Assembly (NCBI GenBank): GCA_029262235.1
Contig: JAJCZU010000006.1
Coordinates: 124,001 to 188,000 of the forward strand
Direction of reading: 5' to 3'
Source: Candidatus Eiseniibacteriota bacterium
GTDB taxonomy: Bacteria; Orphanbacterota; Orphanbacteria; Orphanbacterales; Orphanbacteraceae
Length of the DNA stretch: 64,000 nt
Part shown: in pieces, positions 1 to 64,000 of the stretch
Layout of the letters: the number at the start of each line of letters is the position of its first letter
Numbering within the stretch: position 1 is the stretch's first letter
Notes under the pieces: model-generated
What the model saw: the letters and a program-made list of their open reading frames with translations, nothing else
Told to the model about the DNA's origin: nothing
The model's database searches: none
Program-made: the position numbers and the translations under genes

Positions 1-1
1 C

Positions 2-355
2 TTCGAGAAGAAGGGCATGATCCTTCTGGACAAGAGCGCCGGAGAAGAGGACGATGTGCTCATGGTGGCGCTCGAAGCGGGCGCCGAGGATGTGAGCGAC
101 GACGACGAGTTCTGGGCGATCACGACGCCGGACACCATGCTGCACGAGGTGGCCGGCAAGCTGACCGAAGCGGGGATGAACCCCGAGCGCGTGGAGCTCG
201 TGCGCATTCCGACCACGACGATCGAACTCGACCGGTCGAATGCGGGTTCGGTGCTGAAGCTCGCCGATCTGCTCGAAGAGAACGACGACGTGCAGACGGT
301 GTCCGCGAACTTCGACATCCCCGACGAGCTCATGGCGGAGCTCACGGAAGAGTAG
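2..355 (+). CDS. yebC: YebC/TACO1 family protein, C-terminal part (5' truncated by window edge)
   Basis: Only the last 117 or so residues are inside the window; the frame is open from base 2 and the gene starts upstream. The visible part matches the C-terminal domain of the YebC/PmpR/TACO1 family, with a GMILLDK stretch, a glycine/alanine/acidic patch (EAGAEDV) and an acidic C-terminus ending DELMAELTEE. Family members are either translation factors that relieve ribosome stalling or DNA-binding regulators; these residues cannot separate the two. The gene sits immediately upstream of ruvC, the classical yebC-ruvC-ruvA-ruvB order, which supports the call. Confidence 0.93.
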   Translation, partial: FEKKGMILLDKSAGEEDDVLMVALEAGAEDVSDDDEFWAITTPDTMLHEVAGKLTEAGMNPERVELVRIPTTTIELDRSNAGSVLKLADLLEENDDVQTVSANFDIPDELMAELTEE

Positions 356-386
356 CGGCGCCGCGGGCAAGGCGTATCGGCGCCGC
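355..386. other. Perfect 9-bp inverted repeat after yebC
   Basis: GCGGCGCCG at 355-363 pairs with CGGCGCCGC at 378-386 around a 14-base loop, starting at the last base of the yebC stop codon. No T-run follows, so this is a weak terminator candidate or a processing/pausing hairpin between yebC and ruvC. Confidence 0.4.
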
Positions 387-453
387 CGATTCACTGCGGG
401 CGCACATTTTGCGGGCATCGAAGAGGGATTGGGTCAGGGGAACGGGGGGATAC

Positions 454-939
454 GTGCTGGTACTCGGAATCGATCCCGGAAGCGCCAACACGGGCTACGG
501 TGTGCTCCGCATGGTCGCGGGCCGGATGAAGTACCTGGAGTCGGGCGTCATCCGTCCGAAACGCACGCTCACCTTTTCGCAGAAACTCCACACCATTCAC
601 GAAGCCGTGGTCGCGCTGCTCGCGCGTGAGTCCTTCGACTGCGTTGCTGTCGAAGACGTCTATCAGGGCGTGAACGCGCGCACCGCCGCGCGGATCGGAC
701 ACGTGCGCGGCGTCGTGCTTCTGGCCGCCGCGAACGCGGGCGTTGTCGTCGCGGAGTATCCGCCGAACGAAATCAAATCGGCCGTTGTCGGGAACGGCCT
801 CGCTTCGAAAGAACAGGTACAGTTCATGGTCGAACAGATTCTGCGCCCGGCGAAGCCGATGGAGTCGCTCGACGAATCCGACGCGGTTGCCGTGGCGATC
901 TGCGCGTGCCATCGCAACGTCGAGAGGCTCGTGCGATGA
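454..939 (+). CDS. ruvC: Holliday junction resolvase RuvC
   Basis: RuvC is the dimeric endonuclease that cuts Holliday junctions once RuvAB has branch-migrated them. The protein is about 161 aa from the GTG at 454, the family length. It opens VLVLGIDPGSANTGYG, holding the first catalytic Asp; VEDVY carries the Glu; and DESDAVAVAICACH near the C-terminus carries the last two acidic residues of the RNase H-like fold. I chose GTG 454 because a G-rich ribosome-binding stretch (AGGGGAACGGGGGG) lies just before it and the RuvC fold starts there; an in-frame TTG at 409 would add 15 residues that do not look conserved. The stop overlaps the ruvA start as ATGA (936-939), which implies translational coupling. 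Confidence 0.96.
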   Translation: MLVLGIDPGSANTGYGVLRMVAGRMKYLESGVIRPKRTLTFSQKLHTIHEAVVALLARESFDCVAVEDVYQGVNARTAARIGHVRGVVLLAAANAGVVVAEYPPNEIKSAVVGNGLASKEQVQFMVEQILRPAKPMESLDESDAVAVAICACHRNVERLVR

Positions 940-1538
940 TCTCGTACCTGCACGGCGTTCTCGCTGAGAAGGGGCCGGCCCGCGCGGTGATCGACGTGCG
1001 CGGCGTAGGCTACGAGCTTTCGATTTCACTTTCGACGTACGAAAAACTGCCCGGCCTCGGCGAGCGCGCGAAGCTCCTGACGCGCACGTATCTTCGCGAC
1101 GATACGATTCAGCTGTTCGGTTTCGCGGACGCGCACGAAGCGGGCCTTTTCAAAATGCTCGTGTCCGTCCCCAAGATCGGGCCGAAGCTCGCGCTCGCGA
1201 TTCTGTCGGGCGTGCGGCCGGACGAGTTTCGCGACGCGGTCGTCGCGGGCAACGCGGCGCGCCTCTCGCGTGTTCCCGGCATCGGAAAGAAGAGCGCCGA
1301 GCGCCTCATCGTTGAACTGAAGAGCAAATTCGAAGAGGATGGGGCGGGGGCGCTGCCGATTGCGGCGGGCACTCCGGCCGGTCCGGTCGTCGAAGAGGCG
1401 CTGCTCGCACTCGAAACGCTCGGCGTCAAGAGCGACCAGGCGGTCAAGGCCGTCGAGCGCGCGCTCGAAACGCACGGCGACAACAAAGATGCAGTCACGG
1501 TGGAAATGATCGTGCGGGAGGCGCTTCGCGGTGTCTGA
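936..1538 (+). CDS. ruvA: Holliday junction branch migration protein RuvA
   Basis: RuvA binds the four-way junction as a tetramer and loads the RuvB motor. The 200-aa product starts [14 protein letters not shown] (OB-fold domain I). It has the helix-hairpin-helix region [15 protein letters not shown] and [17 protein letters not shown] in domain II, then a flexible linker rich in Ala/Pro/Gly (about residues 140-155), then the RuvB-binding domain III ([22 protein letters not shown]). The ATG overlaps the ruvC stop by 4 bases, and the gene overlaps ruvB by 8 bases. All three are probably transcribed and translated as one unit. Confidence 0.97.
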
Positions 1539-2601
1539 ATGGGAATTTGAAGACGAGACAACGGGCCCCGAGCTGATCGACGGCGCGCCCTTCGAAGACG
1601 AGGAGTCTTTCGAAGAGACGCTGCGCCCGCAGCACCTCGAAGAGTTCATAGGGCAGAGCAAGATCAAGGACAACCTGGCGATCTTCATCGAAGCGGCGAA
1701 ACGGCGCGGCGAAGCGCTTGATCACGTGCTGCTGTCGGGGCCGCCGGGTCTTGGCAAGACGACGCTCGCGCGCATCCTGGCCAACGAACTGAACGTCGAG
1801 ATTCGCGGAAGCGCCGGCCCCGTGCTCGAACGGCCCGCGGAACTGGCGGGGCTCGTCACGTCTCTCTCGGAACGCGCCATTCTGTTCGTCGACGAAATTC
1901 ACCGGCTCTCCCGCGTAGTCGAAGAGTATCTCTATCCCGCCCTCGAAGATTTCGAACTCGACATCATGATCGACAAGGGGCCGAACGCGCGCTCGGTGAA
2001 GCTCACGCTGAAGCCGTTTACGCTGGTCGGCGCCACGACGCGCTCGGGGCTGCTGACGCGGCCGCTTCGCAGCCGTTTCGGCGTCGAGTGCCAGATGGAC
2101 TACTACGAAATCGCCGAACTCGAGCAGATCGTGGCGCGGTCGGCGCGCATACTCGATACGAAGATCGATGCCGACGGCGCGCACGAAATTGCGCGGCGGT
2201 CACGCGGAACGCCCCGCGTTGCCAATCGCCTGTTGCGCCGCCTGCGCGACTTCGCGGAAGTCGAAGGAAGCGGCGCGATCGACGGTGCTCTTGCGAGGAA
2301 TGCCCTCGGCCGTCTCGACGTGGACGACCGCGGCCTGAACGGCATGGACCTCAAGATCCTGAAGGCCATCGTGCAGCGCTTCGACGGCGGCCCTGTCGGC
2401 CTCAGTACGCTTGCGATCTCCGTCGGCGAAGAGAAAGACACCGTGGAAGAAGTGCACGAACCGTTCCTGCTCCGCGAAGGGATGATCCAGCGGACGCCGA
2501 AGGGCCGGATCGCGACATCGGAAGCGTATCGCCATCTCGGTCTCGCCCCGGCGTCGCCCTCCTCGCGCGCCGGTGACAGCCCGCAGAAACGCCTCTTCTA
2601 A
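1531..2601 (+). CDS. ruvB: Holliday junction ATP-dependent DNA helicase RuvB
   Basis: RuvB is the hexameric AAA+ motor that drives branch migration on RuvA-bound junctions. The 356-aa protein shows Walker [10 protein letters not shown] at residues 70-78, Walker [13 protein letters not shown], sensor [10 protein letters not shown], an arginine-finger region (TRPLRSRFG) and a C-terminal winged helix ([17 protein letters not shown]). The GTG start at 1531 lies inside the end of ruvA; the SD-like GGGAGG is about 12 bases upstream. The extra acidic N-terminus (about 30 residues before [12 protein letters not shown]) is normal for the family. A short Ser/Pro/Arg tail follows the winged helix. Confidence 0.97.
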
Positions 2602-2607
2602 TCCGCC

Positions 2608-3645
2608 GTGAAGCTTTCCGAATTCCAGTTCGAACTGCCCGAAGATCGCATTGCCCAGCGGCCGGCGCCGGAGCGCGATGCGTCGCGACTTCTCGTCGTG
2701 CGCCGTGACGGCGAGGGCGAGTCGCTCGAGCACGCTCACTTCCGCGACCTCGCCCGTTTTCTCGAACCCGGCGACCTTCTCGTTCGCAACGATTCGCGCG
2801 TGCTTCCCGCGCGCCTCGCTGCATCACTCGAAACCGGCGGCAAGCTCGAGGCGCTGTTCGTGCGGCCCGCGACGCGCGCGAAAAACGCGTGGGTCGTGCT
2901 GATTCGCCCGTCGAAGCGCATGCGGCCGGGGCGCCAGGTGCTGTTCGCGGGGGGCGACGTGCGCGCCACCGTGGTCGAACCCGCTGGCGAAGGGGAGTGG
3001 GTGCTCGCGTTCGATGAGGGAGTGGAAGTTCTGGCGCTGCTCCAGACATACGGAACGATGCCGCTTCCGCCCTACATCAAGCGGGAAGCGGACGACACGG
3101 ATATCGCACGTTACCAGACCGTATACGCGGATCATGGCGGCTCTGTCGCCGCGCCGACCGCGGGACTGCATTTTACAGATGAAGTGTTCGAGAGCCTGCG
3201 TGCGCGCGGCGTTCCGGTCGAGTCACTCACGCTGCATGTCGGGCCTGGTACGTTTCGCCCGATTCGCACGGAAACCATCGAAGAGCATACGATCGAGCCC
3301 GAGGCGTTCTCGATTCCCGCGCGCACGGCCGTCGCGGTGAACGCCGCGCGCGCTGAGGGCCGCCGCGTCGTCGCTGTCGGGACGACTTCCGTTCGCACGC
3401 TGGAAGGCGCCGCGCGCGACGGCCGCATCGCACCCGGCCACGGCTGGACCAACGCGTACATCTATCCCGGGTTCGAACCCGCGATCGTGCACGGCATGAT
3501 CACGAACTTTCATCTCCCGGATTCTTCGCTGTTCCTGCTCGTATGCGGGCTCTTCGGAACGGAACGCATGAAGCGCGTCTATCAGGAAGCCATTGCTCGC
3601 GAGTACCGCTTTTACAGCTACGGCGACGCGATGCTGGTGGTGTGA
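2608..3645 (+). CDS. queA: S-adenosylmethionine:tRNA ribosyltransferase-isomerase QueA
   Basis: QueA transfers the ribosyl part of SAM to preQ1 in tRNA, giving epoxyqueuosine at the wobble position. The 345-aa product begins MKLSEFQFELPEDRIAQRPA. It carries the family blocks GDLLVRNDSRVLPARL, MPLPPYIKR, SVAAPTAGLHFT, LTLHVGPGTFRPI and ITNFHLPDSSLFLLVCG, in order and at full length. The GTG at 2608 follows ruvB by only 6 bases, so it is probably in the ruv operon. Its partner tgt is at 9978, unusually separated from it by three inserted genes. Confidence 0.97.
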   Translation: MKLSEFQFELPEDRIAQRPAPERDASRLLVVRRDGEGESLEHAHFRDLARFLEPGDLLVRNDSRVLPARLAASLETGGKLEALFVRPATRAKNAWVVLIRPSKRMRPGRQVLFAGGDVRATVVEPAGEGEWVLAFDEGVEVLALLQTYGTMPLPPYIKREADDTDIARYQTVYADHGGSVAAPTAGLHFTDEVFESLRARGVPVESLTLHVGPGTFRPIRTETIEEHTIEPEAFSIPARTAVAVNAARAEGRRVVAVGTTSVRTLEGAARDGRIAPGHGWTNAYIYPGFEPAIVHGMITNFHLPDSSLFLLVCGLFGTERMKRVYQEAIAREYRFYSYGDAMLVV

Positions 3646-3647
3646 TC

Positions 3648-5237
3648 ATGAACACCGAAACCCGTTTCTCGTCATCGCCCGGACCTTCTGCTGAATCCGG
3701 CTTCGAGCGCCTGATCGCTGTCCTCATTATAGTGGCCGCGTCCGCACTCATGATCGCGCTCGCGATCGCCAACCGCGCTCAGATCAACCCGGACGGCATC
3801 TCCTACATACGCATTGCGCGTTACTATGCCGAAGGAAACGCGGCCCTCGCCCTCTCGGGGTACTGGGCGCCGCTCATGAGCTGGATGATGATCCCGCTCC
3901 GCAGCCTCGACACGGTGCACGGACTCGTGGGCGCGCGCATTGTTCTCGTGCTTTCGGGGATCGTGTTTCTGCTCGGGACGCGCTCGTTCCTGCGCAGGCT
4001 CGATCTGTCCCGCCCGGCGCGGCTTCTCGCACTCGGAATCACGGCCTTCTACGTCGCGCTCGAGAGTTCCATGCGGATCACGCCGGACCTGCTCGTCGGC
4101 GGCCTGCTCCTCTTCCTGCTCGCCTCACTTTACGGTTCCTGCTGGATGAAGAGTTCCGGCATGGCGCTTCGCGCGGGCGCGATCGGCGGACTCGCGTACT
4201 ACGCGAAAGCCATGGCGCTCCCCTACGCCGCCGGAGCGATCATTGTCATGGCGGCGTTTCGCGCGTATCTCGGCAACGACACACGCGCGGAGGCATTCCG
4301 TGCCGCGCGATTTGCGCTGCTCGGACTCGTCGCGGTCAGTCTGCCCTGGATCACGGTGCTCAGCATTCACTATGGAAAACCGACGTTCTCGACTTCGGGC
4401 GGCATCAACCACGCGCTGATCGGTCCCGATGTAAAGGAGCAGCGAATCCACCGCATATTCAGCCGCTATCATGAACCGGATGCCGGCAGAATCACGAGCT
4501 GGGAAGAACCTCCTCTTACCGATTATGATGCCTGGTCTCCGTTTGCGAGTCCTGGAAACTTTCGCTATCAACTTTCGACCGCTTACACGAATGTCGGCGC
4601 CATCAAGCGCGAGTGGGCCGGCTTCGATGCGCTCGGTATCGGACTGCTCTGTCTCGTGGCGGCATTCGTGTTCCGCGTGCCGTGGCGTGAGGGAATGCGC
4701 GAAGAGCGCTGGCGCTGGGCGCTTGTTCCCGCGAGCCTGCTCGCATTGCTCTATCTTCCCGTTCACGCATCGCAGGAGCGCTACTTCTATATCGTGTTTC
4801 CGCTCACCATCGCCGTCACGCTCGGTGCCGTGGAGTGGGTGACGGGCATGCAGTGCGCGGGGCGGGGGCGAGTGATCGGTACCGTGCTGGCAGCCGCGCT
4901 CTTTCTGTTCCCGGCGGCGCGTCGCCTCCCGGAGGCATGCGAGGGGCGGTACGCGGAGACAGGCAGGCTCGCGCAATCGCTCGCAGCCACGCATGCGGAA
5001 AACGGGGGCGGGCCCATTGCAAGCGTGGACGATCAGATCGGCCTCTACGTGGCGTTTTATGCGAAGGTGCCGTGGCTCGGCACCGAAAGAGAGCTCGACC
5101 TCGACCGACTGCAGGAAATCCGGCCCGGGCTCGTTGTACTCGGCGGCGGGCCCGTAAGTGGCGGCGGGCCCGTGAGCGACGACGCGGCCGTTCGCGCGCT
5201 TTCGAATCGGGGATTGACGGCGGTTCGCGTTCCCTGA
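3648..5237 (+). CDS. Polytopic GT-C-type glycosyltransferase-like membrane protein
   Basis: A 529-aa integral membrane protein. The first membrane segment is LIAVLIIVAASALMIALAI. It is followed by the luminal-loop pattern INPDGISYIRIARYYAEGN, which resembles the Asp-containing first loop of GT-C (PMT/ArnT/mannosyltransferase-like) enzymes. About ten further hydrophobic segments follow, then a soluble C-terminal part of about 110 residues. GT-C enzymes use polyprenyl-phosphate sugars to glycosylate lipids or proteins outside the cytoplasmic membrane; donor and acceptor cannot be told here. The start is ATG 3648, 2 bases after queA; an in-frame upstream extension would overlap queA deeply and is unlikely. 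A short duplicated VSGGGPVS segment near the C-terminus comes from a local tandem duplication at about 5140-5175. Confidence 0.7.
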   Translation: MNTETRFSSSPGPSAESGFERLIAVLIIVAASALMIALAIANRAQINPDGISYIRIARYYAEGNAALALSGYWAPLMSWMMIPLRSLDTVHGLVGARIVLVLSGIVFLLGTRSFLRRLDLSRPARLLALGITAFYVALESSMRITPDLLVGGLLLFLLASLYGSCWMKSSGMALRAGAIGGLAYYAKAMALPYAAGAIIVMAAFRAYLGNDTRAEAFRAARFALLGLVAVSLPWITVLSIHYGKPTFSTSGGINHALIGPDVKEQRIHRIFSRYHEPDAGRITSWEEPPLTDYDAWSPFASPGNFRYQLSTAYTNVGAIKREWAGFDALGIGLLCLVAAFVFRVPWREGMREERWRWALVPASLLALLYLPVHASQERYFYIVFPLTIAVTLGAVEWVTGMQCAGRGRVIGTVLAAALFLFPAARRLPEACEGRYAETGRLAQSLAATHAENGGGPIASVDDQIGLYVAFYAKVPWLGTERELDLDRLQEIRPGLVVLGGGPVSGGGPVSDDAAVRALSNRGLTAVRVP

Positions 5238-5243
5238 TACTCT
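5214..5243 (+). promoter_or_regulatory. Promoter for the 5316 secreted protease gene
   Basis: TTGACG at 5214-5219, an 18-base spacer, and TACTCT at 5238-5243 preceded by TGa (extended -10). It overlaps the end of the upstream gene. Predicted start is near 5250, leaving a leader of about 65 bases with an AGGGGGT ribosome-binding site 5 bases before the ATG. Confidence 0.55.
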
Positions 5244-5315
5244 TAAGACTCGTATTACTCCTCCAGAAACGATTCCGTCTCCTTATTGTAAGTTCAACCC
5301 ACCAGGGGGTATTCG

Positions 5316-7103
5316 ATGTCGTTTTCTACCCGCATTTCATTCTGCGCGGCGCTTCTTGCGTGCGTTTTTGCGACGGCCGCACCGGCGCATGACTTTCTCG
5401 ATCGCGTCGAAGGCGCGCGCGAATCGGGCGCCCTGTCGCACGACGGCGCTTACCAGAATCTGTTCCGCTATGTGTTCGATCGGGATCTGGTCTCGCCCGC
5501 GCTGCTCGGCGAATCGACCGCGCCCCTCAAGTGCCTGCAGGAGATCATCGAACGGTATGAGAGCGATCGAAGCACGCTGGCGCCGGCCACGATCGAAGAG
5601 ATCGACGGTTACCTGAGCGCCGCGCGCAACTTCGGCAAAACGGCGGCCACCTATGTGAGCCCCTCCGGTACGTTCGAGTTTACGTACTCCACGTCAGGCG
5701 GAAATGCCGTCCCGGCGGCGGACACGAATCCGGCGAACGGCGTGCCCGATTATGTCGAGAAGTGTGCGATCTACGCCGACTCCTCCTGGACGCGTGAAAT
5801 CACAGAGATCGGCTTCGATGCGCCCTCCCTCACGGGCGGCGTTTACCCGATATCGTTCCAGAACATGGGCGCGTACGGATTCGCCGTTTCGACCGGCGGC
5901 GGCGCGAGCTACATCGTGATCGAGAACGACTTCGTAGGATTCCCGAACAACCAGGATCCCGAAGGAAACCAGCTCGGCGCGGCGAAAGCCACGATCGCGC
6001 ACGAGTTCAAGCACGCCTCGCAGTTCGCAACAGGGTCGTACGGCGGCTGGGCGGAAATGGACGCGACCTGGATGGAAGACATCGTCTTCGACGACACGAA
6101 CGACTACTACAGTTACCTCGGCAGCGGCAACAACATCACCGCGCCCTCCACGCCGCTCGACCAGGGCGGCGGCCCGAGCTACGAAGACTGCATCTGGGGA
6201 CACTTCCTGAGCGAATCGTTCGGGCTGCCGTTCATGGTGGATCACGCCGCGCGCCTCTCGAGCCAGACGATCACGGTTGCCTATCGTGACGAGTTCCTCG
6301 ATTACGCCACGACCTGGACCGACGAATTTACGAACTTCGCCACCTGGAACTATCTGGTCGGGAGCCACGCGAACACATCGCTTCCCGGATATGAAGAAGC
6401 GGCCGATTTCCCGATCGTCTTTCCGACCTTCGAAGCCAATCTCGTATACGCGGACTATCCGTACACGAACAACAACAGCCTCGACAACATGGCCATGCGA
6501 TTCTACAAGCTGCGCGGCCTCTCGGCCTTCGCGGGCAACATCCGCGTCGAGTTCGACGGCGCGAACGACAACCGTCCGCTCCAGGTCATTCTCGTCTCGA
6601 AGGTGAAGGCGGCGTTCGGCGGGGGATGGGAGCGCGAGGACGTTCCGCTCGACGCGAACATCGACGGCGACTACACCGCGATCCGCCCCGGCGACCAGCT
6701 CTCGCAGGCCGGCGTAATCGTCGTTTACCCGGCACGCACCAGCGGCGGGGCCTCGAGCTACGACATCACGATCTCCGAAAGCGCGGTCGCGACCGATGTG
6801 GCCGACGGCACACTGCCGACACGGATCTTCGGGCTCGAGCCGAACGCGCCGAACCCGTTCAACCCGACGACGACAGTCGCGTTTTCGCTTCCGCATCCGA
6901 TGACCGCCGAGCTCGCGATCTACAATCAAGCCGGGCGGCTCGTGAAGACGATCGTGCGCGGCGAACGCCTCGACGCCGGACGGAACGCGTTCACCTGGGA
7001 CGGCAACGACGACGCCGGACGCCCGGCGGGATCGGGCGTGTACCATGCACGCCTCGTCGCAGGGAAGCTGAGCGACACGACACAGATGATTTTGATTCGA
7101 TAG
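5316..7103 (+). CDS. Secreted MXAN_6640-like putative metalloprotease with FlgD-type C-terminal module
   Basis: A 595-aa exported protein. The N-terminus (SFSTRISFCAALLACVFATAAPAHD) is a signal peptide. The middle resembles the MXAN_6640-type putative metalloprotease group: VPDYVEKCAIYADSSW, YGFAVSTGGGASYIVI and a zinc-binding HEFKH (HExxH) at residues 229-233, followed by WMEDIVFDDTNDYYSYL. The last 85 or so residues are the FlgD/type IX-style module: PNAPNPFNPTTTVAFSLP near residue 510, LAIYNQAGRLVKT, WDGNDDAGRPAGSGVYHARL. In the FCB group such tails sort or anchor secreted proteins. It has its own promoter (5214-5243). Catalytic activity is inferred from HExxH only; a third zinc ligand is not assigned. 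Confidence 0.8.
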   Translation: MSFSTRISFCAALLACVFATAAPAHDFLDRVEGARESGALSHDGAYQNLFRYVFDRDLVSPALLGESTAPLKCLQEIIERYESDRSTLAPATIEEIDGYLSAARNFGKTAATYVSPSGTFEFTYSTSGGNAVPAADTNPANGVPDYVEKCAIYADSSWTREITEIGFDAPSLTGGVYPISFQNMGAYGFAVSTGGGASYIVIENDFVGFPNNQDPEGNQLGAAKATIAHEFKHASQFATGSYGGWAEMDATWMEDIVFDDTNDYYSYLGSGNNITAPSTPLDQGGGPSYEDCIWGHFLSESFGLPFMVDHAARLSSQTITVAYRDEFLDYATTWTDEFTNFATWNYLVGSHANTSLPGYEEAADFPIVFPTFEANLVYADYPYTNNNSLDNMAMRFYKLRGLSAFAGNIRVEFDGANDNRPLQVILVSKVKAAFGGGWEREDVPLDANIDGDYTAIRPGDQLSQAGVIVVYPARTSGGASSYDITISESAVATDVADGTLPTRIFGLEPNAPNPFNPTTTVAFSLPHPMTAELAIYNQAGRLVKTIVRGERLDAGRNAFTWDGNDDAGRPAGSGVYHARLVAGKLSDTTQMILIR

Positions 7104-7136
7104 AGGGCGGGCCCGACCGCTCGTCGAAAACAAACA

Positions 7137-7214
7137 AGAGAGGACCGGATTCCCCTCACCCCTCGTCCTGGCGTACGGCCAATGGGCCTCGGGGCTCGGG
7201 GAACCGGTCCTTCT
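7137..7214. repeat. Imperfect palindromic element, copy 1
   Basis: The left arm (about 7137-7165: AGGACCGG, ATTCCCC, then a C-rich stretch) is complementary to the right arm (about 7186-7214: CTCGGGGAA, CCGGTCC, TTCT) around a roughly 20-base centre. The same arms recur in inverted orientation at 9829-9919. Both copies lie just downstream of genes for secreted FlgD-tail proteins. It could act as a terminator, as an mRNA 3'-end stabiliser, or be a REP-like mobile repeat. Confidence 0.6.
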
Positions 7215-7278
7215 CGTTTGCGCACGACGAGGGTGGCTGTTGAGGGGGGAGGCGGTGGCGGGTGCGCGAGGCTTCGTA

Positions 7279-7287
7279 TGCTACAAT
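7279..7287 (+). promoter_or_regulatory. Extended -10 promoter for the M4-like peptidase gene
   Basis: TG at 7279-7280, one C, then TACAAT at 7282-7287. No good -35 is visible, as expected for an extended -10. Predicted start is near 7294, leaving a leader of about 75 bases before ATG 7368. Confidence 0.45.
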
Positions 7288-7367
7288 TTACGCTTAGGCG
7301 GTATTACTAAGCCGCATGTGCCTAGCCGCATTGCCATCGGGTCTCCGAATCACGGCTGGAGAGTTTC

Positions 7368-9749
7368 ATGTCCTCAGTTCGACTTGCTTCACTACTCAGT
7401 GCGATATTGCTCGCGTTCTCATTCTCGCAATCCAGCGCCGATGTCATCGTAGAGCAGCAAAGCCGGGACGGAGGGCGAGTCATTCTCCTGCGGCCGAGCG
7501 GCGTGTCGTCGAAGACGGCATCCACCACACCCGTATCACTGGAAGTCGCGCGTGCGACTGCCGATGCTTTCCTTATCGAGCACGGTGCCCGCTATGGTCT
7601 TGCGAATCCCGCCGCCCAGCTGGAACTGATCGACGAACGCTCCGATCAGGAGGGACTCACGCGCATTGTCTACCGACAGAGGCACGAAGGTCTGCCGGTC
7701 AAGAATACGATGTTGCTCGTGCACGTGAACGCTGCGGGCGAAGTCTACTTCTCATCCGCGGACGTGACAGACGATCTCCCGGCGAGCGCCATGCCGGCGG
7801 TGTCCGTCGATGACGCGCTGGCGGTGGCTGAGCGTGCAGCCCGGCAGCTCCTGCCGGGGTTCGATGGCGTGGCCGCCGCGCACGAAACGCCCGAGCTTGT
7901 CTTCCTGCCTCTCGGTCTCAATCCGAGTATCCCGATCGACGAAACGCGCTTGGCCTGGGAGTTCCACATGAGCTTTCACAAGTGCAGGCATGATGTGTGC
8001 CCTGCATTCGGTGCCTACGTTGCGGTTGAGGCGCACAGCGGGAAGGTCTTGTACACTTTGGAGGATTGGCAGGGGCTGGATCGGCGTGCGTACGATTGCT
8101 CGAAAGCCGTGGGAGACATTTACTGCTACATCGACTCCCCCGGCATCAACGGATACGTGCACGGTCGAAGCGAGTCCGCGCCGCTTCGTGGCCCCCACAA
8201 TGTACCGGCGTTGCCTCAGTTCGGGAGCACGGACGTGGACAACATCTACGACATCGCGGAAACGGTGCACGACTTCGTGCAGATGAGCTTCGGCATAGAC
8301 GGAGCCAGCAATCAAGGAGGGATTAGAGCCAAGGTAGGGGAGTACGGTCAGACAAGGTACTACGTCCATTCCGAAGGCTGGGATGGGCAGCAAGATCCCA
8401 CTTGTCCTGGCGGAGCATGGATCTCAGGATCCAACTCAATCGTTCTATGCCACAACGAGATATATGAGGACGTGGTAGGTCACGAGTACGGGCACGCTAT
8501 TGTTGACTGGTCTTTTACTTCCGCGGGTTTTCCGATAGGAGTAGACATCTTTAACGCGGAGACGCGCGCGTTTGATGAATCCTTTTCTGACATTTTTGGT
8601 GAGGCTCTTGAATTCGATCAGGTGGGGGCGGCGGATTGGCTGGCAGGCTCAGGGAGAGTGGGCGGACCTATTCGCGACTTGGCGCATCCAGACTTTCTAA
8701 ATGACGCGGAACGATTCTACGATCCAAACTTCGACTGCAGTTCCGACCCTGCCACCGCCGGCTACTATGCCAACTCCACCGTCTATTCGAAAGCCGTGTA
8801 CCTCGCCTCTGAGGGGGGTGAGTTCAATGGCTGCGAAGTGCAGGGACAGGGCATCGAGTTTGCCAAGCAAGTCTATTTCCGCGCGTGGCGAAATTACTTC
8901 TCAAGCAGCCAAAACTTCGACGGCGCATACACCAAGCTTATGCAGTCCTGCAACGATCTCTATCCGGCTTCTCAGTGCGCGGAGTTCGACAAAGCGCTGC
9001 AGGCGGTCGAAGCGAATCAAGCGGAAGCACCGTACGGCGGCGGCATCTGCGTGGACCCACTGGGCGCGGCGGGCGAGCAGGCGCCGGCGTGTGCGGTCGC
9101 TCACGGGGGCACGGCGCAGACGACAATGGCTGACGCGACGCCGAGCGTGAGCTTCCAGGCAGGCGAGCCGGTCTGGCTGGCGCTCACGTCCGGGACGCCG
9201 AACCGCACAGTCGACTTCGTGCTCGCGTCCCACGACTCCGCGCGACCGATCTGGGATGATCTTGATGCGCAGGCGCTCGAAGCGTCTTCGGGCACGCTCG
9301 ACTCGACCGGCGCGCTGACGGCGTACTTCTTCACGCCGACGACCGAAGACACGTTCGACGTGATCGTCGACGGCAATCGTGACGGCAACTATCAGCCGTG
9401 GGCGGACGAAACGGTGACGATCGTCGTCTCGGGCTTCGCAACCGACGTGCCCGAAGGCGCGGTCCCGAGCGCGCGCGTCTTACAATCCGTCCGCCCGAAT
9501 CCGTTCAACCCGGCGACGAATTTCTCGCTTCGACTCCGCGAAACCTCGCGCCTGCGCCTCACGATTTACGACACCGCCGGCCGCGCGGTCCGCACGCTCG
9601 CGAACGATAACGCACTCGCCCCCGGGGACTACGACTTCACGTGGGACGGTACAGGCGACTCCGGCGCGCCGGTCGCCTCCGGCCTCTATCTCTATCGTAT
9701 CGAAACCGCCCGCGGCTCCGAGTTCGGCAAAATCACGCTGGTGAAATAA
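7368..9749 (+). CDS. Secreted M4 (thermolysin-like) metallopeptidase homologue with FlgD-type C-terminal module
   Basis: A 793-aa secreted protein. The signal peptide is SSVRLASLLSAILLAFSFSQSSA. The propeptide region contains the FTP-like stretch RIVYRQRHEGLPVKN (about residues 100-115). The catalytic domain carries HEYGH at 372-376 with D-E-S-F-S-D (Glu404) as the third-ligand motif, as in M4 peptidases. The block corresponding to the thermolysin catalytic histidine reads GYYANSTVYSKAVYL, so the position of His231 appears to be Tyr467, which may impair catalysis. PNPFNP near residue 710 begins an FlgD/type IX-style tail ending LYLYRIETARGSEFGKITLVK. The catalytic part has clearly lower GC (92 of 180 bases at 8461-8640 by hand count) than the following segment (49 of 60 at 9061-9120), suggesting a mosaic origin. 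Confidence 0.82.
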   Translation: MSSVRLASLLSAILLAFSFSQSSADVIVEQQSRDGGRVILLRPSGVSSKTASTTPVSLEVARATADAFLIEHGARYGLANPAAQLELIDERSDQEGLTRIVYRQRHEGLPVKNTMLLVHVNAAGEVYFSSADVTDDLPASAMPAVSVDDALAVAERAARQLLPGFDGVAAAHETPELVFLPLGLNPSIPIDETRLAWEFHMSFHKCRHDVCPAFGAYVAVEAHSGKVLYTLEDWQGLDRRAYDCSKAVGDIYCYIDSPGINGYVHGRSESAPLRGPHNVPALPQFGSTDVDNIYDIAETVHDFVQMSFGIDGASNQGGIRAKVGEYGQTRYYVHSEGWDGQQDPTCPGGAWISGSNSIVLCHNEIYEDVVGHEYGHAIVDWSFTSAGFPIGVDIFNAETRAFDESFSDIFGEALEFDQVGAADWLAGSGRVGGPIRDLAHPDFLNDAERFYDPNFDCSSDPATAGYYANSTVYSKAVYLASEGGEFNGCEVQGQGIEFAKQVYFRAWRNYFSSSQNFDGAYTKLMQSCNDLYPASQCAEFDKALQAVEANQAEAPYGGGICVDPLGAAGEQAPACAVAHGGTAQTTMADATPSVSFQAGEPVWLALTSGTPNRTVDFVLASHDSARPIWDDLDAQALEASSGTLDSTGALTAYFFTPTTEDTFDVIVDGNRDGNYQPWADETVTIVVSGFATDVPEGAVPSARVLQSVRPNPFNPATNFSLRLRETSRLRLTIYDTAGRAVRTLANDNALAPGDYDFTWDGTGDSGAPVASGLYLYRIETARGSEFGKITLVK

Positions 9750-11156
<1,407 letters not shown>

Positions 11157-11241
11157 CTCCTGCACGTTGCGCGACGGCCCCATTTGCGCGAGAATGACCG
11201 CGCAAGTCACATCGCATCCTGTTTCCCATAGGGAGTTTCAC

Positions 11242-11604
11242 ATGGACTGGTTCCCCATACTCGCGATCGGCTCTTCGGGGGGCGGCGGCGCTCAACAGGA
11301 GGGGGGATGGTCGAGCCTGCTCTTTCTGTTCTCCACGCTGCTCTTCATCTGGTGGTTCATCTACCTGAACCCGCAGATCAAACGCCAGAAAGAGCGCGAC
11401 AAACTGCTCGAAGGCGTGAAAAAAGGCGACCGTATCGTCACCCGCGGCGGCATGCTCGGCACCGTGGTCGGCGTCAAAGAGAAAGAGAAAGTCGTAGTCC
11501 TCAAGATCGCCGAAAACGTGAAGATCGAAATCGTGCGCGGCGCGATCGAAACGATTCTGACCGGCAACGAAGCGATCCCGCAGGACGGAAAGAAAGATTC
11601 GTGA
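11242..11604 (+). CDS. yajC: Preprotein translocase subunit YajC
   Basis: YajC is a small single-span inner-membrane protein associated with SecDF/YidC. From ATG 11242 the product is 120 aa, with a short Gly-rich periplasmic N-terminus. One membrane segment (WSSLLFLFSTLLFIWWFIYL) is followed by the diagnostic NPQIKRQKERDKLL and GDRIVTRGGMLGTVVGVKEKEKVVVLKIAENVKIEI. GGGAG sits 7-8 bases before the ATG; upstream in-frame codons precede this site and are not needed. tgt-yajC is the usual order, but secD/secF, normally next, are absent here and fmt follows instead. A TTGCGCG/CGCGCAA hairpin (11184-11205) lies in the short tgt-yajC gap. Confidence 0.94.
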   Translation: MDWFPILAIGSSGGGGAQQEGGWSSLLFLFSTLLFIWWFIYLNPQIKRQKERDKLLEGVKKGDRIVTRGGMLGTVVGVKEKEKVVVLKIAENVKIEIVRGAIETILTGNEAIPQDGKKDS

Positions 11605-12635
11605 GGGTTCTGTTCGCGGGGACGCCCGCGTTTGCGGTTCCATCACTCGAAGCGCTGATCGCCTCGGGGCATGATGTCGTCGGCGTGCTTACGATGCCCG
11701 ATCGGCGTCGCGGGCGGGGGCGCCGCACTTCTCCTTCACCTGTAAAAGAATGCGCGACCGCGCACGGCATCCCGATTCATCAGCCCGAAAAACTGCGGCG
11801 CGCCGAGTGGGAGAAACCGTTCCGCGACCTGAACGTCGACGCGATCGCGATCGTGGCTTACGGAAAAATTCTGCGCCCCTGGCTGCTTGCGATTCCGAAA
11901 CACGGCTGTATCAATGTGCATGCGTCACTTCTTCCGAAGCATCGAGGCCCGAGCCCGATCGAACAGGCGATCCGTTCGGGCGACACGGTGACGGGGATTA
12001 CGACGATGCGGATCGACCAGGGTGTCGACACGGGTGACATGCTGCTTCGTGACGAGATCGAGATCGAGCCGGGTGAAACCGCGGGCGAACTTACAGCGCG
12101 GCTGGCGATGATCGGCGGGGCGCTTCTCGTCGAAACGCTCGACCGTCTCGAGCAGGGCGACTGCCCCAGCGAGCAGCAGGATCACGCGCTGGCGACGCAC
12201 GCCCCGATGATCGAGAAGGATGACGGACGCATCGACTGGACGCAGGGGGCGCTCGTGATCGACAGGCTGGTGCGGGCCATGAACCCGCGCCCGATTGCGT
12301 GGACGGAGACCCCGCACGGCATCATGCGCGTGCTTCGCAGCCGGCTGCTTCTGCCGGGCACGGAAGAAGCGAACGCGGTGGAGCGCGAAGGGTGGGCGCC
12401 TGGCGAGAAGCCCGGGGCCGTGCTCGCGGCCGACGCAAAGTGCGGCCTCGTGATGCGAACCGGGAAGGGCGTGCTGCGGCTCGTGAAAGTGCAGCTTCCG
12501 GGACGGAAGGCGATGCCGGACACGGTACTGCTGCGTGGGGTTGCGATCGAACCGGGTGAAGCGTGGGGCGTACCGGCAGTGACTGCGGGCGGGACGCACG
12601 AAACGCCTGAGCCGCCTGAAACGCCGGCGACATGA
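11601..12635 (+). CDS. fmt: Methionyl-tRNA formyltransferase
   Basis: Fmt formylates initiator Met-tRNA using 10-formyl-THF. The 344-aa product opens VRVLFAGTPAFAVPSLEAL, has the catalytic block INVHASLLPKHRGPSPIEQAI with Asn and His, then TGITTMRIDQGVDTGDML with the catalytic Asp. The C-terminal OB-like domain begins near PRPIAWTE. GTG 11601 overlaps the yajC stop (GTGA), implying coupling. The C-terminus has a short Thr/Pro/Glu repeat (ETPEPPETPAT). No peptide deformylase gene lies beside it, unlike the common def-fmt arrangement. Confidence 0.96.
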   Translation: MRVLFAGTPAFAVPSLEALIASGHDVVGVLTMPDRRRGRGRRTSPSPVKECATAHGIPIHQPEKLRRAEWEKPFRDLNVDAIAIVAYGKILRPWLLAIPKHGCINVHASLLPKHRGPSPIEQAIRSGDTVTGITTMRIDQGVDTGDMLLRDEIEIEPGETAGELTARLAMIGGALLVETLDRLEQGDCPSEQQDHALATHAPMIEKDDGRIDWTQGALVIDRLVRAMNPRPIAWTETPHGIMRVLRSRLLLPGTEEANAVEREGWAPGEKPGAVLAADAKCGLVMRTGKGVLRLVKVQLPGRKAMPDTVLLRGVAIEPGEAWGVPAVTAGGTHETPEPPETPAT

Positions 12636-13990
12636 GTCGCGGGGGCGCGCGCGCCGCGGCGCTCGAAGCGCTGCTCGCGATCGACGAGGGGAAGTTCCTC
12701 GGTGAAGCGCTCGCGGCTTCGGATGCGCGTACGAAGGAAAACCCGCGCGACCTGCGCCTCGCCCGCCGCATCGTGCGCGGCGTGCTCAAATCGCGCGGCA
12801 AGATCGACTGGACTCTCTCGCACTTCCTGAAACGGGGCTCGCTCGAAGATCTCGATCGAGCGGTGCTCGAAAACCTCCGCATCGGCCTCTTTCAAACCAT
12901 GTTTCTGACAAGCGTGCCCGCGCATGCGGCGGTCAACGAGGCCGTGCGCCTCGCGCGGAGGCGAGGGGGCGAAAGCGCTTCGCGCTTCACGAATGCGATT
13001 CTGCGCCGCTACCTGCGCGAGGGGATTCCGGCCGGGATTCCGACGCTCGAAGACGACCCGGTGGGGCATCTGGTCGCCGAAGAGTCGTGTCCGCGCTGGC
13101 TCGCCGGGCGCTGGGTGAAGCGCCTCGGCCCCGAAACCGCTCACGCGCGCATGGTCGCAAGCAATCGCACGCCGCCACTCGCGCTGCGCATACTGGCCAA
13201 GGGGGCGCGCGATGCGCTGGGGGTGCGTGATGCGCTGGAGGAAGAGCTTCGCGCCCGCGAGATCAGTTTCGAGCAGAGTGAACTGCATCGCGACGTGCTT
13301 CTTCTTCCCGGGGGCCCCGATCCGCGCACGCTCGAGGCGTTCACGCGCGGCGACATCATCGTGCAGGATCCGTCCGCGGCGCTCGTCACGTCGATGGCCG
13401 ATCCCCCGGAGCGCACGACCTCGCTGCTCGATCTCTGCGCCGCGCCGGGCGGGAAGCTGATCGCGCTCGCATCGCAGGCGCAGATGACCGGAATCATGGT
13501 CGGCGCGGACCGCTCGCCCTCGCGCCTCGCGCGCCTGCTCGAGAACCGGGCGCGCGCGGAACTCGGGCGCGTGCATGTGCTCGCGATGGATGCGCTTCAG
13601 CCCGCGCTCAATCGCCGTTTTCAGACCGTGCTCCTTGACGCTCCGTGCACCGGCCTCGGCACCCTGGCCCGCCACGCGGATCTGCGATGGCGCCTCCAGC
13701 CCGAAGACAGCGCGCGTCTCGGGCGGCTCGCGGGCACTCTTCTCGCAAGCGCTGCCGAACTCGTTGAGGACGGCGGCCTCCTTCTCTATAGTACCTGTAC
13801 GACCGAGCCCGAAGAGAACGACGACGTGATCAGCGCGTTCCTCACGAAGCGCGCGGACTTCGCGCGCGAACGGCCGGTGCGGCCGCTCCCCGAGGGGACG
13901 GTCGAGGAAAACGGGACCCTGCGACTCCTTCCCGAGGTGCACCCCGGTGACGGCGCTTTTGCCGTCCGACTGCGAAAGAGAATCGAATGA
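12632..13990 (+). CDS. rsmB: 16S rRNA (cytosine-967 C5)-methyltransferase RsmB
   Basis: RsmB methylates C967 of 16S rRNA. The 452-aa protein has an N-terminal NusB-like helical domain (about residues 1-140, containing HAAVNEAVRLARR). The Rossmann methyltransferase follows: SAM motif LLDLCAAPGGKLIAL, DAPCTGLGTLARHADLRWR with the first cysteine, and LLYSTCTTEPEEND with the second, catalytic cysteine. It overlaps fmt by 4 bases (ATGA). fmt-rsmB is a conserved pair. Confidence 0.95.
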   Translation: MSRGGARAAALEALLAIDEGKFLGEALAASDARTKENPRDLRLARRIVRGVLKSRGKIDWTLSHFLKRGSLEDLDRAVLENLRIGLFQTMFLTSVPAHAAVNEAVRLARRRGGESASRFTNAILRRYLREGIPAGIPTLEDDPVGHLVAEESCPRWLAGRWVKRLGPETAHARMVASNRTPPLALRILAKGARDALGVRDALEEELRAREISFEQSELHRDVLLLPGGPDPRTLEAFTRGDIIVQDPSAALVTSMADPPERTTSLLDLCAAPGGKLIALASQAQMTGIMVGADRSPSRLARLLENRARAELGRVHVLAMDALQPALNRRFQTVLLDAPCTGLGTLARHADLRWRLQPEDSARLGRLAGTLLASAAELVEDGGLLLYSTCTTEPEENDDVISAFLTKRADFARERPVRPLPEGTVEENGTLRLLPEVHPGDGAFAVRLRKRIE

Positions 13991-14712
13991 AGTTTTTGAA
14001 AGCGCTCGGAAAAATCGCCCTCGTTGCGCTCCTCTCGTTCCTCGGCGGCGCGCTCGTGTTCGACTTCGCGATGCGGCATCTGACGGGGCAGGGCGATGAA
14101 GTCATGGTTCCGTCGATCGTCGGCATCCATCGAGCGGATGCCCACAAGTTGCTCGAGCGCGAAGGACTCTACCTCATCGTGGAGAACACGGTGTACGACG
14201 CCGTCAGCGATTCGGGCATCGTCATCACGCAGCGTCCCGAGGCGGACGAGCGCGTGAAGAAGGGGCGGCGCATCCAGGTCACGATCTCCGAAGGCGTCGA
14301 ACGCATGCTCGTCCCGGAAGTGGGGGGGCAGGGAGTGCGCGAAGCGCGTATCGTGCTGAACCGCTCCGGCCTCAAGGCCGAAACCGTCATCAGCGTGCCC
14401 CACGACGATGTTCCGCGCGACAAAGTGATCGCGACCGATCCCGTGGCGGGCACCGATGTCCGGTCGGGCGCCGACGTGCATCTGCTCGTCAGCCTCGGCC
14501 CCGAAAACTCCGCGTTCCTGATGCCGAACCTGCGCGGGCGCAAAGAGTACGATGTGCGCCGGCATCTCGATCTCTTCGGAATCGGCCTCGCGCGCGTTAC
14601 CTACAAAGACCTCGAAGGCGCGGAGCGAAACGTCGTCGTCGGGCAGACGCCGCCGCCCGGGACGCGCATTGCCCGCGGGACGAGCGTGGAAGTGGAAGTG
14701 ACGTCGCCATGA
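13987..14712 (+). CDS. PASTA-domain membrane protein (three PASTA repeats, no kinase)
   Basis: A 241-aa protein with one N-terminal membrane segment (ALGKIALVALLSFLGGALVFDFAM, residues about 5-28). Three consecutive PASTA domains follow, beginning near VMVPSIVGIHRADAHKLLE, MLVPEVGGQGVREARIVL and FLMPNLRGRKEYDVRRHLD. PASTA domains bind peptidoglycan or beta-lactams when fused to Ser/Thr kinases or PBPs. Here the domains stand alone with an anchor. The start overlaps the rsmB stop (ATGA) and its stop overlaps the rpe start, so it belongs to the fmt-rsmB-PASTA-rpe run, an arrangement also found in other bacteria. Role inferred: envelope-anchored peptidoglycan sensing or binding. Confidence 0.85.
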   Translation: MKFLKALGKIALVALLSFLGGALVFDFAMRHLTGQGDEVMVPSIVGIHRADAHKLLEREGLYLIVENTVYDAVSDSGIVITQRPEADERVKKGRRIQVTISEGVERMLVPEVGGQGVREARIVLNRSGLKAETVISVPHDDVPRDKVIATDPVAGTDVRSGADVHLLVSLGPENSAFLMPNLRGRKEYDVRRHLDLFGIGLARVTYKDLEGAERNVVVGQTPPPGTRIARGTSVEVEVTSP

Positions 14713-15377
14713 GTCAGTTCGGGATTCAAGTATTGCCGTCCGTTCTTTCCGCGGACTTTTCGAAGCTCGAAGAAGAGATTCGCTCTGTCGAGGCCGGGCC
14801 GCTCGAGATTCTGCACCTCGATGTCATGGACGGCCGGTTCGTGCCGAACCTCACCTTCGGCCCGTTCATCGTGAGCGCGATCGACAAGCTCAGCGATCGT
14901 ATTCTCGATACGCATCTCATGGTGCGCGAGCCCGCCCATCTCATTCCCGCGTTCGCCAAAGCCGGCAGCGACTGGATCACCGTGCATGTGGAAGCGTGCG
15001 AGGATCTCGGCGCCACGCTCGATGTCATTCGCGCGTCCGGCGCGAAGCCCGGCATCGCGATCAACCCCGACACGCCGCTCGCCCGCGTCGAACCGTACCT
15101 CGGCGACATTCATCTTCTGTTGCTGATGACGGTTTTTCCCGGCTTCGGGGGGCAGGCGTTCATGGCCGAAGTCGTCCCGAAGATCGAGCAGGCCGCGGCG
15201 ATGCGCGCGAAGCGCGGGTACGATTACGTAATCGAAGTCGATGGAGGAATTGCGCCGGCCACGGCCGGTGTCGTGGCGCGCGCCGGCGCCGAACTACTCG
15301 TTGCGGGGTCTGCTGTCTACAATCACGAGGACCGGCCGGCGGCCATGCGCTCGATCCTCGACGCAGCGGGCGCGTAG
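14709..15377 (+). CDS. rpe: Ribulose-phosphate 3-epimerase
   Basis: Rpe interconverts ribulose-5-phosphate and xylulose-5-phosphate in the pentose phosphate pathway. The 222-aa TIM barrel shows VLPSVLSADFSKLEEEI, ILHLDVMDGRFVPNLTFGP (metal ligands and Asp), DTHLMVREP (His), LLMTVFPGFGGQAFM and EVDGGIAPATA with the second catalytic Asp. It is the usual length. The ATG overlaps the PASTA gene stop by 4 bases. Confidence 0.96.
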   Translation: MSQFGIQVLPSVLSADFSKLEEEIRSVEAGPLEILHLDVMDGRFVPNLTFGPFIVSAIDKLSDRILDTHLMVREPAHLIPAFAKAGSDWITVHVEACEDLGATLDVIRASGAKPGIAINPDTPLARVEPYLGDIHLLLLMTVFPGFGGQAFMAEVVPKIEQAAAMRAKRGYDYVIEVDGGIAPATAGVVARAGAELLVAGSAVYNHEDRPAAMRSILDAAGA

Positions 15378-15478
15378 AGGGCTTGACCTGGCCCTCGATG
15401 GAGTAGCCGGGGGCGGATCGCTACCCGGCATCCCCCCGATTCCAGCCCCTCTCCGATCAGGACCTCATTCGCAGTCTC
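15378..15478. other. Gap upstream of the HNH gene containing an in-frame N-terminal remnant
   Basis: 101 bases. In the frame of the HNH gene it stays open from 15407 and encodes FQPLSDQDLIRSL just before GTG 15479, a segment that looks like the normal N-terminus of this HNH family. No ATG, GTG or TTG lies in that frame upstream of 15479. No convincing promoter was found. Confidence 0.55.
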
Positions 15479-16597
15479 GTGAACCTGGTGCGATTGGAAC
15501 GAGCGATCTCGCTTCGCGTCGTTCAGTTGCTGGTCGAGGTGGAACGCCGGCGACTGTTTCGCGAACTGGGCTACTCCTCGATGCACGATTACGTAACACG
15601 CGGCCTCGGCTACTCTGACTCTGCGGCATTTCGCCGGATCCGGGCCGCCCGCGCTGTGGCACTATACACGGAAATTTCCGGGATGATCGAGCGGGGCGAA
15701 CTTTCGCTCTGTGCGGTGGCGAAGATCTCCGGCGCCCTCACTCCCGGGAACCGGGTCGAACTCCTTCGAAGGGTGACCGGGAAGAGACTGCGTGAGATCG
15801 ACGCCATTCTCGCCGAGAACACTCCGGCAATTCTGGTTCGCGATAAGTTGAAGCCTATAGGAATTGTGGGCAGGAAAAGACGGCCTGCCGAATCAGACGC
15901 TCTTTTCGACACTGACCCGGCGCGGCCAGTTTCTGACCGCCGAAATGGCGGTCGAGAAGTTACCACCCCGAGCGCACACGCCACGCCGCCTGAAGTTACC
16001 ACCCCAGGGGAATCGCGCGAGCCTTCGGACAATGCCGCGGGTCGTTATAGAATCGAGTTCTCTGTGAGCGCTGAATTCGCCCAGCAGTTCGCGCGGGTGC
16101 GGGCGCTGGTATCGAACGGGATCGCGGGGCAAAGCTACGAAGGAGTCTTCGGTAAGCTGATCTCCGAGTATCTCGCACGCCACGACCCGGCGAGGAGGCA
16201 GGCGCGAAGAGAGAAACGAAATGAGCGTACTCTTGAGAGGCGCGGGAGCAAGTCGATGCCTGAACCGGCCGGCGATTGTCATGGTCTCGCTCGCGGGGCC
16301 CTGGTAGAGCCGGGCGGCGCTTCGATGCGCGATAGGGTTCTAGGACAGTGCCGTTCCCGCCACATTCCTGCTGCGCTGCGCGACGAGATCATGCTGCGCG
16401 ACGGACGTCGATGCACTTTCATTGCCCGGGATGGAACGCGCTGCAATGCGACAAGGCATCTGCAGATCGACCACATCACTCCGTTTGCTCTGGGGGGAAG
16501 GCATGAGGCGTCGAACCTGCGACTGCTTTGCGGCGCACATAATCGACTGGAAGCGGAGCGGGCGGGACTCGAACGGCCGGAGCGCCGCTCGGAATAG
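15479..16597 (+). CDS. HNH endonuclease family protein (DUF222-like N-terminal domain, C-terminal HNH)
   Basis: A 372-aa product from GTG 15479. The N-terminal helical domain (RLERAISLRVVQLLVEVERRRLF, GYSSMHDYVTRGLGYS, FRRIRAARAV) resembles the DUF222-type region of multi-copy HNH proteins. A variable Pro/Glu-rich linker follows. The C-terminus holds the HNH nuclease: LRDGRRCTFI with a first cysteine, then LQIDHITPFALGG with the central D-H, then NLRLLCGAHN with the last cysteine and histidine. A conserved-looking N-terminal stretch (SDQDLIRSL) lies in frame upstream without a start codon, so the gene may be 5' damaged or use a rare start. Proteins like this occur in many copies per genome in several phyla; their role is unclear (mobile-element or defence nuclease). 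No terminal repeats were seen. Confidence 0.8.
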   Translation: MNLVRLERAISLRVVQLLVEVERRRLFRELGYSSMHDYVTRGLGYSDSAAFRRIRAARAVALYTEISGMIERGELSLCAVAKISGALTPGNRVELLRRVTGKRLREIDAILAENTPAILVRDKLKPIGIVGRKRRPAESDALFDTDPARPVSDRRNGGREVTTPSAHATPPEVTTPGESREPSDNAAGRYRIEFSVSAEFAQQFARVRALVSNGIAGQSYEGVFGKLISEYLARHDPARRQARREKRNERTLERRGSKSMPEPAGDCHGLARGALVEPGGASMRDRVLGQCRSRHIPAALRDEIMLRDGRRCTFIARDGTRCNATRHLQIDHITPFALGGRHEASNLRLLCGAHNRLEAERAGLERPERRSE

Positions 16598-16724
16598 TGG
16601 TGGGGTGTCGACCTGCGCGGCGGCGGTGCTTCCGATCGGAACAGGGGAGGCGATGATGGGAAGGCCGTCACAGACATTGGTGGAATCGCGGGGAACACGT
16701 TGGCTGGGAAGTGAGATCGCACAC

Positions 16725-16759
16725 GCTTACCCGCCCCGCTATCGCACGGGCGCGTAAGC
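16725..16759. terminator. Hairpin between convergent genes
   Basis: GCTTACCCGCCC at 16725-16736 pairs with GGGCGCGTAAGC at 16748-16759 (12 bp, one mismatch, 11-base loop). It lies between the HNH gene (+) and the LysM gene (-), ending one base from the latter's stop codon. No clear T-run on either side; probably a shared bidirectional terminator or convergent barrier. Confidence 0.5.
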
Positions 16760-16760
16760 T

Positions 16761-17468
16761 CTACTGATAAGCCCTGTATCCGTTCCGCGCCCAGATGATC
16801 TCGTTGCAGATCGCCCACGCGATTTTCTGATGCACCACATCGAGATCGAATCCCTGTTCGTCCAGGCTTCCGTACGAAATTCTGCGCAGGTCGAACGAGA
16901 CTCCCTTGAGCTGGCCGATCGAACGGTTCGGCACGACTTCGACTTCCGGTTTCGGCACACGAAATCCCATCGCGACGTCCCACATCATCTGTGACGCCGC
17001 CTGCAGTTTCAGCTGGACGTCTTCGGGCACCTGCACGTAGCCGTTGTCCGCGGTTCTGGCGAGCGAGTAGAGCTGATCTTCCACTTCCATGAACGACGCG
17101 CGCGCTTCGAGCATCGCGTGCGTTTCCATCGGGAAGAGTGCCGACACCCCTTCTTCGGCCAGAATCGCGTCGAGCCGCGGGGTCCGGAGCTTCGTACCCG
17201 GCTTCAGCTTCTCCCGTTTCCCGAGCGAGTTCACGAGTTCGATGACGCGCCCGTAATGCGGGTTCCCGTAGTACGATTGCCCCAGCAGGTCGATGGAGTC
17301 GCCGACCCGGACGTAGTGCACATAGGGGTTCGAAGCGACGGCCTGAGTCGCGCCCGGCACTGCCGGCGCCATCCCCGCTCCGTCGCCGGACGAGCTCGCA
17401 GGAAGGCCGGGAGATACCGCCGCCAACGCCCCGATCAGGGTGATTCGCAAAAAGTGCATGGTTCGCAT
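16761..17468 (-). CDS. Exported LysM-domain protein
   Basis: About 235 aa. The N-terminus (MRTMHFLRITLIGALAAVSPGLPA) is a signal peptide. A linker is followed by a LysM-like domain at about residues 48-95: VHYVRVGDSIDLLGQSYYGN, then VIELVNSLGKREKLKPGTKLRTP. The remaining part is helical with no family I recognise. LysM domains bind peptidoglycan, so it is probably periplasmic. The start could be the codon at 17468 or the Met three codons later at 17459; an AAGGG just upstream is better spaced for 17459. It is transcribed away from ffh. Confidence 0.75.
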   Translation of the reverse strand: MRTMHFLRITLIGALAAVSPGLPASSSGDGAGMAPAVPGATQAVASNPYVHYVRVGDSIDLLGQSYYGNPHYGRVIELVNSLGKREKLKPGTKLRTPRLDAILAEEGVSALFPMETHAMLEARASFMEVEDQLYSLARTADNGYVQVPEDVQLKLQAASQMMWDVAMGFRVPKPEVEVVPNRSIGQLKGVSFDLRRISYGSLDEQGFDLDVVHQKIAWAICNEIIWARNGYRAYQ

Positions 17469-17559
17469 ACCCTTACTTAGCGAACCGAGCGGCCCCAAAG
17501 CAAGGCATTTCCGGGCCAGGAACCGTAATACACGCCCCCGTTCCAGATTCCGGCTCCTG

Positions 17560-17627
17560 CTCCGGTCCTGATTCCGGTCCAGCTCCGGTCCTGATTCCTG
17601 TCCGGCTTCGGTCCTTCTCCGCTCCTG
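17560..17627 (+). repeat. Degenerate 23-bp tandem repeat
   Basis: Units start at 17560, 17583 and 17606. The first two share CTCCGGTCCTGATTCC and the third is diverged (CTTCGGTCCTTCTCC). Non-coding, upstream of the LysM gene start. Confidence 0.6.
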
Positions 17628-17715
17628 TCCCGTTCCGCCTCTTTATTCCCCCCCGCCGCGCCCACGGGCTTCCCGAGGGGCTTTCCGGGGGAAATGCGAC
17701 CCCACGGCGGGTGGC

Positions 17716-17767
17716 GCGCCCGACGGGGACCCCTGCCGAGCCTGTCGAGGCAGGGGTGGCCGGGCGC
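17716..17767. other. Long GC-rich stem-loop
   Basis: The inner stem ACCCCTGCC (17729-17737) pairs with GGCAGGGGT (17749-17757). The outer stem GCGCCCG (17716-17722) pairs with CGGGCGC (17761-17767). The loop reads GAGCCTGTCGA. Possibly a REP-like element or a bidirectional transcription barrier between the divergent LysM and ffh units. Confidence 0.5.
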
Positions 17768-17852
17768 GACAGGGTGTGGCGGGGAGCCACAGGACCCGCC
17801 GATTTACGCTCGTTTCCGCCCGAAAACCCCTTGGCGAAACCCGTAACCCCCG

Positions 17853-17861
17853 TGGTAGTAT
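17853..17861 (+). promoter_or_regulatory. Probable extended -10 promoter for ffh
   Basis: TG (17853-17854), G, then TAGTAT (17856-17861). A weak TTGGCG -35 lies 19 bases upstream. Predicted leader to TTG 17920 is about 50 bases. Confidence 0.4.
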
Positions 17862-17919
17862 TCTAAATTCGCCCGCAGCGCGCCCGGGCCATCGTACGTC
17901 CGGGCATGGAGAGAATGGT

Positions 17920-19245
17920 TTGTTCGAAGAGATCAGCTCGAAACTCGACGCCGCATTCAAGAAACTCCGCGGCCGGGGCAAGCTGAACGAGAAAGACGTC
18001 ACCGCGGGACTCCGCGAAATTCGTCTCGCTCTTCTGGAAGCCGACGTACACTTCAAGGTCGTCAAAGAATTTCTGGCGAACGTGAAGGAACGCGCGGTCG
18101 GGCAGGAAGTGCTCGACAGCATTTCTCCGGGGCAGCAGCTCGTCAAGATCGTGAACGACGAGCTCGTGAAACTGCTGGGCGGTCAGCGTGCGCCGATCAG
18201 GCTCGCGTCGCAGCCGCCTACGGTCGTGCTGCTTGCGGGGCTGCAAGGTTCGGGGAAGACGACGTTCGCGGCGAAACTCGCGCAGCGCTACATCAAGCGT
18301 GACAAGCGGGTGCATCTCGTGGCCGGCGACATCTATCGCCCGGCGGCGGCGGACCAGCTCGAGCAGCTGGCGAAACAGATCGGCGCTTCGATCACGCGCG
18401 GTGAAGAGGGGGAACTCCCCGACTCGATCGCGGCGCGCGCGATTAAGAAAGCGGCGGGTGACCTGCAGGATCTCGTGATCGTCGACACGGCCGGCCGGCT
18501 GCATGTCGACGAAGATCTCATGAAAGAGATCGAGCGGGTGCACGCGGTGGCGAAACCGGACGAGACCCTCCTCGTCGTGGATGGAATGACGGGCCAGGAC
18601 GCGGTGAACGTGGCGACGTCGTTTCAGGAACGCATTGCGATCGACGGGTTCGTGCTGACGAAGATGGACGGAGACGCGCGCGGTGGCGCCGCCCTTTCGA
18701 TTCGTCACGTGACGGGCAAGCCGATCAAGTTCGTGGGTACGGGCGAAGGGGTGGATGCCCTCGAGGATTTCCACCCGGACCGTATGGCGAACCGCATTCT
18801 CGGCATGGGCGACGTGGTCGGCCTCGTCGAGAAGGCCGCGCAATCGGTTGATATGGAAAAGGCCGCGCATCTGGCCGATCGCATGAGGCGTCAGCAGTTC
18901 ACGCTGGACGACTTTGCTGACCAGCTTTCGCAGCTGAAGAAGATGGGGCCCCTCGATCAGATCATGGGGATGATTCCCGGCGCGGCGAAGATGCCGAAGG
19001 GAATGAAAGTAGACGACAAGGCGATGGGTCGAACGGAAGCGATCATCTCGTCGATGACGCCGCTCGAAAGATCGGAACCCGTGATTTTGAACGGGAGTCG
19101 TCGCAAGAGGATCGCGCGCGGGAGCGGCACTTCGGTACAGGAAGTGAACCAGCTTCTGAAGCAGTTCGACATGATCAAGAAAATGATGAAAAAGATGGGT
19201 GGCAAGCGCGGCAAGAAAGGTCGCATGACCCCCCGATTCCAATGA
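17920..19245 (+). CDS. ffh: Signal recognition particle protein Ffh
   Basis: Ffh binds signal sequences on nascent membrane proteins and, with SRP RNA and FtsY, delivers ribosomes to the membrane. The 441-aa product has the helical N domain (LFEEISSKLDAAFKKLRGRGKL) and the G domain with GLQGSGKTT from residue 107, DTAGR, LTKMDGDARGGAALS and KFVGTGE. The Met-rich M domain follows (MGPLDQIMGMIPG, SRRKRIARGSGTSVQEVNQLLKQFDMIKKMMKKM). TTG 17920 is chosen because GGAGAG sits 6 bases before it and the product then starts exactly as Ffh does, with the P-loop at the expected residue. rpsP follows 22 bases later. Confidence 0.96.
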   Translation: MFEEISSKLDAAFKKLRGRGKLNEKDVTAGLREIRLALLEADVHFKVVKEFLANVKERAVGQEVLDSISPGQQLVKIVNDELVKLLGGQRAPIRLASQPPTVVLLAGLQGSGKTTFAAKLAQRYIKRDKRVHLVAGDIYRPAAADQLEQLAKQIGASITRGEEGELPDSIAARAIKKAAGDLQDLVIVDTAGRLHVDEDLMKEIERVHAVAKPDETLLVVDGMTGQDAVNVATSFQERIAIDGFVLTKMDGDARGGAALSIRHVTGKPIKFVGTGEGVDALEDFHPDRMANRILGMGDVVGLVEKAAQSVDMEKAAHLADRMRRQQFTLDDFADQLSQLKKMGPLDQIMGMIPGAAKMPKGMKVDDKAMGRTEAIISSMTPLERSEPVILNGSRRKRIARGSGTSVQEVNQLLKQFDMIKKMMKKMGGKRGKKGRMTPRFQ

Positions 19246-19267
19246 CAGGTTACAAGGAGAGAAAAGA

Positions 19268-19822
19268 GTGTCTGTAAAAATTCGACTCGCCCGGCACGGG
19301 CGGAAAAAACGCCCCTTCTATCGCCTCGTGGTCGCGGACAGCCGCTCCGCGCGCGACGGGCGCTTCGTCGACATCGTCGGTACGTACAATCCGCTCGCGA
19401 ACCCGACGCGTGTTTCGATCAATCAGGAAAAGGCGTTGCACTGGCTCGGCGAAGGCGTCGAAATGACCGAAACGGCGAAGAGCATTCTCGATCGCTCGGG
19501 CGTCATGGCTCGCTATCGTGACGCGAAAGCCGGCAACGCGCTGACCGAAGAAGAATTCAAAATCTCGGTCGACCTGTTCAAGCACGAGCTCGATGCGGCC
19601 GGTTCGAAGCGCAAGGGCAAGCGCAAGGTCGTTTCGGGACCGTCCGAAGAAGTCGCCGCAGCCGCGGGTGGCGCCGTTGCCACCGATGCGCCGAAGGAAG
19701 ACGCGCCGAAGGAAGACGCTCCGGCCGAAGCTGCCGCGGAAGCGCCTGCTGAAGCACCCGCAGCACCCGCAGAAGCCGCACCGGCGGCGGAAGAACCGGA
19801 AACGCCGAAAGCCGATGAGTGA
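19268..19822 (+). CDS. rpsP: 30S ribosomal protein S16 with long acidic Ala/Pro-rich C-terminal tail
   Basis: The first 80 or so residues are S16 (SVKIRLARHGRKKRPFYRLVVADSR, VDIVGTYNP, ALHWLGEGVEMTETAKSIL). The protein then continues to 184 aa, more than twice the usual length. A Lys/Arg patch (AGSKRKGKRKVVSGPSEE) is followed by a low-complexity tail built from A, P, E with a repeated APKED unit and ending ETPKADE. GTG 19268 has an ACAAGGAGAG ribosome-binding site. Such tails occur on S16 in some phyla; the role is unknown. First gene of the rpsP-khpA-rimM-trmD-rplS run. Confidence 0.95.
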   Translation: MSVKIRLARHGRKKRPFYRLVVADSRSARDGRFVDIVGTYNPLANPTRVSINQEKALHWLGEGVEMTETAKSILDRSGVMARYRDAKAGNALTEEEFKISVDLFKHELDAAGSKRKGKRKVVSGPSEEVAAAAGGAVATDAPKEDAPKEDAPAEAAAEAPAEAPAAPAEAAPAAEEPETPKADE

Positions 19823-19829
19823 TTCACCC

Positions 19830-20060
19830 ATGAAAGACCTCATCGTGCATGTCGCGAAACTGCTGGTCGACGAGCCGAAGGACGTTCGCGTGGAAGAGAA
19901 GCAGAAGGACCAGACCACGGTCTTCGAACTTCGCGTTCACAAGGAAGATCTCGGCAAGGTGATCGGCAAGAACGGGCGCACGGCACACGCCATGCGTTCG
20001 CTGCTCGGTGTGCTCTCGGCCCGCGAGGGTCGGCGCGCCATTCTCGAAATCGTCGAGTAG
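19830..20060 (+). CDS. khpA: KH-domain RNA-binding protein KhpA (YlqC-like)
   Basis: A 76-aa protein: MKDLIVHVAKLLVDEPKDVRVE, then a type-II KH domain with the GxxG-bearing LGKVIGKNGRTAHAMRSLLGVLSAREGRRAILEIVE. KhpA-type proteins bind RNA with KhpB and affect cell division and translation. The position between rpsP and rimM is the classic one. An in-frame ATG at 19815, overlapping the rpsP stop, would add MSDSP; the family consensus favours 19830. Confidence 0.92.
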   Translation: MKDLIVHVAKLLVDEPKDVRVEEKQKDQTTVFELRVHKEDLGKVIGKNGRTAHAMRSLLGVLSAREGRRAILEIVE

Positions 20061-20064
20061 AGCG

Positions 20065-20583
20065 TTGAGCACTCCCGAGTGGATCGAGCTCGGGACGATC
20101 GGGCGCCCGCACGGCCTTCGCGGGGAAGTGACGCTGCTCGTCCCCGCGCGCTATCAGGAGGCGTTCGCCGCACTCGATACGGTCTATTGGAACAAGGCGA
20201 AGGCGACCGCGCCGATCGAATCCATGCGGTTTCACAAGGGTCACTTCCTCGTGCAGTTCCGCAAGGTGAATGACCGGGACGCCGCGGAGAGCGTGCGTGG
20301 CACCGTCGTGTTTGCGAAGGTCGAAGATCTGCGCGAAGCCGGTTTCGACGCCACGTTTCCGGACGAACTGATCGGCTTCACGGTCGTGACGGAAGCGGGG
20401 GAGATGATCGGGGTCGTGGAAGACGTGCTCGACTATCCCGCGGGCGAACTCGTCCAGGTACGGAACGGGGCGCGCGAGCATCTGATCCCGAACGTGCCGG
20501 AGATCGTAATCGCGGTGGAGCCGGAAGCGGACCGCATGATCGTTCGCCCCACGCCCGGCCTTCTCGATCTCAACAACGACTGA
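20065..20583 (+). CDS. rimM: Ribosome maturation factor RimM
   Basis: RimM helps assemble the 30S head around S19. The 172-aa protein has the N-terminal RimM domain (EWIELGTIGRPHGLRGEVTLLV, FRKVNDRDAAESVRGTVVF) and the C-terminal PRC-barrel (ELIGFTVVTEAGEMIGVVEDVLDYPAGELVQVRNG, LIPNVPEIVIAVE). The TTG at 20065 follows the khpA stop by 4 bases and starts the protein where family members start. No strong SD, consistent with coupling. Confidence 0.94.
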   Translation: MSTPEWIELGTIGRPHGLRGEVTLLVPARYQEAFAALDTVYWNKAKATAPIESMRFHKGHFLVQFRKVNDRDAAESVRGTVVFAKVEDLREAGFDATFPDELIGFTVVTEAGEMIGVVEDVLDYPAGELVQVRNGAREHLIPNVPEIVIAVEPEADRMIVRPTPGLLDLNND

Positions 20584-20584
20584 C

Positions 20585-21289
20585 ATGCGTTTTTACGTCA
20601 TTACGATTTTCCCCGGCCTTTTCCCCGGGCCTCTTGCCGCCGGCGTGACCGGCAAGGCGATCGAGGCGGGCAAGGTCGAGATCATCCCGGTCGATCTGCG
20701 GGACTTCGCGCACGACCGTCATCGCACGGTCGACGATATCCCGTACGGCGGTGGACCGGGCATGGTGATGAAGCCGGAGCCGCTGTTCGAAGCGGTCGAG
20801 TCGATTCGCGAAGAGGCCGGCAAGCGCGTTCCCGTAGTCTTCCTGACGCCCAAGGGGAAACCGTTCGCGCAGTCCGATGCGCGCGCGCTCTGCGAGGAGA
20901 ACGACTCCTGGATCCTCGTGTGCGGCCGCTACCGTGGCGTGGACGAGAGATTTCGCGAGACGCTGGTCGACCGCGAGTATTCGATCGGCGACTTCGTCAT
21001 GAGCGGGGGCGAAATCCCGGCGCACGCGATCATGGACGCGGCCATCAGGCTGCTCCCGGGAGTGCTCGGAAACGACGAATCGACCGGGAAGGATTCCTTT
21101 TCGCGCAGCGGGCTGGACGGGGTCTACTACACGCGCCCGCAGGAATATCGGGGGCTCACGGTGCCCGATGTGCTGCTTTCCGGGCATCACAGCGAGATCG
21201 GAAAATGGCGCGAAAGCCGCTCACGGGCCGAAACGGAGCGGGTTCGGCCGGATCTGGTCGAGGGGCGTGAAGAGCCGGCCGGGGACTGA
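20585..21289 (+). CDS. trmD: tRNA (guanine-37 N1)-methyltransferase TrmD
   Basis: TrmD makes m1G37 next to the anticodon, preventing +1 frameshifting. The 234-aa SPOUT-fold protein opens MRFYVITIFPGLF. It has VDDIPYGGGPGMVMKPEP, LVCGRYRGVDERF, the knot region EYSIGDFVMSGGEIPAHAIMDA with the catalytic Asp nearby, and RRPxxY-like EYRGLTVPDVLLSGHH. It begins one base after the rimM stop. The usual order with rplS next is kept. Confidence 0.97.
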   Translation: MRFYVITIFPGLFPGPLAAGVTGKAIEAGKVEIIPVDLRDFAHDRHRTVDDIPYGGGPGMVMKPEPLFEAVESIREEAGKRVPVVFLTPKGKPFAQSDARALCEENDSWILVCGRYRGVDERFRETLVDREYSIGDFVMSGGEIPAHAIMDAAIRLLPGVLGNDESTGKDSFSRSGLDGVYYTRPQEYRGLTVPDVLLSGHHSEIGKWRESRSRAETERVRPDLVEGREEPAGD

Positions 21290-21296
21290 AATGGGA

Positions 21297-21324
21297 TTGA
21301 CAAGGCACGAGGCTTTGCTACACT
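21297..21324 (+). promoter_or_regulatory. Strong promoter upstream of rplS
   Basis: TTGACA at 21297-21302, 16-base spacer ending TGC, TACACT at 21319-21324. It gives rplS its own transcript besides read-through from trmD. The leader (about 21331-21378) contains a GCGCGG/CCGCGC hairpin near 21333-21353 that could be a ribosomal-protein autoregulatory leader, then TGAGGA before the ATG. Confidence 0.7.
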
Positions 21325-21378
21325 GAAACATTCGCGCGGGCAAATCTGCCGCGCTTTCATAACCTGAGGAATGATGAA

Positions 21379-21723
21379 ATGGACACTTTAAGACAACTCG
21401 AATCGGATCAGCTGCGTTCCGATCTTCCGGACTTCGCTCCGGGCGATCAGGTGCGTGTCGACGTGCGCGTCCGCGAAGGTGACAAAACGCGAATTCAGGC
21501 GTTTCAGGGCATCGTGCTGCAGCGCCGCGGATCCGGTTACTCGGAAACATTCACGGTTCGCAAGATGAGCGGTGGCGTCGGCGTGGAACGCGTGTTCCCG
21601 CTTCAGTCGCCTTCCGTCTCCGGCATCGAAGTCATGCGCAAAGGCCTCGTCCGCCGCGCCCGCCTCTTCTATCTCCGCGATCGCGTCGGAAAAGCCGCGC
21701 GCGTGAAAGAGAAGCGCACGTAA
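21379..21723 (+). CDS. rplS: 50S ribosomal protein L19
   Basis: L19 sits at the subunit interface. The 114-aa product has [63 protein letters not shown] and [24 protein letters not shown], which is full-length L19. It has its own promoter (21297-21324). An intrinsic terminator lies about 120 bases beyond the stop. Confidence 0.98.
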
Positions 21724-21799
21724 GGTGCACGCCCCGCACTCCCTTCCCCGGGACCTGATCGCACTGGCCGTACAGGGGATCGAAAGGGAGGGAAGGCTG

Positions 21800-22501
21800 T
21801 TGCCCGCACCGCGAACGAATCGTAAGAGCGACAAGAAACGAAGACCCCCACGCCTCGAGGATCAACTCAGGCGCCGGGGGTCTTTTTTCGTTCTGGGAGT
21901 CGATGAAGCGGGCCGCGGTCCGCTGGCGGGGCCCGTTGTCGCGGCCGCTGTCGAGCTCCCCGTTGCCACCGAGATCCCGGGCCTCGACGACTCCAAAGTT
22001 CTCACGCCTGAAAAGCGGCGCTACCTCTTTCCCCGTATACTCGACGCGGCGACGCGCTTCGGGATCGGGCTCGTGACGTCGGCCGGCATCGACCGCTGGA
22101 ACATTCGCGAGGCTACGAAGCGGGCGATGCTGCGCGCCGTCGAAGAGGCGTCACAGGGCTACCGGCCCGACTGGGTACTCGTCGATGGCTTGCGCTGGGA
22201 GGCGTTTCCGCATCGTCAGATCGCGGTCGTCAAAGGCGACCGCCACGTGCCGTCCATCGCCGCGGCGTCGATCCTCGCGAAGGAAGTGCGCGACCGCCTG
22301 ATGCTCGCGTACGATCGCATCTACCCCATGTATTCGTTTTCGCAGAACAAGGGATACCCCACGGGCGAACACGCGGACGCGGTGTTCGTTTACGGCTACA
22401 GTGCCGTGCATCGCCGGACCTTTCACACTTCTTCGGGAGGTGATTTATGGACCGGACAGAGATTGGAAGAAGAGGGGAAGAACGCGCCGCTCGATATTTG
22501 A
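21800..22501 (+). CDS. rnhB: Ribonuclease HII
   Basis: RNase HII cuts RNA in RNA-DNA hybrids and excises misincorporated ribonucleotides. The catalytic region is clear: FFVLGVDEAGRGPLAGPVVAAAVEL (Asp-Glu of the DEAGRG motif), GLDDSKVLTPEKRR, VLVDGLRWEAFPHRQIAVVKGDRHVPSIAAASILAKEVRD and the C-terminal NKGYPTGEHADAV. I place the start at TTG 21800, because AGGGAGGGAAGG lies just upstream. The frame is also open to a GTG at 21725, two bases after rplS. A strong intrinsic terminator (21842-21888) lies inside the first 30 codons of either version, so expression would be attenuated. The end overlaps yraN by 55 bases. Confidence 0.9.
   Translation: MPAPRTNRKSDKKRRPPRLEDQLRRRGSFFVLGVDEAGRGPLAGPVVAAAVELPVATEIPGLDDSKVLTPEKRRYLFPRILDAATRFGIGLVTSAGIDRWNIREATKRAMLRAVEEASQGYRPDWVLVDGLRWEAFPHRQIAVVKGDRHVPSIAAASILAKEVRDRLMLAYDRIYPMYSFSQNKGYPTGEHADAVFVYGYSAVHRRTFHTSSGGDLWTGQRLEEEGKNAPLDI
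21842..21888 (+). terminator. Intrinsic terminator after rplS, inside the rnhB 5' coding region
   Basis: AGACCCCC (21842-21849) pairs with GGGGGTCT (21876-21883). An inner CGCCT/AGGCG stem (21851-21855, 21869-21873) closes a 13-base loop. The last stem base begins a TTTTTT run (21883-21888). This is the best rho-independent terminator in the window. Confidence 0.88.
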
Positions 22502-22815
22502 TCAGTCAAGGATTTCGCGTGATCGACAGAAACGTGGGCGCGCGCGTCGGCGAAATCGATCTCATCGCCGTGGATGAAGATGACACGCTCGTGTTCGTGG
22601 AAGTGCGCTACCGCAGATCGGAATCGTTCGGCTCCCCGGGGGAAACCGTTACATGGCAGAAACGACGCAAGCTGAATCGAATCGCGCTGCTCTACCTGAA
22701 GCGGAAGGGGTGGTCCGATCGCGCGTGCAGGTGGGACGTGATCGGCATCTCGGGCGAAACGGGACGCGTGGTGCATCTGCGGAACGCGTTCGACGGCGAG
22801 GGAAACACATGGTAG
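22447..22815 (+). CDS. yraN: YraN/UPF0102 family endonuclease-like protein
   Basis: A 122-aa protein with the UPF0102 signature: TEIGRRGEERAARYLISQGFRVIDRNV, then GEIDLIAVDEDDTLVFVEVRYRRS (Glu, Asp, ExK-type nuclease core), WQKRRKLNRIALLYL and CRWDVIGI. The family is a restriction-endonuclease-like fold of uncertain function that commonly follows rnhB, as here. ATG 22447 has GGGAGGTG 5 bases upstream. It overlaps rnhB by 55 bases in another frame. Confidence 0.93.
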   Translation: MDRTEIGRRGEERAARYLISQGFRVIDRNVGARVGEIDLIAVDEDDTLVFVEVRYRRSESFGSPGETVTWQKRRKLNRIALLYLKRKGWSDRACRWDVIGISGETGRVVHLRNAFDGEGNTW

Positions 22816-23939
22816 GCGTCGCGGGCACCGCAGCCACTGCACGCAACGCGGCTCCGGCCCGGCCCGCGCGCGCGATGCCGCTGGTCGCCCTCGCGCTTCT
22901 CGTTGCCCTGCCGTGTGCGGCGGGACAGTTCGGCGATTTCCGGCACGACTACCTGAGGCCGGATCAGAGAGACGAACGGATCGAGTTTTACGGATCCCTT
23001 TCGCTCGACTACCAGATGGCGGAGGAAGAAGAGGCGGGCTCGCGCGAATGGAAGCACCGCTTTGGTGATCGCTCCCGGGCGACGCTCTGGATCGCGGGCG
23101 TGCCGTTCGCGCCGGGCACGGCGTTCAGCTACTTCGCGGAGGGCTCGTTCGACGGCGGCGAAGAGAAACTCGTTGCCGGGCAGATCCGCGGAGACATCGC
23201 TCTTCACTCTTCCCTCCGTATCCGTGCCGGGCATTTCTGGTTTCCGAGCGGCATCGAAATGCGTGCGGCCCCCGACCGGGTAAACCGTTTTCTCTCGCGG
23301 CCGCCGGCTTGGACGAGGCTCGGAAACGGGGCTGCCGTGATGGGCGACCTGTTCGACGAACGAATCCAGTACTTCTTCGCGTTTCAGGACGACTTTGCGG
23401 GAGCGCTTGCGGATTCGCTCGACGGAATCGTCGATTCGCTCCAGGGCGAGGCGACGGAGCCGGCGGTCGGGGGGCGTGTCGCATTCTCGCCGCGCGCCGG
23501 GCTCGAAGTGGGCGGGTCGGTCGCCTGGGAAGAACGCGACGGCGGGCGCGAGTCGGCCCGCATCCTGGGCGCCGACTTCTCGATCCACGACGGCCCTCTG
23601 CATGTGCAGGCCGAAGCGATGCGTCTCGTACGCGTCCGGTATTCGCCGCTCGCCGAGCCGCTCGCCCCTGAAGTAACGGCGACCATCTTCTACGGGCGAA
23701 TCGCGTACCGGATTATCGAAGATACGGCGCGTTTCGATCATGTGGAGGTGATGCTCGGCGCTTCGGTGACGGACCCCGACGCCGATCAGAGTGACGATCG
23801 CACGACAACGTTCTCCGGCGCGCTGGCGGTTGCTCCCTGGTACGGCGTTTCGTTCCGTGTCGAGTATCAGGCGGTGCGCGAACAGACGAACGAAGTCGGA
23901 AACGATCGGGTTCTCGCCGGACTTTTGCTGTTCTGGTAA
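22809..23939 (+). CDS. Outer-membrane beta-barrel porin-like protein
   Basis: A 376-aa product. After a basic N-terminus comes a signal peptide (MPLVALALLVALPCAAGQ). The body is rich in alternating aromatic/polar strands (IEFYGSLSLDYQM, ATLWIAGVPFAPGTAFSYFAEGSF, SSLRIRAGHFWFPSG, VGFxVEYQ-like ends) and it terminates in a hydrophobic strand ending FW, typical of outer-membrane barrels. It resembles phosphate-selective (OprO/P-like) porins in layout (RAGHFWFPSG, PPAWTRLGNG), but substrate is not predictable. The ATG overlaps the yraN stop region by 7 bases. Its presence supports a diderm envelope. Confidence 0.72.
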   Translation: MVGVAGTAATARNAAPARPARAMPLVALALLVALPCAAGQFGDFRHDYLRPDQRDERIEFYGSLSLDYQMAEEEEAGSREWKHRFGDRSRATLWIAGVPFAPGTAFSYFAEGSFDGGEEKLVAGQIRGDIALHSSLRIRAGHFWFPSGIEMRAAPDRVNRFLSRPPAWTRLGNGAAVMGDLFDERIQYFFAFQDDFAGALADSLDGIVDSLQGEATEPAVGGRVAFSPRAGLEVGGSVAWEERDGGRESARILGADFSIHDGPLHVQAEAMRLVRVRYSPLAEPLAPEVTATIFYGRIAYRIIEDTARFDHVEVMLGASVTDPDADQSDDRTTTFSGALAVAPWYGVSFRVEYQAVREQTNEVGNDRVLAGLLLFW

Positions 23940-23998
23940 AATGCGGGGCGGCCCTGGGCCGATAAGATGACGGGGGTCGGTACGCGCCATTCGGCTTA

Positions 23999-24007
23999 TG
24001 TTATAAT
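23999..24007 (+). promoter_or_regulatory. Extended -10 promoter for the lipoprotein gene
   Basis: TG at 23999-24000, T, then a perfect TATAAT at 24002-24007. No obvious -35. Predicted leader about 33 bases. Confidence 0.6.
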
Positions 24008-24046
24008 GAAGGTCGCTTCGTTCCCAACCCCCAGACAGACTGACTC

Positions 24047-24772
24047 ATGAAACGGCATCAAATGATAAGAAACGTTCTTGTTTGCCTCGCCCTGTGCGCG
24101 ATGTCCTGTTCTCAGGCTCCACCTGAGGATGGTGACGGTGGCGGCGGCGGAGGAGGCGGCACGGTTCGCAACGCGGCCTATTTCACGGATCTGGCGTGGG
24201 AAGCGTTCGACGAGGGCGACTATACGACTGCCCGGAACCGCTTTACTTCGGCGCTCGGGAAGGACCGGCATTACGTTCCGGCCCGTACCGGACGCGCCTG
24301 GTCGAACATCGAACTCGGATTCACGGGGCTCGCGCTCTCCGAGTTCGAACAGGCCGTAAATGGCGATTCGATCATCACGGTGAACGGCGAAACCCAGGTC
24401 GCCGACACGACCGTGATCAACGGCGACAGCACCCACGTGCCGGCCTGGTACGGAATCGCGTTTGCCGCGCATGCGCAGGGCGTCGGTTCGCCATCCTCGT
24501 TCGAAGATCAGATGCTGCGAACGATCAATGCCGGAAACCAGGCGCTGGTCCGCGGCGGCGACGGCTATACCTACGAACGAATGAGCCTCATCACTTCGCG
24601 CCGGTTGCGGGCCGTGCTGGCCGCCGCCTACTTTTCCATCGCGGATTACGAGGCGTCTCTTAACCAGGTCGACGTCGTACGCCCCACGAACGAGATCAAC
24701 CCGAGCGATGTCAACTTCATCGCCGAACTTCTGCGCGAAATCGAAATCCTGATGATCGGAATGGAACAATGA
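24047..24772 (+). CDS. Lipoprotein with TPR-like helical repeats
   Basis: A 241-aa exported protein. The signal sequence IRNVLVCLALCAMSC ends in a lipobox-like LCAMSC, so Cys is probably lipidated. A Gly-rich linker (DGDGGGGGGG) is followed by TPR-like helices: NAAYFTDLAWEAFDEGDYTTARNRFTSAL, VPARTGRAWSNIELGFTGLALSEFEQAV. ATG 24047 or the in-frame ATG at 24062 may be used; neither has a strong SD. The stop overlaps the next gene start as ATGA. Co-expression suggests the lipoprotein works with the LVIVD protein at the envelope. No family name is recognised. Confidence 0.7.
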   Translation: MKRHQMIRNVLVCLALCAMSCSQAPPEDGDGGGGGGGGTVRNAAYFTDLAWEAFDEGDYTTARNRFTSALGKDRHYVPARTGRAWSNIELGFTGLALSEFEQAVNGDSIITVNGETQVADTTVINGDSTHVPAWYGIAFAAHAQGVGSPSSFEDQMLRTINAGNQALVRGGDGYTYERMSLITSRRLRAVLAAAYFSIADYEASLNQVDVVRPTNEINPSDVNFIAELLREIEILMIGMEQ

Positions 24773-27700
24773 GGAGGATGGCGACCGCACTTGGCGTGCT
24801 CCTTCTCGTGCTCGCAGCTGCCGGTCCGGCGCGCGCTCAGGTTCCGGATACGCTGAGTTTCCTGGCGACGGATCTCCTGTCGGGCCCCGTCGATATCACG
24901 TCGAACGAGACGCTGCTCTTCGCGATCTACCCGACAGGGTTCACGATTTTTGACAACCCGGATTCGAACAGCCCGGACTCACTCTATGAAGACGGTTTCA
25001 ACGGGGAAGGGCACGCTGTCGAAACGATCGGCGATTACATGTACCTTGCTGTCGGCACCGGCGGGCTCCTTGTTTACGACGTTTCCAATCCGGGTTCTCC
25101 CGTTGCGGTCGACACCATCATGCCCGACTCCAGCTTCCAGCGCATGGCGCTCTGGCAGCAGCGGCTCTTCGTAATCGATCAGGGAATCGGACTCGTATCG
25201 TTCGACCTCCGCACCCCGGCAAGCCCGGTTCTCATTCATCTGGAGCCTGTTCCCGATGAGATGTACGACGTGGTCGTGAACGACAGCACGGCTTACGTTT
25301 CGACCGAATCGGGCGGCGTACGCATTTACGACGTCACGAATTTCCGCTTCACTTTCACCGGCAGTATTACCGTTGATGCTCCGAAGTGGCTCGCCACGTC
25401 CGGAGACTATCTGCTGATTTCGCGCGGTCCCGGCGGCGTTCGTCGGTACGATGTGACGAACCCCGCGGCGCCGTTCCCTTCCGGTTCGTATGCGCCGGGC
25501 GAGCTCATCGAGAACGTGGCTTTCGTCGACACGTTTGTCGCGGCTTATCTAGTCGACGACCTGAGCATCCTGCTGTTCGAACCGAACCGTCTGAATGCCG
25601 GGCCGATCTTCGCGCTCGGAGTCCCCGACGGCGTGCGCGCGATGTACGCGGTGGATGAGAAGATGTACGTCGGCACGGCGGAAGCCGGAATCCGCATCGT
25701 CGACATCGTACTCCCGCAGTCGACCGCGCTTCTCGGCTATCTCGAGGCGAACAATCAGCGATTCCAGGCAACGAAACTGCGCAACGACACCGCCTTCGTC
25801 GCGCTGGCCGTCGACGGCGTGGCACTGGTGGATCTCTCGCAGCCGGGCGCCCCTCACGTGCTGACTTCGTTTCAAACGACGAACAACGCGTTTCTGGCCC
25901 AGCCATTTCGCGATCGGGCCGTGGTCAGCGAGTTCGGGGCCGGGATCGCCGTGTACGACTTTTCCGGAAACGAAACGGCCCGCATTCAGCTGACGAACGG
26001 GATCATCAACGAAACGTTTATCGACGGTACGATCCTGTACGCCGCGGCCGGGCGCGTCGGTATCGTCTCGATCGATCTTTCGAACCCCGATGCGCCCGTC
26101 GTTCTCGATACGATTCCTCCGCTGCCGACAGGGGCGGGCGCTTCCAGCCTCGACATCGAGGGTGAATTGATGGCGATCGCCGAAGGCGCCACGATTCGTC
26201 TGGTCGACATCACGAACCCCTCCGCCATGGTGCTTCTCGGACAGCACAGGACGAACGAATCCGTGTTCGACGTGGAGGTGAAGGGGAGCGCGGTGTACGG
26301 GCTGAAGCAGACCCAGGGGCTCCTGGTACTGGACGCTGCCGATCCCGCCGCCCCGGACTCGTTCGCCTCGGTGACGATGGAGAAGCCGGTGGACCAGATC
26401 TGGTGGAAGATGGAGCGTGAAGGCGATCTTCTCTACGTGATTCGGCGTGCGACGTTCCTCGACGCTCCCGGCGCGCTCAACATTCTGCAGGTCGGGAACT
26501 CGCTCGAACCCGTGCTGCTGCAATCGATCGCCACGAGAGGGCGCGGCGGAATCTTCGACGTCGACCAGGGGTTGATCGCGCTCGGCGAGGAGCGCGACGG
26601 GCTGGAAGTGTTCACGAGCCTCGAGCAGCATGCGCTCGGCGTTGTCGGCTTCGCCGCCACGCGTTCGCGTGTGAGCGCCATGCATGTGTCCGGCGACGTC
26701 ATGCTCGTCGGCGATTATGACGGGAATCTGTATTCGTACGCGATCTTCGCGGGGGATTCTCTCGCGCGGCAGTCGAGTTTCTTTCTCGGGGACAGGATTT
26801 TCAACATCGTGGCGCGCGGCAATCTGGTCTACGTGAACCTGAACCGCGAGAGCGTGATCGAGTTCGAAATTCAGCCGGACGGTTCGCTCGATCTGCAGAA
26901 TCGCGCCGTTTCCAATCTGCTCCAGCCGCGCGGCCTGGCATTTGACGGCAGGTACCTCTATGTCGGAGCGGCCGACGAAGGGCTGCACGTCTATGATGTA
27001 ACGGCGGATGCGTTGCGCATCGTAGAGGTCGGTTCCTACACGACGAACGGAACGACGGAGGGCAATCTCGCGCTGGCCGAGGCCGACGCGATCTATCTCG
27101 ACGAAGAAAGCAACCTCGTTTACGTGCTCGCCATTCGCCGCCAGGCCGATGCTCACTTCTTTACGATTGCCGTGAATGATCCGGAATCGCCGCAGTTCAT
27201 TTCCAGTTTCTCGACAGAAGCCACGACTTCCGGAGGACGCTACTTCGATTGTATCGTGGCGAACGGCTTCGCATACCTGACGAAGCGCATCAACGGGCTC
27301 GATGTTCTCGATGTCAGGAACCCGCTCGAGCCGAAGCTGCACCGCGAGTTCACTCTGACGGGCGCCACGGATCTCGCGTATGCGGCTGGTTTTCTTTTCG
27401 TCGCGCGCGGCTTGAGCGGCTATCAGGTTCTCGACGTGCGCAACAGCGAACAGATTCAGACACTGTTCGTGAAGCCCCCCGCCGGTAACATTCAGAACAT
27501 CGACCTCGTCGGGGCCCGGCTGCTTCTCGACAATGAGAGCGGCATTTCGCTGTTCGGCCAGAAGATTGCCAACGTGGACGAGATTGCGCCTTTCCTTACG
27601 GTCGGCGTGATTCCCAGTCCGTGGATTACTTCGTACCTCGATATTGTTGTCGTGGCGTCCGAGCAGCTGACGGCGAAGCCGCGTGTCACGTTTGAAATGG

Positions 27701-28551
27701 GAGAGATCGATTCGACGCTCGTCGTTCTTACGCAGGACCTCACGAACGCGGTTTATCATTCGACGCTGCGACTCGATCAGGTCGGAGTCGGGAACATCCG
27801 TGCAACCGGGGAAGACCTCGCCGGGAACAAATCGGAGTCGCTCAAGGGGTTCGTGGTGCGCAAGGCACGCGGCGCGCGCGGAGGAACGATCGACTCCGAC
27901 ACGGGAAGCGTGCAGGTGAAGATCCCCCCGGGAGCCCCGACGCCGGAATCGTACGTTTATCTCATGTCGGTGGACGCGAGGGACCCGAAAGCGCCGCGGC
28001 CCCCCGACGGCGGCGACGGCATGGTCGGACGCATGCAGCAGCTCTGGCTCGGGCCGCTCGAACGCGCGGTCGAAGTCGAGGCGTGGGACCTGCTTCCGGA
28101 TGAGAACCCGGATCACGAGGACCAGGTGCCGGTCGCGCACTACTGGACCGGAACCGACTGGCGTTCCGTGCCGACGTTCTGGGATCGCGATACGGGCCGT
28201 GCCCGTGCGACGATTCCCGGCAGCGGCGTGTTCGCGATCGCCTGGAAGGACGGCGGCCCGGCGATCCCCGCGCCCCGGGTCGAGTGGCACGGAAACCGGC
28301 CCAATCCGTTCAATCCGAGTACGCGCCTTCTCTTCACGCTGCCGGAGCGCGGCCATGTCTCGCTCGAGGTCTACGACATCGCGGGCCGCCGCGTCCGGAC
28401 GCTCGCCGCGGGCGCCTATCCGGCCGGGAATCACGCCATCGACTGGGACGGCACCGACGAAAGCGGTCGCCCGATCGCCTCGGGAGTCTACTTTGCCCGG
28501 TTCGCGAGCGGGGCGGTCGAACGGTCGTCACGGATGGTGCTTGTCCGCTGA
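24769..28551 (+). CDS. Large secreted LVIVD-repeat (beta-propeller) protein with FlgD-type C-terminal module
   Basis: A 1260-aa protein with signal peptide MATALGVLLLVLAAAGPARAQ. Most of its length is made of LVIVD-type repeats of about 40-45 residues, e.g. LLVYDVSNPGSPVAVDT, VSFDLRTPASPVLI, VRIYDVTNF, VRRYDVTNPAAPF, VSIDLSNPDAPVVLDT, LHVYDVTADALRIVEV and LDVLDVRNPLEPKL. These should fold as beta-propellers. An Ig-like/anti-sigma-like strand region near 940-1010 is followed by a ZU5-like segment (GGTIDSDTGSVQVKIPPGAP). The last 85 residues are the sorting module (PNPFNPSTRLLFTLPERG, WDGTDESGRPIASGVYFARF). LVIVD proteins are usually surface exposed; ligand unknown. Translationally coupled to the lipoprotein gene (4-base overlap). 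Confidence 0.85.
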   Translation: MRRMATALGVLLLVLAAAGPARAQVPDTLSFLATDLLSGPVDITSNETLLFAIYPTGFTIFDNPDSNSPDSLYEDGFNGEGHAVETIGDYMYLAVGTGGLLVYDVSNPGSPVAVDTIMPDSSFQRMALWQQRLFVIDQGIGLVSFDLRTPASPVLIHLEPVPDEMYDVVVNDSTAYVSTESGGVRIYDVTNFRFTFTGSITVDAPKWLATSGDYLLISRGPGGVRRYDVTNPAAPFPSGSYAPGELIENVAFVDTFVAAYLVDDLSILLFEPNRLNAGPIFALGVPDGVRAMYAVDEKMYVGTAEAGIRIVDIVLPQSTALLGYLEANNQRFQATKLRNDTAFVALAVDGVALVDLSQPGAPHVLTSFQTTNNAFLAQPFRDRAVVSEFGAGIAVYDFSGNETARIQLTNGIINETFIDGTILYAAAGRVGIVSIDLSNPDAPVVLDTIPPLPTGAGASSLDIEGELMAIAEGATIRLVDITNPSAMVLLGQHRTNESVFDVEVKGSAVYGLKQTQGLLVLDAADPAAPDSFASVTMEKPVDQIWWKMEREGDLLYVIRRATFLDAPGALNILQVGNSLEPVLLQSIATRGRGGIFDVDQGLIALGEERDGLEVFTSLEQHALGVVGFAATRSRVSAMHVSGDVMLVGDYDGNLYSYAIFAGDSLARQSSFFLGDRIFNIVARGNLVYVNLNRESVIEFEIQPDGSLDLQNRAVSNLLQPRGLAFDGRYLYVGAADEGLHVYDVTADALRIVEVGSYTTNGTTEGNLALAEADAIYLDEESNLVYVLAIRRQADAHFFTIAVNDPESPQFISSFSTEATTSGGRYFDCIVANGFAYLTKRINGLDVLDVRNPLEPKLHREFTLTGATDLAYAAGFLFVARGLSGYQVLDVRNSEQIQTLFVKPPAGNIQNIDLVGARLLLDNESGISLFGQKIANVDEIAPFLTVGVIPSPWITSYLDIVVVASEQLTAKPRVTFEMGEIDSTLVVLTQDLTNAVYHSTLRLDQVGVGNIRATGEDLAGNKSESLKGFVVRKARGARGGTIDSDTGSVQVKIPPGAPTPESYVYLMSVDARDPKAPRPPDGGDGMVGRMQQLWLGPLERAVEVEAWDLLPDENPDHEDQVPVAHYWTGTDWRSVPTFWDRDTGRARATIPGSGVFAIAWKDGGPAIPAPRVEWHGNRPNPFNPSTRLLFTLPERGHVSLEVYDIAGRRVRTLAAGAYPAGNHAIDWDGTDESGRPIASGVYFARFASGAVERSSRMVLVR

Positions 28552-28600
28552 GACGATGCAGTCTCTTCAATCGGTGCTGTCGCGATCCGGTACCTTTTGT

Positions 28601-28628
28601 TTGCGCCCTCGGAAATAACTGCTACACT
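28601..28628 (+). promoter_or_regulatory. Promoter for the recD2 operon
   Basis: TTGCGC at 28601-28606, 16-base spacer ending TGC, TACACT at 28623-28628, an extended -10 identical to that of rplS. Predicted start near 28635, about 40 bases before GTG 28676. Confidence 0.55.
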
Positions 28629-28675
28629 TCTTCCGTTCGTGCCTCGTCCCTTTTCCTCTTACCCCCGAACGTGCC

Positions 28676-30847
28676 GTGCAAGTAATCGAAGGAACACTCG
28701 AACGCATCGTCTTTCAGAACGAAGAAAATTCGTGGACTGTCGCGCGCATTCGAGAAGACCGCACGGACCGGATCCGCACCGTGGTCGGCAAGCTCCCCGG
28801 GATTCACGTCGGCGAGTCGATCCGTATCGAAGGCGAACTCATCCAGAACGCCAAGTACGGCGAACAGGTCCAGGTAAAGTCGTACGAAATTCGCGCGCCG
28901 CACTCGGAAGGCGGCATCGAAAAGTACCTCGCTTCGGGCATGATCCAGGGCGTCGGGCCGGAGATGGCGCGACGCATCGTGGAGCGCTTCGGCGAAGAGA
29001 CGCTCGAGATCATCGATCACCATCCTGAAAAGCTGCTGCGCGTCGAGGGGATCGGGGCGAAGCGCCTGAAGATGATCCGTGCCGCGTGGCAGGAGCAGCG
29101 TGGCGTCCGTGAAACGATGGTCTTTCTCTCGGATCTTCCGATCGGGTCCGCCATCGCGACCCGCATTCTGCAGACATATAAGGAAAGAACGATCGAGATC
29201 GTCCGCTCGGATCCGTACCGGCTCGCCGAGGACGTGTTCCTCGTCGGCTTTCAGACGGCCGACCGGATCGCCCAGGCGCTCGGGATCGAACCGGAATCGG
29301 GACGACGCGCCGAAGCCGGGATCCTGCATCTGCTCAGCAGGATGTCGCAGCAGGGGCACTGCTGCTATCCGCGTCCGGAACTCGTGATGCGCGCGGCGGA
29401 ATTCCTGAGCGTGGACGAGCAGATTGTCGACGACGCCCTGGACCGTCTGCGCGAGTCGCAGAGCCTGACGCAGGAAGAACTGTTCCCCGACATGGAAGCC
29501 GTGTATCGCGCGGAGATGGCGCTCGCCGAGCGCGAGACGGCCGAGATGATCTGCGAGCTTCGCGACGCGCCGAATCCGCCGAGTGCGATCGACAGCTGGG
29601 ACGCGCTGGGCTGGGCCGAGGAAGAACTCGGTCTCGCGCTCGGGAATATGCAGAAAGAAGCCGTGGAAGCGGCAATCGAGTCGCGCGTTGCGATTATCAC
29701 GGGCGGTCCCGGTACGGGAAAGACGACGCTCGTTCGTTCCCTGCTCGCGATTCTTCGTCGCACGGGTGACGAGGTGCTGCTTGCCGCGCCGACAGGGCGC
29801 GCCGCAAAGAAGATGGAAGAGGCGACGGGGCAGCCGGCCCGCACCATTCACAGGCTGCTCGAATTCGACCCCCGCACGGGTGCGTTTCAGCGAAACGAAG
29901 CGAATCCCCTTACGGCTTCGACCATCATTCTCGACGAAGTTTCGATGGTCGACATTCAACTCATGCACGCGTTCCTGCTCGCGGTCGCGCCATACACGCG
30001 CGTCGTGCTCGTGGGCGACGTCGATCAGCTCCCGTCGGTCGGGCCGGGCAACGTGCTGCGCGATCTGATTCAATCGGATCAGGTGCGCACGGTGCGATTG
30101 ACGGAGATCTACCGCCAGGCGCGCGAGTCGCAGATCATCGTGAACGCGCACCGGATCAACCGCGGGGAAATGCCGAACCTGCGCGCGGATCGCGGTGACT
30201 TCCTGTTCATACGCGTCGATACGCCGGACCAGGCGCTCGACAAGATCAAGCGTCTCATGGCGAGCGAGATTCAGAACACCTACGGAATCGAAGCGCGCCG
30301 CGAGGTGCAGGTGCTTTCGCCGATGAACAAGGGAATCGTGGGCGTCAGGAATCTGAACCGCGAACTGCAGCGGCTGCTGAATCCCATGGGCCCCGAGACG
30401 CGCCGCGACGAGAAGGTGCTGCGGCTTCGCGATCGCGTCATGCAGCTTCGCAATAACTACGACAAGGATGTGTACAACGGTGACATGGGGCGCATCGTCG
30501 AGATCGACGCGGAACGAAGCATCGTGCAGGTGCAGTTCTCGGGATTTCGCGCGGTGGAATACTCGTTTCATCAGCTCGACGAGATCACGCTTTCGTACGC
30601 GGTTTCGGTGCACAAGTCCCAGGGCAGCGAATACCGGGGCGTCATCGTACCGCTCTTGAGCGAACACTTTCCGATGCTGCAGCGCAATTTACTTTATACG
30701 GCAATCACGCGCGGCCGCGAGCTCGTGATCGTTCTCGGTACGGAGAAAACACTGGCGATGGCGGTTCGGAACGATCGTATCGCACAGCGCTACTCTTTTC
30801 TCGGCGAACGCATGCGGCTGCTGGGCCGTACGAAAGCGCCGTCGTGA
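28676..30847 (+). CDS. recD2: RecD2-type (RecD-like) 5'-3' DNA helicase
   Basis: A 723-aa superfamily 1B helicase. The N-terminal region (VIEGTLERIVFQNEENSWTVARI, residues 1-80) is the OB-like domain of the RecD2 group. HhH motifs follow (GMIQGVGPEMARRIVERFG, LLRVEGIGAKRLKMI). Walker A GGPGTGKTTL lies at 343-352, Walker B is TIILDEVSMVDIQLM, then VGDVDQLPSVGPGNVLRDL, QVLSPMNKGIVGVRNLN, and the SH3-like C-terminal motif YAVSVHKSQGSEYRGVIVPL. RecD2 acts without RecBC in replication-fork repair; AddAB (50201-56490) is the end-resection enzyme here. GTG 28676; it overlaps atoE by 4 bases. Confidence 0.94.
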   Translation: MQVIEGTLERIVFQNEENSWTVARIREDRTDRIRTVVGKLPGIHVGESIRIEGELIQNAKYGEQVQVKSYEIRAPHSEGGIEKYLASGMIQGVGPEMARRIVERFGEETLEIIDHHPEKLLRVEGIGAKRLKMIRAAWQEQRGVRETMVFLSDLPIGSAIATRILQTYKERTIEIVRSDPYRLAEDVFLVGFQTADRIAQALGIEPESGRRAEAGILHLLSRMSQQGHCCYPRPELVMRAAEFLSVDEQIVDDALDRLRESQSLTQEELFPDMEAVYRAEMALAERETAEMICELRDAPNPPSAIDSWDALGWAEEELGLALGNMQKEAVEAAIESRVAIITGGPGTGKTTLVRSLLAILRRTGDEVLLAAPTGRAAKKMEEATGQPARTIHRLLEFDPRTGAFQRNEANPLTASTIILDEVSMVDIQLMHAFLLAVAPYTRVVLVGDVDQLPSVGPGNVLRDLIQSDQVRTVRLTEIYRQARESQIIVNAHRINRGEMPNLRADRGDFLFIRVDTPDQALDKIKRLMASEIQNTYGIEARREVQVLSPMNKGIVGVRNLNRELQRLLNPMGPETRRDEKVLRLRDRVMQLRNNYDKDVYNGDMGRIVEIDAERSIVQVQFSGFRAVEYSFHQLDEITLSYAVSVHKSQGSEYRGVIVPLLSEHFPMLQRNLLYTAITRGRELVIVLGTEKTLAMAVRNDRIAQRYSFLGERMRLLGRTKAPS

Positions 30848-32193
30848 TTGGAGCGCTCGGCCGCCTCGCCACCGCGGGCACGCAGCGCTACCTGCCCGAC
30901 CCGTTTACTCTCGCCCTGCTTCTTACTCTCGTCTCGTTTCTCCTCGGGTGGGGGCTTACCGACACGTCTCCCTGGGGGATGGCGCAGCACTGGTACGACG
31001 GCTTCTGGAACCTGCTTGCGTTCTCGATGCAGATGGCGCTGATCCTCGTAACGGGCCACGCGCTCGCGATCACGCCGCCGATCCAGCGCACTCTTGCTCG
31101 CGTGGCGCGTGTCGTGACTTCGACCAGGAGCGCGGTCGTTCTCGTTGCTTTCGTTTCCATGCTGGCGGCCATGGTGAACTGGGGGCTCGGTCTCATCGTC
31201 GGCGCGCTGCTGGCGCGTGAGGTGGCGATCGCCGCTGCCAGGCGCGGCATCGATCTCCACTACCCGATCGTCGTGGCCGCGGGGTACACGGGGCTCCTCG
31301 TCTGGCATGGCGGGCTCTCAGGGAGCGCCCCCCTTACGGTTGCCCAGTCCGGGCACTTTCTGGAAGCGACCGTGGGCGTGCTCCCCGTAACGGGCACGCT
31401 TTTCTCGCCGATGAACGGTGCCATGTTTCTCCTGTTTCTTGTCTTTGTTCCGTTGATTCTGGTGGCCATGATTCCGCGGGACGGCTGGATTGCGCCTCCC
31501 GCTTTTGCCGCAGCGGAGTCGTCGGAGGGCGCACGGCCGCGGACCCCGGCAGCGGCGCTCGACCGAAGCGCGCTTCTCGCGCGCGGCATCGCTCTCGCGG
31601 GGATCGCGGTTCTCGTTACGCGCTTCCTTGCGGGAGGCTTCGCGAGCCTGGGTCTCAACACGATGAACTTCCTGTTTCTCTTTCTGGGACTCCTGCTGCA
31701 CGGATCGGCGAAACGGTACGGCGCGGCTCTCGGGGAAGGGGTGCGCGGCGCCGGGGGAATTATTCTCCAGTTTCCGTTCTATGCCGGCATCATGGGGATG
31801 GTCTCACAGTCCGGACTCGTGACGGTGCTTGCGGACGCGTTCGTTTCGATGAGCGCGGGCGGCGGAGCCGTCGGACTCACCGAAGCGAAACTGCTTCCGT
31901 TTCTTTCTTTTCTCTCGGCCGGGATCGTGAACGTGTTCGTGCCGTCGGGGGGCGGGCAATGGGCCGTGCAGGGGCCGGTCATGCTCGAGGCCGCCGCCCG
32001 CATCGGGGTCCCGGCGGAGAAAATCGTCATGGCAGTGGCCTACGGCGATGAGTGGACCAACATGCTGCAACCGTTCTGGGCGCTTCCGCTGCTCGGCATC
32101 ACGCGCGTGCGGGCGCAGGACATGATCGGCTACACGGCCGCGCTCATGATTCTCGTTCTCCCCGTTATCGCCGTCGTGCTCTTCGTATTCTGA
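30844..32193 (+). CDS. atoE: Short-chain fatty acid transporter AtoE family
   Basis: A 449-aa polytopic membrane protein of the AtoE family: ALGRLATAGTQRYLPDPFTLALLLT, NLLAFSMQMALILVTGHALAITPPI, MVNWGLGLIVGALLAREVA, GYTGLLVWHGGLSGSAPL, SFLSAGIVNVFVPSGGGQWAVQGPVMLEAA, GDEWTNMLQPFWALPLLGI. Such proteins import acetoacetate or short-chain fatty acids. GTG 30844 overlaps the recD2 stop, and the stop overlaps the next ATG by one base, so it is co-transcribed with unrelated neighbours. Confidence 0.93.
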   Translation: MIGALGRLATAGTQRYLPDPFTLALLLTLVSFLLGWGLTDTSPWGMAQHWYDGFWNLLAFSMQMALILVTGHALAITPPIQRTLARVARVVTSTRSAVVLVAFVSMLAAMVNWGLGLIVGALLAREVAIAAARRGIDLHYPIVVAAGYTGLLVWHGGLSGSAPLTVAQSGHFLEATVGVLPVTGTLFSPMNGAMFLLFLVFVPLILVAMIPRDGWIAPPAFAAAESSEGARPRTPAAALDRSALLARGIALAGIAVLVTRFLAGGFASLGLNTMNFLFLFLGLLLHGSAKRYGAALGEGVRGAGGIILQFPFYAGIMGMVSQSGLVTVLADAFVSMSAGGGAVGLTEAKLLPFLSFLSAGIVNVFVPSGGGQWAVQGPVMLEAAARIGVPAEKIVMAVAYGDEWTNMLQPFWALPLLGITRVRAQDMIGYTAALMILVLPVIAVVLFVF

Positions 32194-33758
32194 TGGAACG
32201 TCGCGTTTTCCTGATACTGATCGTGCTCGTGATCGCTCTTCGCCTCGTCACGCTTGGCGAGTCCCCGCTGTTCGACAAGACCGAGGGGCGCTATGCGGAG
32301 GTCGGGCGCGAGATGATCGAGTCCGGTAACTGGATCACGCCCACGCTGCATGGTGGCGAGCCGTTCTGGGGAAAGCCGCCGCTGCATTTCTGGATGACAG
32401 CCGTTTCGATGGCGATGTTCGGGCAGAACGAGTGGGGCGCGCGCATGCCGGGGTTCTTCTCGTACGTGCTCATGCTTCTGCTCTTCTACCGCGCCGTCCG
32501 CCAGTGGGACGGGGCCCGTACCGCGCGGCTCGCGACGCTCGTGCTCGCCTCGGCGGCGCTTCCGTTCATTGTGGCAGGCCAGGTCCTGCTCGATGCCACG
32601 TTCACCCTTGCCGTGACGGGCGCTCTGATCGCGTATGGCGATCTGCTCGACCGCGGAGCCGGCCGGTACGCGTTCTGGATCTGGATCGGTCTCATACTGC
32701 TCGCCAAGGGACCGGTCGGGGTCGTGCTCGTGATCGGGGCCGTCGTGATTCACGCGGTTCTGCGACGCGAAATCCGCGGCATCGCAAAACTCATGCGTCC
32801 GGTCGTACTCCTGCCCGGCCTGCTGCTGGCCATCGTGATCGCGGCGCCCTGGTACCTGCTCGCGGAGAGGGCGACGCCCGGTTTCTCTTACTACTTCTTC
32901 TGGCAGGAACACGTGCTGCGTTATGTGATGAAGGATTACGGCGACCTGTACGGCCACGGCCATGTCGCGCCTTACGGACTCATCTGGGCGATCACGCTTG
33001 GCGGGCTTCTGCCGTGGACGGTTTCGCTCATCGCGACCCTGCGTGCGCGGATCGCAGGCGCGGCGTCGCGCAAGCTCGCCTCGGGTGACGCCTGGGCGCT
33101 CGGATGGGCTCTCTCGCCGCTTCTCTTCTTCACTCTCTCGCGTTCGCTTTCGATGCCGTATGCGTTTCCGGCGTTCGGAGGGATCGCGTGGCTGTTCGCA
33201 CGCTCGGCCGAGCGCTCCGGGATCCGCGCACTTTCCCCATCCTCGCTCGTCGCCCTCGTCATCCTGCTTGCCGGCGGATGGTTCGGCGCGCGTGACATCG
33301 ACCTTCCGCCGTTTCAGACGGCAGCGATTCTCGTGCCCGTGGCGATCGCCCTCGCTTTCGTGATTCTTCGACTGCGATGGTTGAAGAGTCAATCGATTGC
33401 ATCTGTCGCGATCGCCGCGCTTCTGTTCCCGATCACGGGAACGCTCCTTACGTTTTTCGCGCTCGATACCGTGGGTGAGGAGAAGTCGGCGCGCGTCCTG
33501 CGCCGCGCCATTCCGGTCGACGACGGGAGGCCGGTCTTTTTCTTCGACGGCGTTCCGCTCTCGGCGGAATTCTACTTCAGAGGGAAGGCAGTCGACCTGC
33601 AGGGTGAGCCTGACCGGGTCGCCGCGCTCATGGCCGAAGAGGGGGAGGAGATTCTGATTGTCCGCAGATCGAAAGAGCAGTATCTTCCGCAAAACGTTGC
33701 GCAGGCTGCTCGCCCGCTGGCTGAAACCCTGAAATACCGGATTTACATTACCCCATGA
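32193..33758 (+). CDS. ArnT/PMT-type membrane glycosyltransferase
   Basis: A 521-aa GT-C protein. The first membrane helix (VFLILIVLVIALRLVTL) is followed by PLFDKTEGRYAEVGREMIESGNWITPTLHGGEPFWGKPPLHFWMTA. This is the conserved first loop of ArnT-like lipid A aminoarabinose and related transferases, with the DxxE-like acidic pair and the K-PPL-W motif. About 11 further membrane segments follow, then an approximately 130-residue C-terminal part. ArnT homologues transfer sugars from polyprenyl phosphate to lipid A or proteins; the acceptor is unknown. Its position before a PAP2 phosphatase fits an envelope-modification pair. Confidence 0.87.
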   Translation: MERRVFLILIVLVIALRLVTLGESPLFDKTEGRYAEVGREMIESGNWITPTLHGGEPFWGKPPLHFWMTAVSMAMFGQNEWGARMPGFFSYVLMLLLFYRAVRQWDGARTARLATLVLASAALPFIVAGQVLLDATFTLAVTGALIAYGDLLDRGAGRYAFWIWIGLILLAKGPVGVVLVIGAVVIHAVLRREIRGIAKLMRPVVLLPGLLLAIVIAAPWYLLAERATPGFSYYFFWQEHVLRYVMKDYGDLYGHGHVAPYGLIWAITLGGLLPWTVSLIATLRARIAGAASRKLASGDAWALGWALSPLLFFTLSRSLSMPYAFPAFGGIAWLFARSAERSGIRALSPSSLVALVILLAGGWFGARDIDLPPFQTAAILVPVAIALAFVILRLRWLKSQSIASVAIAALLFPITGTLLTFFALDTVGEEKSARVLRRAIPVDDGRPVFFFDGVPLSAEFYFRGKAVDLQGEPDRVAALMAEEGEEILIVRRSKEQYLPQNVAQAARPLAETLKYRIYITP

Positions 33759-34765
33759 GCGAAATCGCAGGTACAGTCGAATCGTCACCGTCGTCCGACG
33801 GGAAGCCGATGATCTGGAGAAGAATCCGCAAGCTCCGCACGGAGGAATTTCTCTTTCTGCTTCTGTTCATTCCGTCGATGATCGTCACGGTCTGGGCAAA
33901 CTACGACCTGATCGAGGCGGGGATTCGCTCGCGCAAGATTCGCGGCGGACTGCTTCGACTCATCATCGTCATGATCGTCGCGGGGATCATTCCGCTGCTG
34001 GACCGCTTTCGTGGAGGCATCAAAAACCGCATCGGGCGCAGCACGGCCGACTTCTTCCGCACGTTTCTTCCGTTCGCGGTGTGCAGCGCCGTCTATACGA
34101 ACCTGCATGACACGGTGCGGTTCATCAATCCGCACGACATTCACGACAAGCTCATGGCGATCGAACAGTGGATGTTCGGGTTTCAACCGGTCGTGTGGGC
34201 CGAGCAGTTCATCACACCCGGCCGCACCGAGTTCTTTGCGTTCTTCTATACGAATTTCTTCGTGCTCACGGTCGTGGTTTCGGCCGTCCTCTGGATCCAG
34301 GGCAAGCGCCAGGAAGCCCGTCTCACGATGCTCGGAATCATTATTTGTTTCTATACCGGGTATATATTTTATGTGATATTTCCGGCGGCTCCGCCCCGGC
34401 TCTATTACGAGTCGCTCGGGATGTTCTCGATCACGCTGACCGGGGGCGAGATCAACAATTTTCAGAACGCCCTGATCGAAATGATGCCCAATCACGCCTC
34501 CCGGGCCGCCTTCCCGAGCCTCCACACAGGGGTTTCCCTGACCGTACTGGCCTTTGCGTGGCGCTACGTGCGCTGGCTCTTCTGGGTGCTCCTGATCTTC
34601 GTAATCGGCCTCCTGGCGTCCACGGTGTACCTGCGCCACCACTATGTGATCGATCTGCTCGCGGGCGCGCTCCTGATCCCGTGGGTCCTCTGGGTCACTC
34701 CCCGGATCGACAGGTGGTGGAAGGGCGACAACGAGCCCTACGATCTGGGCACCCCGTCGCGTTGA
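33755..34765 (+). CDS. PAP2/AUR1-like membrane phosphatase
   Basis: A 336-aa polytopic protein of the PAP2 superfamily. The active-site motifs are AAFPSLHTGVSLTVL (S-x-H of motif 2) and YLRHHYVIDLLAGALL (R-x5-H-x3-D motif 3), laid out as in the inositol-phosphotransferase/AUR1-like subgroup, with upstream LHDTVRFINPHDIHDKLMAIEQWMFG. It may recycle polyprenyl phosphate or transfer phospho-head groups. It overlaps the ArnT-like gene by 4 bases. Confidence 0.87.
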   Translation: MSEIAGTVESSPSSDGKPMIWRRIRKLRTEEFLFLLLFIPSMIVTVWANYDLIEAGIRSRKIRGGLLRLIIVMIVAGIIPLLDRFRGGIKNRIGRSTADFFRTFLPFAVCSAVYTNLHDTVRFINPHDIHDKLMAIEQWMFGFQPVVWAEQFITPGRTEFFAFFYTNFFVLTVVVSAVLWIQGKRQEARLTMLGIIICFYTGYIFYVIFPAAPPRLYYESLGMFSITLTGGEINNFQNALIEMMPNHASRAAFPSLHTGVSLTVLAFAWRYVRWLFWVLLIFVIGLLASTVYLRHHYVIDLLAGALLIPWVLWVTPRIDRWWKGDNEPYDLGTPSR

Positions 34766-34790
34766 CAACCGGCATCGGGAACCTTACACT
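34762..34790 (+). promoter_or_regulatory. Consensus promoter for trxA
   Basis: TTGACA at 34762-34767, 17-base spacer, TACACT at 34785-34790. It starts inside the end of the PAP2 gene. The leader is about 75 bases and includes a CCCCGG/CCGGG-type hairpin near 34831-34848 and AAAAGGAG before the ATG. Confidence 0.75.
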
Positions 34791-34874
34791 TTGCTTGACT
34801 GTTGTAGCCGCAAGGCAACGAACCGAACCCCCGGGGTAAGCGCCGGGCTGCTACATCTTGAAAAGGAGACAATC

Positions 34875-35207
34875 ATGGCCGGTGAGCATGTAATAAATGT
34901 TACGGACGATACCTTCCAGGCCCAGGTGGTCGGAAGCTCCGTTCCCGTAATTGCCGACTTCTGGGCGGAATGGTGCGGACCGTGCAAGCGGATCGCGCCC
35001 CTGCTCGACGAAGTGGCGACCGAGTACGACGGCAAAGTCAAAATCGCGAAAGTCGACGTCGATTCCAATCCGCAGATCGCGTCCAGCTTCGGCATCCGTT
35101 CGATCCCGACCCTCCTGTTCTTTCATAACGGGGAAGTGGTCGACCAGGTCATCGGAATCGTGCCGAAGGATCAGATCACGGACAAGGTCGACAAGATGAT
35201 CGCCTGA
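34875..35207 (+). CDS. trxA: Thioredoxin
   Basis: The 110-aa product is a full-length thioredoxin: VIADFWAEWCGPCKRIAPLLDEVA with C34-G-P-C37, KVDVDSNPQIASSFGIRSIPTLLFF with the cis-Pro, and GIVPKDQITDKVDKMI. ATG 34875 has AAAAGGAG 8 bases upstream. Own promoter at 34762-34790 and a terminator-like hairpin downstream. Confidence 0.97.
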   Translation: MAGEHVINVTDDTFQAQVVGSSVPVIADFWAEWCGPCKRIAPLLDEVATEYDGKVKIAKVDVDSNPQIASSFGIRSIPTLLFFHNGEVVDQVIGIVPKDQITDKVDKMIA

Positions 35208-35244
35208 TCCGTGCGCTTTCGCGGAACACGTTGATCGATGTTTG

Positions 35245-35280
35245 AGGCGCCTGGCTCCTGGAGTCGGGCGCCTTCGTCTT
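35245..35280 (+). terminator. Probable terminator after trxA
   Basis: AGGCGCC (35245-35251) pairs with GGCGCCT (35267-35273) across a 15-base loop, followed by the T-rich TCGTCTTT. It argues that the regulator gene does not start at the upstream TTG (35242), because that codon abuts the hairpin. Confidence 0.55.
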
Positions 35281-35316
35281 TCGACCGCCGAGGCCGACGG
35301 GAAAGGCACCCCGCTC

Positions 35317-38300
35317 GTGGGCACAAACTGGAAAATCCCCCGCGGATACGAACTGAAGCGCGTGCTGCAGGAGTCGCGCACGCAGCTCGTACAGCACGTG
35401 ATGCTTGCGTCTGATGAATCCCACTGGGTTCTGAAGATGCTCGCGCCGTCGGCCGACCATGCCGTTCGGGAGCGCTTCGAAACGGATGCGCGCATTCGCG
35501 CCGAGCATGAGCACGAGGGAATCGCGCCCGCTTCCGATTACAGGCGGAACCGGCACGGCCAGCTCTATCATCTGACTCCTTTCGTCCGTTGTATGGGGCC
35601 GTCCCGCTGGATCGCGCGCGACCCCGGGCCCCGTTTTCGCCTGTTCGCCGTCCGCCTTCTCGATACGCTCGCGTTTCTGCATGAACGCGGGATCGTCCAC
35701 GGTGACATCAAGACCGCCAACATTCTCTTCCGTTCCCATCGCGAAGAAATTCGCGTGCTCCAGTTGACAGACTTCCTACCGCCTTCCCTGGTCCATGCTG
35801 TCGGATCCATGTCAGGCACGCTTGCCTATATGGCCCCCGAAATCCTTCAGGGCGCGCGCGCGGATCACCGGTCCGACTTCTATTCACTCGGGGTGCTGCT
35901 TTACGAGGCGCTTTACGACAGGCTCCCGTTCCAGGAGAAGGGGGAGGCGCTGGCGGCGGCACATCTCGGAAGTCCGCCTCCGTTTCCGTCCGGGAAAGGC
36001 GAGGGGGACCCGAAGGCCGTTGCGCTTCTGAAGATGCTGCTCGAGAAGAATCCGATGGATCGTCCGCAGTCCGCGGCGGCTGCGCTCACCATTCTCACCG
36101 GACGCAAGACATCGAAGCGTGTATCACGCGTCGCTCCTTCGCCTTCGTTCGTCGGCAGGGAAGATCTTTTTCGTACGGTTCGCGTCTGGCGGGAACGCGA
36201 CGAGTGGATGCCGTACCTGATTGTCGGCGCTCCCGGGTTCGGGAAGACGCGGTTTCTGCAGCAGCTTCTCATGAAAGAGAAAGCGCGGGGCGGCACGGTC
36301 CTGAGCGTGACTCTCCAGGAACACTGGGATGCGCCCCTCGGGGGGATCCAGGCGATGCTCGAGGAGGTGGGGGAGGAGCGCTTCGCCGAGAATCTCAAGC
36401 GGTATATCGAATCGCGCGAGTCCGGAGGAACGGATGTCGCGGAGATCGGAGAGCGAACGTATCATCGTCAGCTGGCGCTTCAGTGGGAAAAGCGTCTGTT
36501 CAGGCGCGATCCGCTCGCCGGAAAGAAGCCGCTCGTGCTGATCGACGACCTGCAGCAGTGGGATCGGTCTTCGCTGCAGTTCCTGCGCCTTCTGCTCACG
36601 AGAAATCGTGAGCGCGTGCAGTTCATTCTCGCCTCGCGCGATGCTTCGGCCGGGCCCACCGGGAGCGCGCTCCGCGCACTCGGAAACGACGCGCGCCTGG
36701 AACGCATGAAGCCTCTCGAGGAGGATGAGATCGCGCCGTTCGTGCAGAGCATGCTCGGCCGCGGAGATCTGACGCCCTCGTTTCACACGCGACTCATGGC
36801 GACGACCGGAGGCGTTCCGGGACGGATCGAGCAGACGCTCCGAGGGGCGCTTCGGGACGGATCGATCGAACGCCGGTTCGGCACCCTTCATCTGCGCAGC
36901 GCCCCCGGCCGTCGGCCGGACGAAAGGCCCGCACACGTCCCGGAACCCGCGACTTACGACGACTCGGATGGCGCCGCGATTCTGCGCGTGCTGGGGGCCG
37001 TGCGCGGTCGCGCGGAACGGGCGCTGATCGCGGCCGTAATGGGGCGCTCCGAGGAAGAGCTGCGTGAGCCGCTCGCCATGCTCGAACGGGAGGGGATGCT
37101 GATACGGCTCGCGTCGGCGGGCAAAGGGGAGGACCTCTATCTGCCGGCGTTCGAAGCCGGCCCCGTGCCGCAGGCGCCGTCGGAGCAAACGCGGAATCTG
37201 CACGCGCTGCTCCATCGTTACTACGACTCGATCGACTCGATCGAAGCGAAGCGTTCCGCGGCCAGGCATGCGCTGCTTGCGGGCGACGAAGAGGCGGCCG
37301 CCGCGCTCCTCGAACTCGCCGCGCGCGGCCTCCGGGCGAGACGCGCTTTTCGCGAAGCCGAAGAAATCTATCCGCGCCTCCTTCGTCTCCCTTCGGTTCG
37401 CGGCGGCGACCGCGTGCAGGAGTTCCTGTTCGAATGGGCCTCGGTAAGCGCCCAGTACGGAGCCGCCCGCCGATCGCAGCGCCTCTACCGAATTCTCAGC
37501 AATCATGCGCGAGCGCGATCGGAGACCACGGGCTGGTCGCGGCGGGCCGAACGCAAACTCGCGTGGGCGCACGCGGACCGGGGACGCTACGGGCGGGCGC
37601 GTGCACTCCTCGATCGCCTTCTGGAGGACCCCGCCCTCGAAGCCGAAGAGCGCGGCGGGATTCTCTGCGACCGCGGGTGGTGCCGCCTCGTGGAACGGGC
37701 GTGGGACGAAGCGGAAACCGACCTGCGCGAAGCGCTGGCGATCGGAGAGCAGATCGCGTCGGACCACCTTCGCGGCGTCGCGCTGAATCGCCTGGGCACG
37801 ATTCGCTATTACAGTGGAGCCATTGCGGAGGCGGAAGAATATTACCAGGCGGCACTCAAGGCACTGCGTCGCGATCGCTCGGGAGACAAAGCCGGCGTGC
37901 TCGCGAATCTCGCGCTGATCGCGGAATCGCACGGTCGCTTCAAAGAGGCGTCGCAGCGGCTGAACGACGCGATCACCGCGGCGGCCCATGCCGGGATCCC
38001 GTCCCGCGGCGCTCATTATCGCCGTGAACTCGGCCGGCTTCTGATTCAGATCGGCAACTGGGACGAGGCCGATCGTGAACTGACGCGTGCGGAGGAAGTA
38101 CTCGAAGACTTCAACGACCTCGAATGGCTCGTTCGGGCCCGGGCGAGCCGGCTTCGCATCGCGCTCCAGCGCGGCCGTCTCGGAACGGCCCTGAACCTCG
38201 CGCACGAAGCCGAGAGGATGGCCCGGGACGCGCAGGACCCCGGCCTTCTGTTCGAGATCGGCAATCTGCGCGGTCAGGTCCATGTAGCCCGCCGGGAACC

Positions 38301-40395
38301 GGTCGCGGCGCGTCGCGTGCTCGAGGAACTCGAGAACCTCGAGAAGGGGGGCATCGGCGACTACGCGCGGTATTTCGTTTCGTATCTGCGCGCCGCGGTC
38401 ACGTGGCTGTCCGGTGATGTCGAGGGCACGGATCGCGCCTTTCTCGACGCGATCGAAGCGGCCACCGCGCTCGGGCAGGAACACCTTCGGTCGCCGACCG
38501 TGATCGATCGCGCGCGTTTCCTGATCGAAGCAGGACGCGTGGATGAGGCGAGGAAGATTGCCGATGCGGAACGAAAGCCGATACGAAGCGCGCGCAATCC
38601 CCTCTTTCTCGGCCGCGATCGTTTCGTGCGAGGCTTGATCGCGTTCGAGGAGGGGCATCTCGATCGCGCACTCCGCCAGTTCCGGGAAGCCGCCGCCTAT
38701 TTCCGCAAGCTCGACGCGCGTATCGATCTCGCGACGACCTGCACCCACATTGCACGCGTGCAGACGCTGGCGAAGTCGCACCGAAGCGCCAGCCGGTACA
38801 TGGACGACGCGACCCGTCTCTATGAACTGATCGGGTTTGCGGAACCGCCGCCGTTCTTCCATAAACTGCAGAGCGAGACAGGAAGCGGTTCCCCGGACAC
38901 GAATGAATCATTCCGTGCGATCTGTCGTGTTTCCGAGGCGATTAATACGATTTACGACACGGACCGCATTCTCGAAATCGTACTCGACAATGCCGTGGAC
39001 TACCTCGGTGCGGACCGCGGGCTCGTGTTCGAGATTCGCGAGAACGGGCGCCTGGTTCCGAAAGCGGCGCGCTCACTCGACCAGGAATACCTGGAGGATC
39101 TGACGAAACTGAGCCGCACGATTCTGCAGACGGCGCTGAGTTCCGATCGGCCGCTCGTTTCGACGAACGCCGCGGAAGATCCGCGCTTCGCCGGCTCCGA
39201 CAGCATCGTCGATCTTCACATTCTCTCGGTCATCTATGCGCCGATCCAGTTTCGCGGGGAGGCGATCGGCGTGATCTATCTCGACAACATGCAGAGGACC
39301 AGCGTGTTTCAGGAGAGCGATCGCGATTTTCTGCAGGCGCTTGCGAATCAAGCCGCCGTGGCGCTCACGAACGCGCGGCTCATTCATCGCCTGCATACCG
39401 AGAAGCAGCGCCTTACGGGTATCGAGAGTGGCGCCGGGCGCACGCTGATCGGAACGAGCCGCGCGATTCATGCCGTACGCGAAGAGGCGCGTCATGTGGC
39501 GCCGAGCGAGATACCGGTGCTCATTCTGGGCGAGGCGGGTACGGGAAAGGGACTCGTTGCGGAAACCGTGCACGAACTCAGCCTGCGAAGCGACGGCCCG
39601 TTCGAGCGCGTGAATCTGGCCGCCACCGCGCCGCACCGGCTCGAAGCTCTTCTTTTCGGGCGCGCGCGCACGGGTGGTCCCGACGGAGGCGAAGAACGGC
39701 CCGGCGTTTTCGACGCGGCCGAAGGGGGGACGCTGCTGCTCGACGAGATCGCGGACCTTCCGATCGGTCTGCAGCCGAAACTGCTGCGCGTTCTGCAGGA
39801 CGGTGTCTTCGAACGTCACGGCGGAGTCGAGCCTGTCAGGCCGAACGTGCGGATCGTATGCGCGACGAACGTGGATCTCGCGGATCGCATGGCGCGCGGT
39901 CTTCTCCGCCCGGATCTCTACTTCCGTCTCAACGCGTTTCCGATCCGGATGCCGGCCCTGCGGGAGCGGGCCGAGGATCTTCTGCTTCTCTCCGAGCACT
40001 TCCTGCACGAGTCGGCGCTCAAGAACGGAAAGAGCGTCACTTCGTTCTCCCCGGAAGTAATCCGGATCTTCGCGCAATACGACTGGCCAGGCAACGTACG
40101 CGAACTCGAGTCCGTCATCGAGAACTGCGTGGTGCGCGGCACCGGTGCGCGCGTCGAAGTGTCCCTGCTTCCCGATCGATTCCTGCAGAGCTGGGAGGTC
40201 ACGGATGACCCGTCTGCCGGAGACCGCTTCAGCCTGAAGGACGAGGTCGCCCGCCTCGAAAAGGGGCACCTGCTGCATGCGCTCCACCGGACGAAGTGGA
40301 ACTACACGGCAGCCGGAGAACTGCTCGGAATTCACGAAAGCACAGTCAGAAAGAAAATTCGCGAGTATAGTCTGTTACAATATAGACCTCATTGA
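35317..40395 (+). CDS. Giant fusion regulator: Ser/Thr kinase - STAND ATPase - TPR - GAF - AAA+ (NtrC-type) - Fis HTH
   Basis: About 1692 aa from GTG 35317 (GGGAAAGG upstream; TTG 35242 is also in frame but lies on the trxA terminator). Domains: Ser/Thr kinase at about 8-270 (Lys40; HGDIKTANIL with Asp130; Asp152 in TDFLPP in place of DFG; GTLAYMAPEIL). Then a STAND/AAA ATPase with GAPGFGKT at 304-311 and LVLIDDLQQW near 407-415. TPR-like helices span about 630-1190 (e.g. GVALNRLGTIRYYSGAIAEAEEYY). GAF is at about 1200-1355. The AAA+ domain has GEAGTGKG at 1405-1412 and LLLDEI with Asp1476, and ends in a Fis-like HTH (YTAAGELLGIHESTVRKKI). Where sigma54 activators carry GAFTGA it reads RARTGGPDGGEE (1449-1460), so sigma54 contact is doubtful. 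Probably a signal-integrating transcription factor for the genes downstream. Confidence 0.88.
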   Translation: MGTNWKIPRGYELKRVLQESRTQLVQHVMLASDESHWVLKMLAPSADHAVRERFETDARIRAEHEHEGIAPASDYRRNRHGQLYHLTPFVRCMGPSRWIARDPGPRFRLFAVRLLDTLAFLHERGIVHGDIKTANILFRSHREEIRVLQLTDFLPPSLVHAVGSMSGTLAYMAPEILQGARADHRSDFYSLGVLLYEALYDRLPFQEKGEALAAAHLGSPPPFPSGKGEGDPKAVALLKMLLEKNPMDRPQSAAAALTILTGRKTSKRVSRVAPSPSFVGREDLFRTVRVWRERDEWMPYLIVGAPGFGKTRFLQQLLMKEKARGGTVLSVTLQEHWDAPLGGIQAMLEEVGEERFAENLKRYIESRESGGTDVAEIGERTYHRQLALQWEKRLFRRDPLAGKKPLVLIDDLQQWDRSSLQFLRLLLTRNRERVQFILASRDASAGPTGSALRALGNDARLERMKPLEEDEIAPFVQSMLGRGDLTPSFHTRLMATTGGVPGRIEQTLRGALRDGSIERRFGTLHLRSAPGRRPDERPAHVPEPATYDDSDGAAILRVLGAVRGRAERALIAAVMGRSEEELREPLAMLEREGMLIRLASAGKGEDLYLPAFEAGPVPQAPSEQTRNLHALLHRYYDSIDSIEAKRSAARHALLAGDEEAAAALLELAARGLRARRAFREAEEIYPRLLRLPSVRGGDRVQEFLFEWASVSAQYGAARRSQRLYRILSNHARARSETTGWSRRAERKLAWAHADRGRYGRARALLDRLLEDPALEAEERGGILCDRGWCRLVERAWDEAETDLREALAIGEQIASDHLRGVALNRLGTIRYYSGAIAEAEEYYQAALKALRRDRSGDKAGVLANLALIAESHGRFKEASQRLNDAITAAAHAGIPSRGAHYRRELGRLLIQIGNWDEADRELTRAEEVLEDFNDLEWLVRARASRLRIALQRGRLGTALNLAHEAERMARDAQDPGLLFEIGNLRGQVHVARREPVAARRVLEELENLEKGGIGDYARYFVSYLRAAVTWLSGDVEGTDRAFLDAIEAATALGQEHLRSPTVIDRARFLIEAGRVDEARKIADAERKPIRSARNPLFLGRDRFVRGLIAFEEGHLDRALRQFREAAAYFRKLDARIDLATTCTHIARVQTLAKSHRSASRYMDDATRLYELIGFAEPPPFFHKLQSETGSGSPDTNESFRAICRVSEAINTIYDTDRILEIVLDNAVDYLGADRGLVFEIRENGRLVPKAARSLDQEYLEDLTKLSRTILQTALSSDRPLVSTNAAEDPRFAGSDSIVDLHILSVIYAPIQFRGEAIGVIYLDNMQRTSVFQESDRDFLQALANQAAVALTNARLIHRLHTEKQRLTGIESGAGRTLIGTSRAIHAVREEARHVAPSEIPVLILGEAGTGKGLVAETVHELSLRSDGPFERVNLAATAPHRLEALLFGRARTGGPDGGEERPGVFDAAEGGTLLLDEIADLPIGLQPKLLRVLQDGVFERHGGVEPVRPNVRIVCATNVDLADRMARGLLRPDLYFRLNAFPIRMPALRERAEDLLLLSEHFLHESALKNGKSVTSFSPEVIRIFAQYDWPGNVRELESVIENCVVRGTGARVEVSLLPDRFLQSWEVTDDPSAGDRFSLKDEVARLEKGHLLHALHRTKWNYTAAGELLGIHESTVRKKIREYSLLQYRPH
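40373..40381 (+). promoter_or_regulatory. Extended -10 promoter at the 3' end of the regulator gene
   Basis: TG (40373-40374), T, TACAAT (40376-40381). Predicted start near 40388, so the first dyad operator (40393-40417) would sit at about +6 to +30. Confidence 0.4.
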
Positions 40396-40417
40396 GTTCG
40401 TATCTGCATACGACTCA
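40393..40417. promoter_or_regulatory. Dyad operator O1 (TTCGTA-N6-TACGA)
   Basis: TGAG then TTCGTA at 40397-40402, six bases, TACGA at 40409-40413, then CTCA: 10-base arms with one extra T on the left. The dyad includes the stop codon of the regulator gene. The core repeats at 40517-40534. Confidence 0.6.
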
Positions 40418-40516
40418 CGCTTCTGTAAGAATTGCCGTACAAGGGTTTGTTTGGGGCTTAACTCTACCGAAAACAACATGTTACTACCATTCTGGCGGTT
40501 GAGTTTCCTGGTTGCA

Positions 40517-40534
40517 TTCGTATGAACGTACGAA
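40517..40534. promoter_or_regulatory. Dyad operator O2 (TTCGTA-N6-TACGAA)
   Basis: TTCGTA (40517-40522), six bases, TACGAA (40529-40534): a perfect dyad sharing its arms and spacing with O1. The centres of O1 and O2 are 120 bp apart. Confidence 0.65.
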
Positions 40535-40577
40535 CGCGGGAATTCCCTGAATTAACTTCTTGTTGAGCCTGTAAATC

Positions 40578-40583
40578 TATATT
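40578..40583 (+). promoter_or_regulatory. Possible activator-dependent -10 element
   Basis: TATATT at 40578-40583 has no recognisable -35. The O2 dyad would centre about 65 bases upstream of its start site, a typical class I activator position. Speculative. Confidence 0.3.
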
Positions 40584-40692
40584 AAGAATCAAGTTAGAAG
40601 ATCTGACAGTTCTTGGATCTGTTTGGGTCCTTGTAAGTGGTTGAATTCCGGTGGACGGGAGTTCGGTGCCCCACGATCAAGGAGATTCAAAA

Positions 40693-40923
40693 ATGCAGGA
40701 ACTGAAGTCCGTTCATCCGAAGACAGGAAAAGCACCCTGGCGTTCGCTCGCGCTTGCATTCATGGTGCTTCCTTTTCTGACGGTCTCGGAACTGATCGCC
40801 GACATCGCCGATCTCTTCACGTCCGGAACAACCGTCACCGCGGTGGTGGAGGCGGAAGAGCCGGCCGCTCCGCTGGGCGGCGGCGAAGGCGACAACGGCG
40901 ACCCGGGTACGCCGCATCCGTAA
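40693..40923 (+). CDS. Small hydrophobic peptide with Gly/Asp/Pro-rich tail
   Basis: A 76-aa product from ATG 40693, with AAGGAG 8 bases upstream. The N-terminus is basic (MQELKSVHPKTGKAPWR), followed by one hydrophobic segment (SLALAFMVLPFLTVSELIADIADLF, residues about 18-42). After a Thr/Val strand (TTVTAVVEAEE) comes a tail GGGEGDNGDPGTPHP. It could be a single-span membrane peptide, an exported signal peptide-bearing factor or a precursor of a modified peptide. No family recognised. It sits directly under the O1/O2 leader and 28 bases before the degenerate AAA+ gene, so it is probably the first gene of the regulated unit. Confidence 0.65.
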   Translation: MQELKSVHPKTGKAPWRSLALAFMVLPFLTVSELIADIADLFTSGTTVTAVVEAEEPAAPLGGGEGDNGDPGTPHP

Positions 40924-40951
40924 ACCAGGCGACCCAGGGGAGGCATTTTCG

Positions 40952-41548
40952 ATGGAAACATGGCAAGGCGTCAGTGCGCTCGCGCGTCCCATGCCGGTCG
41001 GGCCGGGGTGGTTACGGAGTCCGGGCCATTGCGCCGCACAAAAGCGTACCGCCGATTTCGAGAAGGTGATTCGTCGCGCCCTCTTCAGCAGCGCCAACGT
41101 GCTGCTGCATGGCGATGCGGATCAGGCGGAGTCGTACCTGCTTTCGGTGCTCGAAACGCGCTTCGTTACGATGAATGGCGGGGAACACTCCCCGGATCAT
41201 ATCGCGAACGTTGCGTACGGGACCGCGCCGACAGGAATGACAACCGTACTCGTAAAGAACGTGGACCGCATACATATGAATGAACAGTTCGGGCTGCTCG
41301 ACCTGCTGGAAGGCGATGGGAATCGCCGTTCCGCGGTGCCGCGCCGCATCCGGCTGATCAGCACGGCGAAGAACGATCTCGAACGCGCGACTGCCCGCGC
41401 CGCGTTTCTGCCGTCTCTTCTCCTGCGCATCGGCACGATCTCGCTTCGCGTGCCGACTGACTTCTTCGAGGTCATGAGCAATCGACACGGAAGATTCTCC
41501 ATGAGAACGAATGTGTCGAGCTCGAGATGGGAGGGCGCGCGGGCTTGA
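40952..41548 (+). CDS. Stand-alone degenerate NtrC-like AAA+ protein lacking the P-loop
   Basis: A 198-aa protein. Its core aligns by eye with the NtrC-type AAA+ fold: SSANVLLHGDADQAESYLL stands where VLxxGExGTGKEL is expected, with the Walker A Gly-Lys-Thr lost; RFVTMNGG matches the following PFVxVNC strand. TTVLVKNVDRIHMNEQFGLLDLLEGD matches Walker B/helix but with KNVD instead of LDE. RIRLISTAKNDLERATARAAFLPSLLLRIGTISLRVP matches the sensor I and arginine-finger stretch. It should therefore neither bind nor hydrolyse ATP. ATG 40952 has GGGGAGG 8 bases upstream. The end overlaps the next gene by 22 bases. Inference: a partner or inhibitor that docks onto the AAA+ part of the 35317 regulator. 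Confidence 0.6.
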   Translation: METWQGVSALARPMPVGPGWLRSPGHCAAQKRTADFEKVIRRALFSSANVLLHGDADQAESYLLSVLETRFVTMNGGEHSPDHIANVAYGTAPTGMTTVLVKNVDRIHMNEQFGLLDLLEGDGNRRSAVPRRIRLISTAKNDLERATARAAFLPSLLLRIGTISLRVPTDFFEVMSNRHGRFSMRTNVSSSRWEGARA

Positions 41549-42516
41549 CCGTCAGGGGGTTCAATCGCATGTTGGCCGCGAGGGAGGATTGCCGCTGGGT
41601 CGCGGAGTCGCTCGTCGACACCGTTGTGCGTTACGAAGACAAGGGATGGGTTACTCCCGTCGAAAACGCGAATCAGATTCGGGAGCGCATCCATCGATGC
41701 GAAAACCCGTACTTCGACTTTCTCGCGAAAGCGGAAGGGCGAGTGATCCGGTTCGTGATCGTAACGGAGGGGCGGCACGCAATGAACTGGCTGGAGGACC
41801 GCGTCAAAGACGCGGAACGTGCCGGTACGTTCGTAGTCGTGTTCGTTCCTTCTCACTGGCACGACGCAGCCTGGATACGGCTCTCCGGGTTGCGCACTCC
41901 CCCGGCCGTTCTGCCGATATTCCTTCGTATGCAAAGGAATGGGACGCCGGGGCGCATGCGATACGATCTGTATTTCCGCTCGAACTGGGACTCACCCGAG
42001 GTTCACCTCGTCGGCGCGCGCGATTTGCTCCGTGACAATAGTGCGGAGGATCGCGTGGCTGCGTTCCTGCCCGCAACGCGCCAGCAGACCGGCTCCGCCG
42101 TATTGCGAGCCATCGGCGGACGCCGGATGCTGACACGGTGCGTCACCTGGCGTGCCGGCGACGGCGAGATACGGTTCGCGTACGACCTCTGGCGGAACTG
42201 GGAGGGTCCGTACCCTTCCCTGCATCGTGAGGACGCGCCGCCGAATCGGCACTTCAGGAAGTTCAAACGCTACGTTCTGTCCGACGAAGGCGTGGCCCGG
42301 ATCGCGAAGGAGGACCTGCCGAAGCTGGCGACGCAGGAACTCGAAGCGCACCCGGACGCCGACCAGGTCATCGTCGGGTTCGAAGAGCGGGAACGCCTCT
42401 GCGAAATGCTCTGCAATCCGCGCAAGGACCGCACGCTCGTGCGGGAGATGCAGCGGGACGACGCGGGGTTCATCACACACACGAGCGTGCAGAGCTGGAA
42501 AGGGCCGCCTGCCTGA
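41527..42516 (+). CDS. Uncharacterised 329-aa protein of the regulator cassette
   Basis: No family recognised. The product is soluble, with no signal or membrane segment, and rich in Arg and Trp. It has predicted beta/alpha alternation (RVIRFVIVTEGRHAMNWLEDRV, AGTFVVVFVPSHWHDAAWIRLSG) that could be a Rossmann-like core, and a charged C-terminus (LEAHPDADQVIVGFEERERLCEML). ATG 41527 lies within the end of the upstream gene, with GAG-rich bases before it, suggesting coupling. The last codons are part of a 12-bp tandem repeat (42512-42570). Confidence 0.6.
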   Translation: MGGRAGLTVRGFNRMLAAREDCRWVAESLVDTVVRYEDKGWVTPVENANQIRERIHRCENPYFDFLAKAEGRVIRFVIVTEGRHAMNWLEDRVKDAERAGTFVVVFVPSHWHDAAWIRLSGLRTPPAVLPIFLRMQRNGTPGRMRYDLYFRSNWDSPEVHLVGARDLLRDNSAEDRVAAFLPATRQQTGSAVLRAIGGRRMLTRCVTWRAGDGEIRFAYDLWRNWEGPYPSLHREDAPPNRHFRKFKRYVLSDEGVARIAKEDLPKLATQELEAHPDADQVIVGFEERERLCEMLCNPRKDRTLVREMQRDDAGFITHTSVQSWKGPPA

Positions 42517-42570
42517 CCGCCTCCTGACCGCCTGCCTGACGCCACACCTGACTCCGCGCCTGACTCTGTG
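42512..42570 (+). repeat. Five degenerate 12-bp tandem repeats
   Basis: CCTGAC begins units at 42512, 42523, 42535, 42547 and 42559 (first unit 11 bp, the rest 12 bp), e.g. CCTGACCGCCTG, CCTGACGCCACA, CCTGACTCCGCG. It straddles the stop codon of the 329-aa gene. Confidence 0.75.
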
Positions 42571-42642
42571 GCGCAAGCCGAATCGCCGCCCGCTCGATCG
42601 CACTGGACGAGGCCCGGCCGGGGTCGTATCGTCCCTCTCATC

Positions 42643-43212
42643 ATGATCACCTTGCAGAAACTCGCCGAAAAAGCTTCCCGGTGCGAACTGTGCGCGCTCT
42701 CCGAAACGAGAAACCGCGTCGTGTTCGGCTCCGGAAATCCGCGCGCGTCCGTATTCCTGATCGGGGAGGCGCCGGGACGCAACGAGGACGAAGGAGGGGA
42801 ACCGTTCGCCGGCCAGGCGGGGCGGGTGCTGAACGAGGCGCTGGCCGCGGCCGGACTCGCGCGCGCCGATCTCTATATCGCCAATGTGCTCAAGTGTCGT
42901 CCGCCGAAGAACAGAAATCCGAAGCGTGAGGAAGTCGCCTCGTGTCACCCCTGGCTCGAACAGCAGCTCGCGCTCGTCGATCCCGTTGTCGTCGTGCCGA
43001 TGGGGAACTTCGCCCTGCGTCTCTTTTCGAAGGAATCAATTCCCATCTCGAAGGCGCGCGGGGTGCCATTCGACTCAAACGGAAGGACCGTTCTGCCGAT
43101 CTTTCATCCAGCGGCCATACTGTACAACCGCTCGCTCGAAGGGACATTTCGAGAAGATTTCGCAAGAATTGCGAAAATCGGATCATCCCTGAACGAAAAT
43201 GAAACCGCATAG
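42643..43212 (+). CDS. Type-4 (Fe-S) uracil-DNA glycosylase
   Basis: A 189-aa product from ATG 42643. Four cysteines for a [4Fe-4S] cluster: RCELCAL, VLKCRPPKNRNP and EEVASCHPWLEQQL. The family-4 active-site motifs are IGEAPGRNEDEGGEPFAGQAGRVL and LPIFHPAAILYNRSL. It removes uracil from DNA and starts base excision repair. The prepilin peptidase gene follows 14 bases later. Confidence 0.93.
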   Translation: MITLQKLAEKASRCELCALSETRNRVVFGSGNPRASVFLIGEAPGRNEDEGGEPFAGQAGRVLNEALAAAGLARADLYIANVLKCRPPKNRNPKREEVASCHPWLEQQLALVDPVVVVPMGNFALRLFSKESIPISKARGVPFDSNGRTVLPIFHPAAILYNRSLEGTFREDFARIAKIGSSLNENETA

Positions 43213-43226
43213 CGACAGGACGCATC

Positions 43227-44012
43227 GTGAACGTCTGGGCCCCTCATATGGAATACGTCATCGGATTCTTCGGCCTTCTCGTGGGCAGCTTCCTGAACGT
43301 CTGCGTGTATCGGCTCCCTCGCAATCAGTCGGTCGTGTTCCCGCCTTCGCGTTGCACGCGCTGCAAAAAGACGATCGCCTGGTGGGACAACATTCCTGTC
43401 GTGAGCTACCTGCTTCTCGCCGGACGCTGCCGGCACTGCAGGAAGTCGATTTCTCTCCGCTACCCGCTCGTCGAACTCACGACGGCCGCGATCTTTCTCT
43501 GGGTCGCGCTCCGTTTTCCGTTCGACTGGACGCTGCCGTTCCTTCTCTATTACAGCGCGGTGCTGCTCGTCGTGACGCTGACCGACTACGACCTGCAGCT
43601 GATTCCGGACTCGCTGACGCTTCCCGGTATCGTGATCGGATTTCTATACTTCGGCGTGGCGCAGGGGGAATGGGCGAATTCGCTGCTCGGGATTCTTGCC
43701 GGTGGAGGAAGCCTGTTTCTGATCAGCGAAGTCTATTTGAAAGTGCGGAAGCGCGAAGGGATGGGGGGCGGTGACGTGAAGCTCGCCGCGATGATGGGCG
43801 CGTTCCTCGGGTGGAAGGTGATCTTCCTCGTGCTGTTTCTCTCTTCGCTGGCGGGGGGCGTGTTCGGTATTCTGCTGCTGCTCGTGTCGCGGAAGGGCGG
43901 GGGCTACGCGTTTCCGTTCGGCGTCTTTCTCGCGCCGATCGGCTTTCTCGCCCTGCTCTACGGGAACATCTGGTTCGAATGGTACCTGCGTACCGTGCTC
44001 ATTCAGCCTTAG
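43227..44012 (+). CDS. pilD: Prepilin peptidase / N-methyltransferase (PilD-like)
   Basis: A 261-aa polytopic inner-membrane aspartyl protease that cleaves and methylates type IV prepilins or type II secretion pseudopilins. The N-terminal domain has GSFLNVCVYRLPR and the zinc-type cysteines CTRCKK and CRHCRK. The catalytic Asp residues lie in VTLTDYDLQLIPD and GMGGGDVKLAAMMG. GTG 43227 or ATG 43248 (MEYVIGFFGL) may be the start. No pilin genes lie in the window. Its 3' end overlaps rlmE (opposite strand) by 14 bases. Confidence 0.94.
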   Translation: MNVWAPHMEYVIGFFGLLVGSFLNVCVYRLPRNQSVVFPPSRCTRCKKTIAWWDNIPVVSYLLLAGRCRHCRKSISLRYPLVELTTAAIFLWVALRFPFDWTLPFLLYYSAVLLVVTLTDYDLQLIPDSLTLPGIVIGFLYFGVAQGEWANSLLGILAGGGSLFLISEVYLKVRKREGMGGGDVKLAAMMGAFLGWKVIFLVLFLSSLAGGVFGILLLLVSRKGGGYAFPFGVFLAPIGFLALLYGNIWFEWYLRTVLIQP

Positions 44013-44625
44013 GATTCTCGCCCTCGCTGTCGCCTTCGGGCCGATATCCCGTGCCGACCAGAAACACTTCCACGCTGTGGTCGCGTGAGCTCTTCGGCTT
44101 CTGCATCTTGACGGCCGAGAACCGCGCGCGCGCGTCGGATTGAAGCGCCGGCAGATCCTCACCCTGAAAGACCTTCGCCACCCAGCGGCCGTTTCGCTTC
44201 AAGAGCTGCGAGCAGATGTGCAGAGAGTGACGCACGAGTTCGATGGACCGCGCCTGATCCGCGAACGGAATCCCCGTCGTGTTCGGCGCCGCATCGGAGA
44301 GAATGACGTCGAAGCGGGGGGCGTATTCGCGAAGCGCGTCGAGGTCGAGTTCGTACATGTCCTGCTGCAAGGTGTGGGCATGAGGCGGGAGCTTGATTTT
44401 GACCGCGGTCAGATCGACGCCGACCACGACGCCGTCCGGCCCGACTTTGCGCGCCGCGTACTGCAGCCATGACCCGGGCGCGCAACCGAGATCGAGCACG
44501 GCGTTTCCTTTGCGCAGAATCCCGAGGCGCGCGTCGATCTCTTCGAGTTTGTAGATCGATCGGGCTGCGAATCCTTCGCGTTTTGCTTTACGAAAATACG
44601 AGTCGTTTTTATTGAAGCGGCTCAC
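43999..44625 (-). CDS. rlmE: 23S rRNA (uridine-2552 2'-O)-methyltransferase RlmE (FtsJ)
   Basis: A 208-aa protein beginning SRFNKNDSYFRKAKREGFAARSIYKLEEID. It has the SAM motif VLDLGCAPGSWLQYA and the K-D-K-E residues of FtsJ: Lys in the N-terminal SIYKL, Asp in DVILSDAAPNTTG, Lys in GRWVAKVFQG and Glu in HSVEVFLVG. GTG 44625 overlaps the stop of the PTS gene (GTGA); a longer upstream reading frame lacks family similarity. A C-terminal acidic tail (GDSEGENPKAE) is extra. Confidence 0.93.
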   Translation of the reverse strand: MSRFNKNDSYFRKAKREGFAARSIYKLEEIDARLGILRKGNAVLDLGCAPGSWLQYAARKVGPDGVVVGVDLTAVKIKLPPHAHTLQQDMYELDLDALREYAPRFDVILSDAAPNTTGIPFADQARSIELVRHSLHICSQLLKRNGRWVAKVFQGEDLPALQSDARARFSAVKMQKPKSSRDHSVEVFLVGTGYRPEGDSEGENPKAE

Positions 44626-45131
44626 TCGTCGTGGCTCAGCAGAATGCGGTTCAGTTCGTCGACAGTACCGGCCGCAAGCAGCTCCTGCTGCACTTTGTCC
44701 TGGCGGAGCAGTCGTGCCACGCGCGCGAGCGCCTGCACGTGCGACATGTCGGCTTTGAGCGGAGAGAGAAGGACGACCACGAACCGGCACGGCTGTCCGT
44801 CTACCGATTCGAACGCGACGCCGTCACGGCAGAGCGCGAACGCGGCCGAGAGTTCGTCCACGCCTTTCGACCGGCAGTGCGGGATGGCGACACCCTGCCC
44901 GAGTCCGGTCCCCTGTTCCGACTCGCGGATCAAAAGGTCGTCGTACACGCGATCGCGGTCGAGCACGCGGCCCGCCTGCGCGAGCCTGCCTACGAGGTCG
45001 CGGAGCAGTTCTTCCTTGGTCCTCGCCCTGGACTCCCGGAGAGTCGCTTCGGGCACGAGAATATCCTGTATAGGCAAGAGCTTGTAACTCCTGACGGAAT
45101 CGTCGATTAGAATTCTGCTACGGTTGTTCAT
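44622..45131 (-). CDS. PTS EIIA-type (PtsN-like) regulatory protein
   Basis: A 169-aa protein of the EIIA-2/PtsN fold: LVPEATLRESRARTKEELLRDLVGRL, LLIRESEQGTGLGQGVAIPHCRSKGVDEL with the phospho-acceptor His in IPHCR, then FVVVLLSPLKADMSHVQALARVARLL. PtsN-like proteins act in nitrogen-PTS regulation rather than sugar uptake. The family usually begins near PIQDILVPEA; the start at ATG 45131 adds about 20 residues. Transcribed with rlmE. Confidence 0.9.
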   Translation of the reverse strand: MNNRSRILIDDSVRSYKLLPIQDILVPEATLRESRARTKEELLRDLVGRLAQAGRVLDRDRVYDDLLIRESEQGTGLGQGVAIPHCRSKGVDELSAAFALCRDGVAFESVDGQPCRFVVVLLSPLKADMSHVQALARVARLLRQDKVQQELLAAGTVDELNRILLSHDE

Positions 45132-45144
45132 CTTGAGAACGCTC

Positions 45145-45153
45145 TGTTAGAAT
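45145..45153 (+). promoter_or_regulatory. Extended -10 promoter for the 45212 gene
   Basis: TG (45145-45146), T, TAGAAT (45148-45153). It lies between divergent genes. The predicted start near 45160 favours GTG 45212 over ATG 45173 as the translation start. Confidence 0.5.
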
Positions 45154-45211
45154 AGGCCAACTGCAAACCAGAATGGTACGGTCGGAAGTGCAGGGAGGCA
45201 AGGAGATTCCC

Positions 45212-48200
45212 GTGGGAAACGGTCACGGAAAGAGTATCGGATTCGGTGCGGCGGCCGCCCTCTGGTGGGCCGGACTCGGGCTTGTCGCCCGGGCGTCTTT
45301 CGGTGCGGATACCGAACCCGCGATCTGGTTCTTCGCGGCGACGGCGCTCGGAATCGCGTTCGGAATCAGCGGGAAGAAACGCCGTGAAACCGGTCGCTTC
45401 GCCCCGATCTTCGGATCGCTGATCGCAGCCGCTCTCGTGTATGCAACCGGCGGATGGGGCCTCTTCGGAGTCGCGCTTTCGCTGTTCGCTCTCACGGGGG
45501 TGGGGGCGATGATCGGGCGCACCGCGCACGGCTGTCTGCCGGGTACCAGCATCGGCGCCGGACTCGGGATGATCGCCGCGGTACCCCTGATCGGGGCCAT
45601 CGGGGTTGCGGGATGTCTGCTTGCCGGCGCCTTGCTGATGGCGCTCTTTCTTCCGGGCGGTTCCACGAAGGGCGCGGGTGCGGTTCCGCATCACGGGAAG
45701 GACGACGCTGCGAGGGACCGCGCAAGCACTGCCGACGTTTCGGTCGGTCGCCGCGAACCGGGGTCGGGGCGGATCGCACTGCTCCTGGCAGGTGCCGGCG
45801 CTTCGCTGCTCGCCGTGGGCTGGGGGCGCGTCGCGGACCTGACGGCCGGCGGCACGATTCCCGTGCAGTTCGATTTCCACGGCTGCCTCGCGATCGCGTT
45901 CGGTGCGGGCGCCCTGCTGGCGTTCCGGCGACTTCGTTTCGTGAGAGCCGGAGCCGGCGCGGCGCTGCTGCTTGCTGCCTCGGGCGCCTGGCTGCTCTAC
46001 GCACGTCATGGGGGGCTCCCCTGGTTTCATATCCGTCAGCTGGCCGACTCGGTCGCGCCATATCAACAGAACTGGCAGGAAAATCTACTCTTCGCAGCAG
46101 TCGTTGCCGTGCCGTGGGCGTTCTTTCTCGGCATCGCCGCGGGCGTCATCCGGCGTCCCGCGGGACTTCGATCCCTCTTTATGGGCGTGGCGGCAGGCGC
46201 TTTGCTCGCCGGCCCCGTATTCGCGGGCGGGGGTTTGAAGGGCACGGTGCTCCTCGGGGCGCAGCTCCTGCTGTTCGGCGGCGTTCTTTTCTGGCTTCGG
46301 GCGCCTGGCTTCCTGTGGAAGATCGCGGGTGTGGCCACCGCAGTTGCGGCGGTTTTCGTGGTCTTTCCTGGCGCGCCCAGCTGGCTCGGTCCCCTTTACG
46401 CGACGGCTCCCTACCGCTATGCATCGGTTTACGCGAATCAGAGCCGGGCGACTTTCGAGTCGGAACACGTGACGATCCCGGCGTTCTACGAGGAGGGGCG
46501 TCTCTGGACAGCGAGCGTGACCGCCTACCAGACCGGCAGACAGCTTCGCCTCGACGGCGCGATCCGGTGCAATGATCAGTGGACGCCGGCGGTCGAGATG
46601 CTGATGGCGCGCATTCCTCTCCTGTTTCGTTCCGAGTGGGAGAACGGACTGGTGCTCGGCCTCGGCACCGGCACCATCCCGAGCGCGTTCGGCGATCGAG
46701 GACCGCAGAAAATCGATGTGGTGGAGCCGGAGCCGTCGATCGTGGCGGCATCCCGCAGTTTCGGCGCGGGGAACGCGGAGTACTGGAATGACGAGCGGAT
46801 CACGCTGCACGATGATGATGCCCGCGCATTCATTTCACGCGTAAAGAACCGGTACGATCTCATCGTGACGAGCCCGATCGCCCCGTGGGACCGAAGAACC
46901 GCACACTGCAGCACACGCGAATTCTTCGAGCGGATAGAAGCGGGGCTGCGCAAAGGCGGGGTCTACGTTCACTGGCTGCCGCTCACCGGGGTACCACTCG
47001 AGACGCTGCAGTTGCAGGTGCGTACGTTCGCCGGCGTCTTTCCGCATGTTGTCGGGTTTCGCCCCTCGAACAATCAGGGACTCATTCTCGTCGGCTCCAC
47101 GGAGGCCCTGCGGATTCCGTGGAAGTACGCGATGGAGGCGTGGGAAGATGCGGCCGTTTCGGCGCGCATGCGGACGCTCAACCTGGGCGGTGTTCCCCGT
47201 TTGCTCACGCTGCTGCGGCTCGATACGGAGACGGCCGATGCGTTCGCCGGCGAGGGCCCGCTCAACACGGATCGCCGCCCGCGCGCGGAGTGGGCGGCTT
47301 CGTCCGCGCTGCTCGATCTCGAGGGAGACCGGATCGACGACCGGCTGCGCGCTCTCCACACGGACGGCCGTGAGCTGTTCGACTTCGAGGGGGCGACAGA
47401 GCGGGAGATTACGAATTTCTACCGAACCGTTGCGCAGGAGTTTCGCGGCGCGCCGTATCCTCTCGGTGGCTATCGCTATGCGCGTGCCGCGTACGAACGT
47501 GAAATGTCGATGGATAATCTGATCATGTACGCTTATTTCGTACGAACACAGGATCACGACTTCGATCGTTCGATCGCGCTCCTGAAGCAGGCATGCGCGC
47601 AGAGCCCGGAGAACGTGACCCCTCAGCGCCTCCTGGGGGAGGAGTATATTCTCGCCGAGCGTTATCCCGCTGCCGAGGCATATGCCGATCGACTGATCGC
47701 CGGCGGGATGGATTTCTACTGGCCCTACATGGTCCGCGGGCAGGCCCGCCTCCAGATGGGGCGTCCGAAGGAAGGGCTCGACGATCTGCTTGCGGCAAGG
47801 CAGCGCGACAGGCACCAGGACATGGCAGGCAACATCACGTACAACATCGGCGTCGCGTATTACACGCTCGGTGACTACGAGCAGGCTCTCGCATTCGCGC
47901 GCGCCACGATCGGCCGGAACCCCCTGAACCGTCGGGCCCGGTTGCTCGAAGCCGAAGCGCAGACGCGCCTCGGCACGATGTCGAAAAGTGATTTCCAGCG
48001 GGACGTGGAAGCGCCGTTTCACCGCGTGCGCGCGAGTTCTCTTTTTTCGGCCGCGCAGGATAATTTCTACGAAATCGATTTGCAGAACAATGTGGAGAGG
48101 GACCTGGCTGTCATCATCAATTCGACCCCGAATCATATCGGCGCCTACCTGCTTCTCGCCCGCTATTATCACGACCGCGGGAACAAGGAGAAGGAGGGGG

Positions 48201-48346
48201 AGGTGCTGAGCCGCATGATTGCGCAGTTCGACGCGAACAAGGCGGTCATGAGCGCGTTCGACGATTATCTGCTGCGCACGGGGGGCCGGGAGAAGTACGA
48301 AGAGTATCAGTTCATTCCCGAGCAGCTGCTCGGATCAGGCCGGTAG
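45212..48346 (+). CDS. Membrane protein fused to a spermidine-synthase-like domain and TPRs
   Basis: About 1044 aa from GTG 45212 (AAGGAG 6 bases upstream). The first 400 or so residues form about 10-12 membrane segments. The next 250 are a spermidine-synthase-like Rossmann domain (NGLVLGLGTGTIPSAFG, IDVVEPEPSIVAASRSFG, LHDDDARAFI, RYDLIVTSPIAPWDRRTA, KGGVYVHWLPLTGVP). The aminopropyltransferase DSSDP-type motif is TSPIAPWD, so true polyamine synthesis is unlikely. The C-terminal part is TPR-like (HDFDRSIALLKQACAQSPEN, YYTLGDYEQALAFARATIG). Membrane-spermidine-synthase fusions are widespread in the FCB and related groups; the reaction is unknown. Confidence 0.8.
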   Translation: MGNGHGKSIGFGAAAALWWAGLGLVARASFGADTEPAIWFFAATALGIAFGISGKKRRETGRFAPIFGSLIAAALVYATGGWGLFGVALSLFALTGVGAMIGRTAHGCLPGTSIGAGLGMIAAVPLIGAIGVAGCLLAGALLMALFLPGGSTKGAGAVPHHGKDDAARDRASTADVSVGRREPGSGRIALLLAGAGASLLAVGWGRVADLTAGGTIPVQFDFHGCLAIAFGAGALLAFRRLRFVRAGAGAALLLAASGAWLLYARHGGLPWFHIRQLADSVAPYQQNWQENLLFAAVVAVPWAFFLGIAAGVIRRPAGLRSLFMGVAAGALLAGPVFAGGGLKGTVLLGAQLLLFGGVLFWLRAPGFLWKIAGVATAVAAVFVVFPGAPSWLGPLYATAPYRYASVYANQSRATFESEHVTIPAFYEEGRLWTASVTAYQTGRQLRLDGAIRCNDQWTPAVEMLMARIPLLFRSEWENGLVLGLGTGTIPSAFGDRGPQKIDVVEPEPSIVAASRSFGAGNAEYWNDERITLHDDDARAFISRVKNRYDLIVTSPIAPWDRRTAHCSTREFFERIEAGLRKGGVYVHWLPLTGVPLETLQLQVRTFAGVFPHVVGFRPSNNQGLILVGSTEALRIPWKYAMEAWEDAAVSARMRTLNLGGVPRLLTLLRLDTETADAFAGEGPLNTDRRPRAEWAASSALLDLEGDRIDDRLRALHTDGRELFDFEGATEREITNFYRTVAQEFRGAPYPLGGYRYARAAYEREMSMDNLIMYAYFVRTQDHDFDRSIALLKQACAQSPENVTPQRLLGEEYILAERYPAAEAYADRLIAGGMDFYWPYMVRGQARLQMGRPKEGLDDLLAARQRDRHQDMAGNITYNIGVAYYTLGDYEQALAFARATIGRNPLNRRARLLEAEAQTRLGTMSKSDFQRDVEAPFHRVRASSLFSAAQDNFYEIDLQNNVERDLAVIINSTPNHIGAYLLLARYYHDRGNKEKEGEVLSRMIAQFDANKAVMSAFDDYLLRTGGREKYEEYQFIPEQLLGSGR

Positions 48347-49075
48347 CCCTGCGAAGAGATCGTCCACGACGGGCTGCGGCTGCGGCACGCGCGAAGCGGC
48401 GAGCTCGAAGTATTCCGCGTCGTTCACGGACCGATAGTCGCCGAACCATTCCTTGAGCCGATCGAAAAACGTGATCTGCGTCACGTGAGCGTGTATCGAT
48501 TCGACCTTGCGTTGATACGCTTCCTCGCTGAGCGGAATCCGCGCCGCGATCTCGTCCTGCGGGATGCTTGCCATGTCGCGCTCCGGCCGCTGCGGCTTGC
48601 ACAGTTCTTCCAGAATTCCCCAGCCGTATACACGCGCCACGGTTTTCACGTCCGTTCGTGCAAACGCCTCCATGACCCAGCCGTATACGGTGGTGTGATC
48701 GGGATGGCGGCTCACTCCCTCGCGATGAAACGTGATGAGCACGTCCGGTTCGTGCAGGCGAAGCGCGTCCCCGACGACGCCAACGCCGTCCTCGAACGGC
48801 ATCGAGGCAAGGCCGCTGTCGGGCCAGCCCACGATTTTCTGCGAGCTGAGTCCGAGCGCTTCGCTCGCCACTTTCAATTCGATCGTGCGCAGGCGCGCGA
48901 GTTCGTCCGGTTCGAGCTCTTTCGAAACGCCGAGAGAGCCCGCTTCGCCCCGCGTGAAAGTGAGCAGATGCACGGCATCCCCCTGCATCGCGTAGTGAGC
49001 GAGCGTTCCCCCGGGCCCGTACGCCTCGTCATCCGGATGGGCGAACACGGCGAGTATGGTTCGTCTTTTTCTCAT
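48335..49075 (-). CDS. PIG-L family (LmbE-like) zinc deacetylase
   Basis: A 246-aa protein with the PIG-L signature: ILAVFAHPDDEAYGPGGTLAHYA (zinc ligands His, Asp-Asp), LTFTRGEAGSLG, and LITFHREGVSRHPDHTTVYGWV (third His). Members deacetylate N-acetylglucosaminyl groups, as in bacillithiol, mycothiol or glycolipid synthesis. Substrate unknown. ATG 49075; the 3' end overlaps the convergent upstream gene by 12 bases. Confidence 0.92.
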   Translation of the reverse strand: MRKRRTILAVFAHPDDEAYGPGGTLAHYAMQGDAVHLLTFTRGEAGSLGVSKELEPDELARLRTIELKVASEALGLSSQKIVGWPDSGLASMPFEDGVGVVGDALRLHEPDVLITFHREGVSRHPDHTTVYGWVMEAFARTDVKTVARVYGWGILEELCKPQRPERDMASIPQDEIAARIPLSEEAYQRKVESIHAHVTQITFFDRLKEWFGDYRSVNDAEYFELAASRVPQPQPVVDDLFAGLPA

Positions 49076-49144
49076 GACGCCGAACAGCGTACCCGGCTCC
49101 CCGCGCACGGTCAACCGCCGCAGAGACGCCATTCCGGCGATCGG

Positions 49145-49174
49145 TTGACCCCCGTTACGGCGGGCGACTATACT
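49145..49174 (+). promoter_or_regulatory. Promoter for the YhaM-like/addBA unit, giving a nearly leaderless mRNA
   Basis: TTGACC (49145-49150), 18-base spacer, TATACT (49169-49174). The expected start (about 49181) is only a few bases before ATG 49184, and no SD precedes that codon. Confidence 0.6.
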
Positions 49175-49183
49175 CCTTCCACT

Positions 49184-50200
49184 ATGACAACAGCACCCCG
49201 GATACATAATGGCCAGTTCATCCAGTCGCTCGCGGAAGGCGACCAGGTTCTCGAGCACTATCGCGTTGTACGCAAGGTCGTGCGCACCTCCCGGCGCGGC
49301 GACCCTTACCTCGATTTCGATCTCGTGGATCGTACCGGTCGCATCAATGCCAAAGTATTCGGACAGAACGGCAGCCCGAACGACGTCGTTACCCAGTACA
49401 GCGAGGCTTTCGACGCCGGAGACGTCATCCGGGTCGACGGAGTCGTGGAGGTCTTCAACGGCAAGCTGCAGCTGATCGTAAAGCGTCTGCGCCGGAGTAC
49501 GGAAGACGAAGTGGATGACCGCCTGTTCGAACGCGCGAGCGAACGGCCGCTCGAAGACATGGAGCGTGAACTCGCGGACGTGATCGGCTCGCTCGAGAAC
49601 GACTTCGTGCGGAAGCTCGCCGGTGCCGTATTCGGCGACGAAGCGTTTTATCAGCGCTTTCTCGTGGCGCCCGCCGCCACGCGTCTTCATCACGCGTATC
49701 GAAGCGGCCTCCTCGAACATACGCTCTCGCTCATTGCCGCGGCCGACCGGCTGCTGCCCGCCTATCCGGAAATCGATCGCGATATTGTCGTGTCCTCGAT
49801 CCTGTTCCACGACAGTGGCAAGACCGAGGAACTCGGCGAGAAAGCCGGCGACGAGTACACTGTGGAAGGAACCATGGTGGGACACGTTTATCTCGGCGCG
49901 CGGCGTGTCGAACGTGCGATGGACGCGATCCCCGACTTCCCGCGCGCGCTTCGCGTTCACATTCTGCACTGTGTCCTGTCGCATCACGGCAGCCGTGAGT
50001 ACGGGGCGCCCGTCGAGCCGTCGAGCCTCGAAGCGCTTTTCGTACATCATCTCGATAATCTCGATGCGAAGATCGCGAACGCACGCGGCGCACTGGCGGC
50101 GGATGTCGACACGAGGAGCGCGTTTACGGATCCTTCGCTCGCCGGAGCCGTATTCCAGAGATACTTCAAGGGTGAATCGTTTCTCGACCCGGAGAACTAA
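49184..50200 (+). CDS. 3'-5' exoribonuclease YhaM-type (OB-fold + HD domain)
   Basis: A 338-aa protein. An OB-fold nucleic-acid-binding domain (VLEHYRVVRKVVRTSRRGDPYLDFDLVDRTGRINAKVFG) spans residues about 20-110. An HD phosphohydrolase domain follows: HHAYRSGLLEHTLSLI, SSILFHDSGKTEELG (His-Asp), GHVYLGARRVE, HCVLSHHGSREYGAPVEP, LEALFVHHLDNLDAKI. YhaM/CBF1 enzymes trim RNA and single-stranded DNA 3' ends. The mRNA looks nearly leaderless. addB starts at the next base after the stop, so it is probably part of an end-processing operon with addBA. Confidence 0.9.
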   Translation: MTTAPRIHNGQFIQSLAEGDQVLEHYRVVRKVVRTSRRGDPYLDFDLVDRTGRINAKVFGQNGSPNDVVTQYSEAFDAGDVIRVDGVVEVFNGKLQLIVKRLRRSTEDEVDDRLFERASERPLEDMERELADVIGSLENDFVRKLAGAVFGDEAFYQRFLVAPAATRLHHAYRSGLLEHTLSLIAAADRLLPAYPEIDRDIVVSSILFHDSGKTEELGEKAGDEYTVEGTMVGHVYLGARRVERAMDAIPDFPRALRVHILHCVLSHHGSREYGAPVEPSSLEALFVHHLDNLDAKIANARGALAADVDTRSAFTDPSLAGAVFQRYFKGESFLDPEN

Positions 50201-53155
50201 GTGAAAGAGACACGGAAACTGCTGGTCGGTCCGGCAGGCTCCGGTAAGACGCGCGCCCTCGTCCGGCGCTTTCTCGATCGTGTTGATCCGGCGCGCCCCG
50301 ATCGCGTGGTCGTGCTGACTCCGGATCGCGCGGCGGCCGACCGGTTTCGCGTGTCGGCCTATGGCGAATGCGAACCCGGCAGGCGAGGGTTCCCCGACGC
50401 TGCGATCACGACGTTCGAAAGTTTTGCCTCCCGACTCCTCGGCCTCAGCGACACGGATTTCATCTCTTCCGAAGAAGAAGCTCTCATTCTGCTCGACCAG
50501 GCGGACGAGTTGCCCGATGTGGTGGCGCGTTCCGTCGGATTTCCCGGCTACCGCGGCGCGCTCTTTCAATGGATGGAAGAGACGACCGAAGCGGGAATCG
50601 AGCCGGCCGAACTCCTCGCCTGGCTCGAAGACCTGCCCCGCCGTTCGAAGAAGCTCGAAGAACTCGCGCGTCTTCTGTCTTCACATCGCGCTCAGCTTCG
50701 CGGACGCGGCAAGTATCGAAGGAGCGGACTGCCCTGGGAAGCCGCGGCCGCGATGCAGGCGGGAGACATCGTACCGCCCGCGATCGAAACGATTCTCGTC
50801 GACGGTTTCCATCAGTTCTCGCCCGGCCGCATGGAGTTTCTGTCGATGCTCGCGGCCCGGGCGCCGGAACTCTGGATTACGCTGCCCTCGATCGACGGGG
50901 AAGAAGCGTGGAGCGCCGAGATCGCGGAGGAGACGAACTCCCTGCTGGCCGAGCGCTTCCGGTTCGAGCGGATCGACTGTGCCGCGCCCGGCCACATTCC
51001 TTCGTATCACTTCCTCGGCGGGGCCACCCGGGAAGAGGAACTCGAACGCATCGTCAAGGAAATCGAGCGTATTCGTCTGCGCGAGAACGTGCGCTACGAC
51101 AACTTCCTGGTTTTGTTCCGGGACGTCAGCCCCTACAGGGAAGCGATGGAGTCGATCGCCGCCCGCTGGGGTACGCCGTTTCGCGGGCGATTTCAGGTGC
51201 CGCTCGTTCGCACCGCCGCAGGGCGGGCGCTTCTCGAACTGATTCATCTGTTGCAGCCCGCGCTTCAGGTCTCCGACTGGGAGAGCATTCTGAAGAACCG
51301 CATGTTCGCGGCCGATCCCGACGCGGCCGATCGCGCGCTCAGCGCCTGGCGCAGAGAGTCTCTCGAGACGGGCCGGGAGCGGGTGGAGGAGCTGCAGGGA
51401 ATCGATCCCGGCTTCTACGCGGAGCGCGTGGCGCCACTGCTCGCGTTTCGCGCGGAGACGCTCGCCGCACGCGGCCCGGCGTTTCTGCAGCGCGTGCGTG
51501 AATGGTGGGAGGAACTGCTGGACGACGCCCCGACCGGGAGCGGAAGCGATTTCGCGGCGCGCGGCGTACGGCCGGGAGTCGAGCGGGCGGCCGATCTTCT
51601 CGGCCGCATGGAAGCCGTGGCGCACGGACTCGAGAACGTGGGGAGATGGAGCGGTCCGCGGATTCTGCCCGTTCTCGAACAGGAGATCCGCCGCGCGCTC
51701 GTCTCGTTCACGACGGGCGGGACCGACGCGATCCTTGTGGACGACATGCGACACGGCCAGAACGTCGCGGCGCGCTACGCGTTTCTCGCCGGGCTCGACG
51801 GTGATGCGGTGCCGCGATCGTTTCGAGCCGGCACGATCTGGAACGAGGCCGACCGCGAAGTGCTGAACGACACGGGGCAGTTTCGCGTGCGCAATCGCGC
51901 CGGGCATCAGGCGGAAGAGCGCTTTCTGTTTCGACGCGCGGCCAGTCGCGGAAGCGACCGTGTGTACTTTTCGTTCTCATCCTTCGGCGTCGACGGCCGG
52001 GAGCGCGGTGAGTCCCCGTTCCGCAGCGAGTTCCGGACGGAGCTCGGCGAAGGCGGCTGGCGAGAACACGGCGTCATCGAGCGCTACCAGACGCTCGACT
52101 CGCTCGTGATGCGCGAAGACATTCCCGTTTTTCTCGCCGCCCATGTCGCGCCGGCCGGCCGCGTCGACGCAGAGGCGAAGACCGCCGCCACGCTTCTCGC
52201 CGAGTTCGGGCCCGCTGTTCCCGATGCCCCGATCGACTTCCGCCGCCCGATCGATCTCGGGAATCACCCGCTTTTTCATGTGTGGGCCGACTCGAAATCC
52301 GAGTTCTCGATCTCGGAGCTCGAAGACTACCAGCTGTGTCCCTATCGCTACGGTTCGCGCCACGTGTTTCGTCTCGGTGAGCCGGATCCCGAAGTGGAGT
52401 TCGCGTTTCCGCCCAGCGTCGAGGGAAACGTCATCCACAAGACGCTCGAAGAGGTGCTCGGCGGGGGCGAGTTCGACGAAGTCTTTACGCGCGTGTTCGA
52501 AGAGGAACGCGGCGAGTACCCCGCCCGGATCGGGCATGCGCTCGCCGAACAGAATCTGCGGGAGGGCTTGCGCACGCTGATTCGCGAAGACGAAGCGATC
52601 CGCAGCCGTTACGGATGGACCGCGGAGTCGCTCGAGCGCCGCTTCGGTTCCCGCGTGAAGGTGGAAGTGGTGCTCGAAAAGGGAGCGACGCTCTCCGGGC
52701 GCATCGACCGGATCGACCGGAACGGAGATCAGATCCTCGTGATCGACTACAAGCGCAGTCTGCCCGCCACGCGCACGTTTCAGTTCCAGGTGCGCTCGGG
52801 GCGGCAGCTCGCCCTTCCGCTCTACCTGCACGCCGCGAATACGCTGACCGGCCTCGAGCCCGTCGGCGCGTTCCTGCTCGACGCGCGCAAGGGGCGCAGG
52901 CTCGGCTTCGTCAAGAAGGAGCTGGTCACGAAGCACAAAGTGCGGAATGACTGGCAGAACACGGTTTCGATGACGGAAGACGATTGGAAGAAGACGGCGG
53001 GCACGGCGGTCAAGCGCGGCCGTGACGTCGTAAAGCAGATCCGGAGCGGCGCGTTTCCCGTCGATCCGGAAGACGACAACGTGTGCGCGCGCGTTTCGTG
53101 CGCCTATCGCGACATCTGTCGCGTGGTGCTGGCGGCCAGGGAGTCGAAGTCGTGA
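50201..53155 (+). CDS. addB: AddB-type helicase-nuclease subunit with Fe-S PD-(D/E)XK domain
   Basis: A 984-aa protein. P-loop GPAGSGKT at residues 10-17; UvrD-like core (VVVLTPDRAAADRFR, ETILVDGFHQFSPGRMEFL, NFLVLFRDVSPYREAME, LVDDMRHGQNVAARYAFLAGLDGDAVP). The C-terminal RecB-type nuclease has SISELEDYQLCPYRYG (first Cys), EGNVIHKTLEEVL (His), LSGRIDRIDRNGDQILVIDYKRS (Asp, D-x-K), and DNVCARVSCAYRDICR, completing a four-cysteine iron-staple signature. With AddA it resects double-strand breaks for RecA loading. GTG 50201; overlaps addA by 4 bases. Confidence 0.88.
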   Translation: MKETRKLLVGPAGSGKTRALVRRFLDRVDPARPDRVVVLTPDRAAADRFRVSAYGECEPGRRGFPDAAITTFESFASRLLGLSDTDFISSEEEALILLDQADELPDVVARSVGFPGYRGALFQWMEETTEAGIEPAELLAWLEDLPRRSKKLEELARLLSSHRAQLRGRGKYRRSGLPWEAAAAMQAGDIVPPAIETILVDGFHQFSPGRMEFLSMLAARAPELWITLPSIDGEEAWSAEIAEETNSLLAERFRFERIDCAAPGHIPSYHFLGGATREEELERIVKEIERIRLRENVRYDNFLVLFRDVSPYREAMESIAARWGTPFRGRFQVPLVRTAAGRALLELIHLLQPALQVSDWESILKNRMFAADPDAADRALSAWRRESLETGRERVEELQGIDPGFYAERVAPLLAFRAETLAARGPAFLQRVREWWEELLDDAPTGSGSDFAARGVRPGVERAADLLGRMEAVAHGLENVGRWSGPRILPVLEQEIRRALVSFTTGGTDAILVDDMRHGQNVAARYAFLAGLDGDAVPRSFRAGTIWNEADREVLNDTGQFRVRNRAGHQAEERFLFRRAASRGSDRVYFSFSSFGVDGRERGESPFRSEFRTELGEGGWREHGVIERYQTLDSLVMREDIPVFLAAHVAPAGRVDAEAKTAATLLAEFGPAVPDAPIDFRRPIDLGNHPLFHVWADSKSEFSISELEDYQLCPYRYGSRHVFRLGEPDPEVEFAFPPSVEGNVIHKTLEEVLGGGEFDEVFTRVFEEERGEYPARIGHALAEQNLREGLRTLIREDEAIRSRYGWTAESLERRFGSRVKVEVVLEKGATLSGRIDRIDRNGDQILVIDYKRSLPATRTFQFQVRSGRQLALPLYLHAANTLTGLEPVGAFLLDARKGRRLGFVKKELVTKHKVRNDWQNTVSMTEDDWKKTAGTAVKRGRDVVKQIRSGAFPVDPEDDNVCARVSCAYRDICRVVLAARESKS

Positions 53156-56100
53156 GCACGATCGAACTCACGCCCACGCAGAAGGACGCCGCGTACGCGG
53201 GCTATCAGAACGTGTGGCTCACGGCGGGCGCCGGTTCGGGAAAAACGCGGGTGCTCACCGAGCGCATTCTCTTTCTCCACCTCGAGAAGGGGATGCCGCT
53301 CCATCGCATTCTGGCCATCACCTTTACGGAGAAAGCCGCCGAAGAAATGCGTGTTCGCATCGCTTCGCGCCTGGCCGAGATCGGCGCGCGCGACTCGCTT
53401 CGTGCGGTTCCCGAAGCCGCGATCACTACGATCGACGCGTTCTGCATGCGCCTGATTCAGGAATACGGTGACCGGGTCGGAGTCGATCCCCAGTTTCGCA
53501 TTCTCGATCCCGTCGAATCCGTCGAGTGGGAGGCCGAAGTGTGGGCCGAAGTTCTCGATCGGTGGTGGCGCGAGCGCCGCGACGACGCGATGACCCTCTT
53601 CGGCGCGCTGCCGCTCACGATCGGTCCGGCTCACCCGGGGGGAGTCGACGGGAGCGTGTTCTGGTCGCTCCTTCGCAAGATCCACACGGCGGGCGCGGAT
53701 CTGAACGAAGTCGATTTCACGACGCCCGATCTCGACGCCATGGCGGCCAGCCTGTGGGTGGGGGTGCACGCGAACGCCGGGCGCGCGGCGGGCAAGATGC
53801 GCGGCACTCCGGCAAAGACGATGGAGAAGCTGCAGGAAATCGCGCGCCTTGCCGGTGCCCGTGATCTGCCGGAGCCTGAGCGATGGGCGCTGCTTGCCGA
53901 GGTGCGCGGCCGGATCAAGGGGAGCGTGGCGAAAAGCGTCAAGGACTTCATCGACGAAACGGCCGAGTGGATCGACGCGCTCAAGGGGATCGGATTCGAG
54001 TCGCGGCACCAGAGTATTCGCGAGTTGCTCGGCGCATTCGTGCGCGAGCTCGACGAGACGTTCTTCGCGCGCAAACGCGATCGAAGCGCGCTCGATTTTA
54101 TCGATCTGGAAGAGCTCGCGGTTCGCCTGCTCGCCATCGAAAAAGTGGCGAGAGAGACGAAACAGCGCTACCGGTACCTGCTGCTCGACGAATGCCAGGA
54201 CACGAACGGGCTGCAGCTCTCGCTGATGCGCCTTCTCTGGAACGAAGGCCGCTTCCTGGCGGTCGGCGACCCGAAACAGTCGATCTATCATTTTCGCGAC
54301 GCGGACATTCAGGCGTATCTGTCGCTCGGTCGCGAGTTCGAGTCGAAAGATTCGATCGCGCTCACTTTAAGCGAGAATTTTCGAAGCCGTCCTGAAGTCA
54401 TTTCATTCGTGAACGGATTCTTTCGAACCGTATGGGACGGGAACGAAGCGCTCGGCGTTCCGTACGAATCGCTTGCCGTCGGAAAAACGGGGAAGCCCGC
54501 GCGCGACCCCCGCATCGAATTTCTCTCCGTGCGCCACGAGGACGTGAAGGACGCGAGGTCACTCGAGGCGGCTCTGCTCGCGGACCGGCTATGCGCGATC
54601 AACGCCGAGCATGGCACGAGCTTCGGCGAGATGGCGATTCTGTTTCGCGCCAGCACGGACATGCCGCTCTACGAGCGGGCGCTGTCGAAGAGAAATGTCC
54701 CGGTCGTGACGGCCGCCGGGCGCGGCTTCTTTCAGGCGAAGGAAGTGTCCGACCTTCTCGTGGGACTCAAGATGATCGACGACCCCTACGACGACCGTAC
54801 GGTCTCGGCCGTGCTGCGATCCCCGCTGGTCGGCCTCGGAGACGACGATTTCGCCACGATTCATCTCTCCCGCGGACGGGACGCCACCCCGCTCTGGAGC
54901 TGGATCCGGCAGGACGAGGTGCTGGCGGCGCTCTCGCCTGACGGAGTAGAACGAATCCATCGCTTCGTCGACCGTTTCACGAAGCTGCGGAACGAGCGCG
55001 GCCGCTGGCCCGGGCATCAACTGCTCGACGCGCTGCTTCGGGATACGCGCTACCTCGACTCGATGCTTCTGATGACGTTTCCGCTCCGCAGGAGGGCGAA
55101 CGTCCGCAAGCTCGTTTCTCTGACGCGTGAGATCGACCGCCGGTCCGATCTCAGCATTCACCAGACAATCCGTGCGCTTTCCGATTATCGGTATACGCGC
55201 CTGCGCGAGCCCGAGTCGCTGCCGAGCGATGAACTGCAGGCGGTCAAGCTGCTGACGGTGCACGGAGCGAAAGGGATGGAGTTTCCGCTCGTCGCCATCG
55301 CGGACATGGGGCGCCCGATCCGCATGGGCGATTCGGACGCGCTTCTGTTTCACAAGGAACTCGGCGTCGGCCTGCGGACGGGCGCGGATGACGGCGTCAT
55401 CTATCAGAAAATTCGCGAACAGGAGAAAAGCGAGACGGAAGCCGAAGAGATGCGCCTCCTCTATGTGGCGATGACGCGCGCGGAGGAGCGCCTGATTCTG
55501 ACCGGCTCGAGCAAGGGGAAGTCCGCAGGCTGGCTGAAGAGCGTCGAAGCGTATCTCACGCCGCCCGAAGAGCCGGGTGTGGGGAGAGTGGGAGACGTCA
55601 GTGTTCTTTTTCTGAACCCGGAGCCCGTCGGCGAACGGCGGGGAAAGCGCGTCGACGTTGCGGAGGTCTGGAGCGAACCGGAGCGCTACGGGATCGAAAC
55701 GGAAACCCTCGAGATGGAGGGAATTCGATCGCTGCTGCGCGGCGCACCTGTCGCGCACGCGCCGTCACCGTCCGGGCGCACGGTTTCGCAGGTGGCGAGT
55801 TCCTTTGCGTGCCCGCGGCGGGCTTTTCTCGCGAGCCGCTATCCGGCGCCGCGCCGCCTCGCCCACGAAGAAGAGGACGCTCTCGCGCCCGTGAAACACG
55901 CGCCGGGGGGAGCCGCGATCGGGACGGCGTTCCATCGCGCCATGGAGTCGATCTGGCGCGGCGCGGATCCCGCGGTTGTGCTCGCTGACCTGCCCGCGGA
56001 AGTGCAGACATGGGCCGGCGCACTCCTGGCCGACGAAACCCTGCGCGACTGGATCCGCGACACGCCACCGCTTCCCGAATACTCGCTGTTCGCCGAAGCG

Positions 56101-56490
56101 GAGGGGCGACCCCTTCGTGGCGCGATCGATCTCGTCATCCCGCGCGGGGACGCCTGGTACTGCATCGACTACAAGACGGATCGGGCCGACGCTGCCGAAC
56201 TGGCCGAACGGTACAGCCTCAGTCTCAACCTCTATCGCCTGGCGCTTGCGCGCGTGCTCCCACCGGAGACACAGATCCGCACATTTCTCTATGCGGTACG
56301 TTCCGGCGCCTGGGTCGAAGTGTCTGACGAAGCCGCGGAACGGGCGCGCATGGCGCTCCGCGATTGGGACGATCACGAAAACGAATCGGAACGGGAGGGA
56401 AGACCCTCGGCATTGTGCGAAGGCTGCGCATTTCAAATTGATTGCCCGGCGCTTCTGGTCGGGGAATCCGGTATTTTTTCTCCAGAGTGA
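53152..56490 (+). CDS. addA: AddA-type UvrD-like helicase-nuclease
   Basis: A 1112-aa superfamily 1A helicase: TPTQKDAAYAGYQNVWLTAGAGSGKTRVLTERI (Q motif, Walker A at 25-32), ILAITFTEKAAEEMRVRI, YLLLDECQDTNGLQLSLM (Walker B), FLAVGDPKQSIYHFRDADI, LSENFRSRPEVI, VKLLTVHGAKGMEFPLVAI and MRLLYVAMTRAEERLIL. The C-terminal PD-(D/E)XK nuclease has GTAFHRAMESIW, GAIDLVIPRGDAWYCIDYKTD and a C-x2-C-x5-C (CEGCAFQIDC), with an earlier Cys in ASSFACPRRAFL. That is a complete Fe-S nuclease signature, which is unusual for AddA. GTG 53152 overlaps addB. Confidence 0.93.
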   Translation: MSTIELTPTQKDAAYAGYQNVWLTAGAGSGKTRVLTERILFLHLEKGMPLHRILAITFTEKAAEEMRVRIASRLAEIGARDSLRAVPEAAITTIDAFCMRLIQEYGDRVGVDPQFRILDPVESVEWEAEVWAEVLDRWWRERRDDAMTLFGALPLTIGPAHPGGVDGSVFWSLLRKIHTAGADLNEVDFTTPDLDAMAASLWVGVHANAGRAAGKMRGTPAKTMEKLQEIARLAGARDLPEPERWALLAEVRGRIKGSVAKSVKDFIDETAEWIDALKGIGFESRHQSIRELLGAFVRELDETFFARKRDRSALDFIDLEELAVRLLAIEKVARETKQRYRYLLLDECQDTNGLQLSLMRLLWNEGRFLAVGDPKQSIYHFRDADIQAYLSLGREFESKDSIALTLSENFRSRPEVISFVNGFFRTVWDGNEALGVPYESLAVGKTGKPARDPRIEFLSVRHEDVKDARSLEAALLADRLCAINAEHGTSFGEMAILFRASTDMPLYERALSKRNVPVVTAAGRGFFQAKEVSDLLVGLKMIDDPYDDRTVSAVLRSPLVGLGDDDFATIHLSRGRDATPLWSWIRQDEVLAALSPDGVERIHRFVDRFTKLRNERGRWPGHQLLDALLRDTRYLDSMLLMTFPLRRRANVRKLVSLTREIDRRSDLSIHQTIRALSDYRYTRLREPESLPSDELQAVKLLTVHGAKGMEFPLVAIADMGRPIRMGDSDALLFHKELGVGLRTGADDGVIYQKIREQEKSETEAEEMRLLYVAMTRAEERLILTGSSKGKSAGWLKSVEAYLTPPEEPGVGRVGDVSVLFLNPEPVGERRGKRVDVAEVWSEPERYGIETETLEMEGIRSLLRGAPVAHAPSPSGRTVSQVASSFACPRRAFLASRYPAPRRLAHEEEDALAPVKHAPGGAAIGTAFHRAMESIWRGADPAVVLADLPAEVQTWAGALLADETLRDWIRDTPPLPEYSLFAEAEGRPLRGAIDLVIPRGDAWYCIDYKTDRADAAELAERYSLSLNLYRLALARVLPPETQIRTFLYAVRSGAWVEVSDEAAERARMALRDWDDHENESEREGRPSALCEGCAFQIDCPALLVGESGIFSPE

Positions 56491-56511
56491 ACCATCTTCG
56501 GATTATTGAAG

Positions 56512-56517
56512 TATAAT
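56512..56517 (+). promoter_or_regulatory. -10 element before the 206-aa gene
   Basis: A perfect TATAAT at 56512-56517 with at best a poor -35 (TGAACC, 18 bases upstream). Predicted leader about 38 bases, ending in AGGAGGGAG before ATG 56562. Confidence 0.5.
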
Positions 56518-56561
56518 GGGAAAGGCAAGACGCTCCCTGATTCAAAGTTAGGAGGGAGACC

Positions 56562-57182
56562 ATGCTGGCTCATTCGTTCGGACTCCGTACGGAGCAGCTC
56601 ATTCGAAACCACCTTTGGAGACACTCCCTTTCCCTTGGAGATCAAGATCAGGATCGGGCGACAGTTCTGAACCTTCTGGTTCATGGCCTGTCCGATTTCA
56701 ACGAACAGAAACTGAAAGCGTATGTTCTTGTTCCCGAAGCGACAGTGGATCGCGCGTTTCTGCATGCGATCGAGCGTGCCGAATGTGCCCGTTATCCGAT
56801 GTTCGGTTCATTCGGAACGCAGGACGGCGAAACCTGGAGAAATCTTCCGTTTACGTTTGAAGTAAGAGAGAGGGCCGCGATCGCCGCGCTCCTCGAGCAC
56901 TGGGGCAAGAACGCGTTCTCGATCGTTTTCTCCCCGCTCGGGCCGGGCGAGTTCTTCGAATTCGTGAGGAAGATGCCGATCCTGCGGAGCCTCGACGAGT
57001 ATCTGCAGTGGGCCCCGTTCTGGTATCCGGAGTCGTTTGAAACCGTGCTTTGCGAGGCGAATTCCCGTCAGGTTTCGGCTCTGTTTCGGCACATCGGGTA
57101 CTACATGCGCGAATGCGAAGGGGGCCGTTCTCTGAGGATTTACTGCCGCGACAGGCCGGAATGTCGTCTGGAAGGGGAGTAA
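56562..57182 (+). CDS. Uncharacterised 206-aa protein
   Basis: No family recognised. ATG 56562 has an excellent ribosome-binding site (AGGAGGGAG, 5-6 bases away) and its own TATAAT, so it is a real gene. The product is soluble, mixed alpha/beta and rich in aromatic residues (FGSFGTQDGETWRNLPFTFEV, YLQWAPFWYPESFETVL), with a Cys near the C-terminus in IYCRDRPECRLEGE. Codon use is less GC-biased than in addA. A candidate structured RNA follows. Confidence 0.65.
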   Translation: MLAHSFGLRTEQLIRNHLWRHSLSLGDQDQDRATVLNLLVHGLSDFNEQKLKAYVLVPEATVDRAFLHAIERAECARYPMFGSFGTQDGETWRNLPFTFEVRERAAIAALLEHWGKNAFSIVFSPLGPGEFFEFVRKMPILRSLDEYLQWAPFWYPESFETVLCEANSRQVSALFRHIGYYMRECEGGRSLRIYCRDRPECRLEGE

Positions 57183-57215
57183 AGCGGGCGAGAGCCTGCC
57201 AATGGCAAAGAAAAA

Positions 57216-57312
57216 GGGTGGGAGACATCAGGAAATCGGCCAGCCTCGAGTCCTGCAGTCCCCGAAGGGAAAATCTCGAAGTGAGTCGTTCCTATGATGT
57301 GACCTCCCACCC
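57216..57312 (+). ncRNA. Candidate structured RNA closed by a 14-bp stem
   Basis: GGGTGGGAG (57216-57224) pairs perfectly with CTCCCACCC (57304-57312). The helix continues as ACATC (57225-57229) with GATGT (57296-57300) across a 3-base bulge. The enclosed 66 bases include a TCCC-CGAA-GGGA hairpin. Strand is not determined. I recognise no known riboswitch or SRP/6S core; it may be a 3'-end structure of the 206-aa gene. Confidence 0.4.
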
Positions 57313-57431
57313 CGTGGTGGTTCCGATATCTTAGTCCTTCCTGAATCGGGTTCGCAATGAAAAAAGCGAAAGATCGATCCCGAATTCCTGCGGTTTCATT
57401 CAACGTGTTGAAAGGGAATCGGTTGCGACTG

Positions 57432-57440
57432 TGCTAAAAT
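57432..57440 (+). promoter_or_regulatory. Extended -10 promoter for the 57450 methyltransferase
   Basis: TG (57432-57433), C, TAAAAT (57435-57440). The ATG at 57450 follows within 10 bases, so the transcript would be nearly leaderless. Confidence 0.45.
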
Positions 57441-57449
57441 GCGCCGGTC

Positions 57450-58442
57450 ATGGCCGAACACCCGCATCTACCCGATCCGACGACGCCCCGGCAATGGTTT
57501 TACCACCTGGCCGGCGGCGTGATCCTGCCCCTGAACAAGGTGCGTCACGCGCTGGCGGGCTATCGCACGCCTCGCACATTCCCTCTCGAGGATATCCGCA
57601 GGGCTGTCGCCTATGATGCCCACATCGTGAGCCGGTGGGAGGAGATGGGGCGCGCGGGATTCCACGGCCGGCACGACTGGGAGGGGGCGTCCGTGCTCGA
57701 ACTCGGGCCCGGGGACAATCTGGGGACCGGGCTCATGCTGATCGCGCGCGGCGCGCGCTCGTACACGGCCGTGGACGCCCACGCGCTCGCCGAGGGCGCT
57801 CCGGCCGCGTTCTATGACGCCGTGCTCGCCGGGATCGCGGGTGACGGGCAGGAGCGCGCGCGTGCGGCCTGGGAGGAATTCGTGGCGGGGGGCGCGCGCC
57901 CGGAGCCTGCGACGGGAGGCGGGGGCCGCGAAAGCGCGTCCCTTCGCTATCTGATCGATTCCCGCTTCGACCTGGCCGGCCTCGCCGGGAGCGGTTTCGA
58001 CCGGGTCGTGAGCCAGGCGGCTTTCGAGCACTTCGACGACGTCGCGCGTACGATCCGGGGCGTCACGGCGGCTTCTGCCCCCGGCGCCCGCTTCATCGCG
58101 GAGATCGATCTCAAGACCCACACGCGCTGGATCCGTGACGTCGATCCGCTGAACATCTATCGCTATCCTGACTGGTATTACGATCTGTGGAAGTTTTCCG
58201 GCTCGCCGAATCGTCGCCGGCCGGGCGACTACGTGAACGCGCTTCGCGAGAACGGATGGGTCGATATCAGCGTAGTCGCCTCGGAAAGCGTCCCGGCGAA
58301 GTACGCCGCCTCCGCGGGTGCGAAGATGGCGCCGCGATTCCGCACGAAGGACGCGGCCCTCGAGATGCTCGTCGTCGTCGTTACTGCTCGTCTGCCTGAC
58401 TCTGCAGAAACTCCAGAAGCTCCCGCGCGTCCGCGAACGTAG
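57450..58442 (+). CDS. Class I SAM-dependent methyltransferase-like protein
   Basis: A 330-aa protein with a Rossmann SAM-binding pattern: ASVLELGPGDNLGTGLML (motif I, about residues 87-104), YTAVDAHALAEG (acidic motif II), FDRVVSQAAFEHFDDVARTIRGVTAASAPGARFIAEIDLKTH (motifs IV-V). The end, DYVNALRENGWVDISVVASE, resembles the C-terminal strand of methyltransferase_11-type enzymes. Substrate unknown; small-molecule or glycan methylation is possible. ATG 57450 has no SD and lies close to the -10. The 3' end overlaps the convergent TMTC-like gene by 62 bases. Confidence 0.78.
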   Translation: MAEHPHLPDPTTPRQWFYHLAGGVILPLNKVRHALAGYRTPRTFPLEDIRRAVAYDAHIVSRWEEMGRAGFHGRHDWEGASVLELGPGDNLGTGLMLIARGARSYTAVDAHALAEGAPAAFYDAVLAGIAGDGQERARAAWEEFVAGGARPEPATGGGGRESASLRYLIDSRFDLAGLAGSGFDRVVSQAAFEHFDDVARTIRGVTAASAPGARFIAEIDLKTHTRWIRDVDPLNIYRYPDWYYDLWKFSGSPNRRRPGDYVNALRENGWVDISVVASESVPAKYAASAGAKMAPRFRTKDAALEMLVVVVTARLPDSAETPEAPARPRT

Positions 58443-60306
58443 AGTCGAGCGCGAGCGCGTCGGTCAGCGCCTGCATTGCCGGCGCGGACTGCCCGTTTCG
58501 CGCGTAGAGAAGCCCCACGTTGAAATGAAGCTTCGGGTCCATCGCATCCTGATGGAGCGCCGCGTGATACGCCGCGAGGGCCTCTTCTCCACGGCCCATC
58601 TGGGCCAGTACGGATCCCAGGTTCGTGTGCGCCTCTTTCCGGGACGGGTTGATGGCGAGCACGTTTCGATAGCACTCTTCCGCCCGCGCAAGCGAATCCA
58701 TTGACTCATAAACGATCCCGAGGTTGTAGTGCGCGTCTTCGTGCTCGGGAATCCGTGTCAGAACGGATCGGTAGATCGCGATCGCCTGGTCGGGTTCCCC
58801 GAGATTCTGCCGGGCGAGCGCGAGTCCGAACTCGGCGCGCTCCATGTTGGGGAAGATCTGAATCGCGCGCTGAAACGCGCGAGCCGCTGACGCGGAATCG
58901 CCGAGCTTTTGAAACGCGTATCCGAGGTTCGCGAGCGCCCACGGTGTCGGGAGGAACGCGATCGCGTTCGGGTCGATGCGCAGACTCTCGGAGAAGTGCT
59001 GCACGGCTTCCGGGTAGTTCCCTTTCTGATACGCATCGTAGCCGAGCATGTAGCGCGCCTCCGGCGCATACGGGCTCTTGCGGATCGTGTCTTCGAACAG
59101 CGTGCGGTCGTTCTTCCAGACCGGATTGCGCGCGACCGTCATGCCACCCAGAACCAGAGCCAGAACGCCCCCGGCGAGCACCGAAGACGGCACGCGTCCG
59201 AAACCCGGGCTTCCCGCAAGGCGTGGCACCCAGCGATCGAGCGCGGCGGCAATCACGATCACGAATCCGATCGAGGGCAGATAGAGAAGTCGCTCCGCGC
59301 GAAAGTGCAGCAGCGGAACGAGGTTCAGAAACGGCAGAAGAGCCACTCCGGTCCAGAGCAGACCGAGCACGACCGTGCGACGCTCGCCCCCGTATTTCAG
59401 GGCGGACCACACGAAGCCCGCGATCGCCGCAAGGCTGAAGAAAGCACGCGGGTCGAAGACGGACGGCGACAGAAACACGGCGTCGTTCGTGTGAAGCCCG
59501 ATCGGAAGAAGCAGAAGCCGGAGGTAGCCCCCGAGCACGCGCAGCATCGTGGGAACCAGCGTGGCAGGCGGGATCGAGACCGCGCTACCCGTGCCGATTC
59601 CCCCGAGCGCCCACTGCCGATAAAAAATATACACGGCCGTCAGCACCACAAAAGGGATCAGGCGCTTGTAAGGAACGAGCGAGATCCGTCCGCATTTCGC
59701 CCAGACGAGAAGAAACAGCAGAAGGGGGGTAAGAACGGCGCTCTCCTTCGCCCCGAGACCGAACGCAAAGAAAAGCAGACTGAGCCCAAAGAAACCGGGC
59801 CTTCGTTCCGATTCTAAGAAGAAGAAGAGAGAGGCGCAGATGCCCAGCGCCGCAAGCAATCCCGTGCGCCCCGAAATCCAGGCAACCGCCTCGGTGTGCA
59901 CGGGATGAGTCGCGAAAAGAAGCGCCGCGATCAGCGCGACCGGAAGCGACGGGAGCGCGCGCGCGAGCGCCAGGAACAGGAAAAGAGAGATGAAGGCGTG
60001 GAGCAGAACGTTCGTCAGATGATAGCCGAAGGGATTCATTCCCCAGATGGCGTGGTCGATCGTGTAGCTCGCCGCCGCGATGGGGCGGAAGTAGCCGCCG
60101 GGGGAATCGGAGCCGGTGAAATCCCAGAGCGGCTGCGTAAACGCCCGCGTCCAGTCGGAGGCCGAACCGAGAATGGCCCTCCCGTCACCGATCACCGTGT
60201 GGTCGGCCCAGACGAATCCGCCTCCGAGGCTGTTCGCATAAACGAGCAGCGCCAGGGCGATCACGGCAAACGCGCCGTTTCGAATGTTCAGAATCGAGTT
60301 CGACAA
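58381..60306 (-). CDS. TMTC-like membrane glycosyltransferase with C-terminal TPRs
   Basis: A 641-aa protein. The N-terminal 380 residues are polytopic and GT-C-like: YANSLGGGFVWADHTVIG (acidic first loop), YFRPIAAASYTIDHAIWGMNPFGYHLTNVLLH, LFATHPVHTEAVAWISGRTGLLA. These stretches match TMTC/DUF1736-type O-mannosyltransferases. The C-terminal 240 residues are TPRs (ARYMLGYDAYQKGNYPEAVQHFSESLRIDPN, AHYNLGIVYESMDSLARAEECYRNVLAINPS, KEAHTNLGSVLAQMGRGEEALAAYHAAL). TTG 60306 has GGGAG 9 bases upstream. Probably O-glycosylates exported proteins. Confidence 0.87.
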   Translation of the reverse strand: MSNSILNIRNGAFAVIALALLVYANSLGGGFVWADHTVIGDGRAILGSASDWTRAFTQPLWDFTGSDSPGGYFRPIAAASYTIDHAIWGMNPFGYHLTNVLLHAFISLFLFLALARALPSLPVALIAALLFATHPVHTEAVAWISGRTGLLAALGICASLFFFLESERRPGFFGLSLLFFAFGLGAKESAVLTPLLLFLLVWAKCGRISLVPYKRLIPFVVLTAVYIFYRQWALGGIGTGSAVSIPPATLVPTMLRVLGGYLRLLLLPIGLHTNDAVFLSPSVFDPRAFFSLAAIAGFVWSALKYGGERRTVVLGLLWTGVALLPFLNLVPLLHFRAERLLYLPSIGFVIVIAAALDRWVPRLAGSPGFGRVPSSVLAGGVLALVLGGMTVARNPVWKNDRTLFEDTIRKSPYAPEARYMLGYDAYQKGNYPEAVQHFSESLRIDPNAIAFLPTPWALANLGYAFQKLGDSASAARAFQRAIQIFPNMERAEFGLALARQNLGEPDQAIAIYRSVLTRIPEHEDAHYNLGIVYESMDSLARAEECYRNVLAINPSRKEAHTNLGSVLAQMGRGEEALAAYHAALHQDAMDPKLHFNVGLLYARNGQSAPAMQALTDALALDSTFADARELLEFLQSQADEQ

Positions 60307-60337
60307 ACTGTTACGCTCCCATCAGACCGGTCGCCGC

Positions 60338-60367
60338 ATTGTAGCCTTGCGATCAGGCGCGGAGCAA
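60338..60367 (-). promoter_or_regulatory. Promoter for the TMTC-like gene
   Basis: On the minus strand TTGCTC (60367-60362), 18-base spacer, TACAAT (60343-60338). Predicted start near 60331, 25 bases before TTG 60306. Confidence 0.45.
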
Positions 60368-60377
60368 GGAGGGAACG

Positions 60378-61664
60378 ATGATCCGGCGAATGGCCATTCT
60401 ATTGCTGCTCACGACGACGGCATGCACGACCAGTCAGATCAACATGGGTACGCCCGTAAAGACCAACACCGCCTCGTCGCCTGACGGCGCCCGCGTCATT
60501 CGCGCGAATCCCGCCAACTTCACGAAGAAGTGGAACGCGACCAGGGGCGCGCAGGCGAACGTGCGCTGGGAGCTCGCTCCCGGCGTATACAACCTGCGTC
60601 CGCAAGCCTACAGCGACCCGAGTTGCGGCAATTGCGAGAACGCGAACACGCCCGTACAGGGAACAGTGGGATTGCGGGTCAAGGGACGCAACGTCACGAT
60701 CGCGGGCACGGGCGCCCGGCCGAACGACGTCGTCTTTCAGACGCGCTCCGGGTACGGCATTCTGTTCGAGGACTGCACGGACTGCACGCTCGAGAACGTG
60801 ACCGTTACGGGGGGCGCGCGCGATCGCGACGAGAACGCGACGAACAGCGCCGTCGTGGCGCGCGGCGGCAAAGTGACGATCGAGAACTGTTCACTGATGG
60901 ATAACATCGGCGATCCGGGTACGGTCGCGGCGACCATGGTGGGGATCTGCGGCATCGTCGGGCGCGAGGGATCCGACCTCGTGATCCGTGGCAATCAGAT
61001 CGTGCGAAACTCGTGGGACGGCATCGCGCTCTATCGCGGCGCGCGTGCCGAAATCGAAGGCAACGTGATTGATGGGGTCGATATGGCACGCGGACGCCAG
61101 GCGGGCGGCGGACGCGGCGTCGGGATCGGTGTCACGTGGGACGCGGAAGCCACGATCGTACGGAACCGGGTGACGCGTTACTGGAAGGGGATCGGGCTCT
61201 TCGTCGACGCGAAGGCATCCGTTCGCGAGAACGTAGTGGAAGACATCCTGACGTGGGGCATCGCGTACTGGGACGCCGACAAGGGGAACCCGGTCGTCGA
61301 TATCCGTGACAACGTCGTCTACAACACCGGCGCCTGCGGCATCTCGCTCACCGTCGCCGAAGACCAGGCCGGCGTTCGTGCCGGGAGCTGCCGCGGAAAC
61401 CTGGTCGTGAAAACGGGACAGAACCCCGACTACGACGCATCGGACTCGTACTGCTACCAGATGCCGATTGCCGTCGAGTCGATTCCAAATGACTTCGATT
61501 TAGGCGGAAACTATTTCTACGATAACAGACGTCCGAAGCATACGCTGCTGAACGACGATTTCGACCTGATGCGCTTCAAGAACACGGCGAAGCCGCTCAT
61601 GTCGACGCTCTCGAGCGTGCCGTCGCTTCGCGGTTCGGAGTTCCTCGCGACGATCGCACGTTAG
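60378..61664 (+). CDS. Right-handed beta-helix lipoprotein
   Basis: A 428-aa protein. The signal peptide IRRMAILLLLTTTAC ends in a lipobox (TTAC). After a short linker, parallel beta-helix repeats run through most of the protein: LRVKGRNVTIAGTG, YGILFEDCTDCTLENVTVTGG, SAVVARGGKVTIENCSLMDN, DLVIRGNQIVRNSWDGIALYRGARAEIEGNVIDG, EATIVRNRVTRYWKGIGLFVDAKASVRENVVED. Such folds occur in pectate lyases, periplasmic copper proteins and surface adhesins; catalytic residues are not assigned. ATG 60378 has GGAGGGAACG before it. Convergent 4-base overlap with the next gene. Confidence 0.8.
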   Translation: MIRRMAILLLLTTTACTTSQINMGTPVKTNTASSPDGARVIRANPANFTKKWNATRGAQANVRWELAPGVYNLRPQAYSDPSCGNCENANTPVQGTVGLRVKGRNVTIAGTGARPNDVVFQTRSGYGILFEDCTDCTLENVTVTGGARDRDENATNSAVVARGGKVTIENCSLMDNIGDPGTVAATMVGICGIVGREGSDLVIRGNQIVRNSWDGIALYRGARAEIEGNVIDGVDMARGRQAGGGRGVGIGVTWDAEATIVRNRVTRYWKGIGLFVDAKASVRENVVEDILTWGIAYWDADKGNPVVDIRDNVVYNTGACGISLTVAEDQAGVRAGSCRGNLVVKTGQNPDYDASDSYCYQMPIAVESIPNDFDLGGNYFYDNRRPKHTLLNDDFDLMRFKNTAKPLMSTLSSVPSLRGSEFLATIAR

Positions 61665-62467
61665 GTCCGCAGCGCCCGGCCGGCGCAATGCCGGGCATAG
61701 CGAAAAGCCGCTTCGAAAAAGCCGTTCCGGGAGCCTGCCGCCACGGCACGTCCCCGGGCGGCTTCTTCACGTGCGGCCGAGGGCGTGTACGTCGATGCGC
61801 TGAGCGCGGGGAAGCGGGTGGCGAAACGGCCGCCCATACGCTCGTCACCGCGGGCGGGCAGCGGATCCGTACCGTAGAGAAACGGCGCGCCGCGGTCCCC
61901 GGCGGCGCGATGCACGCGGGTGACGGGCGCGAGCGCCGGCCGGAGCGCGATCTCTCCGAGAAGAATGCGTCCCTTTTCCCGGCTCGCCAGCGCTTCGTTG
62001 ATCGATCGCCCGCGTTTCGCGGTCCAGCGCCCCGGGGACCACGGAATGACGGCCACGCATCCCGCGCCCTCGATCGACGCGAGGATTTTCGAGAGGGGGG
62101 CGGGCGCAGCCGGTGCGGTCATATCGCCAAGCGCGATGACTTCGATCCGTTCGGTACTCAGAAACTGTCGTCCGGGAAAGAGCGTGGCCGTGACGCCGTC
62201 ACACGTACATGTGATCGTTCCGCCGGGCGTTCCCCGTGCGACGTCCGTCTGCAGCGCGATCCCGTCTCCGCGCAGGGAGTCGCGATTCGCGCGGAGATCC
62301 GCAAGCGGGTCCCGGGCATCGACCGCAACGAGAACGGCGGCGAGGTCGTCATCAGTCCCCGGCCCCGTTCTACGAAGCGTGTCGAGATTCGCGAGAAGAC
62401 TCTTCACGGCGACGCTCGCCCGATGGGCGGGGTGCATGTGATAATGCGTGTCGATCAGAAGCCCCAT
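61661..62467 (-). CDS. Amidohydrolase/PHP-like metal-dependent hydrolase
   Basis: A 268-aa protein. The N-terminus LLIDTHYHMHPAHR is a typical H-x-H metal site of TatD/amidohydrolase TIM barrels. Internal strands end in acidic or His residues (AAVLVAVDARDP, VIALGDMTAP, GCVAVIPWSPGRW, LLGEIALRP, FLYGTDPLPARGDE). The late TDPL aspartate matches the last metal-site Asp. Substrate unknown. ATG 62467 is divergent from the methyltransferase at 62533, with 65 bases between. Confidence 0.65.
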   Translation of the reverse strand: MGLLIDTHYHMHPAHRASVAVKSLLANLDTLRRTGPGTDDDLAAVLVAVDARDPLADLRANRDSLRGDGIALQTDVARGTPGGTITCTCDGVTATLFPGRQFLSTERIEVIALGDMTAPAAPAPLSKILASIEGAGCVAVIPWSPGRWTAKRGRSINEALASREKGRILLGEIALRPALAPVTRVHRAAGDRGAPFLYGTDPLPARGDERMGGRFATRFPALSASTYTPSAAREEAARGRAVAAGSRNGFFEAAFRYARHCAGRALRT

Positions 62468-62532
62468 GGCGGCAATGTAGCACGCCGCGCGGGGGCAGCG
62501 CAGGATGTTACGGTGCGGAGGAGGGTTCGCCG

Positions 62533-63234
62533 ATCTCTTGGTATGACCTGCATACGGCTTCGGATGCCTACGCCGGGCGTTTCACCGGCGCTGTCGGCGC
62601 GTGGATGCTCGACCGCCAGTTCGAGCTCGTGCTTGCGGCGCTTCGTGAGATCGGCGCCGCGACCGTTCTGGAAGTCGGCGGCGGACACGCCCAGCTCGCT
62701 CCCCGGCTTGCGGCCGAAGGATTCCGCGTGACGGTTGCCGCCAGCGGGGAAGAAGCCCTGGGGCGTCTCGAGGGCGCACCGGTTACGACCGTAGTGGCGC
62801 CCCTCGGCGATCTCCCGTTCGAAACCGGGGCGTTCGACGCGGTCATCTGCGTGCGTTTGCTCTGTCATACGGAGGAGTGGCGTGATCTGCTGGGCGAGCT
62901 TGCGCGGGTCGCACGATGCGGGCTCATCGTCGACTACCCTATTCGCTCGGGATGGCAGCGGGCGGCGCCGCTCCTCTTTTCCTGGAAGCGGCACATCGAG
63001 AAGTCCACGCATTCGTGGACGGCATTCACGCACGCGGAAATCGAGGAAGCGTGCGGGCATGCGGGGTTCGTGATGAAAAGCCGGGTGGGGCAGTTCGCCC
63101 TTCCCATGGTGCTTCACCGCGTGCTGAAAAATGTGAAGTGGTCTGTTCGTATGGAGAGCGCATGGCGACGCTGGAGTCATGCGCGCGGACAGGCAGGCCC
63201 CGTTATCGCTCTCGCGGTTCCGCGGAATCCGTGA
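62533..63234 (+). CDS. Class I SAM-dependent methyltransferase, probable ATC start
   Basis: The SAM motif is ATVLEVGGGHAQLAPRLAAEG; later motifs are GRLEGAPVTTVVAPLGDLPFETGAFDAVICVRLLCH and RCGLIVDYPIRSG. The segment SWYDLHTASDAYAGRFTGAVG, upstream of the first in-frame ATG (62605), looks like the normal N-terminus of this methyltransferase group. The frame has no ATG, GTG or TTG near it. A perfect GGAGGAGGG (62517-62525) lies 7 bases before ATC 62533, so I propose ATC as the start, giving 233 aa. The other reading is ATG 62605 with a shortened protein. The 3' end overlaps the convergent selenoprotein gene by 32 bases. Confidence 0.72.
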   Translation: MSWYDLHTASDAYAGRFTGAVGAWMLDRQFELVLAALREIGAATVLEVGGGHAQLAPRLAAEGFRVTVAASGEEALGRLEGAPVTTVVAPLGDLPFETGAFDAVICVRLLCHTEEWRDLLGELARVARCGLIVDYPIRSGWQRAAPLLFSWKRHIEKSTHSWTAFTHAEIEEACGHAGFVMKSRVGQFALPMVLHRVLKNVKWSVRMESAWRRWSHARGQAGPVIALAVPRNP

Positions 63235-63757
63235 AGCGCGGCTCGAGCTCTACGCCGAGTCCGTCGGCAATCCGATTCACAAACGCAAAATATGCCGTGA
63301 TCGCGCAGATGTCGTGAATGCCGCGATCGTCGAACCCGTGCTCGCGGAGCGCTTCGACATCGGCCGCGCTCATGGCGCCGGGCGTCCGCGTCAGCTTTGC
63401 CGCATAGTCGAGCATCGCCCGGTCACGGGGCGCGAGAGGGGCCGTTTCGTATTGTGAGAGCGCGGCAATCAGTCCGCCGGGATCGGCGTGCCCTTCCCGT
63501 TCGAGATGCGCACGGAGTCCCGCCCCGTGATGGACGAGTCAGTACTCACATTCGTTGATGGCGGACACGACAACGGCGATCATTTCGCGCTGAGCGCCCG
63601 TCAGCGGGCCGGGCCTTCGCATCAGCGTCACGTAAAGTTCGTAATGGTCGCGCATGGAGCGGGGATGAACACGGTGAATGGCGAGGATGTTGTCCTCGTC
63701 GGCCACGCGGTAGCGGTCGGGGACCTGATCGGGCGATTCGTACTTGATGTGCGCCAA
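63203..63757 (-). CDS. AhpD-like peroxidase-related selenoprotein (CxxU), TGA read as selenocysteine
   Basis: Read through one in-frame TGA (63541-63539), this is a 184-aa carboxymuconolactone decarboxylase/AhpD-type protein. The upstream part has MAHIKYESP, VHPRSMRDHYELYVTLM, GPLTGAQREMIAVVVSAINECEY. TGA then replaces the second redox Cys (Cys70-Glu-Tyr-Sec73). The reading continues in the same frame as LVHHGAGLRAHLEREG (His77, as in C-x2-C-x3-H), SQYETAPLAPRDRAMLDYAAKLTRTP and FDDRGIHDICAITAYFAFVNRIADGLGVELE. Similarity is continuous across the TGA with no frameshift, and a SECIS-like hairpin begins 9 bases later. The start is TTG 63757, 2 bases after the CYTH gene. Likely a thiol/selenol peroxidase or disulfide reductase. 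Alternative: a nonsense pseudogene. Confidence 0.82.
63511..63529 (-). promoter_or_regulatory. bSECIS-like hairpin for selenocysteine insertion
   Basis: On the minus strand CACGGGG (63529-63523) pairs with CTCCGTG (63517-63511), a 7-bp stem with one G-U pair, around the loop CGGGA. It begins 9 bases after the TGA; the loop GG lies 17 bases after it, inside the distance range known for bacterial SECIS elements. Confidence 0.7.
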
Positions 63758-63759
63758 GG

Positions 63760-64000
63760 TCAGACGACCCGGGCTGCCAGCAGTTCGAGATAGGAGACGC
63801 TCTCGATCGAGGCAGGTTCGATCTGGAAGAGGTCGGTCAGCCAGTAAATCTTGCCCGCCGCGTCTTCTTCCGTATTCTTTTCGTTCACGAGTGCTTCGAA
63901 TTCCAGAAACGTGCCGATCCCGTCGACTTCGTCCATATGAATGCGGACGTCTTTCCAGAGGAACAGCTCGCGGGTCTTGCGCACTTCGCCTTCAAACCCG
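63760..64000 (-). CDS. CYTH-domain protein, C-terminal part (5' truncated by window edge)
   Basis: The open frame enters from the right edge (FEGEVRKTRELFLWKDVRIHMDEVDGIGTFLEFEA...). It contains the CYTH core R-x-L-x-RIHMDEVDGIGTFLEFE with the acidic metal-binding EFE, then YWLTDLFQIEPASIESVSYLELL. CYTH proteins hydrolyse organic triphosphates (thiamine triphosphatase, class IV adenylate cyclase-like). The true start lies beyond 64000. Its stop is followed within 2 bases by the selenoprotein start, so the two are one operon. Confidence 0.8.
   Translation of the reverse strand, partial: GFEGEVRKTRELFLWKDVRIHMDEVDGIGTFLEFEALVNEKNTEEDAAGKIYWLTDLFQIEPASIESVSYLELLAARVV

Follow-up and report, generated by a model that had tools for sequence, protein, structure and literature searches.

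The minus strand near the end of the window, the 64,000-nucleotide stretch of DNA analysed here, carries a gene for a 184-aa AhpD-like protein (63203-63757, TIGR01926) in whose frame a single TGA lies at 63541-63539, with 72 codons ahead of it and 111 behind. An earlier note, made from the sequence of this DNA, had reported the interruption, the AhpD-like frame and the 111 same-frame codons past the TGA, and all three were confirmed, the last by count. The gene starts with TTG at 63757 and stops with a TAA ending at 63203; we took TTG 63757 as the start because this is also where the homologs begin, with ATG, GTG or TTG as start codon and a common N-terminus, M-A-[HFY]-I-x-Y. The protein matches the NCBIfam profile TIGR01926 (peroxidase-related enzyme) over residues 23-172 with 125.4 bits (curated cut-off 81.8 bits), and therefore the similarity crosses the TGA, with homology unbroken on both sides of it. 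The motif reads C70-E-Y-U73-L-V-H-H, as in the earlier note, so that the TGA (63539-63541, minus strand) is exactly the second Cys position of a CxxC site; its partner Cys70 is encoded by TGT at 63548-63550 on the same strand. When the protein was aligned with Cys homologues, as the note had suggested, a catalytic Cys was found at the TGA position, as it was in 2PFX and 2PRR, the best-matching relatives of solved structure. We conclude that the in-frame TGA almost certainly stands for a selenocysteine at the active site of an antioxidant-type, AhpD-like enzyme.

Upstream on the same strand lies the 3′ end of a CYTH-domain gene (PF01928; 63760-64000, starting outside the window), which ends with a TGA stop 2 nt ahead of the selenoprotein start codon, and the two genes are likely on the same transcript. 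The CYTH neighbour also stands beside the gene in the two other carrier genomes of the family and was not found at homologous loci outside it; since it is shared only within the same genome family, it says little about function. An Rfam scan of the window gave no match, and no tRNA was found in it. The frames returned by a scan of the window for further cases split by one TGA were all long, and many lay opposite or beside long genes of the other strand.

Genomes were scanned with six peptide patterns, one of which had Cys in place of Sec. Among 94 homologous loci (L021-L114), the codon of U73 is TGA in 89, nearly all with a Cys three residues ahead, and four of the other five have Cys there. 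All 80 loci retained with the Cys-bearing pattern have TGA, a result that this pattern could not favour because it had Cys itself. By MAG name, the Sec carriers belong to Gemmatimonadota, Acidobacteriota, Planctomycetota, Chloroflexota, Neomarinimicrobiota (Fidelibacterota), Calditrichota, Zixiibacteriota, Eisenbacteria, Synergistota and Actinomycetota. A sample of 386 genomes around the window contained both Cys and TGA forms among its TIGR01926 matches; those above the cut-off had no internal stop other than TGA, and one match of lower score contained a TAG. The earlier note had held that other stop codons or frameshifts at this position in relatives would speak against a selenoprotein, and in the relatives checked we found TGA instead.

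The 7-bp hairpin that the note had placed 9 bases past the TGA is present at 63529-63511 of the minus strand (CACGGGG-CGGGA-CUCCGUG). It begins at the tenth base past the TGA, with nine bases between, and the G in its CGGGA loop is the second loop position (63521). For the isolated single strand, minimum-free-energy folding favoured a different hairpin that directly follows the UGA (z -0.23), and a synonymous-codon null on this one gene gave p = 0.11 for the hairpin at 63529-63511, which on its own does not reach significance. That alternative hairpin was rejected, as it is not conserved and is at shuffle level in 47 sequences. Across the family, RNAalifold recovered five core pairs of the 63529-63511 hairpin, and compensatory changes occur in two of these pairs. 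The free third codon positions within the hairpin were also constrained: counting as a fit any base that makes the stem or the loop G, and taking expectations from local codon usage, the third position fits in 65 of 68 sequences at Gly78 (25.9 expected), 57 of 58 at Ala79 (17.0), 73 of 83 at Leu81 (26.4) and 68 of 78 at Arg82 (12.3). The observed count was reached at none of the four positions in 200,000 simulations (P < 5e-6 each, with the sequences, from a set covering many phyla, treated without correction for kinship). Because the hairpin is conserved in the family and its synonymous sites are constrained, the assignment of 63529-63511 as a bacterial SECIS (bSECIS), proposed in the earlier note, is supported at the sequence level.

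Ten relatives from Anaerolineae/Chloroflexi (L087, L089, L091, L095, L098, L106, L108, L110, L113 and L114) have the peptide HHARNLRQLT and have lost the hairpin at its usual place. These loci have a SECIS-like hairpin, CUUCGUC-AGUU-GACGAAG with an AGUU loop, 22-42 nt past the TGA, about 12 nt further down (p 0.001 to 0.06 against synonymous shuffles).

The genome of the window (4.47 Mb in 11 contigs, 95.5% complete) was searched for the machinery of selenocysteine insertion, the absence of which the earlier note had named as a possible refutation. The set was complete in this genome, which carries the AhpD-like gene: a tRNA-Sec with anticodon TCA (UCA) scored 70.7 bits, above the cut-off, selA 538 bits and selB 370 bits, and two selD genes were above the cut-off. 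One selD (L018, G000:C3:455857-456780) itself carries a TGA in frame, at the position where SelD usually has its Sec (TCG-TGA-AAKLSP); the second (L019) has no stop and sits in a 1018-codon open frame, perhaps as a fusion. In the sole genome of the same genus that we compared (82% complete, 830 contigs), neither the AhpD-like gene nor selA was found. Compared with the window's genome (G000), four genomes of the same family are without the gene (G001, G003, G004 and G006); selA is kept in two of them and lacking in two, one of which is only 82% complete, and therefore Sec use appears patchy in the family. Beyond this lineage, tRNA-Sec was above the Rfam cut-off in the genomes of 25 of the 26 Sec loci searched, mostly at 61-78 bits. 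The exception was L043; its 44.7 bits, like the 54 bits for L051, fall within or close to the scores that ordinary tRNAs reached as cross-matches in that search.

Mapping Sec on a 118-protein tree takes five changes, compared with a mean of 19.5 when the labels are shuffled. The window protein falls in a clade of 50 rows from about ten phyla, with 100/100 support, in which all rows have Sec; nearest to it are L022 and L023, of the same family, and an Eisenbacteria locus, L064. L023 is identical in motif and downstream DNA to another named Eisenbacteria locus, L044. A variant site was seen at L030 (G054:C2:30543-30944), where Ser replaces the first Cys (S-S-H-U, that is, SxxU), and its genome, G054, has several TGA-bearing AhpD-like paralogues. 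It is an evenly balanced proposition that this large AhpD-like clade over some ten phyla has Sec as its settled, and perhaps its ancestral, state, with no reversion to Cys in the 50-row clade, and that the Anaerolineae branch kept Sec while its bSECIS shifted by about 12 nt downstream.

An AlphaFold model built from 39 sequences (mean pLDDT 95.8, pTM 0.90) predicts an all-helical AhpD fold and superposes on the AhpD-like crystal structures 2PRR, 2PFX, 2OYO, 3C1L and 6K40 with TM scores of 0.77-0.86. Glu58, Cys70, Tyr72, Sec73, His76 and His77 are invariant in the alignment. In M. tuberculosis AhpD, the second Cys of the CxxC site (Cys133) is the reactive peroxidatic Cys near His137 and not the resolving one. 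The earlier note was thus right to place the TGA at the second Cys and wrong to give that residue a resolving role; we take the position of Sec73 to be that of the reactive thiol in AhpD. The spacing in the window protein, E-x11-C-x2-U-x3-H, equals that of Glu118/Cys130/Cys133/His137 in M. tuberculosis AhpD and Glu36/Cys48/Cys51/His55 in P. aeruginosa PA0269 (PMC3141380), and hence Sec73 occupies the place of Cys133. The CxxU is present, and so are the Glu and His that PMC3141380 describes for the proton relay of AhpD (E58, C70, Y72, U73 and H77).

These features are consistent with a mechanism in which SelB, carrying Sec-tRNA(Sec), would bind the hairpin 9 nt past the UGA, and Sec would be inserted at residue 73 of the predicted all-helical protein. 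There Sec73 would stand in for the reactive second Cys of the AhpD site and be paired with Cys70, while Glu58, Tyr72 and His77 would form a putative proton relay. The likely job of the enzyme would be to reduce a hydroperoxide or other oxidised substrate: Sec73 would attack the substrate, a Cys70-Sec73 selenenylsulfide would form, and a cellular thiol reductant would presumably reset it.

Two other readings of the TGA were weighed. A single base change turns either Cys codon, TGC or TGT, into TGA, and the gene was not found in the only same-genus genome, as would suit a Cys codon mutated in a decaying gene or misread in sequencing. However, the same TGA recurs across about ten phyla, at 89 of 94 loci, and is the sole internal stop in family members above the cut-off, the protein stays conserved for more than 100 codons beyond it, the third positions of the hairpin are constrained, and the genome has the Sec machinery, so that a pseudogene or error is, to judge by conservation, ruled out. 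A general reassignment of TGA to Trp or Gly (code 4/25 type) would likewise have the codon read as a residue, but TGA is the ordinary stop of the upstream CYTH gene, the aligned residue in homologs is Cys rather than Trp or Gly, and the genome encodes a tRNA-Sec with anticodon TCA; this explanation is refuted as well. With TGA and hairpin conserved and the machinery in the genome, the selenoprotein reading of the earlier note is borne out, and on these genomic comparisons we are highly confident that the locus encodes a genuine bacterial selenoprotein, one of the peroxidase-related AhpD-like family.

The activity is a separate matter, as a genuine Sec protein might serve in vivo not as a peroxidase but as a thiol/selenol-disulfide adaptor or a reductive dehalogenase-like enzyme of the AhpD/CMD superfamily. 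Members of TIGR01926 have been little characterised (their label is "peroxidase-related"), and the fold is common to the debrominase Bmp8 and to Sestrin-2. Yet no residue of the AhpD proton relay is missing, with Tyr where M. tuberculosis AhpD has His132, a replacement also present in PA0269, for which H2O2 reductase activity was measured, though it was low (PMC3141380). We regard a role other than peroxidase as rather unlikely, and retain hydroperoxide reduction by the selenoenzyme as the preferred reading.

An automatic gene caller would report this enzyme as two fragments, of 72 and 70 aa, and its relatives from many uncultured phyla would be broken up in the same way. Once the gene is annotated correctly, a Candidatus Eisenbacteria-like lineage gains an antioxidant-type selenoenzyme and a dependence on selenium; our literature search found no report of selenocysteine in Eisenbacteria. 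The family is also a good data set for the evolution of SECIS elements under protein-coding constraint.

That CxxU AhpD-like proteins are a known class, as the earlier note had stated, is documented: the family was first reported in a survey of the Sargasso Sea in 2005, with 27 sequences (PMC1088965), was among the commonest selenoproteins in GOS in 2008 (PMC2398784), and is tabulated as a predicted selenoprotein family, "AhpD-like protein, TIGR01926, CxxU" (PMC13188914 Table 1). NF041238 (AhpD_rel_CFYUT) and NF041047 (distant AhpD homolog) are likewise AhpD-type CxxU selenoproteins; the window protein is not a member of the former (56.3 bits, 175 required) and had no match to the profile of the latter. 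The Cys proteins 2PRR, 2PFX, 2OYO, 3C1L and 6K40 share its fold and catalytic motif at 29-41% identity in structural alignments, but have Cys where it has Sec73. M. tuberculosis AhpD and PA0269 have the same Glu/Cys/Cys/His site and spacing, but are distant in sequence and have Cys for Sec at the second position. With the CxxU family (TIGR01926/COG2128) the window protein shares the domain family, the Sec position and a bacterial SECIS downstream; the host lineage is new, its nearest relatives being Candidatus Eisenbacteria MAGs, and we found no other essential difference. Two aspects may be less described, namely how widely the Sec clade extends among uncultured phyla and the displaced SECIS of Anaerolineae; the gene itself is a further member of a described selenoprotein family, from a Candidatus Eisenbacteria-like genome.
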